From Neelides folsomi (lineage: Eukaryota; Arthropoda; Collembola; Neelipleona; Neelidae), in NCBI GenBank assembly GCA_034687125.1, contig JAQGBZ010000007.1, positions 310,001 through 374,000 of the forward strand: 64,000 nt of DNA, given 5' to 3'. Both the position numbers and the translations under genes were made by a program. The notes under the pieces were generated by a model. The model had not been told where the DNA came from. It did not search any database and worked only from the letters and a program-made list of their open reading frames with translations. Below, piece by piece: positions 1 to 64,000 of the stretch; the stretch's first letter is position 1; the number at the start of each line of letters is the position of its first letter.

Positions 1-81
1 GCACTCGTTTAGTTGTCGATATTGTCTAATACTGTGATATTATTTTTTTAATTCGAGGTAATGTTCGCAATCATAATGTAT

Positions 82-137
82 AATGTATAATGAATTAACA
101 AATTAATAATGAATAGCAATGTATAATGAATTAACAA
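82..137. repeat. Two-copy 20-bp direct repeat
   Basis: An identical 20-base unit (beginning AATGTATAATG) occurs at 82-101 and again at 118-137, with a partial copy just before the first. It is simple AT-rich tandem DNA with no coding potential. Confidence 0.7.
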
Positions 138-647
138 TTGAAATTTTAAAATTGAACTGAACACATTGCTATTTATATTATAGATATTTTAATCAAGATT
201 ATTGGGGTCGATCGATTATTAACGAATGTAAAGATCTAAAAATATATATTATATTTATAAACACATTATTTCCATTTTTTATTAATAATTAAAACTACCC
301 CAAAATATCTTCTTTATTAGGTAATATGTATCTGAAATATTTATTTTTTTACTCGATTGTAAGGCCACTTGCCTTCATTGCTTAATTTACCTATTCTTTG
401 TTAAATTACAATTGGTGTGAAATTTTTAGCATGATTTGGCACGAGAATTTATCGTGTCTGATAAAATTTACATATTTTAAATAATGGCTGATATTCGAAG
501 GTACAAATTGTCAAAATCTTCGTTTATTCTTCCATTTTAAAAATCACAATATTATTGTAAAAGTTTTATACCAATGGCGATTTTTGACAATAAATGAAAG
601 CTTGATATTTAATATTGCAAATTTCTCTTTGTGTAATATATTCATTT

Positions 648-671
648 TCATCATCATCATCATCATCATCA
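648..671. repeat. (TCA)n microsatellite
   Basis: Eight TCA triplets in a row. Read on the minus strand they would give a run of aspartates in a short open frame, but nothing around them looks coding, so this is treated as a plain microsatellite. Confidence 0.85.
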
Positions 672-2742
672 TTAAATATATATCTTAAAAGTTTGGTCTT
701 ATATGGAATAAACAGAAATGGTAGAAGGATGAGATTAATAAGGGCTTGTAGGAAGAAAAAAGTCAATTGATGCCTTATGAAGGTGCAGAGGAAGTATTTA
801 TTTGAGGAAGAATTTGAATGAATTTGGATTGGAAATAGCCTTCTAGTTCAAGTCCTTAAATGAACCATTTATCTTCTCATAGTGACCAGGGTAGAGGCAG
901 ATTAAGGTGGGAACTCCAACACACACCGGTTTCTTTTTAATAGGAATTTATATATAAGGTAGGAACAAGACAATCTTTTATTTATTATTTACATCCACCT
1001 TGAACCAATCCAATAGTTTTTCAACTTCTGTTAAATTGATTCCAATTTATCCGAACTCCTATTGTACACAATTTGACCATTTTTGGGCATGTTTTCATTT
1101 CGCAGAGCTTCACATCTTTTAATCTGAGAGTTGTATTCACGTTCTTAATAATATTATTATAATAAGAATGCATACATCTGGATATGATATGCCTAGATTT
1201 AGCATAAGTAGATATACACACAGGCAACATTTATGAGTAATATTTTTACAATAATTTTCGCATACTATGGTAGTATCTCCTTATTTGAACTTTTATTATA
1301 GAAAGCAATTAATTAGCAGTAAATGCTAAATTGACAAGTGGATGAGGATGGTTTACACTTGACATGTCTGTCTAATAATGGACCGGAAATAAGCTTTTAC
1401 TTTTCATGTTATTGATATTGAAAATGTTTATTTATTTGTTTTTTAAATGTACATATTTAAATGGATATGTATTGTATTAACTAAATTTATGATAAATTTC
1501 TAATCGGATAAATTTATTTATATCAGGAGAAAATAATATTTTTTTGTATTATACCTACTACTAGTAAGTACTTAGGTAATTTGTATATAAAAATGTACGT
1601 TTAATACATATATGATTAGCTAGAGAGTCCTTAGAGTGCAACGAAATTGAGTGTAAATTTGAATTAATAAAACTGATTTGTCAGAAAAGGAATTTTGTTC
1701 AAAATATCACGATCATCCTTCATTGAATAATAATGTAAATTATAAAGAGGAAGAGAAATGAAAAAAACCCTTATTTGGAGCTGGAGGAGGAAGAAGAAAA
1801 GATCCAACATGGAACAACCAAATAATTCCACAGAATCTGACATGGATCAAAGGACGTTGAGATTTAATTGTTATTCGATTGTCACTTACAATACTTTGTA
1901 CAACACATGAAATCACATGCATTCTCAAACTCTCGCTGACTGAGTGAGTTAAGTAACAACAAGAAATGACCTAGGAAGCTCTAAAAATGGGGAAGGAGAG
2001 TTTTACGACCTTTACTCGATTCGACTCCAATAGAGCTATAAGAGAGAGGATAAATTCCTTTACAAACTTTCATTACTTATCCAAACTCCTAACATCAATA
2101 ATACAATCGGTATGCACTGCATTAAACTTTAAACATGATAAAATATAAAGAAACCATATGATTAATAGCCACGCACATTATGTACCTAGAGAGAATACAA
2201 ACAATGCATATACACCCATACAGTTATGATATGCTTAAATACTTATAGAAAAATGTAATGAAGGACCCTTCGAATCAGAGATCAAGGGAACGATCTTGAA
2301 ATTTCGATCCTCTCAAGGAGCCACACACAAGTATGCACATTGTTGTGGTCCTATAAACGCTTATTCACTCACAGCCGAATCTGCTAAACCTCATGATGAG
2401 TGTCAGGAGGCTCTCGAGCTCCAATGAGGTTCAATTACTTTTATATCCGACATATCCTAATGTGGTTTAGCAGGAAGCTACGATTCTTCCCCATCAACCC
2501 TGGAATTATAATTAGAGTTTACAATTAATCCGCTGTTCAATTTGTCAACTTTGACTCGTTTAAAGCGATGATGAATGGGTTATTGTTAAAAGGCTTATCT
2601 ATTAATCCTTTGATCACTCAAATGGCCAAGTCCGCATGGTGGATTTGCGTGGTTCGCTGTTTAACCAAACTTTTCTTAAATCCCCATCGAAAGTTGATTT
2701 ATTTAACGGGATGTTATGAAGCCATGTTTTATAACCACATAG

Positions 2743-3476
2743 CATATGTGAATTTACAATGTAAACTCGTTTATCTCAGATTTAGATTTTTCCGTTTCTA
2801 AAGATTTATTTTAATATTGAATTTTTGATTTCATAAAATCACAAGTTTCTCATGATAGTACATCAATTAAAATGGTTAATTTGTTTGTAATTACATTATA
2901 GTTAAATTAAAGGTTAACTGGCCTTATAATATTTATATAATGGTCAAGACATAGTAAAAGCCTACCTTTTAATTCAAAACCCTACTACCCATAATTAAAA
3001 AGTTATTTTACTCCCTATGCCTCGTTGACTGGGAGGACTCCAGTCAGATTTTCCTTCAACTTCACGGAGCAATCACTAATGTGGGGTTAGAATTCTTTTT
3101 AATCCTATTTGAATTTTGATCATACTAATGGTCGTTAATAAAATAAAAACATAATTAATACAATAAACAAGCAACAACATGAAGAATTTGGGTGTGTTTC
3201 TCAAGGAAAGAATCGGCTTTAATGTTTAATTAATTAATGAATATTTCTCTTGTAATTTTACTCTTGAAACGAACGAGAGAAGAACAAAGAGTATTGCATA
3301 ATGTAATATGTTGATATGATTATATTACTCATTGTGCCCCTATATTTGTTATAATATTTGAATAACTTCATAATTATTAAAATATTGTAAAAAGTAATTT
3401 ACAAAAAATCTTTAGTAACGGAAAAGTTAAAATCTAAATCTGAGATAAACGAGTTTATATTGTAAATTCACATATC
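2743..3476. mobile_element. Fold-back (MITE-like) element, about 730 bp
   Basis: Two arms in inverted orientation, about 2743-2808 and 3407-3476. They share a perfect 28-base core (2763-2790 against the reverse complement of 3429-3456), and similarity continues with mismatches on both sides. The interior, about 600 bp of AT-rich DNA, has no transposase frame. This is the structure of a non-autonomous inverted-repeat element. No target-site duplication was recognised, so the exact ends are uncertain. Confidence 0.6.
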
Positions 3477-6400
3477 ACAAGCATTGTAAAGATTTATAAA
3501 TTCACTTTTGTTGTAAATTTTGTGCAGGACATTATCTAACATATATGCAGGCATGTCAAATTGAGTCAAAGGGATAAGTTACAATCAAATTAATGTCAAA
3601 TTCAGCTATCAGCTTGCGGAATTACTGTTCCTTTATTACATATATCTCATATTGCCCAATTTATCTATAAAGTACTAACTGTAAATTTATTTTATAATGC
3701 CCGTAGGTACCAACATTTAGTACATGACTCTACTATACTTATACATAGGTATATGCGTTTGAATTCGAAATTGAGAAATATAAAAGTAAAATAAACAGTT
3801 CTATAGGCAAGTTTAAGGAAGTTCAGTTCTCGTAAACAATTATTGTTAATTATTGCAAATACAAAATATATACACATACCACATATCTATTTGTATATAT
3901 TACCTACCTCCTACCTCCTATCTCCTACATAATACATAATATAAATACATACACTTTACACATACTGTATTATGTATTAATATGCAGTGTAAATTGTATA
4001 AAATTTATTGGGCATGTACTTACTAAAATATATGAACTTCCTGCATATTCAGTTTGGTCAGTGTTCTTAAGATTATTTAGTGTTAGTAAATACTAAACAA
4101 AAGGTATGTATCTCGTGTGAATACATATACCCTAAATATTAGTATTGTTATAATTTATATTGTATGTAACATATATACATATGTAGTGGATAGTGAATAA
4201 TAAGTAATTAAAATATTTATAATTGGTACAGTAGGTAATAATATATTGGTATTCATGCATACATAAGTGTTACATGGTGTAAACAAAGGTATGCATAGTA
4301 AACACGTGTGCTTACAACGAAAGTTAAATTTAGTATAAATTAGAGAACATCAAGGTCAAATCAAGATAAATAACTGTCACTTTAATTTGCTTCTTTCAAT
4401 AACAAAATACATCATAAATATAACAATAGATATGCCAAAATGCCATTGAATGGTTTCGGTTGTTTACAACTTACAATTAACCAAATAATAAATATACAAA
4501 CAAAATGGGATAATTGGTGAATCATAAATAGGTCCAGGCACTTTCTTCGTGTTTTAACTAATACAACATATTGGGTGGCGGTGATTATGTTTTATTTATT
4601 AATGTACATACTATAAATGTACATTTACAGATTGTTATTTGTTAATATTATTAAAATGGATATAAATGTGACAATAAATAAAATTAGAAATTGTATGCAA
4701 AATCATTATGAATTAACAACTTAACAAGCTTACTACTTTATATGGATCGATTTAACAAAAACGGTATGATTAATACTGGTACTCATAAATAGATAAAATC
4801 TGTATGCATGTATTCTACGTAAATGATATATACTGTACTATGTATGTATTAGCTTCTTAAAAAAGGAAGCTCAAATTGTTCATTGTCATTCATTGCACCT
4901 TGACTTCCCAGAAGTTTTTTGCAACTTGTACGACGCTTAATTACAATACAAACTTGACATTACACAATGCAATTATTATGCACTTGTGCGCTAGACATTT
5001 ACAGTTTTTTATTTTCAGAAGAGGCCTCGAACATTTCTCATATGGAGGTGATAAAATCTTGTCCAATTGATGCCAATTATAAAACAGTAACTTAACTGTC
5101 ACGAACTTCGGGACCAATTAATTAACTTTTTTTCTTTTTATTAAGACCTTTTTATCCCTTTACCTCTAATGATTGGCTAAAAATACCTACCATAAAAAAT
5201 ATCAACCTGGCTCTGAAATAATTCCATGTGAATTCGAGATAGATATCTGTACATATTAGACATAAGACATTTTGAAGCCAATGAAAATCGATTGACTTAA
5301 TTTGAAACATTGAAAGACAAAATTAGGACAAAAAGGATTAATTTAGCATACTTATGGATATTTATGTTCATTAGCATGTTATCATATATTTACATATGTG
5401 CTTAACTTAAAGTAATATAAAATCCTTATATACAAAATGATAAATATGAAGTTTGATGAGCGGCCGCCTTTTCGTGTAGTATTAGATATATGTGATTTAT
5501 GTGTTGTTTATAATTGAGTGAACTCATTCCTCATTGAACTCATTTTGGCTGAGGGTATAAATATTATTAAGTATTGAATTTGATTCGCCAGGGGCTTTTC
5601 CACAGCTGGATGTTCAATGAGTGCCCGGAGCGGCGGAGTTGCCCTGGCTCTCATTCCGCTAAATGGCTTATCGACTTTCAAGCCTTTTTAGTCCAAAGGA
5701 ATCATTTAAACATGATTGTTTCGGTCATTTGTGCCATGCTCTTAATTTTTCTTTCTTATCTGAATGGGATCTGTGAGATTCTGAGGGGTTTTCGACCAAG
5801 CCTTGGGTTGGTTGGACACAAAGGAGCTGGGTCATCCTTATTCGGCAAGTGATCAATTGATTTGAGGTGTCTCCCTGTGGAAGTGCTAACGGAGATGCGG
5901 TTTCCGAGCCAACGAGGATCAATTGGAAAGATTAAGATGATGGAGGATCCTCTGGTTTCTCCTCTAGTTCATCGAGATGGAAATAATAACGCATTTATGG
6001 TCATGGGCTCGAGGAAGAGACAGATATTGTACGAGTATGGTCACTGTGACATGGTCATGGACTCGTCTCAATTCCACTTCCCAGAAACCTCTTCGTTACG
6101 GATTATTCATTCGCATTCTTTTCACTAAAATTGGTTAAAGATTATGTATACCTACTACCTATTTATTTGTATTATAGAGGGGATTTTGATAAACTTCTTT
6201 CAAAAGAACCTGGATTTCGAATGCTTGAATCTTTTCTCTAAAATCATTATACCTACAATAATACCTCCAATCATTCACCTATTTACAAGACATGGAAGCT
6301 TTATTATATTACTTATATAAGATTTTTAATACTTGTTACTTTTTAGATATTACATACACTTAATGTTAGTTATACTATTATACATGTACCATAAATAAGT

Positions 6401-9400
6401 TTTCTTTTTTCTCTATATTTATTGTATTACTAATTATTATCGAGTATACCATAGGGTAAATAAATATGGTACATTTTTCTTCTTCTATGTATTATCATTG
6501 CACATACATTTTACATAAATACAATACATATCTATGTATACCTTAGTACAAAGAGAGATTTGGATTAATTTAAGTAATATACCCACTAGGTTCATATGGT
6601 TAATTACCTCTAAACTCTAAAGCTTTCTTATAAATATAACTGCCCTTAAAACAATGTAAACAAATGAAGATAATCCAAAAATCCATTAAACCAATATGAA
6701 CTCTCCACTATCTAACCGCTAACCTCATGTTGCATATTTTTGATTATTATGCACTTATTATTTTATCATATATGTAATATATTAAATACTTTAATCTCTA
6801 AATATGTATTATTATGCTATATGGAGTGTATCTCTGGCTCCTGTAAATAAAATACCCTTACTGACGGGAATGTCTAATGTTCCCATGAATTTCCTCTATA
6901 TTTGCAATGTTAATTTAGGAGCAAATTTTGAACGTCCCCAATTGTTGGCTTAAAGATTACCAATTTAAGACTGTGAACAAGCACTATATTTAATAAGGTT
7001 TATATGTATCATATATTTTGCCTTTTAAGTACAATTTCCTATATTTGACTCCAATTATATTTTTGCTAAAAAACAATAAGATAAGTAGATATTAGTGCAG
7101 GGAGTTTTCCTTAATGTCTCAACCACTCAACCACAAATCATGAATAATAATCAAAATTGATTTTTAGCACAAAATTAAATTCTCCTTATTTAGAATTTTG
7201 TAATCTTAATTGTATTTATAAAGGGATAACATATTATAAAATGTGCATCTTATTTACTAATTAACTTTTATACAAATAGTAAAGATAGATCCAGTTAAAA
7301 AATGTTTGTATATTAACAGTTAAAATTATTTAAAATTTTGCCAATTGGAAGGATTAGCATGAAACACATTAAAAAGGGTTCATGCAAGAATTCTCATTTA
7401 ACACAATTGAGAATTTTCAAAGATTTTGTCAGAGATCCAGGAGAAAAAATGAGAGTGTAAATGTGAAGAAAACCTTTTGCCGGAAAGTTAAAAAATCTCT
7501 CTTGATGGGTTTCTGTATATCACGAGAAATAAAAGAAGAAAGAATTCCCAAAGTGAAAATTCTTTTAAAAGAAGAATTTATTGATCTCGTTCAAGCGCCT
7601 TCTAATGATTTTTTAAATGCCTTATAATGTTATAATGTTGTGAGAGGTTCCATTGTGCTACACCAACTTCCATTCGACACCATTCAGTCCATCCCATTAA
7701 AATTCTTCTCTCTTAATGGGATATTGAATGGATCATTTGGATCAATTTATTCTTTAACACTCCAACAATGTCGACTCACTATTTTCAAACCATTCAAATT
7801 ATGAAACATTCTTTATATGGATGAGAAAATTGTATAATGCCATATTAAGTCCTAAGAGCCTGGTCCAGTCCTTTTATAAGTATTTTTATCATTTTGTAGA
7901 TGACCAAGAATCTTTGATGCCGAATAGGTACATGAGTTTACTACATATGTAGAGGGAAGTAATTTCATATGTATTACGCCCACCTCATCGAATAAATATA
8001 GTTTGTGCATTTGTTAAATACAAATAAGGTCTCTTATTTTAATGCCTAGACCTTTAGACTTTAAATAGAAAATTACCTTTTTAATTAACTATATTATTGG
8101 AATAAACATAAATTCAACATTTATCCTTCACAGTTTCACGCTCCTATCTATTCTTATGATGTTTATGATTAGTATACGTAGTTATGTATTAATACTCTAG
8201 GATATGTATCTGTAGTACATACATCAGCACATTATTGATTGTTGTGTATTACCAATTTTATTAATTCATATAATAAAAATATAAATCTTGAATCTTCAAC
8301 TCGATAAATAAATATGAAAATATTAATGAGTAAATCCTGGTTTGAAAGTGAATGAAATTGAAACCCATTACATCCAGGTGATGCAAGGAAAGATAGGAAA
8401 ACCTAATTTTAATAAACCTTTACTGGATTACTCCATTTGTGCAATTTGAGTTGTTGGACGTGTTGGGACTTCTCCTTTCAAGACTTGGACCATAGTGGGG
8501 AATTGTGCAAGAGAGGAACTCGTGGGTTTTCCTCTGCGGACTACGTCGCTTATGAAGCTACAATTAATGGGAGAGATGAATTGGGAGGAAATGAGCGTTG
8601 GAGGGAGTGGGAGGATCTACGAATGGTTGAGGAAGCTCTTAAGGGAACTCGCTCTGAGCGAGGCAAAGCAGTTCAGCCGCTGCATTGGAAGCAGACGGAC
8701 GCGTTTTCCCCTCTCCGATCTTCCTCCGTGATTTGCAGGGAACATTAAGAAGTTGATTTTTCGTTAGTTTTAAGCCAGTCAAGGGACTTCACCTGTCTCT
8801 TTCCACGTGTTTCCCTCTCACACACGTTCTCCATTAGGATGCAAGTAAATGAACTTTTGGCATAAAAGTGGAATTTTCCCTCGGTCCCCTCCATTCATAT
8901 ATAAGTATTATGTTCACGAGTGACAAGTTGACAACTGAAGCTTCGGGGTTCGTCTCACAAAACTTCCTTCAGGTTTGCTCTATTTATCCATTTATTCCTC
9001 ATCGTGGTTCGATTGAGACTCTCAAGGAGATCACAAATGTTTCAAAGGCCCTTTTAAACCGTGGCATAATGTGGAAGGTCTAAGAGGACACTTTTATTTT
9101 ATAACTCTCTGTGAGAAATGTAAGTCATAAATCCTATGTGTGTATATTGTCCACAAACAGGTTAAATTCCTTTCCTATTTTCATTGGCTCTCAGAGAGCG
9201 AGACATCATTATCTGTGTACATAGTGAGGAATTTAGTCAAAATTCCAATTTCCGGAATTCCTTCGGCTTCTTAACAAGGCTTTACCAATATGATTTTCAT
9301 TGTTTATTTCTCTGTGATGTATAAAATGTTTATTGGAAGGATTGCCAGGGGTGGGAGCTCTTTTTCTCACGATCATTGTGAAGAACCTCATTCCATTTTT

Positions 9401-12400
9401 TCCTCTTGGACCTTCATCCTTTAGGGCCCAGAGGCCTCTCAATGTACAAATGCCTTTTTATCCTTCTCCGACTTCCTCGACTCCACAGCCTATAATTACT
9501 CTCCGTTTCTCCTGTGATGTGGGATAGGAACATCAATCCACTTCACCAGGAACTTGAAACGGAGTAACGAAGGAGTTTAATTTGTTTGCTTTAGGGAGAT
9601 TCTCCATTTCCAATCAAATAATGCAATAATTGGACTGCAGTGATTTTCCTTGAGTTGACCTCAGGTGAAGTTCGCCGGCTCATCGTCATTCAGACCTTGG
9701 TTGTATTGTAGGGAGAACCGGTAGGCAAAACACGCGCAGGTCAGTCTTTTCCAATAAATACGACTTCCTCCTGCTCGGGAGCAAAGTGGATGAAACCACG
9801 AGGGTTGGACTAATTCATAAATGCAGACCTTTTCTGCCTCAATCATTATTCTATTTCTTCGCATTTGGACCGGAGGAAAATTGCACGGGTTTTCCCCCTT
9901 TTCAAATTGCTCGATGGCAGACGGAGCCCGCATTTCCGCCCAAATAATGCATAATGATGTCAATACTATTATGCACATTTCCATAATGGAAGAGAAGGAA
10001 ATGAAATGAGTGGCATTTGCACCTTCGACCCCTCGCTTGGCATTCTCCATCCCAAAATGAATGCAAAGGTAAGGGCCTTCCACGGCTGCCCGACTCCTTA
10101 GCAATAATAGTAAAGGGAATTGAGAAATCTCCCGACGGTCGGAACTCGGATCTCTGCATTGAATCTTGGGAAAGTTCGCCGACCAGCGGTTTTTTCAATC
10201 AAGACGGGAAGAGTCGATTGTTTATTGGCCTCATGTCAGACGAGTTTGAGGAAGGATAAATGCCTAAATAAGCCTCAAACCCTTGACTCTATTTATGGTC
10301 GCTGTCTGGCAGACAATTGGAAATGAGAAAAAAGTAATGTTGTAAAGGTGGCTCGAGTTTCCTTTTCCTCCCGACGTGAGATCCATATGAGAAATCCAGA
10401 GGTCTCATGTTCCTCGAACGATGTTCTCAATCTGGTAATGATTCGAAGAGGGATTGTTTGTAGAGGTGTTTTTTGAGGTCCGTCGTCCCTCCCGCAACTC
10501 CCTCCTCCGAGACAGGAGAGTTGTGAGACATTTGTAGTTTGATCCACATGCATGGGGGCTGTCAGGGGAATGACGAGTGCATGAAATTCCATTAGGGAGA
10601 TTTCCACTTTGATCGTCTGGGCTTTGGGTTAGAGTTCCTTCCCTCGCCCGAGATTCCAGATAGTGTACATGCGATGGGTAAACTGACTCCTAATCTCATC
10701 AACTTTTTTCCCCTTAATGGCCACTATTTGGATGTCTCAGGCTCTCTTTTAATTCCAGTAGACTTCCTCCTTTTCTTCGCTGAGGGATTCGTGATAATTG
10801 TGGCAATTATCCCAACATGCTTCGTTCCCCTCCGCACATTCCTCCCGACTCTACCATGGAGACTCTTCATTTCCGCAGTGGTTGGGTCGGGTAATATGAA
10901 TGATAGGAGGGAAACGAGGCCGGGCTCGGATGACCTTTTTTTGCTGGACGAGTTATTTTAGAGACACCCAAGAGCTTCACTCTCGACTCTGTCAAGTGGA
11001 GAACCAAGGAGGAATGTTGACGAACGAAGGAAAGATCCAAGATGTAGGTCTCCATGGGAATCATCGTCTCCCAACAAGGAGGTCCAATGTATGGGACAAT
11101 AATGGACCATGGTTTTACCTTCGTTCCGCCTCACATCCGCAATCCCTCCACAGTCACACCTCGAAGCCTTGTCGGCTAACAAGCATGATGGAGGGGCAGT
11201 TGGGAAAAGCTCTGATCCTACAACAACAATGAACTCGGGTTCTTCTTCTTCCACATCATGTGGAGAAGGATTGCGAGCACAATTCATGAAAACGTCTATT
11301 CATTCACAATGTGTTGGTCGTAACAGAAAGGGCGTGTTCTGGTTGGGGAAGAGATGAGCCTCCTCCATTTCGCAAACATTATTATTTATGGATATTCGTG
11401 GCGAAAATGTTGGTTCCGCTTGCCTGGCGCCCCTCCATCCGCCCGCCAGTGCCCTCGTCAACTTTTGAGACCTGGGCGAGGGAAATGGGAAAAACATTTA
11501 TTTGAATCTGCGAGGTTTCTCTTCCCTGCATTTCAAATCGCCTCATATTCTATTCATATGCACGTTTGCAAATTGTGAGGGATGGGAATCTCTCCTTGCG
11601 GTATCATAACCACATCGTACCGTAGAGAGACTCTCGCTCCTCACGTTCACCCCCACCTCGGGTTCCGCTTGCACCCTTGGCTCATTGTTCACTCTATTTA
11701 CATATGATGAAGATGAGGGGAAAAAGAATGACATGTTTCTCCAGCTGTTCCTTCAAATGTTTTCCTTACAGCTCTCTCCTGGCAACTCATCTCAAAGCGG
11801 AAGGGGTAGGAAAGACGTTTAGAGGGGGAAATTACAATTTCTCACTCATTCGCTCTAAATGAAATAAATTACGGTGCTCATCTTCAGCCCCAACGGCATG
11901 ATTTTGAATAATGAGGTCCATTGAGGAAAACATCCGATCAGTTAAACGATATTTATATATAAAAATGTATTATTTACAGGTAAAAATGCGATAAAGATAA
12001 TTAATGACATTTGAGTGGAACAAGCGCGTCGTGATGTCTGAGTTTGTATACAAATAGCAGCTGGTTAATTAGCCAAGGAGTAGGACAGGATTCTCCTTTT
12101 CCTATTTTCTCTTGCGATCAGTCAACGAATGCTGAAGAAACACATGTCGAGGAATGATTTATTCATCATCGTCCATCTGGATCTCCCCATTGGAAAGAGA
12201 TGATCATGAATGGGGAAGAGACGTGTTTGTACAGGGAGGAAATGTTATTGAGTCATCCTGTCGCCCAATGTCCGCAACCACTCGCCAACGAAGGTTTTAA
12301 ATTGAACAATCCCATGCAGACAAGGATCTCCTTACTTAATGCACACGTTGCTCCACGAGCTCTATTCCAACAGATACAAACACATCATAGGGACTAATAA

Positions 12401-14895
12401 TTCACTCCTGAGCTCGTAGTGGTGACTGGCTGGTATGAAGTCTTCGACTCTCCACTCATCCAGAGCACACATGGAGAGTCAAGAAAGTGTATCTAATCAA
12501 CTTCATTTCGGCCGTTTCTCACAGCCGATAAGGATGAATGGACGACCCTGGTTCAAAGTTTACAAATGTTCCCAGGGGCTCTAGTGGATGTAATGTAATG
12601 AGCCTCCAGTGGGGTCGTTAAGAGGAAGATATGCAAAAGGAGTCAATCCCCCTGCTTCATAATCCAAACTGGTCTGCCCAAATGAGTCCGTTCGAATGAC
12701 CCAAGATTACAATTTGTATACAAACAAATCTTGGGGATCGGAAGAGTGAAGGCTCATACGAGTGAAGTGTGCTTTGGCAAATTGGGATTTGCTCAAGAAG
12801 TGTTCTCATTGTCCCTGAGTTCATTTCTCATCGAGTGGAGGGAATTGAAGTGAACCAAAGGACCACAATGGAAGGTGGAAGAAAGAAGATAAAGAGCATA
12901 TCTAAGTATAGGTATATAATGTATTCTTATCAGTACACCTTTGGCGAGTCGTGCAATCGTTGCGAGAAGAGGCGAACCTTCAACCTTGCTGCTTTTCATT
13001 TCCACAAATCCCCATTCTTCTCACTCATTCTCCATACTTATCTCTCGTCTTGAACACTGGGAGAACATCAAGTGAACGATTATTTGTACAGGAAGCATTT
13101 AATCTTCTATTGCGCACCCATTCATAATTTTCATGAGATTTTGGATTTTTGGTGCAATTTTTTATCACTCAATTCCTCGCACTTCACAAGTCCATTAACT
13201 TGAAATTTGAACATCATTTTACTCTCAGGAGTGTCATAAACAAGAGCATTTGTTGATTCATGGTGTTGATATCGTTGTTATTCATTTTATCTCATTGAGT
13301 GCTCCTTGCCTTATCCAAATGATTCAATTGGTAGCAAAGTGAGCAGTTTACAAGTTGTAGTAATGTAAGTAGGAGCTCTTACCAGCCCTAGTTTTTTCCT
13401 ATGGACCTAAAGTGGGCACTCATCATCATCAGTAATCCCATCCGATTCACTTCGCTACGTCAGAGTTCATATAGCCAAATGGTCCTTTTCATCTCTCCGC
13501 CTCAAAATACAAATTCTCGATATTGAGCCCACCAATTTTCCCTCATTAAAGTGTGAAGTGTGAACCTTTGGAGTTTCATTAGACCACCACAGCAGGTAGA
13601 CCGTTCACTTGCTCTGCAAAAACCGACTGCGGAATTCACCTTGTTCTCCTTTGTCCACTCTGTTGTGCGAATCTTTAGGTGTTGAGAAGTTTGAGCAATA
13701 ATAGGAGTGACAATAATGTAGAGTCACTCTCACACCACTTTTACACATCTTGGAGACAAAGCAAGAAAAGTATCATTAACAGGAGAGTTTAGCTCCTTCT
13801 TGAGAACTCGGTTAGCACTCGCTTCATTGCAAAACATTCTTTTTTGCTAATTATTCTCATTAGCTTATTAAGACTTGATATTCCATTCGACCATTTTCCC
13901 ACCGTCACCTGGCAATTTAAACCTCTATTGCCTTTCTTATCGTTAGTTAATGTTCAACCCAATGAAGAAAAGAACCTAATATTCCTAACTGTGACTGAGC
14001 GAGTTGGTATTATATGAGAAAGAATAATGATTTTTGACGACGTTGGTCGGATTTCATCATATCAAAAGGAGAGTTGTAAATTGTGGAAATTTACAACTTT
14101 ATCTTAACTATTAACTATATTATAACTTTTTAGAATCCCATTTGCGACAACTGCTTATATAATATAAATACTTACTATACATGTAAGATAAGTATGTTCC
14201 ATATGTATTACATGTTTTTTTATATTTAATTTAATGTTTTATTATTTGTTTTCGTCTCTCAACATCACCTATCTTTATTTGAACAAAATAGTAATTAACA
14301 TTAATGTAAAATTTTATATTAATGAAAGTGAGAAAAATTAAATTTAACCTTTAAACCAATCACACTTATTTGTTAATCAAATAATTTCCCAAGAATGAAA
14401 TACTATTGTTCTGCAAACATCATGAATTTCAATAGTACAGTTTTCAATGTGAGTTGCATAAATTTTGCAAACAGTATTGTATGACAAATTATATACAGAT
14501 ACATAAAACTTCATAAGTTAAGGTTTAAAAGTTCAGACGAATTTTGAGTCATTTAAGATTTGACAATTAAATAAGCTGTATTACATATATACTTAATGTT
14601 AGTAATATAAGTATAAGATTATACTTTTTGTGTATCTAGTGGAGCACTGAGGTAAACAGTGCACAGTGAGATAATTATTCAAACAAGATCATTGTTCAAA
14701 CACAATTCAAAAATGCCATTATTTTTCCAGAGAGTCATCCAAACCACACAACGATGATTAGATTATATTTCTCATAATTTTAATAAAAGGTTTTTTGCAT
14801 TGTATTTTATTTTATCAATTCGAAGGCCTCATTTCAATTTTGTGGATTTCAGTAGCTGCAGTGTTGAAATTGAACGTCCCGACCTGTCACCCAAG

Positions 14896-17800
14896 ATGGA
14901 TCGGATTCAAATGTCTGAAGAAATCCTTCGACCCCAACTTTTAACTCTTCGTGAGTTCAGACCCTTCAAGTCAAGTGATGAGTATCTCTGGGCGATGAAG
15001 GAAGATTTGTCCGACTGGCTCAATACATTGTACCCTGATCTCTGTATTAAGCCAACTGCTTTTATGGAGTGCCTTGAGACCGGAATTACACTTTGTATGG
15101 TAAGACTCATTTTTATTCTTTCAAATCACGATCTCTTTACTGTTCTCTTAAGTGATCGTCCAGACGTATTCAAATGACGGCTAAAAAGACAGGAAAACAA
15201 AATAACAACTTTTTGATTATGAAATTATCATGATCATATTCACTAAAGACCTATTATTGCCCTTGTGAATTTATCTAGCTATTGCAGAAAGATTAACTTA
15301 TTTTATTAGGAATTATATCTATGTGGATTAAATAGGATAATATAAATTTGATTGGTCAATAAACACCAAAGTGAGGCAAGAGTGCAAATACACAATACAT
15401 TATAATACCCATTACCGTAAATTGATCAGAAATGAACGGAAGTGTAATTAATGAATAATTTCAATTTGGCAGGGACTTGAAATTGAATGAAACCAATAAT
15501 CATGTAATACTACACAATGGAATAAATTACATTCATTAAATTGATATCATAAATATTTATATCTTATCTTAATACATGTATGTACATATAATATCTATAT
15601 AATATTTATAATGTAATGTAAATGTATGTGCATGGAGTCTATTGTACATATGAGTGTAGATATTTATTAAAGTGAATAAATAGGAGGTAGGATATAGGGA
15701 ATTGTACAGTTTTTATAATCCCGACAACTCGTTCCCCTTCCTCATTTCCATAAAGCGGCGAGGAAGCTGTTGCTTGTTCCCGACTTCATCCTCCCAAACG
15801 AAAATAAACAGAGTCAGGTATATTATTCATCATGAGATCCCCAGTCTTTGATTACCAAGCGTTGGTTTTGTTGGTCAACGAGGAAGACCGCACCCTGGGA
15901 CGTCCCTTTGATGCTTCTACGCATCCTTCCTCTCTTCTCTACGGCTACCTACTTTAGAGCACCCTCCAATTAACGGGACCAATCACCAAAATTTCTTCAT
16001 CTCTTCCTCTCGAGGAGGATTGAGGTTAAGGAAATGATTGAAGAGAGGAAAAGTACGCGAGTGGACCTTGACTGCATTGCCCCGGAATGTCTAATAAACC
16101 AATAATCATCATCATCCTTCCGATCCATTCTTCATTTCCATCCCAACGGTCAGACAGGGGCAGACAGGTGGGAGGAATTCCAATCTCCCATTCAGAGAAA
16201 ATGACACTCTCTCCCCTTGATCTTGTTCTCGTTGAAGTTTTATTGAAACTACTATGGTATAGATGAGATGTAGATGCAAGGGGAGCCGTCCATTGCTCCA
16301 ATTTACATCCATTGACTGAAAGTATTCTAATTGTTCTTTTTATTGAGTCCATTAAATTCAATTTCCTTTCTGATCATTTGGATGGAATGAGGGCGAGTTT
16401 GAGTCATTGCTGACAGAGAGGAGATGGATGAGAAAGGGAAGGTGGCCGCATGGAAGAGAGAGAGATATCATTTTCCTCTTTGTGACTCTAGGGCCACTTA
16501 GGTTTGTGTGGAGAGGTGGCCGATGAAGAAAACGACTCTGGGATTTCACCTCTTGAGCTCGAGATTGTGAGAACCTAATTGAAGGAGCCGGAGAGGCTCA
16601 AATAAGGCATTGGGTGTGCCTGGAGTAACGGGCCAGAAATGTGGAGATGAATAAGTGTGATGCCGGAGGCCGAACGGGCCCAGAGACAAAGGGAGAGATG
16701 GAGGAGATCCACGAGGGTTTGTCCATCCACTCGAGATATAATCACGAGAGGATGGGGAGAGGATCTGAAAGTGGTGTTGTGGCATGTGGCTCCCGTTCCT
16801 ATTGTCTTCCGCCTCTCCTCCGGAGGCTCCTTGACTCAACCGATGTTGAGGATAGAAAGTTAAAAATAAGACGTTGGATGAATTGTGTCTTTTTTGCAGC
16901 ATGCGAACAAGGTGCGTCGGTCCTGCATCGACTGGATCGGGTCTGGCGGGAAACTGCCCAAGTGCTGGGGACGGGATTGGAAGCTCCCGGCCGGAGACGT
17001 CGTTTACAATCCCAATGCCCGCCCTGAGACATTTTTCGCCCGGGACAATGTCCACAACTTCATCACATGGTGCCGGAAGTTGGGAGTTTTCGAATGTCTC
17101 CTTTTCGAGTCCGACGATCTCATCCTGAGGAAGAATGAGAAGAATGTCATCCTCTGCCTTCTCGAGGTGACAATTCCAACAAATCTTCAATGTCTCCGCC
17201 CCAAATCCATTAACCCTTTTGCTCCACGTCCGCCTTGGCGGCCTCCCGAGTGGGATCATTACCACCGGCTGGGAAAATTAACTACTTAACTATACACTTC
17301 CCCATCCTGCTTAGAGATCAAAGACTCTCTGGAAGAAGATTATGGAAACTGAGTATCATGGTTTACTAGGTGGCTCGGCGTGGGTCGCATTTTGGGATGG
17401 CAACTCCACTTCTGGTCCAGTTTGAGAAAGAAATCGACCGAGATATAGCAAAGGACACCGGTGTTGACCTGAGTAGTTCGGGAGAGGAAGAAGAGTCCTT
17501 CCAGGAATACGGCCCTTCACCACAAATCATCACCAACGACCTCAGATCTCTCGATGAAATGGTAATTGACCTCCACCATGCTTTTTTATTCCCAAATGTC
17601 CAGCTTCACTTCTTTGCCCGAACAATGGAGATAAAACAATTGTTTGAATCTAAACAATATAATACGAATTGTAAGCAGAAAAGAACGGAAAATCCAATGT
17701 AGAGATCATTTTCAACAATGAGCATTTTATTCAATCTTTTTTTAAAAAAATTCATCCTCAATCCAAGGGGCTTTTTCATGATTCAAGAAACCCTGTTAGA

Positions 17801-20800
17801 ATTCCCAAAGTAGAATACCTATTAAATGTTCTACTATAGTATATACTATGGTATTGTTGAGATAAAAAGATAAAATTTGTAAGATTTTCGAGTGCTTCAT
17901 TAAAATATGATATTGATCGTTTGCGTTATTCACCAGGTCCGAGAACTCGTCGAGCGTTGCACTTGTCCTACCCAATTCCAAATGATCCGAGTGGCAGAGG
18001 GAAAATATAGGATTGGGAATACTAAAGTCATGATATACGTCCGGGTAAGCAAAATTGGAAATTTAAAAAAATCCCAAAGATCTCTAGACGAGGTTTTTTA
18101 GTTGCATTAATGGCCCACGAAAGGGGAAGAAATCAGTTTAATTATATTGAATTTTATTATATGAAAAAAGTATCGAAGGTCAATTCTGAGACAGGCGCCT
18201 TTAACTCTCCAATATTTAATTTATGCGGTAATCATAAATAGGCAATCGTTAAATCCTTAAATGTGATAGATGTTCTTAGGAGTCATTGTATCAATTGTAT
18301 ACACTGTGCTTCCCAGAGAGGCCCATAATATATTAGTACTTATCATTAGTTAGTGTAGGTACTCACTTTTGAAAAAAATGCGACATTGTATCATGGATGA
18401 AATATATCAGTGTGTAGTTTACATATTCTGCCTATATAATACTTAACTATATTATTATAATATATCATGTGAGATAAGTTAAATGGCCGAGACGCCGTGA
18501 GTCTCGACTCTTTTTAACTTTATGAACTAACAAGGAAAAGTTTTTCATGATGGAAAAGAAGCTCGTTTTGAAGGTGTAGATCAACGTGTATTTTTCACCA
18601 AACCACTCACATAACGTTTATCATCCTCATTTGAAGTGCATGCGGGAAGGAAGATGAGCTTAAAAGGAGGAATTTACACTTTCCAGACTCTTTTGGCTGA
18701 AGAGAAGCTAAGCAGGAAAGTTTGGCACTTTGGGCCCATTATAACTTTTACTGGCTGAGAGAGATGCGAATCATTTTGACATGAGATGGTCCGGTCATTA
18801 AGTGTATAATGTAAAGGGCCGTAATGATCGCATCAAACGGAGAGGGTCGAACATGCAATTTACATTAAAGAGCATTAAACAGCCTCACTGTTGACCTTAT
18901 AGGAGAGCGAGATGAGCAGAGAAACAAAACCATTTTTACTTCTCTAATGAGGATGGGAGCGGCAAAGAGGGTGGGCAAAAATATTATCACTCGATGAATC
19001 TCCATTGTGGAGACAACAGAGGGGTGACATTTCTTCCTCTAATAATTCCTTTAATAACTGTTGCTTCATTCTCCCGAATTTCATCTTATTCTCTATACCA
19101 ATATATGAGAGAAGATGAGACTGTCTGTCTTGTTGGAGTTGTTTGTCTCCAACCTCAATCTTCTCCCTATGGGTTCATCTCTCTCAACTGTTCCTGTACA
19201 TTTCCAACTTCCACCCACAAAAACTAATTTTATTATTGTTCTAAATGAAAATATTCCACTTATTAATGAAGAAACCCAATTGAGAGATTTCTCAAAACAT
19301 GGCGCAACAACTCTTACTATTTTATTTGCGTTTTCATCATTCATTAAACTACTTATATCCTCTGATTTTCCACAGAGGCCTGCCCCAATACAAAACAAAT
19401 GATCTAGTCTTGCACATATACACATAATGACACGAACTTTGGGCGCTATGAATTCCATGTTTGATTTATACAAGCATATGAAGCATATGAAGATACCTCA
19501 TAAATACATACATGCAAAATACATAATATAAGGAGTATATGTGAATCATGTAAGCCCCAAGTACCTGTACATTAATGCAAGGCTTGGTGAGGAACGTCAA
19601 ATTAACAATTAGTGGTAAGGAGCGAGGGCGCACCTATGTCAATTTCCTTCCACCACTTCAAAATTGAAAGGACAATCATTTAATAATGTAGTCCATTTAG
19701 TCATTCGTAATATCCACAGAAATCATTATCATCTAGAATGTATGCAAGGAGTCAGGATATGTAATTATTCTAATTATTTTCCATAGACAAATCAAATATT
19801 CTCATGAATATGGTTAACAGAACAAGAAATTGAGGTTCTTTGCAAGCTTCTATTGATATCATTATTACAATGGCCATAGGGGAAATATTACATGTACAGG
19901 TATACATATGTACTTAGGTATGTAGAGAAAGCAGAGAAGTGAGATTAAGTGCCATTAAAAACATTGTTCCTTTAAATTTGCATCATCCAAATGATGACAA
20001 AGGAATTATTAAAAATATTTATTACATGTTAAATGCACATTAAACACATAATAAAATATTTATATTGCGAGCTGTGTATTTACTATAAGGAGTATTTGTT
20101 ACGCGAGCATATTTATTATTTTATTTGACCTATATACTATATAATGTAATATTCAGGATTTGAAATGATAATGATAATGGAATGATGAGAATGTATTTTA
20201 TTTGTTTTAGATACTTCGAAGTCATTGTATGATTCGAGTTGGAGGAGGATGGGTAATGAAAATTTAACCTTTTTTGTTTGTTTTTATTCACATCAAACCT
20301 CTCTTGGGATTGTTTTTATTTTTTTTAAATACTCGCATGTTAGAAAATTTGGCTTTTCAGCTTCGGCTACCAAAACAAGTTATGCAGAAATTGCTTTTAA
20401 ACCAAGTCGAGTATTAGTGTTTTAGTTTCCAATTGGTGAAGAGTCTCTAATTTCATTAATTTTCAGGACACGCTCTCGCACTATCTCGACAAACATGATC
20501 CCTGTCGGTGTTCATCAGGTAATTGGAGAGTTGCGAAAGAAACTGAAATTAGAGTGAAAATAGATTTAATAACGACAATTTATTGTTGCAGGTCACAGGG
20601 CGACGGTCTCTTCCAAGTTTATGATTAAGAACAACGACGGTCACGCTCCCCGAATGAAGGTTGAATATGAAAGGTAAAATGAAACGTGAATTCGTTATGA
20701 TTTGATTCTGTTTCTATTATTATTTTCCCCTTTTCTATTATACTTAATTGACTTTTCGGGCCCATTAGAATTTAATTATACAATTGACCCATTTTGAGCG

Positions 20801-23800
20801 GTCTTCAAAATGAAATGTTACCTAATGAAAAAAAAGAGGTTTGGAGTTGAAATTGGAACATGAGATTTCCCATTAGAAGAGTTAAAAACATATTTTGTAT
20901 TTTTGGCAAATGGGATTTTAAATAAAATCTCTTTGATATAAATATTTTTATTATTAAATTACAATATGAATATTACATGCAAGAGCTGATGCACTTCGAT
21001 AATGTCAATATAAAACTTGATTCAGCGCCTTCACACCATGAGATGAATCTCTTTGCTTTTGTCAGTTTTATTATTAGAGTTGTAGGACATTACTCTCAGG
21101 GGAAATTTATTCATTTTCCCATTCACACTGAATTTGATATGGAATTCTCTACAGAGACATTCATAATTACTTGTGCGTATTAACTGTATTATGTGGGCTT
21201 GAATTTGTTAACGCTTCTGCACATGGCTTCAATGAAAAGGTTGAAATTGACACAAATAGTGAGATTTTAATTGAATCCCGAGTCATCAAAAGATGATGTG
21301 GGCCATCCATTCCAAAACCTTATTTTACATTTCCCCAAATTCCTCACCGAGTATTTGCCCAGTGAAGAGAATTGACTTAACAATTTTACATGCTACACAC
21401 AGTGTTGGAACGAAAAGAGCCGCACGGATTTTGGAGATTAAATGCCTACATTACTCTGCTAGACATGTACATATGTAGTTTGTTAAATGGTATAAATAAG
21501 TAAATATAAATAATCCTCCCTTTAGTCACATACATATATGAAAAGCCCCAAGTTGAGTTTCTCCTCTTCCCCGTCATTATTTCCCTACAATGGTGTGGTC
21601 AGTGTTGGATGTTTTAATTGAAGCATTGACCCCATTACCTCGAATCTGGCAAATTCCTAACATTACATTAATTGTCGAGTGTCGCACGGAAATTGGCCGA
21701 TATCAATAAACAAACCTTTTTTCGTACCAAAAGAACGATTTGGGCCGGTGGCCTTAATTATATGGACATTAGTCGTCTCTTGTGGCTTTCCTCAATAGGA
21801 TGACCGACCTTAAATTGCGAAGAAGAAATGAGGATAGTAAAAAAGAATGGTTTTTAACAAGGAAATGCTTTTCTAAACGCAGGAGAGACCTATTTGATCC
21901 GGTGGCTCCTCCGGTCCCAACCTACACCAAAAAGACAGACCTCAGCGATTCAAGTTCCGAGATCTCCGACGAAGGCTACAAAACTTCCGACAACTCAAAG
22001 GTCCTCTTCGACACTTCAGCGGTCAACGGCGGGACGAATAAGGATGGAAAAGGACACCACCATAGTCGGAAATCCTCTCTCGTCAGAGCTCAGTCCCTAT
22101 CCACCGATGAAGGTCAAGAGGCTCATCTTTGGCTCATTATTTTCCTCATAATAGGACAATGGGTCTCGGGCCCACAATTCACGCTAAACCATTATTTGTA
22201 TGATCCATCAAACAAGGGATAACGGTTCACGATATAAGTATACACGACCAGTGGAGGCGTCGGAGAGCAAAAAGAGAAATCTCTTTTAATATGTCATTTT
22301 TATACATACCTAATTTATTACTTAAACAGATATGCAGTTAATACTATTTACAATTAGTTAGCTAATAGCTAATACCAATAATACAAATTTTATCTTTAAT
22401 ATTCGATATGAAATTACGACTTCATGCCTTCATATGGCTTGGGTTGGTGAAGATGAAGTTCGGAGAACAATTGGGAATTTATTAGGTAATAAATTGAAAA
22501 AACTGATTTGAGAGATTATATCCTTCGGTGTATAGACTCCGCATTACTATTGAATTGTCAGATTCCGTTTGAATAGGAAAGTTCAGAGTTGAATGAGCAG
22601 AACTTTCATTCATCTCCCCGTTTCTGTCCCATTGAGTTCCTTTAGAGCTATTTGGAATGAGAAATGGTCTCCATTGAACAATCCTCTCGCTATCTCTCCC
22701 AAATGTCGTGTGAGAAATTGACTCATTCAGCCGATCCTCGTCAAATTTCATCTCCTTTGTTCTCTTCCACATTTAGCAAAGGCGAATATACCTTAAGCAA
22801 AATGATTAGAATTAGCAAATGGCTCAAGAGATTATATATTTGCTATTTATTACTAGAGATTATATATTTACTATTATATTTAGTATTATAATCTAAGCAT
22901 ACGGCCCTTTCACAATGTTCGAGATTATCCGTTCAAGAATTGATGAATTTTCTAAGCCTTCCCATTCAATACTTTCCCATAACTTCTCATGACACCAAAA
23001 GTTTGAATCTCTCCGACCAACTCCCACCTTCATGAGAGGATTTGAGGAATCCAACAGAAATTGAAGGATGACAAGTTGTAAGTTTGGGATCCTGAGAATT
23101 TCTTGGGACGATGTCAACGATCGTGAAAATCACTCCGTGGCATCCCAATATTACATTTCTGCACACGAGAGAAATATTTGTACAAGGGAGGACTCGGAAA
23201 GTTTTAACGTCCTCTTCAAATTGCAACAACCGGAACTTGGAAAGGTTTACTTGTTGACTTGCCCCAAGTCTTGAGAGATTCAAAATAGATACCTTTCCAG
23301 TCTCACAAGATAAAATACACGAAGCGATAAAATATTTACTAAATTGGACCAAACCCTCGTCCTTATTTTCCTCATGTTTTAATTTTATCGTTCACTATGA
23401 ACATTTCTCATGTCCTGATATAACATTAAATTGTAAGATATCATACCAAACTATTTACATGTTGACTGATAAGAAAAAATAGAGTAGTTCATTTTCCTAT
23501 CAATTATTTCCAAGTAGTCGTAAAATGAACATAAAAATCAAAAAATAATATCAAACTTTTCCCTCATGTTTGAAAATTAGGCTCACAAGGAAAGAGCTTT
23601 CCTTCATTTAATATCCACTAGGTTGATTCTCATAAAAATCTGTCGTTAAGTTGATATGTAAATTGTCGCATATTACTCTAGCTCTTATGAGTTCCAAATT
23701 CCTTAAATCTATTGGGAATATCTAATAATATATCTGTATAAGTATATACACACAATACGATCTGTATACAAATGTATGTAGTGTATAATTAGTTATATTA

Positions 23801-24671
23801 TACCATATGTATCTTCTACATAGTTAAATGAGAACAAACTTTAGTAGTAAAATTGTATTTCAACTGAAAATAGGTAGGAAATATAAAATGTATATTTGGA
23901 CCAAAACTCACGTCATCATTAAATACAGTTTGTATTGGTCGAATGTAGCTTTCTAAAATTGTTGACTTGATGAGAAATTAATAAATTGATCTTTTTACAG
24001 AGCGCCCTGATTCTCGATCAACCGACGACGAGAATCCTCACCATCCAAGAGAGCGAGGGTCGACGAAAAGCAACCGAACTTCACGGCTCGAAACTCCAAC
24101 TTCCCACTTAAGAAGCGCGTCCTGTGAGAGACCGAAGACAGGTCAGAGGTTAGCTTTTAATGATCGAAGGGTCGCCACCACTCCAAGACATCAAGAACAA
24201 AAGGGAAAAGTCGTCACAATGCGACCACCAACGAGGTCATATTCTGCCAGTGGCACAGCTGAATTTTTCCGTGGTCCTGCAAAAGGCCCCTCAAATGGAA
24301 TGAAAACTCAGAAAGTTCGTCCGTACACAGGGAGAGTTCCTCCATTTGTGGACCAATTTTCAGGGAAGAACACGTGGAGCGGGTCAAATTCTGGAAGAAC
24401 CAAAGTTCGGCCCAATCTTTTTGAAGCTAATTTTTCCAATGGACAAACCGAACCTGATAATCCCGATCTTGCCCTGTGGATTAAAAAAGCTCTCGACCTC
24501 GAGTCAGATGCTGATAAGATTTCTCATATTGAAAAGGCAATTAAGCAATTTGAGCAGAGGCAAAATGAGATGGCCAATACGGGGGAAGAAATTCGCTCAA
24601 CTCCAAAGCTCACTTTCCGAACCAGGAAAGAAACTGGAATGACGAAAATACCCAAGCCAAAATTTTTCTAA
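14896..24671 (+). CDS. GAS2L: GAS2-like protein (CH + GAR domains), microtubule/actin linker
   Basis: Nine exons: 14896-15099, 16900-17166, 17370-17561, 17937-18044, 20211-20252, 20467-20518, 20592-20673, 21883-22112 and 24001-24671. All junctions are GT-AG and in phase, giving 615 residues. Exons 1-3 encode the calponin-homology domain (about residues 15-185), with the family's RPFKSSDEYLWAMKEDL start and the RDNVHNFITWCR and ILRKNEKNVILCLLE blocks. Exons 4-6 encode the GAR (GAS2-related) domain, from VRELVERC to [20 protein letters not shown] (about 222-287). The remaining half is low-complexity, Ser/Arg-rich and basic, and ends in a TKIP motif at 607-610, an EB1-binding type of signal. In this family the CH domain relates to actin and the GAR domain to microtubules, so the protein probably cross-links the two. 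The ATG at 14896 is the first in the open exon; an AG acceptor about 45 bases upstream suggests a spliced 5' UTR. The last donor (GTCAAG) is weak, so the junction from exon 8 to exon 9 is the least certain. Which GAS2-like paralogue it matches best cannot be told by eye. Confidence 0.93.
15100..16899 (+). other. Intron 1 of the GAS2-like gene
   Basis: This 1.8 kb intron splits the CH domain. Its first 600 bases are AT-rich. About 15,720-16,890 is GC-elevated and open in several frames on both strands, but shows no recognisable domain. Confidence 0.7.
18045..20210 (+). other. Intron 4 of the GAS2-like gene
   Basis: This intron of about 2.2 kb lies inside the GAR domain, between the VMIYVR and ILRSHCMIRV segments. 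No further exon or RNA gene is visible. A somewhat GC-richer patch lies near 18,480-19,050. Confidence 0.7.
20674..21882 (+). other. Intron 7 of the GAS2-like gene
   Basis: A 1.2 kb intron, AT-rich, with nothing recognised. The acceptor at 21,881-21,882 joins in phase to give ER-RRDLFDP. Confidence 0.65.
22113..24000 (+). other. Intron 8 of the GAS2-like gene
   Basis: A 1.9 kb intron with a weak GTCAAG donor and a strong TTTTTACAG acceptor. A small additional exon inside it cannot be excluded. None was seen that is needed to keep the frame. Confidence 0.6.
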
Positions 24672-27600
24672 TTTCCTCCTCTTTATCTCAATTTTTTAAT
24701 TTGATATTTAATTTGATCCCGAAATGCATGGTCCAAATAACGTCAATTCCACACCCAATCAATCATTCAAATCTTCCTTTTTAAAAAGCTCAAGAGTTCT
24801 TCAGGTCATTAATTGATATGATCATATTGAGTAGTATAGTAGGAGCAATTTATTGAATACATTTTCAATTGCTCATTTATCAAGATCGATTACTCTTATT
24901 ATTAAATTGAACTAAAAAGAGATTCACGTTGGATTAAAAACTTCCGTGTTCTTTAACCTCCAGAAGCTAAATACTTGTCAAAAGGTCGGGTTATCATGTT
25001 ATGAACAGATTTTAGCGGGCATTTTTGCAACTTGTATTAATTTCATAGGTAAACGCACTAAATAACTCTAGCTGATAATGGTACTATATTCTGCTACTAA
25101 AGCTTTAATAATTTTCTACTATTGATGTATACTTTTAGGTGGATATGTAGGCTTGTATAACATTATATTTAGATTAATAATAGGTAGATAAATCATTTAG
25201 ATGAACCACGGGACTTGGGAACACATTAACTAAATAGACTGATCCGTATCATAACTATAATAGAGAATAAGGCTCAATTGAAACGAGGAAGGTCAAGAGT
25301 TCACTGTGAGTCTTGGCCCCGAATTCCTAAATGAAATTCGAATCTTTTTCATCATAATGATTAATGATTGAGAATTGAAATAGCGGTTCAAGAGCTGAAC
25401 AAGAAAATGTTTGTTTTAAATGGATGAATGGTGAATTGTATCGTAAAGTTGTAAAGGAAGTGTCAAACGCGAGAATTATGAACATAGTCGTGAAGTCCCG
25501 GTCAGAACTTGTGGTCCTTTCGTGGAATGTAATTAAGGCTCTCTCACACTCAAGGTCCACCCCAATGGAATGGACGAGAGAGGAAAAAGGAATTGATTCG
25601 CATAAGATCAATTCCACACACACGCATTAAAATCACGATTAAACCATTATTGAATTGTGAGTGATGAAGTTCATTTTTATTCCTTTTATTTGATCTTCGT
25701 ACTTTCTACTTTGATTACTACAATCTTGGATTCATGTCATTTGCCAATGCCTATTGGATACATAAGGAACTCAGATTTGAACTCTTAAATAATCTTACCA
25801 AATAGTAAATAGAGTACCTCAATTACATGCAAGGAGAGACGCAAGGGCTTGAAACTTCCTCACGAACCAATCATTAAATTTACAAACTCTTTTTATTTCT
25901 CTTTTATCATTCATTCGTACTTTTCATTAATCAATTTAATTATTACTAAATAACGCACACGCAACACGTGAATGTAAAGTAATTCTTATACATAATTGGG
26001 ATATTAAGTTATGCCTAATTGTTGGTTCATGTTCAGACTTTAATAATTTAATTCAACTTTCTCAAATGATGAACATTCTTAATAAATTGAATATTATAAA
26101 CGAATTCTGAAAGTAATAATTTAATAACGAAATTAAACAATTCCTAGATAATCTTTTTATACTTGAGCGCCAATTTATAACATAATATTTATATTAATAT
26201 TCATAGGTACATATATATGAAATAATATTTTAGCTATCAATATCTGTATTACAATAGTATATCAATTACAATTAGATATTATTATATTCATTTCTTCGTA
26301 TTTGTAATATTGTAAATTCACGAACACGTGATTTTAAGTTTAGTGAATATTTTTATATTAAAGTCATAATTGCCCATAGGCAAATTAAATCTTTAAGGTA
26401 AATACATTATATCAATACTTTGTGGTGCTTACTCGAATAAAAAGAGTGCGTAAACAAAATGCTATCACTGAACAGCAATACTTACAATATATTGTATAGT
26501 AATAAAAGCTAAATTACATATATAAATATTAGAAGATTTTTAGGATATTTACGTGTATGTGAAAAGATTGGATAAATGGTAGTAAATATAGTTGAATTTG
26601 AAATTCTGTTATCATCAATGAAGACCCTTCACAATGTTGGTTTATTAAAGAGCAATGAGGAGTATAATAGTTGTGATAGAAAGAATGCTTCAAAGATTTT
26701 ATAATGAAATTGTCAAATATTTAAATATTTTTATAAGTAGAAAAGTGACATGGTTAAATGAGGAATTGATATAAAACATGATCTATTGTCATTATTCTCA
26801 TTATAAGGAAAATGAAAATCATTATGTGCAAGCATAAATTTATGGATTTTATCAAACCGAGACGGATTTCTATTACGAAGAAGAGACACGTTTGCAAGAT
26901 TCCCCATCGCATATTTACGTATTAGGTATGTGACCAACAAGCAATGAGAAAGAGAAATGAAAAATATTAAGGTTGTAAATTAGATAATAAATAGTCAAAT
27001 TGTTTTAGAACTGTGCGTTAATGTGGCCCGGAGAGAGTCGGACTTAAATATGTAATTCTCTGTACTGTACGTGTTGAGTGTCACAAATGATGAGTGTAAT
27101 ATAAATGAAATATGAATTTATCCATATGAATTTATGTATGATGACGTCCATAATGGCGTGCCTTGCCAGTCGTTGTACTTATTACATTACCTCTGTGAAA
27201 GGAATAGAGTATTATAAATGGCAACTCAAGTGCGACTCTTTGGGCCTATTTAGGTATGTATATTATTATACCATTTGGACACTTAAAAAGTCTCCAAACT
27301 CACAGTAATTTCAAGTGCCTTAATTGCCTGTCAAAATGGTGGAATTCTCAAGCCCTCGCAAAAACTTATGAGAAAACATTTTTCCCAACTTGTCGGGGAG
27401 TCTTGTGGAGAGAAACGCGATCTACATATAAAGTAATTTACTGATGATCAAGTGCCAATAAAATGTCCCGAAATAGAAATTATTAAATATATACCTCACA
27501 AGTTTATGTAATAGATAATTGTAATACCTAATTGTTATTAAACAATTTGGCGTTAAAAGTTATTAACAAGTATAGCGAAATTATATTAATATTGAAAACG

Positions 27601-29191
27601 TAAGCGTTTATATTATCAATCTTAATAACAATAAAAAATAATTTTTATAAAGAAATTTACTAAACGTGTTAAAATCGAAATTGTTGACATTCCAAATCTC
27701 ATTGAATTTAACAGTTTTGTACATTTTACACCAAAACCCCAAATTAAAAATGCTTCTATTGAATTAAACAATTCTTTAATTTTAAACTTTTACAATACGA
27801 TTGAATAATAATAATATGTCATGTGAATATATTTAACTGAATGTGAGAGATTCTATAAATATTGAGATGTTTAAAATTTTATTTATATTTTAAACAATTC
27901 AATTATTACGCATAAATATAAAGGCGTTTTAATATGCTATACATTCTACAATTACTTTTTAGGTAAAGGTTAACTCCATAGCTGTTTTTGTCTTCTTTAT
28001 CTAATTTATTAAATCGTCCAATTGTCTTTAGTAGAGTGTGAATTAGGTCTTAAAAGTGTACAATGTAAATGTTAGATTATATTGTATAATGAATTGTATT
28101 AATGATTAAATAATACTTGTATGTATTCTAAATAACGTTAATAATAAATTTATCGAATAGAACCCTAGGCATTAAGTGTTAAAATAATTTATTGTTCGAT
28201 ATTATGCGAGTATGAATGGCAATGTAAAATAAATATTCAGACAAATGAAAATTGAAACATCGAGATATTTTTTTCAAACATTTTCGCATTAATTCCATAT
28301 TTTGATAATAAGTCGAATAAAATATATTAATGTTGATAATAAATTAGTCAGTACCCAAAAGATATATAATAAATTCAATTGAAATTATTTAAGTTATAAG
28401 ACTATATCATAGATCTTACATAGCATATATGTAAAAATGAATAATTTATTGCAATGGAAATAAATATCAATCAATTATATACTTAATGGTTTTACAATAC
28501 ACAATTATGTATACTAGGTATCAAGCCCATTATGTAACGATACTACAAGCTACAAATAGTTAAATACTTTTAAATATAGGTAACAATTAAACAAAAAAAT
28601 GAAGTATAGAAGAACCACTTTCATTCTAAAATAAACAAAACCCCTCAGAGACATGTTCAAAAATGTTAGAGTAGTTATAGTGTAAAATACCTAAATAGTT
28701 TGCAAAAATACTTGTTTGTAAAATTGATAAAATAGAGAGCTTTCAAAAATTAGATCTTTTTATGTAGTCTGCACATCTCGTATGATTAAGACAAGATATC
28801 AAAGGAACAATTATGGCATTTATAATTAACTGGCTCACTTTCAGATCTAAAAGTTATTTAAATACTTATTTGTATGTAAACTCAATCTAGCGGTAAGAAT
28901 TATAATTATAATTAAGAAAAGCTATAAAAATTAAATAGTTCAATCAATATTAAAGAACAATGAACCTGGATGGAAAGATCTTAGTGTTAGCCAAACATAA
29001 AGCTTTTTAAGTTTAAAAAATAGCATTAAATGCCTTCAATGAATATAATTAATTACTCAAGAAAAAATAAACAGATAGCTATGGAAAATTCTTAACACTA
29101 ATCTTATTATTACATTTTAAATGTAGAATTCTCTATTGTCGTTACATTATTGTCTTAATTTCTAAACAGGAGACAGTAATGGAGGAAGTAT
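24672..29191. other. AT-rich intergenic spacer
   Basis: This lies between the 3' ends of two convergent genes, the GAS2-like gene (+) and the S/T-P-rich gene (-). It is very AT-rich, with only short chance frames. No RNA gene, transposase or repeat array was recognised. Confidence 0.7.
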
Positions 29192-31083
29192 TTAAAAACG
29201 AACACTTCGACGATTTCCCTGGCGAGAAATTTGGAAATTTCCACTGTCCTCAAGGTCTTTGAAAGTTGCTTCATTCAACTTGCTAACTGGGCTGAATGTC
29301 TTCGAATTAATATTCTTCTGTTAATTTTTAAAATATCAATAAATTAATAGAAACTTGAATTTCTTAAAATATAATTGCTTGACAAATTAATTTAATTTAC
29401 CCTTCCAAGACGAGGAGTTGAAGGAGTTCCCAATCTAAAATGACAATAAAAATCAATGTCAGTTCTTAACACTTCCTCAACACTGAACGCATGTAGGATC
29501 CTACATGTGTAACTAGATAGAATACGTCATGCAAATGATGTATTCGCGCACCTAATGACATAGATATTATTATGAATTGAAAACAAGGTATATAAAGTTG
29601 ATAATTCATATATTTGTGATAATTACCTACAGTTAGTAATTATAATTGTATATTAGTATTAGTAATAATATAATATAGAAAATACCAGGTGTAAAAATAC
29701 TGCATAATATGTATAATAACATGATAGTTATAACTTATAATATAATAATGCTAAATAATAAAATAACTGGTAGTTATTTACAATGATAATGAAATAATTT
29801 AGTAATAACATAACATTTGTATTGGCCATATTTTCTTAAATTTTTGCCTTTCTTTGTCCGAAACAAATTCATCCATTTACCCTTATCATGCTTTTGGAAT
29901 TAGTTTGACACCTTTATGCCTTGTTTTCAATGTGTCGTAGGAACTTTACAATATTTCGTTATGATTATTGTATAAACGAAAAAGTTAAATGTAATTTACA
30001 TTTACATTCACTATTAGGTAAATAGACTAAAGCGTTACAAAGAAAAAGCGCATCATTTGTATTTGTATAATAATGGCGGCGCAGCGCAAACCTCCCCTAT
30101 ACCTTCAGCATTACGAAATTCTGATTTCATAATGATTTTCAATTTTTACGATTTCTCGATAAGTGTTTTATTCAATTTTAATGGATTTTATTATATATAA
30201 AGATACTCTTCTGAGGCATTTCCAAAATCTCAGAAGTGTAGATTTATGTTTTATAATAAATTCATATTTCTAAATAATAATGATCATAATGTTTATGGTC
30301 CCAATCTCATAAACAATGTAAAAATGACATATTTTGAAAATAGAATAAAGCATTCTCACCTCTTTGGAGTTTTGTTTAAAGGCGAATCAAAGCCAAATGG
30401 GCTGTAGAGCTTCGTTGGAGTGCGACCCAAAATACGTCGAGTTGGGCTCGCATCATTATTAGGAGTTTCCATTCTGTATCGACGGCGAGTTGAACGACGA
30501 AATTTCTACGATAAATAAAATTTATAAAATATTATATACTGTATATCACAATACTATTAGTTAAATTACTATTATTACTATTCATTATTTAATTAATTTA
30601 TTATTTTTTAATCAATTGATAATTTATGACAACTTGTGAGAAATTCCCCAATGAAGCTCTCATATCCTGAACAGTCTTATTGATCCTTTTGCCGAAAGAT
30701 CCACCCCGAACATTGGAGGTCTTGATCTTTGAGCTTGAAGTCGAAGGAAGTGTGTCATTATCCACCTCTTCCTCTTTTTCACTCTCGATGGTTGAGTACT
30801 TCCGGTCGAATTGAGCGAAAGAAGTCCCAAACTTTCGAAGGAAATAACCCTTCCCCTCCGTCTCTGCTGGCTCTTGGTTCTCAATTTCTTTCTCGACAGG
30901 CTCGTTGTCAACTTCTTTCGCAACGGCCTCGACAACTTCGTTGAGCAAATTTTCGACTCCCTCCATGTCTTCGTCATAATGCTCCGGGATATTTTCTTCA
31001 TTGTGAACCTCCAATAGGTTCCTCTGCTGGGTCGGCTGTCCGCGGAACCAAGTGAAGGAAAAGCTTCTCGCGTCGGGTCTCAT
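29192..31083 (-). CDS. Unknown S/T-P-rich protein with an FGF motif (possible cohesin/cell-cycle regulator)
   Basis: Four exons read on the minus strand: 31083-30634, 30505-30360, 29434-29401 and 29317-29192. All have GT-AG junctions and matching phases, giving 251 residues. The start is the ATG at 31083. A TTTTCAG acceptor lies four bases upstream, and joining it to a likely 5' UTR exon ending at 32064 puts a stop in frame, so the coding start is firm. Residues 1-20 hold an aromatic SFSFTWF segment, followed by a strongly acidic stretch (about 30-110). The C-terminal 100 residues are basic, with about nine S/T-P pairs (for example RTPTK, KTPKR, STPR), typical of CDK substrates. The run KLYSPFGFDSP contains the tripeptide FGF, which in sororin binds Pds5, and a preceding KFRRS-type basic run is also sororin-like. 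The sororin C-terminal domain is not visible, however. The family is not identified and the sororin idea is only a suggestion. Confidence 0.7.
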
Positions 31084-32791
31084 GATTCTGAAAATAATTA
31101 TTTTATGAAAAAAATGAATTTATGTTCTTCATTCACAAAGCTTTTATGCAAAAAAAAATTAATTATTATGTAAATATTAATTATAAAATCTATTTGAAGG
31201 TTTTTAACTGTTTGAGAAATGTATTTTAGCCTATTATCAAGCGCTGATTACGAATCTGAAGTCTGTATTGCAAAGCTAACATAACCTCAGGTCAACCTGA
31301 TACAAATAAACAATAAATTATAAAGCATAGTTCATGTTAAATAAAGGATTGGAGAGCATGTTTATAGAATTGTCGTGCAATTTAATAGAAACTCAGAAAA
31401 GGGAATTGAGTCAATTCAATTGACCAACTTTAATTTTACATTTTTCTTCATAAATTTGCATTCTTATTAGACAGCAGATTCGTGAAATCCATATTTCAAT
31501 ATATGTATCTTAAATTGTAAAAAAAAGTCATAGGATTGAAGGTGGCGAACTGTCCTCTGCCCTCGCGTTCAATTTTGCTATCAATTTTGTCCATAATTGT
31601 AATTAATCCTTAAAAGCAATAAATATAGTATGCTTGGGTAATGGATATGAAAGCGACTTAACTTTATGGGAAATTGTAGAAATCTAATAAAGGATAATAA
31701 TAATAATGTTCATGATAAAAATGTCCAGCTCATCATTTTGTAAATTCAGTTAATACACAATGCAATTGCTAATATTTGAAATATTTATTATTTTAAAGGC
31801 ATCAGCTTACATTATTACAGTTTGTAAATGAAGAAATTATAAATGCCTTGCCTTTTTAGATTGGTGAGTTAAAAGGTATAAAATTACATTATTATCTCTG
31901 AGCAAGAAAGATAAAATTGAATTGCTATTCAATAAATGGATAAAGTAAAGATAATAAGCAAAATGAGCACAATTGTCAAGACAAAACAATCCCGCGGTTC
32001 CACGGGCTCCAATTCCATTATGAAATTAAGGATGAACAAACAGAATACAAGGAATATAATTACCTTCGATGGGTTGTATGAAATTAGGCGTGAAATGAGG
32101 AGGGTTTAAGTCGAGACGTCGAGGTTAATTGGAATTAAGAAGAGGGAATTAAGTTTGGAGCATTTGCGGATGGAATTTTGTCAGTTGGGAAGGATGGTGG
32201 GAAGAAGTTGAGGCGGTCGGCTCTGGGTCTGGTTGCATATGGAAGTGGAGGGGAAGGAAGGGGAACGGACTTTCAAACTTTTTCCCTCCCTCCCTCCGCT
32301 TTCCCTTAAACATGCTTACTATATTTAATTGTCTTGTTAATTCACCCCCTTCGGTCGCCGAATTGCCGATTGCGGAGGAGTCTGTCATTAAATATAAATG
32401 CTTCATCATCGTCACCTCGGCGTCAGTCTCTCATGTCCGACTTGAATGGTCCTTTCTTCTGAGAAATTATTTAAGATTCAGAATCTCCCTCGACCGATCT
32501 TTCCTTTTTCGCACTCGTCCGCCGTTACCCTTCAACACCTCACTTTCCCAATTCTTCAGATTTTGCAATGTGAGATTTCATAATTTTAATAATTTTGAGA
32601 TGTTTAGATATGCTTAGTCATAAATAGGGCGTGGTTGTACATTTTAGGAGCCGTCGTTCACTAGTGAACCAAGGCTCTTAAAATGCTCTTTTTTTAATTA
32701 TAATTAGTTTTTTTAGTAGATCTTTTATCATTTTTCATTTTGTTTTAATTTGAAAAAATAACATTTAATTTAATTGATAATTGAGCGTAGG
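31084..32791. promoter_or_regulatory. Shared divergent promoter region
   Basis: The gene at 29,192-31,083 (-) and the SMC5-like gene (+) start head-to-head here. About 32,060-32,600 is GC-richer than its surroundings and is the best candidate for the common promoter. On the minus strand a 5' UTR exon probably ends at 32064 (donor GTAATT). On the plus strand an AG just before the SMC5-like ATG may be the acceptor of a leader intron. No TATA box was assigned. Confidence 0.5.
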
Positions 32792-35700
32792 ATGGAGACG
32801 GGGGAATCATCGTCCCGACAGGCAATGGGGATGGAGAGTCCGAGTGAAATTCCGTTGCCCGGGTACAAAATCCACATTATTAAAAATGGAATGGCCAGGA
32901 GGATTTGCTTGAAACCTAAACCGGAAGACGAGGAAGATGAGAGTGAAGAATCGCTGTTTCCGACTCCAGGTCAATTGCCTCCGCCGCATCAGCGTGCCCC
33001 ATTGCTCGCCATTGAAAATGGCCAAGAAGATCATGGACGTGGAGTCAAAGGCATAATCGTGAGGATGAAACTTCAGGATTTCTTGTATGTTTTTTATTGC
33101 CTTAATTAATTTATAATTTAATATTTAATTACTCTCCAACTCTCCCATACACATTTAAACTAATTACAATTAGCTATATATTTTTGTTATAAATGTAAAA
33201 AAAGTAGCATGAATTATTTTCATTTCATACGAGATTATTTCTCTCATTTGATTGACATTTTTGTATTTGTTTAAATATTTTGGACATTTTTATATTTATA
33301 GGGCTTATGATTGCATGGAACTACATGCTGGACCCAATATCAACTTCATTGTCGGATCTTGTGGATCTGGAAAGAGCACGATTATCGCTGCCATTTGCTT
33401 GGGCTTGGGAGGGCCATTGAGGCTCTTGAAACAGTCGATGTCTGTAAGTACTTTATCTTAAAAATTCATTTTGGGATTGTGAAATCTTCAGGAATATGAA
33501 TTAGAATGATCTTTATTTAGCCAGGTTAAGTTTGCTGCACCCATTAGCATATTATACGAAATGGCCATAATAGTCCCCTGATCCCCAAACCCCTTTCCAT
33601 ACCAACTTCGGAGTTAAAGTCGAAAGTTAGGCCACTAAAAAAATACCAGGTAAAACAAATGAAACAATGAAACCATGCCTGTTTTGGATCCGCTCATACT
33701 CCCGCGAGCACAAGTCCACTGCAGAGGACATACAGAGCGGATATGTATATATTATTATATTATATACAGTGTGAATCAATAATAACGCAACAAGATAAAA
33801 CATAATTAAATAATTACAATTGAATGTCTTGCCTTAATAACTGTTTATATTTAATCAAAGTTGTAAGTTGAAAATACAGGGTGACACATCTTATCCACTC
33901 ACATATAGGAAACATTATAAAGATAGGAATACTATGTAATATATATACTGAATTAAATTATTAAAAACGGCGTTTTATAATAAATATATTATAAAATGGC
34001 TAGGTCACCACTTTAAATGCCATTTCAATATCATTGCCCCAACTTTTTTAATTAGATTGAAAGAGTTTTCATTGTGGAAACATTTATTTCAAATAATAAG
34101 GATTCTTGGATAACTCAAAAGTCAATATTCCTAAAATATTATAAAACGTCGCTTTAAATAATTTAATTCGGTATTCCTATCTTGGTAATGTTCCCTATAT
34201 GGAATGGATAAGATGTGTCACCCGGTATATTGTACTCTGTGTATCCTCTGCAGTATATGCTCGCAGAAGTATGGCTCAGGGTATAGTAGGTGTGTGTGCT
34301 TACCTCTGTAAAATATTAAACAATCCTATTAATTTTATAATTTCTTTTAATTTAAAATCCGAATTATGTTTCCAGTAAGTGTTTTTATATTTATTTAAGC
34401 TCGGAGATTACGTTCGGGATGGCGCGCGTTTTGCATCGATTGAAATCGAATTGTTCAATCCAACTGGACTAAATTTTTTGATCAGGAGAATTATCAAACT
34501 TGAAGATAGAGGAACCTTTTCATACTGGTACTTAAATTCAGCAAGAGTTGTGCGCCGTGTGGTGAGCTGTAAATATATGAACTCCTCTCCTCTACCATTC
34601 AATTATTCTTTGGCTTAAATATAGAATTCATATTTTAAACTTTTATTTTCTTTAGGTAATGGGATTGGTGAATCATCTTGGCATCCATTTGGACAACTTA
34701 TGTTCATTTTTGCCACAGGATTGTATGGAAAAATTTGTCCTCATATCTCCCGAAGATCGCTTTCAATCCTTCTTAAAAGTTGCCGAGAACGGGGAATTGT
34801 ATCTCGAATGTGCTGAATTAGAATACTTCCAAGAACAGAACGATTTCCAACAAAATGACAAGAAACAGAAAGGAGCGGGCCGAAAACAAGCAAAGAAAAA
34901 TAAATCTCCAAAAGTGTCAACTGGGATTAAAGCAGAGAAACGAGAGTCAATTGAGAAAACTAACAAAAAGAACGGATTAAAGGCACAGGCAATTTGCTTA
35001 CAATTAGACGAAGCTAACAAAGACGTCGAGGTTAGTAAATTTTCAATTCACCTAATAATTTGATTGTGAGTAAATGTGTATGTGACGTTGTGCAAAGTAT
35101 CTGTATTTATATCTGTAGTTACTGAACAATACCTAATTTAATTTGTATCTAATGAATTGATTCACAAAATGGTATTTACTGCTATTCTATCTCTTAGCTT
35201 TACGGTCATGGACAACCAGGTTCTTCCAAACATCATGAACAAAAAGATAAATTCAAGATCGGAGCCAACGATCAACAAAAGAAGAGGAAGGAATACGAAA
35301 AGTCAAGAGCTCTTTGGATTACCCGACTTCAAAATTCAGTCCAATTGGTCAACAATTCGTTTTCCAAGTTATTCAATGCAATGAGATATGAAGGCGCCGT
35401 TGTTCTTACTCTGCCTAGGGATAAGGTTAAAACTCACCAATATGTTAATGCATTAAATCAATTGGTTAAACATGGAATTTTAATTTACAATTAATTATGC
35501 AGGATTATTTTGAAAACTATGGGCTCTCGATCATGGTCAGGTTCAGACAATCTAAAGAATTGAAGGAATTGGATAATTATCACTCCAGAGGAGAACGCTC
35601 CATCACAACAGCTCTTTATTTCCTCTCACTTCAGGATTCACTTAATGTGCCATTCAGAATTTTTGACCAGATCAATCAGGTTAGCACTATATTTAAAATG

Positions 35701-36332
35701 TAAAATATGCATTTATAGTATCTTCATCTGTATTATTATTGTAAATAAGTTAATTTCAATTTTACTTTAAGGGGATGGACGACATGAACGAGGGAAGAGT
35801 CTTCCATCTTTTTTGCCAAGGACTAAATGGAACACAAACTCCACAATATTTCATTTCCTCTACTAAGGTATACTTTATCTAATCAAATCTACTATAATTT
35901 CTAGTTAACTAAGGTATATATATTACCTATATTTTAATATATACTAAATGTAATATAAATTTAGTTTGTAATAATTCTTATTTTTTTCTTAATTTGCTTT
36001 AATTTAATTTTCTAAAATTACTTCATATTAGTTGGAAATACATAATACATAATTGTCATTAATAATTCTTTCAGATGCTTCATGCAAGAGCTGTCTCGCC
36101 AATTATCGATTTCCACATGATTTTCGGTGGGGCAATTATTCAACTTGGAAATATAAAAGATCCAGCTAGTCGCAATGCTCTTTCAGTCATTTTGACTGCA
36201 TTTGAATGCCCTCGCACTCCCATAGTGGAAAAGGATGCTTCAGATAGCGATTCTGAATCTTTGGCTGAAGATGAATCCATGGAAGATCATGACTGGGAAA
36301 TGGAATTACGAATCAAATCAGAGGAGTTTTAA
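32792..36332 (+). CDS. SMC5: SMC5-like protein lacking hinge and most coiled coil
   Basis: Eight exons: 32792-33084, 33302-33443, 34400-34561, 34656-35030, 35198-35425, 35503-35679, 35772-35867 and 36075-36332. All are GT-AG and in phase, giving 576 residues, about half of a normal SMC5. The order matches SMC5 heads. Walker A is GSCGSGKST (116-124), followed by the ICLGLGG segment; the Q-loop is NLCSFLPQD (213-221). The C-terminal head starts at ITRLQNSVQLVNNSFSKLF, with the signature at 427-433, Walker B at 451-456 and the D-loop QGMD. SMC5 normally pairs with SMC6 and holds DNA in repair and replication. Here the arms and hinge between the half-heads are reduced to a Lys-rich linker (about 255-365). 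The signature reads SRGERS instead of SGGERS, and Walker B ends DQ instead of DE. A paralogue with a changed role fits better than a pseudogene, because no frame is broken. The intron between exons 4 and 5 is only 167 bases, too small to hide the missing domains. Confidence 0.9.
33691..34277. mobile_element. Fold-back (MITE-like) element in SMC5-like intron 2
   Basis: Two inverted arms: 33878-33981 pairs with 34138-34230, including a perfect 18-base stretch (33879-33896 against 34206-34223). Outer segments 33691-33745 and 34231-34277 are also complementary. The left arm carries about 130 extra bases between its outer and inner parts. No transposase frame is present. It is a non-autonomous inverted-repeat element within the 956-base intron that follows the Walker A exon. 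Confidence 0.7.
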
Positions 36333-36600
36333 GAATTCCATGGACAGTAATTCACTTTCTCCTTATATGGAAATTTTAATTTCATTATAATTAAATAATT
36401 ACAGATATATTTACTGGGTAATCCAAATGAGATGAGAATCATATGGGTAATGTGCAATATATTAATTATATTAAAATTTATTAAAAAAGTATATCTATTA
36501 GAATCAAGAGTTTTAAAGGGAATATACCCTATACAATGAGACATTGAGAGTTCCAGCTCCAGTTCCAGTCTAAAATTATTGTTGGGATAAACTTTTGAGA

Positions 36601-36606
36601 AATAAA
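36601..36606 (+). terminator. Likely polyadenylation signal of the SMC5-like gene
   Basis: AATAAA lies about 270 bases after the stop codon at 36332. It is the first canonical signal seen downstream on this strand. Confidence 0.45.
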
Positions 36607-37254
36607 TTTTCAATTTTCCTCTATTGTGCAATTGGTGTATATAATATATATTTGCGTATATTGAATCACAATATCAAGCATATAATGTTACATACATTTA
36701 GTACTTAAATAGGATTTTAGCAAAGAGAGTAAGAAAGTAGGAGCATAAATTATTTTAAAGGCTAACATTAGTTGTTTCATTTATTTATTATATCTATTTT
36801 CACTTTACCTCGAAAAGCTTAACCTTATTAGAATGGTAGTCAATGGATATTCAAATCTTCAAGACAAGCTGTTGAATTAAAAGATTGAATATTGTAATTT
36901 CCAAGTAGTAAACTTAATGCACCCATTAACAGGTGATTTAAGGTTGGCCCTCTTTTATTATGCAATATTAGGTTGTCCAGACTTCATGTTAAGGAAGGAT
37001 TCCTTTTTGGTAACAATTGTCAAAAATTCGAATAAAGGAGAAATAGAAAATTAATTTATATTACAACAAAGATGCCTTTAATGGAATCCGGTGCTCAGTG
37101 TAATTTCCTAAAGCAGCAAGATTGAGAGAAACTCTAAAGAAGTGAAAGGGCCGGAACCACGATTTTGACTTAATTCTCCATCCAAACCTTTGAAAAATAA
37201 AATCTCCTTGCTTGCAATTTAGAGAAGTGTTCCGAGGAAATAATATAGTATTAT

Positions 37255-37260
37255 TTTATT
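37255..37260 (-). terminator. Likely polyadenylation signal of the FRMPD4-like gene
   Basis: On the minus strand this reads AATAAA, about 50 bases after the stop codon of the scaffold gene. Confidence 0.55.
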
Positions 37261-37310
37261 TAGCGCATATTTCGTACAAACTGGTTCTAGTAATGACTGA
37301 ATTTGTGATT

Positions 37311-50359
<13,049 letters not shown>

Positions 50360-53300
50360 CTACATATCTTCACCGTCTTTCCTCTTCCGTCTGCAGACAA
50401 TGAGAGGATTATTAAAGTCAATCAGGGCTTCTTGAGCGCACAATGTCCGACTCGTTCGCTCAGTTCGCTTCTAAGGACATTGGAAGGAGGGAAGTTAAAT
50501 GAAGCTCAAAATCCCATTATTCTCTTTACAATTCCCAAATTTCCTCAACCTCAGCCGAGGAAATAAATTTAAAATGTAATTTTCTCATCACAAATCTTCC
50601 CTTCCTCCAAGTTGGTGAAAGGGGAGTTTTGTGAAATTCCTTATTGATTTCTCTGTATCTAAGTCGTATAGGGTTGCGGGAGAGTGAAGGAGGTTCCTTC
50701 CTTCTCATCCTCACCACACACGGGCATTGGGGCTCCCATAAGTCTCCACTACACGGATCCTGCCAACGTGCCAACATGATGTGGGGAATCCAACACACTC
50801 TCACAACCACTCACATCCTCCCGTATGTTCTCATCCAGGATCCCTCAACTTCCCTCATGAGTCGCGTAACTATGCAATATGCATGTATATACTCTTTGTA
50901 ATCAAATGAGACCTCAGTCGTATGTGGGACTCCCATTACTCACAATTCAAGGGATGCCTCGTGTAATATTTAAAGCCCTATTGTGGAGGAATGCACAATA
51001 AATGTCAAGAATGCATAAGGGATTACTTTTAAGGGGAGTGCCCAGGGAGCTTCTGCCTCCACTGGAAAAATCGTCATGAATTAATGTATGAGTGGCTCTT
51101 GAATTTAAAATTTCTTGATTTGAGTCGGGATGTTCGGAGGAGTGTGAAGTCCATTTCCAATTCCGCCCTCCCCTTTGAACTCCCCCTTGGCCTGGGACAG
51201 TCAGGCGCAATTAAAATGGATAAAAAGATTCTTTTATTGAGGGCCATTTTATTGTGCCTCGGGACGACCACAAGGAACCTCTCGGGCCGTGTGGTGGGAA
51301 CACAGGAGAGGGAACAGGAAACCTTCGCCAACCCAACCCACTATGCGTGAGAAATGGGCTAAAAAGTCGTTGAGTGCCAAACTCCCATTGTGGATTTCTG
51401 GATTGAAGAGGAATAAAATCTATATTGTTTCACAAAGACAATAAAAAGAACTTGGGCCCATCACTCACTTTCACCTCTGCTCTGAGTTGAGGAAAGTACG
51501 TGAAGAAAAGTTGGGAAGATATGTTCCTGGAGCTCCAATGTCTGGTCATCAAATGCTCGTCATGTTGAAGTCATAGGGAGCTGCTAACTGTATTCAGACT
51601 CCCTCAATCCCACCTTACAACTACCATGTTCTTTTCAAACTCCCAACTTTCCTCTCTCTCTCTCTAATCTCATCAATGGAATTTTACAAATCTCATTATT
51701 TAAATGTACAAATTCAATGGTTCCGCCCCAAAGGCTCCTTCCCCATATGTGTCAAATGTCAGGGAGGGAATTTGCCAATTCCAGATCCTACTTTGCTGGA
51801 GTGGTTTGAGACGATGGAAGGTCCTTGGGCTTCAAGTGGTGAGATAAGAGGAGTTCTCTGAGTGAGCGAGCGACTGGCCTATATCACTACGCTCTAGTTT
51901 ATGCTTATACTTGGGTATTCCTCCATGATCGGCATAAGTAGGGGTCAGAGGAGATTAGACGACTCCTCGGGAACGTGGCTCACGGAAGTGAGATTAAGCC
52001 GAAATGGGAGATGAAGGAGGGAAGCGATTAAAACGGATTCCCAGCAGGTTGAGCTATAATAAACCAGAGATACCTTATTGAAGATTGTGGGCGGGAGAGT
52101 CCGCATGGCGAAGTTGGAAGGGTCCGATCCGGAGGAAGGATGAGAGAAACAAGTTCGTCGAGCTCCTCGTCGGCACTGCCTCAACTCGGGGCCAAGTGTT
52201 TGGAGTGGGGAAGAGGGGAATCGACTCGGAGGGGAGAGGCCCACAGGTAGTCAGTCAGAGCAGGTAGAAGACCTCGCCAGCCCAACCTCCCCCTCACAAC
52301 AATGGGTTGGAGGAATGGATGTGGTCCTCAATTAAGGACACTCGCCTCTTGAGACATGGATCCTAAATATGATTATTGATCCAACGGGAAGCAATCAGGG
52401 GGAGACAGGAGGAGATATACGGATCTGCTCACAAGGAGCGGCCGCAAATGCGGGCTCGCCCCCGCTCCTCGGCGAACAATCGGCGAAATGTGGGACAATG
52501 GGCTATAGAATCACCATATTTGAGCCATCCTCCCGTATAAATCAGAGGCGCGGGTGGATAATTCCCCTCCTCTCTCCCTAATTAAATTCCGGGTGGCGGA
52601 GGAATGTGGGAGTTCCACAAGTTGGGAATAATTAGCTGAAGGGCGTGGGTCGGGCGCTGCCCTCCGACCCTGCTTCTGCACTTGTGGGATAAGGCCCAAT
52701 TGAGAGATTTGTGGCTTCTGAGGACGGCGGACCTTTTATCAACGCATTTTAGCATGAATAGACCAAATGCTCCGGGAGCAATGCTCAATCGGATCCCAAT
52801 GCCGCTTCTTGTCAGACTCACCCAAGGACCCGGGATAAGGAATACAATCTTTCCCAACTTGGCTCATGCGTTTCTTTCGATCGTAATAAGGCCTCCAACG
52901 AACCTCAATGGGACGCACAAGATTGATATAGCGAGTCTATTAAATTCCCAAGATTGGAAAACCGAACATAAAATAGCTACATCTGATTTATTAGTTAAAC
53001 CACAAAGCAGCGGATAAGGAGGAACGCACCATTATGATAAATATTATTCCTCCAAATTGCTGGGGGAAGATAAGTCTCCGGGCACTTAAACCGTGAGAGA
53101 TTTGAATAAAGTCTTGATTGATTGTACTGAGGCGAGGGGATGAAGCCCACTCAGCAAAATACGGTCAGCTTCCCAATCCCCCAAATATGAATAGACCAGT
53201 TCTTCCTAATACTTAACTACGTTCATCCAACAGCATATGCCTCTCTGACGTGTTGTATTGAACATTTCCTCCTAGGCTTGCTGTTATATTCCAACTACCG

Positions 53301-55001
53301 CACATTTTTCGCTTCCTCTCAGGATGCCGTGCGGGACATTGAGAGACTAGCAATTCCCAGGGCAAGTTCTCAAATTGACTCAATATTCTACAAAGTAGAA
53401 AATACCATCATGATCTTTTCACTCTCCTCCGCTCTTCCAGGTCCCAATTACACACTTCCTACTACATCCCTTCCACCTGCCCACTTTACATATCGATTAT
53501 TGATATTCCAAATTCAATTTCAAGAACCTCAGCCCAGGGTCTCGTTACCTTATGTAAATTCGGAAATATTATTAAAAGAATCGGAGCCAACTTTGCTTCA
53601 CCAACTCCTGGACGATACTTGGATTGGAGTCTTCGAGTCGATAAGACCCATTTTCCCTCCTTGCTCAATTCACCAATTCAGAGAAATTCGGCCCATTCAG
53701 CCTCTTGGTCGAGGCTCTAATAGAATAAACATTTGGAGAAATACAAAGTTTCATTCCGCTATTCCTAAACCCCCTTTCGCATTTGGCGTAAAATATACGT
53801 TCCCAAACTACCTTTTCCATTGAATTTAACACAGGAGAAAAGAAGTAATTTACCAAAATGGTCCTGACGTGATATGTTTAAGAATTTTCATAACAAATTT
53901 CTCGTATCCAATTCTAAGTTAATCATCTTGTTTGCAATTTAAAGAATGTCAAATATGTTGGCAAATTTTGCTATTAAACAATGGAAAGTCAGATTTGTGT
54001 TTGCTTAAAGGTTTAAGAACGAACCCGGGACATATACAAACAGTAAATATAGATATGGTATATTCGCAACTTGTACATACAGTATAAATATTTCATATAG
54101 AGTAGATATGTATGCATGTAATATATTACTGGTATATTATAAATACTGTATGTATTTACCATGCTAAAACATTTATATTTATTTGTCATATGCACATTAT
54201 ACAAGAATTGCAAATGTTAAATGTGCCTAGAGTATATGTACCGTATGATATTTATATTGCAAATTGTAATAGTAGGGAGGAATGCAGGAAATACCTTGCG
54301 AATAAAATTCCATCTCAACCAAGCGATTTTGCGATTCTTTCAAGAAGTCATTGCCAAAGGCGAGAGAAAAAGGAGTCCTCTACCAGAAGAGAATTCTAAC
54401 TTTGAAAAAATATTAGACATTTTCAGAATATCTTACATTTACTAACATACATTTAAAATCAGAATATTTGAATACAGGTTAATATAAATTTAAAGAAGAA
54501 GAGATGAAAAGATGAAATACTAAACGTCATGAAGCATACATGCAATGAATGCGTTTAAAATCCACTTTAAATTGGGGATAATTGAGAATCTTTTAGCTCA
54601 AACATTTAACATTGTTATATTGGAAGGAACATGGAGCCGTGTAGATTTAGACGGAAGGAAATATTCGCGCGAGTCATAAAATCCAATTTTATTTGCACTT
54701 CTTCTTTGAGGTGACGTGACGAGCTGACGACGTTACGAGACAACGAAGGCTGATTGTGTATGAGCTCCAATTGCCAACCATTTATTACTATTAAATTCAA
54801 TTAGAACACGGACAAGTCAAATTTCGTATTGACAGATCAATATCGGATTAATTTACAGTAATAAAATTAAAGTGGATTAAGTATGATCGTTTTCTCATTT
54901 TCAGTAAATTAAGAAATTTTATAAATTGTGATTTTAACAGGAATTTTTAAGAGGATTGTCGGCCTATTACAATTGACACTATCAAGTCGGAGGAAAGATT
55001 G
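50360..55001. other. Divergent intergenic region, GC-elevated part
   Basis: This separates the start of the FRMPD4-like gene (-) from GOSR1 (+). About 50,400-53,850 is GC-richer and holds long chance frames on both strands (the longest at 53,278-53,823, +), none recognisable. An AG acceptor near 50,385 (minus strand) suggests a 5' UTR intron for the scaffold gene, so its promoter probably lies further up in this block. 53,860-54,600 is AT-rich. A (CT)n run lies at 51,651-51,665. Confidence 0.6.
54712..54737 (+). promoter_or_regulatory. CREB3/ATF6-type sites upstream of GOSR1
   Basis: TGACGTGAC at 54,712-54,720 is followed eight bases later by TGACGACGTTACG (54,725-54,737). The core TGACGTG is the known binding site of ATF6/CREB3-family bZIP factors that drive secretory-pathway genes. 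It lies about 280 bases upstream of the GOSR1 start codon and just before a probable 5' UTR intron (acceptor near 54,950). Function is inferred from position and motif only. Confidence 0.5.
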
Positions 55002-56246
55002 ATGGAAAAAATTGACCAAAATATGGAGAAGTCAAAATGGGAAGGTAATTAATTTAAACGAGAAATGTTTCAAGTCAATTAAAATATCTTTACCTTCTGC
55101 TGTTCAAAATGATTCAACTTATGCTTTCTTAATTTGAAGATCTTCGGAAGGAGGCCCGTTACCTGGAAAATGAAATTGACAATAAGCTCGTTTCTTATTC
55201 CAAAGTTGGATCAAACACAACTTTCATGGCTGCACCTGAGACGTAAATTTCTTATACGATTATATTCTGTATTCTGCTAATTTAAACCAATACTTGTTAA
55301 TTTAATATCAATGATTGACTAATAGAGAGAATGACAAGACTCCTTTACTTTCGAGCGACCGAATGTTTGAATCGCTGTCCGAAGAGATTGAGAATCTTTT
55401 GAAGCAACTCTCACAAGTCAATGAAGAGATGAATGTAATCTCAGCAACTGTTCCAGGATTAGCAACTCCAGCAGTTGTTCATACGCTCCAACGTCACAGA
55501 GACATTCTCCAAGATTACTCTCAAGAATTCAAAAAAACTCAGAACAACCTTAGGAGTCGCAAGGAAAGAGAAGAACTTCTTCAAGGAGTCAAGAAGGAAA
55601 TTGAGTATGGTGTTATTCACTTGACCTTAATTTAAGTTTAACATTAATAAAACAAAGCTTCCAACTTTCACCATTGAAATATATTTTATTCGATTATGTA
55701 AATAGACAAAATAACAATCAATGTGGAGTATGTATTCTATATACTTTATAATAATATGGTTATATTAACACTGTTTTTACTAATGTAGCTCAAGTAAATC
55801 AGCTCTGAACCGAAGAATGGATCTTTACATAAAAGAACACGATCATTTGAAAAGGTAAAATAACAAGAAGTTTAATATTTAATATTTGATCATCAATTTG
55901 TTTGTAAATTGCTTAGGTAGTTTTGTTTAAAAATTGTTTTTAATTTTGAAAAATAAGCTATCTTAACAATGTCAAATATCACCTGCTAATCTTTTTATGC
56001 ATTTACAGCTCTGAAATGCTGATTGACGAGCAAATCAGCATTGCAATTGACACAAAAGAAAACCTAATTACTCAAAGAGTTGCGTTCAAGAAGATCCAAT
56101 CGCGAATCAACGACATCACCACTCGATTCCCAGCAATCAACAACTTGATCCAGAAAATTAATTTCAAAAAGCGAAAGGATTCAATCATTCTCGGTCTCAT
56201 CATTGGCGTCTGCACATTCCTCTTCATCGTCTTCGCCTTCCATTAA
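55002..56246 (+). CDS. GOSR1: Golgi SNAP receptor complex member 1 (GS28, Qb-SNARE)
   Basis: Five exons: 55002-55044, 55140-55242, 55326-55604, 55789-55854 and 56009-56246. All are in phase with GT-AG junctions, giving 242 residues, close to the usual 250. Clear family blocks are KWEDLRKEARYLENEIDNKL near the N-terminus, HTLQRHRDILQDY in the middle and KEHDHLK before the SNARE motif. The SNARE helix is in the last exon, with the probable zero-layer glutamine at Q186 (TQR). The protein ends in a single membrane anchor (about 221-242) after KKRKDS, giving tail-anchored topology. The family acts in ER-to-Golgi and intra-Golgi vesicle fusion. Nothing is missing or odd. It is the first of three tandem genes; the next begins about 820 bases downstream. 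Confidence 0.97.
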
Positions 56247-57065
56247 CCGACTCGAGCTCCAAACGATAATTTTAACTCCATTTGATACCTTTCATGTCTA
56301 TAACTAGAATTATAAATTTTAAGTGTAAATGCGGTATTGTGGGAGATTTATACTCTACGTGTCTACGTCATATCAATATTTAAATTATTGTTTAGTTTTA
56401 TCATTATAAATGAAATTCGTAAATAATTGTGTAAATTATAAGCGCATGTACCTAATAATATACAAAATATATACAAGAACTAACTTTTAAAGGTCGTAAT
56501 ATCACAAAGAAATTATATTAAATTATAAATTAACCCTACTATTAAAATAATGTTTCTATATTCTAAATGTAAGTATATCAATAATTGGTGTAATTTGTTA
56601 CTATATTCAAGCTATGTTCAAAATATATCAAATACCAATGAAAAATTCTTGAATCCTATTCTAACAATAATAACAATTATTATTTAATATAAAATTCTAA
56701 TCTTTGTAATAGTAAATATAGTAATGGGTTTTATCTTTTATGAGAATAAAATGGATCCTTTTATTAAAACTTAAATGTATCAAATTCTTTCATATTAAAT
56801 ATCATGAATGATATAAATAATATTTTATTACAAAATACTAAGTAAATAGTTAATACCTATACTTAATGTTAATATTAGTAAATACCTTTAAATAATCCAG
56901 AGGAGAAAGGTTTTATTCCATTGTTTGTGAGAAATTTATTGAATTTGAGCTAAAGTCTGCGTTGTAATTCCCATTTCCACATGATTCGGCTTCGCAGGTC
57001 CATTTCATCAGAATTCAACTCACCACGCTCTCAGAAGGCTCAGTCGTCTCCTCATCGCCGCCGAA
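56247..57065. other. Spacer with GOSR1 3' UTR and HSPA9 promoter
   Basis: AT-rich to about 56,930, then a short GC-richer leader up to the HSPA9 ATG. No heat-shock element (paired GAA/TTC units) was seen, which fits a constitutive mitochondrial chaperone. Confidence 0.6.
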
Positions 57066-60433
<3,368 letters not shown>

Positions 60434-61693
60434 ACTTAATTTTAATTTCTTATCACATTAAAAAATAGTTCCAAAATAATTTCAGTCAATTAAAACTTTC
60501 AACTTCTTGTCTTTTTCATTGTCATTCTTCAAAAATAAACTTTACAAGATTATATTAATTCTTTTTGAGTCCATTTTTGTTTCTTAATTGAGATCAAATT
60601 CTTATCTTTTGATTTCAACAGTTATAATTTACTTACCTAGTTATTTTTTGATAAACTAGCATTTGTAGATTTAGACTATAAATATCTAAACTTTTAGACT
60701 CGACAAAGTTGTTTTTAATTAAATCGATTAAAAATTGCCTAATCGCTAATTGATTTCATCAGCATCAATCATATCCGTATTTATCACGTCTTATCACATT
60801 AACATTTGATAAATTAGATAGGTTAGGCACACATATAAAGTTATAATTGAAAAAAGTTAATCTTTATTCGTTCATTTACATTTGGTACTTATTATTATTA
60901 ATTGTGATTGCTTGTAAGAATATATATTTTGATTCATAATAAAACGATATATACTTCTACAATATTTATAACAATTAGTCAGATAAAGTCTTATTTGAAT
61001 AAATGTATCCTCTGTTAGATGTTTAGCATTTAAAGATAGACTTAAAATATTAAATGTTTCATAGTTAATTATAGTTGTGGGACTAAACACTGGGACGAGG
61101 CCTAGTACATGAACGTATTCTTGCGCGCTTTTAGTTCATAAATAGGGAAAACTTTCCTTTTCCCTCTGAAGTTTTGAGAAGTTGTCAGTCGGGAATCAGC
61201 CAGGCAGAGAGATTTCTTCTCTGGGATTCACCGAGGTCTCTTTCTGATCCAAGAAATCAACTTCCGGGTCATATTAGAATCATGAGACTTTAAAATTATA
61301 ACAAAATTTTTAGTGGAAATATTGTGAATGTTTAGTTAGCTCAAAGCAATTAGATTTTATTTATTTATTGCGTCAAAGACGACCGGACACCGACCGACCT
61401 ATTTTAATCAATTTAACATTTTTCAAAATTCGAAAACAAGGCATAACGGTAATGAACTACTTTACGACATTGGGATTTTATCATATATTTATATTAGTTA
61501 ACTAATTAAGTAGCGGAGATATTTAATTTTTGACAATTCTGAGAAAATGATATAATTTCATCATTTTGAAGGAAAGCAAATCAGTTATTAGCTATTTGTA
61601 ACGCATTTAATAAAATTATAAAATAGATTTAAGCTTATTAGAATATGGTTCTGAATTCTATGTGTTTTATAATGTAGTTCCTATTCTGAGAAA
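60434..61693. other. Spacer with HSPA9 3' UTR and COP1 promoter
   Basis: AT-rich from 60,434 to 61,080. A GC-richer stretch at about 61,080-61,280 and again near 61,370-61,410 probably marks the COP1 promoter and leader. An AG at the end of TTTTATAATGTAG, 20 bases before the ATG, may end a leader intron. Confidence 0.5.
60534..60539 (+). terminator. Likely polyadenylation signal of HSPA9
   Basis: AATAAA lies 100 bases after the HSPA9 stop codon. Confidence 0.6.
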
Positions 61694-63763
61694 ATGGCTC
61701 AAAGACCTTCAACTTCTTCTGAACAACCAGGACCCTCAACTTCTAATCCGGCCTCTTTAGTCGAAATTGCCAGAACCATGCGAGGGTTGAAGCGTAACAA
61801 TCAAGGCGCCCCCATTCTCAATGGCGATCCTTCAACTTGGACGAAAGAGGACAAACCCCCAGAGATGATATGCCCCATCTGCTTCGACTATCTCTTCGAG
61901 GCACAAATCACCAGATGTGGGCACACATATTGTCAAAAGTGCATTGTAAATGCTCTCAAAATTTCTCCAAAATGTCCGGTTTGTGGAGTGTCAGTCCAAG
62001 TCGAACAACTCGTTCCAAATTTCGCCATGAACCAAGCTGTGGTCGTTCGTCGGCAAACCAAGCGGCCCACCACTGTCAATTACAGTGTTTTCGTTGACAA
62101 AATCGACATCCGTCGGCTCGTGGCTTCCACCACCAGCTCGAACATCCTGAACCTCAACGACGTCGACGCCCTGATGAAGATCTTGGCCCAGAAGAAGGAG
62201 ATTTTGACAGCAGAGTCTTCGGAATGCCAGCGTCATCTCCTCACCGAGTTTTTATCCGACATTCGAAAGATTAAATTGTCAGAGAAGGAGCAGCTCGAAC
62301 GGGAAGTCGCCCTCATCGACCGCGATCTCAACCATGTCGTCCAGGAGAACGATATGAACTCGAGTGAACCTCCACCGAGGAATGAAGAAGAAAAACCCAA
62401 ATCTCCCTTCATCGTCGGCTTCAACACCCAGATGCCTCATTTCCTCAATGCGGAAGACACCTTCCACAGCCGACGTCGACGGATTGCCACGCACTTCGAC
62501 GAACTGAGCCGGATCTATTTGACCTCTCGGAATTCTGAGCTTTTCGACATCAACGACGCCCTCGTACCTGACGACATGCAAGAAGGAATCGACTTCCAAT
62601 CTCTTTCCGAATTTGGACGAACTCTTTCCCAAATCTCCCGCTATTCGGCCTTAAAACCCCTTGCCACGCTCTCCTACAGTCCTGACCACCTCTCAAACTC
62701 CAACATCGTCTCGAGCATTGAGTTTGACAAAGACAGCGAATTCTTTGCCATTGCGGGCGTGACGAGGAAAATCAAACTGTTTGACTATGCGGCTGTTATT
62801 GGCTCAGCCGTTGACATTCATTGTCCAACGACTGAACTTTCCTGTGCAGCTAAAATCAGTTGTGTGGCTTGGAGCAATTATTACAAAAACAATCTCGCGA
62901 GCTCGGACTATGATGGAAACGTGAACATTTGGGATGCTGCTGCTGGAACTAAATTACGGTACAATTATTAAATAATAATTATCATGTTAAATTTAATGAT
63001 TCTTAATTTAAAATTTTATTTTCTATTAATTTAAATTGCTAGATAATTAGTAAACGGTCTTTGTTTGACAATTAGATTTTATTGAAAATAAATTTATTGC
63101 AGGACATTGAGCGAGCACGAGAAGCGAGTTTGGAGCGTTGATTGGAGCAATGGAGATCCGCGACTCTTGGCTTCAGGCTCTGATGACTCAAAGGTCAAAC
63201 TCTGGTCGTGTCAACAAGACCGCTCTGTTGGCACCCTCGAAGCAAAAGCCAACGTTTGCTGTGTTAAATTCTGCCCTGAGAACAGTTACATGATTGCCTT
63301 TGGGTCAGCCGACCACTGTGTCCATTACTACGATTTCCGACATCCCAAAGAAGCCCTGGGGATTCTTGCTGGGCACAGCAAAGCCGTGAGCTATGTCAAG
63401 TTTGCTTCAAAATACGAACTCGTCTCCGCCTCGACAGATAGCCATTTGAAATTATGGAATTTGGAGACAATGGACTGCGTCCGATCCTTCTGTGGTCACA
63501 CGAATGAGAAAAATTTTGTTGGTCTTGCAACGGATGGGAAGTTCATTGCTTGCGGGTCTGAGAATAATTCCTTGTATGTTTACTATAAGTCACTTCCGAA
63601 GCCTCTCTTTCACTTCAAATTCGACAATCACAAGAGCATGGTGGACAAAGCAAAACCTGAAGACTCCACCGAATTCGTTTCTGCCGTCGCTTGGAAGAAA
63701 AATTCACCGGTGGTTGTAGCCGCAAATAGCCAAGGAGCTATCAAAGTTCTTGAACTCGTTTAA
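61694..63763 (+). CDS. COP1: E3 ubiquitin ligase COP1 (RING, coiled coil, WD40)
   Basis: Two exons, 61694-62958 and 63103-63763, joined in phase (CG|G), giving 641 residues; vertebrate COP1 is about 730, with a longer N-terminus. The RING is C3HC4: C60, C63, C75, H77, C80, C83, C94, C97. It is followed by the conserved VPNFAMNQ segment. A charged coiled-coil region spans about 160-230. The C-terminal WD40 propeller (about 335-641) carries COP1-specific blocks such as [31 protein letters not shown] and [12 protein letters not shown], and the chain ends [14 protein letters not shown]1 is the substrate-binding and catalytic subunit of ligases that target transcription factors such as c-Jun and ETS proteins. 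The ATG is the first in the open frame. The gene is nearly intron-less compared with its neighbours. Confidence 0.97.
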
Positions 63764-63985
63764 TCCTCAATTCTCGATCTTGAAATCTTAATTACGATTA
63801 TTAAATTTTAAATATTTTCTCTTCGACTATTGTTTTCATTACTTGTTATTTCCATTCACAAATTTTGTTTTTATCATGAACATTTATTTCTTGTTGAACC
63901 TACTATTATGATGATTTATATGTATTTGGAGGGAGTTTTATTATTGGTGAAAAAATGTGAATTAAATTTATCTTGAGACCATTTG

Positions 63986-63991
63986 AATAAA
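63986..63991 (+). terminator. Likely polyadenylation signal of COP1
   Basis: AATAAA lies about 220 bases after the COP1 stop codon, in otherwise featureless AT-rich DNA that runs to the end of the window. Confidence 0.5.
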
Positions 63992-64000
63992 AATTATATT

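Follow-up and report, generated by a model that had tools for sequence, protein, structure and literature searches.

A hinge-less SMC5 paralog with altered ATPase motifs as a candidate regulator of SMC5/6

This locus raises the question of how to understand a gene that codes for both ATPase half-heads of SMC5 but for only a short linker where the arms and hinge should be: as a faulty model, as a failing copy, or as a protein with a role of its own. The gene, which we call mini-SMC5, lies at positions 32792-36332 (+) of the window, the whole 64,000-nucleotide stretch of DNA that was analyzed (C7:310001-374000 of an assembly of 75.1 Mb in 840 contigs), and there are no N letters in the window. 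The exon model has eight exons and 576 codons with zero stops, and all seven introns, as modeled, have GT-AG borders, which bears out the original prediction of eight in-phase exons with good splice sites.

The protein had been thought, from inspection by eye, to align with both ends of SMC5, and database comparison agreed. Searching the chain sequences of the PDB with mini-SMC5 (phmmer) gave 42 distinct sequences at E ≤ 0.1. The best match was the SMC5 of 9lwi (E = 2.5e-57, 198 bits), which aligned in two stretches: residues 79-282 of mini-SMC5 with 43-244, and residues 353-507 with 917-1071. Five SMC5 sequences scored 165-198 bits (four of them 165-167), compared to 60 bits for the best SMC6 and 49 bits for the best SMC1A, and both half-heads were nearest to SMC5 among the SMC classes. 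We take the SMC5 of 9lwi to be the human protein and the SMC5 chains of 7ylm and 8i4v to be from budding yeast. The SMC5 chains of 7qcd and 7tve are from budding yeast according to the structure papers (PMC9191643, PMC9458440). The Pfam profile SMC_N matched mini-SMC5 at 59.3 bits (cut-off 40). A scan with NCBIfam gave 12 weak matches (Rad50, SMC, RecF and similar), every one below its cut-off, and when viral contigs were scanned with the protein, none of the 20 pattern matches was confirmed as a relative.

Mini-SMC5 is a divergent paralog of SMC5 and not the SMC5 of the organism. There were 13 matches to the mini-SMC5 protein in the assembly, eight in the window gene and five on another contig, C1. 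The search for a full-length SMC5 that had been proposed with the original prediction ended there, in a complete 15-exon model (C1:98027-103021, reverse strand) coding for 1181 amino acids, or 1180 with the other acceptor of exon 13. This model was assembled from open frames and splice sites, with alternatives picked by hand. Its residues 90-1138 match the SMC5 of 9lwi (E = 3.1e-125), and it has both SGGERS and the catalytic glutamate. Given this complete model, we rejected mini-SMC5 as the sole SMC5 of the organism.

The eight exons of mini-SMC5, all on the forward strand, are the equivalents of exons 1-4 and 12-15 of the C1 gene, and exons 5-11 are absent. Exon 1 (32792..33084; 293 nt compared to 371 nt in SMC5 exon 1) contains the start codon, a divergent N-terminal extension and the initial residues of the N half-head, and ends in phase 2, like its partner. 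The N half-head with Walker A is in exon 2 (33302..33443; 142 nt, as in SMC5 exon 2), which is followed by exon 3 (34400..34561; 162 nt, as in SMC5 exon 3) and by exon 4 (34656..35030; 375 nt compared to 372 nt in SMC5 exon 4) with the Q-loop FLPQD and a lysine-rich remnant of the proximal N arm. A 167-nt junction intron in phase 0 (35031..35197, +) then replaces intron 4, exons 5-11 and intron 11 of SMC5, in agreement with the earlier placement of the gap at a 167-base intron. Beyond it, exon 5 (35198..35425; 228 nt compared to 258 nt in SMC5 exon 12) has a remnant of the C arm and the start of the C half-head, and exon 6 (35503..35679) has the W-loop, signature and Walker B. Exon 6 is 177 nt compared to 180 nt in SMC5 exon 13, the latter length depending on which C1 acceptor is chosen. 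Exon 7 (35772..35867; 96 nt, as in SMC5 exon 14) has the D-loop GMD, and exon 8 (36075..36332; 258 nt compared to 204 nt in SMC5 exon 15) has the last head strands, an acidic tail and the stop codon TAA.

Phases are equal at each exon junction of the two genes, and exons 2, 3 and 7 are identical in length to their partners. Six of the seven introns are at places aligned with introns of the C1 gene, the seventh being the junction intron, whose donor side matches SMC5 intron 4 and whose acceptor side matches intron 11, in phase; this match is based on phase, on exon length and on the alignment to either side, sequence similarity being weak there. Intron 4 shares phase 0 with intron 11, so that a single deletion between them keeps the frame. 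Mini-SMC5 reads as a probable DNA-level duplicate of SMC5 with internal loss of several exons, for which we infer the order of duplication and deletion. A retroposed copy was rejected, since mini-SMC5 retains introns.

The missing exons 5-11 code for the distal arms and hinge of SMC5. About 670 SMC5 residues are represented by 70 in mini-SMC5, or by a linker of about 110 amino acids when counted by eye from the end of the N half-head, so the original description of a hinge-less protein with two half-heads and a short linker holds, with 70-110 residues in place of the arms and hinge. It is very improbable that this shape is an artefact, that is, that the arms and hinge of a normal paralog were lost in assembly or left unrecognized as exons. 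Residues 350-936 of the C1 SMC5, searched against the window by tblastn, gave two hits at chance level (12901-13155 and 59151-59246; E = 1.6 and 3.8). Searched against the assembly, the same residues gave seven matches, all seven on C1, with no second copy of the arms and hinge. The junction intron is too short for a hinge and is phase 0 on both sides. In the 75.1-Mb assembly it matched itself alone, in a DNA search that skips very common words. In addition, 176 of the 334 aligned head positions differ from the C1 SMC5, so mini-SMC5 is not a mis-joined piece of that gene. The earlier opinion that a missed exon was unlikely was thus upheld, and both a missed hinge exon and an assembly collapse were rejected. 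The SMC_hinge profile, with five matches on four contigs, did not pick up the C1 SMC5 hinge, and for this reason the search with residues 350-936 was used as evidence of absence instead.

The ATPase motifs of mini-SMC5 are partly kept and partly changed. Walker A, GSCGSGKS (residues 116-123; 33354..33377, +), keeps GxxGxGKS, with the Asn of GPNGTGKS changed to Cys, and both the Q-loop and the D-loop are present. The signature, SGGERS in the SMC5 of C1 and of 9lwi, is altered to SRGERS (residues 428-433; 35584..35601, +), and there is one residue fewer directly before it than in SMC5. In FRIFDQ, Gln456 (CAG; 35668..35670, +) replaces the catalytic Walker B Glu. Compared to what defines an SMC5 head, mini-SMC5 has the Walker A and lacks the SGGER signature and the catalytic Glu. 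The SMC5 chains of 9lwi, 7ylm and 8i4v in the PDB have Glu at the position of Gln456, whereas those of 7qcd and 7tve have Gln. The respective papers describe Smc5-E1015Q as a Walker B mutation engineered so that hydrolysis is slowed (PMC9191643), report that hydrolysis was undetected when both SMC subunits were so mutated (PMC8096239), and state that Walker B mutations were used for a structure of the holo-complex (PMC9458440). Mini-SMC5 carries naturally the same Glu to Gln change as this yeast mutant; it differs in that the engineered protein is full-length and has the SGGER signature.

Because the catalytic Glu is changed to Gln and the SGG of the signature to SRG, it is unlikely, judging from the sequence, that mini-SMC5 acts as a free ABC-type ATPase. 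The original prediction had named another way to dimerize, such an ATPase or a regulator as possibilities; the ATPase is disfavored by these two changes, and a regulator is the reading that we would favor. The altered motifs, the second, full-length SMC5 and the shared exon structure are all additional to that prediction.

Lost catalytic residues also fit a decaying duplicate, a truncated and functionless SMC5 copy drifting toward a pseudogene, and the speed of divergence points the same way. We compared mini-SMC5 with the C1, human and yeast SMC5 over the 334 columns present in all four sequences. The numbers of identities were 158 (mini-SMC5 and C1), 152 (C1 and human), 152 (human and yeast), 130 (C1 and yeast), 118 (mini-SMC5 and human) and 113 (mini-SMC5 and yeast). 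Mini-SMC5 keeps 75 of the 105 positions that are invariant in the other three and has changed 30, a count from which position 456 was left out because the yeast row is the 7qcd chain; C1 keeps 75 of the 83 positions invariant in mini-SMC5, human and yeast. In an LG+G4 tree of the four sequences, informative sites split 16:5:1 in favor of pairing mini-SMC5 with C1, and the branches were 1.03 and 0.32 substitutions per site, respectively, so the evolutionary rate of mini-SMC5 is approximately three times that of the C1 gene. Codon identity to C1 over 354 head codons was 0.61, 0.71 and 0.48 at positions 1, 2 and 3. By the NG86 method, these codons gave dN 0.45, dS 1.43 and dN/dS 0.32; the 555 aligned codons that include the tails and linker gave dN 0.61, dS 1.46 and dN/dS 0.42, the last value again being in favor of decay. 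The ratio averages both branches and the C1 gene is constrained, so that it alone is no proof of constraint on mini-SMC5, and the count of stops does more.

Against decay, the 576 codons are free of stops, the seven introns as modeled have GT-AG borders with SMC5-like phases, and this is so at a dS to C1 of approximately 1.4 with a head dN/dS of 0.32. In a neutral simulation of the mini-SMC5 coding sequence, with base frequencies and transition bias that we chose and with substitutions only (indels omitted), the number of frames still free of stops, out of 300, was 70 at 0.02 substitutions per site, 9 at 0.05 and 0 at each of 0.1, 0.2, 0.3 and 0.6. Simulation from the C1 exons gave 66 of 300 and 7 of 300 at the two lowest values, then 0. 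Because no frame survived at 0.1 or more, long free decay is unlikely for a sequence such as this one, and a short, recent loss of function, too young to show as stops, may fit it. The changes have also spared the GKS of Walker A, the Q-loop, the D-loop and the W-loop positions. Taking both sides together, we regard a decaying duplicate as improbable.

The part of mini-SMC5 between the half-heads has been rewritten. The proximal arm of SMC5 still aligns with exon 4, as does the last part of the C arm with exon 5. Compared to a 123-amino acid stretch of SMC5, the 110-amino acid linker (residues 246-355) has less LIVMF (15% compared to 28%), more Gly and Pro (10 of 110 compared to 4 of 123) and 25 Lys and Arg compared to 30. 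By composition and alignment it looks like a collapsed neck. In yeast, the Smc5 head communicates with Nse1 through a W-loop-like region, in which Y961/W964 and F972/L978/L981 have been mutated (PMC9458440). These align with F403, Y406, F414, L420 and L423 of mini-SMC5, and all five positions, as read from the alignment, are identical in mini-SMC5 and the C1 SMC5. Because 158 of the 334 head positions are identical anyway, the five identities are weak, and the apparent retention of the Nse1-docking positions is suggestive only.

It is possible that the duplicated head was recruited to a new role unrelated to SMC5/6, as an ATP-binding head that acts elsewhere, for example through its lysine-rich linker and acidic tail. 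The fast divergence, the rewritten linker and the differing terminal sequence are in favor of such a role. However, conservation is strongest in the SMC5 head, and the residues kept there include the five W-loop positions that in yeast face Nse1; we consider an unrelated role unlikely.

Potential partners of an SMC5 head were sought in the assembly, as had also been proposed with the original prediction, and several were found. An SMC6-type C half-head with SGGERS and DE is present on contig C99 (best PDB match, the SMC6 of 9lwi; E = 8.2e-15). One of two matches to the Nse4_C profile (on C55), one of two to the MAGE profile (on C348) and two of six to the zf-Nse profile were over the cut-off, the last being matches at the level of the family. 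The Nse1 profile gave one match in the assembly, below the cut-off. According to one study of the yeast complex, Nse4 contacts the Smc6 neck with its N-terminal domain and the underside of the Smc5 head with its C-terminal domain, and Nse2 binds Smc5 at the mid-arm (PMC9191643). The mid-arm is absent from mini-SMC5.

On balance, and with confidence only a little on the positive side, we favor the reading that mini-SMC5 is a head-only pseudo-ATPase paralog that regulates SMC5/6 through SMC6 or through Nse1/3/4, a functional reading based on one genome. By this reading, a DNA-level duplication of SMC5 would have been accompanied by a deletion between two phase-0 introns that removed exons 5-11. 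The frame would have stayed open, with Walker A, the Q-loop, the D-loop and the Nse1-docking loop kept and the signature and catalytic Glu lost. The product would be expressed, would fold as an armless SMC5-like head, would bind ATP, and would bind the partners of the SMC5 head without turnover. In a pair with SMC6, the Walker A of mini-SMC5 and the intact signature of SMC6 could close on ATP without hydrolysis, and the ATP site of SMC6 would face the broken signature of mini-SMC5. Mini-SMC5 could also dock on Nse1, through the W-loop, and on Nse4, which binds under the SMC5 head. The outcome would be a competitive or poison-head modulator that lowers SMC5/6 activity. The broken signature should weaken engagement with SMC6, which makes poisoning of SMC6 no more likely than competition for Nse1/3/4.

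There is a precedent outside SMC5. SMCL-1 of C. elegans is a hinge-less partial SMC that regulates condensin (Chao et al. 2017; PMC5373644), and a summary of it is repeated in a 2025 paper (PMC12629237). In PMC5373644, the authors propose a competitive or poison-head style of action on condensin, find SMCL-1-like proteins only in some Caenorhabditis, and consider that similar partial SMCs may have evolved elsewhere. As described there, SMCL-1, like mini-SMC5, lacks the hinge and coils, has N and C half-heads, keeps Walker A, has an imperfect signature and has lost the catalytic Glu, and it is likewise a short paralog beside complete SMC genes. Mini-SMC5, with 576 amino acids and no hinge or arms, shows the pattern of an SMCL-1-type protein in its size and in its Walker A, signature and Glu positions, but it is not derived from a condensin SMC. 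The partners of SMCL-1 are condensin SMC subunits and its Glu is changed to Asp, whereas for mini-SMC5 the nearest relative is SMC5 and Glu has become Gln. Because mini-SMC5 is derived from SMC5, its origin is separate and it is not an ortholog of SMCL-1; by analogy, it probably works like SMCL-1. SMCHD1, cited in the same paper, is also an incomplete SMC protein whose role has changed, but it is described as resembling the hinge only, the converse of mini-SMC5. Compared to canonical SMC5 (9lwi_I, 7ylm_A and C1), mini-SMC5 is alike in having its best match at both ends and in the positions of Walker A, the Q-loop, the D-loop and the W-loop, and it shares intron positions and phases with the C1 gene; it differs in lacking the distal arms and hinge, in its short lysine-rich linker, and in its altered signature and catalytic Glu. 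The original prediction knew of no SMC5 of this form, and this stands for SMC5 itself: no description of a hinge-less SMC5-derived protein was found in searches of the open-license PMC literature, a source outside of which most subscription papers lie.

We put forward, tentatively and as somewhat less than probable, that hinge-less poison-head SMC inhibitors arose independently at least twice, against condensin in Caenorhabditis and against SMC5/6 here. If so, the natural change of Glu to Gln together with the kept Nse1-docking loop would make mini-SMC5 an endogenous competitor, either for the Nse1/3/4 module or for the SMC6 head. The SMCL-1 solution would then be convergent and not a nematode oddity, and its evolution would be eased by intron phase, one deletion between two phase-0 introns being sufficient. 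SMC5/6 is described as acting in DNA replication, repair and viral restriction, and the regulatory subunits of human SMC5/6 have been called poorly defined in one paper (PMC9708086). An endogenous head-only SMC5 without the catalytic Glu would be a naturally occurring dominant-negative, and each lost motif would yield a specific prediction.

For comparison within the arthropods, a single SMC5 is listed for Daphnia pulex in one survey (PMC2680839). Homologs of SMCL-1, by the account cited above, were found only in some Caenorhabditis, whereas the genome containing mini-SMC5 appears to have an arthropod-like mitochondrial gene order, which points to an arthropod or a near relative of the arthropods. 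COX1 is on contig C742, where ARAGORN with the bacterial code reported no tRNAs at the mitochondrial locus. The frames there read as nad2-cox1-cox2-atp6, with approximately 30-40 bases between cox1 and cox2. This order, with no tRNA between cox1 and cox2, resembles the arthropod ground pattern.

In the whole Neelides folsomi assembly, the Nse1 profile gave no matches above the cut-off, while matches to the partner families Nse4 and MAGE were present; divergence or split exons could possibly account for the Nse1 shortfall. The zf-Nse profile had two matches above the Pfam cut-off, on contigs C256 (38276-38377) and C14 (34872-34985), which may represent two Nse2/MMS21-type genes, or one such gene and a related zinc finger.

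The long intron 2 of the head-only SMC5 paralogue (mini-SMC5) contains nested inverted repeats spanning window positions 33718-34254, with arms pairing at 33718-33737/34235-34254, 33866-33900/34202-34236, 33902-33932/34171-34201 and 33945-33982/34137-34174. This arrangement is like that of a palindromic non-autonomous transposon, for which the nest is a candidate.

Immediately downstream of the mini-SMC5 gene is a series of long minus-strand open frames (37311-41177). Three of these (37311-37931, 38249-38581 and 39989-40441) were scanned and had no Pfam match at E≤0.001; by eye, the first recalls a putative focal-adhesion-targeting helical bundle. Other frames in the window, at 23985-24671 (+), 30601-31119 (-) and 45906-46448 (-), also had no Pfam match at E≤0.001. 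At 61697-63763 (+), two long open frames encode a RING finger followed by WD40 repeats, an order that we take to be reminiscent of the E3 ligase COP1, a putative likeness.
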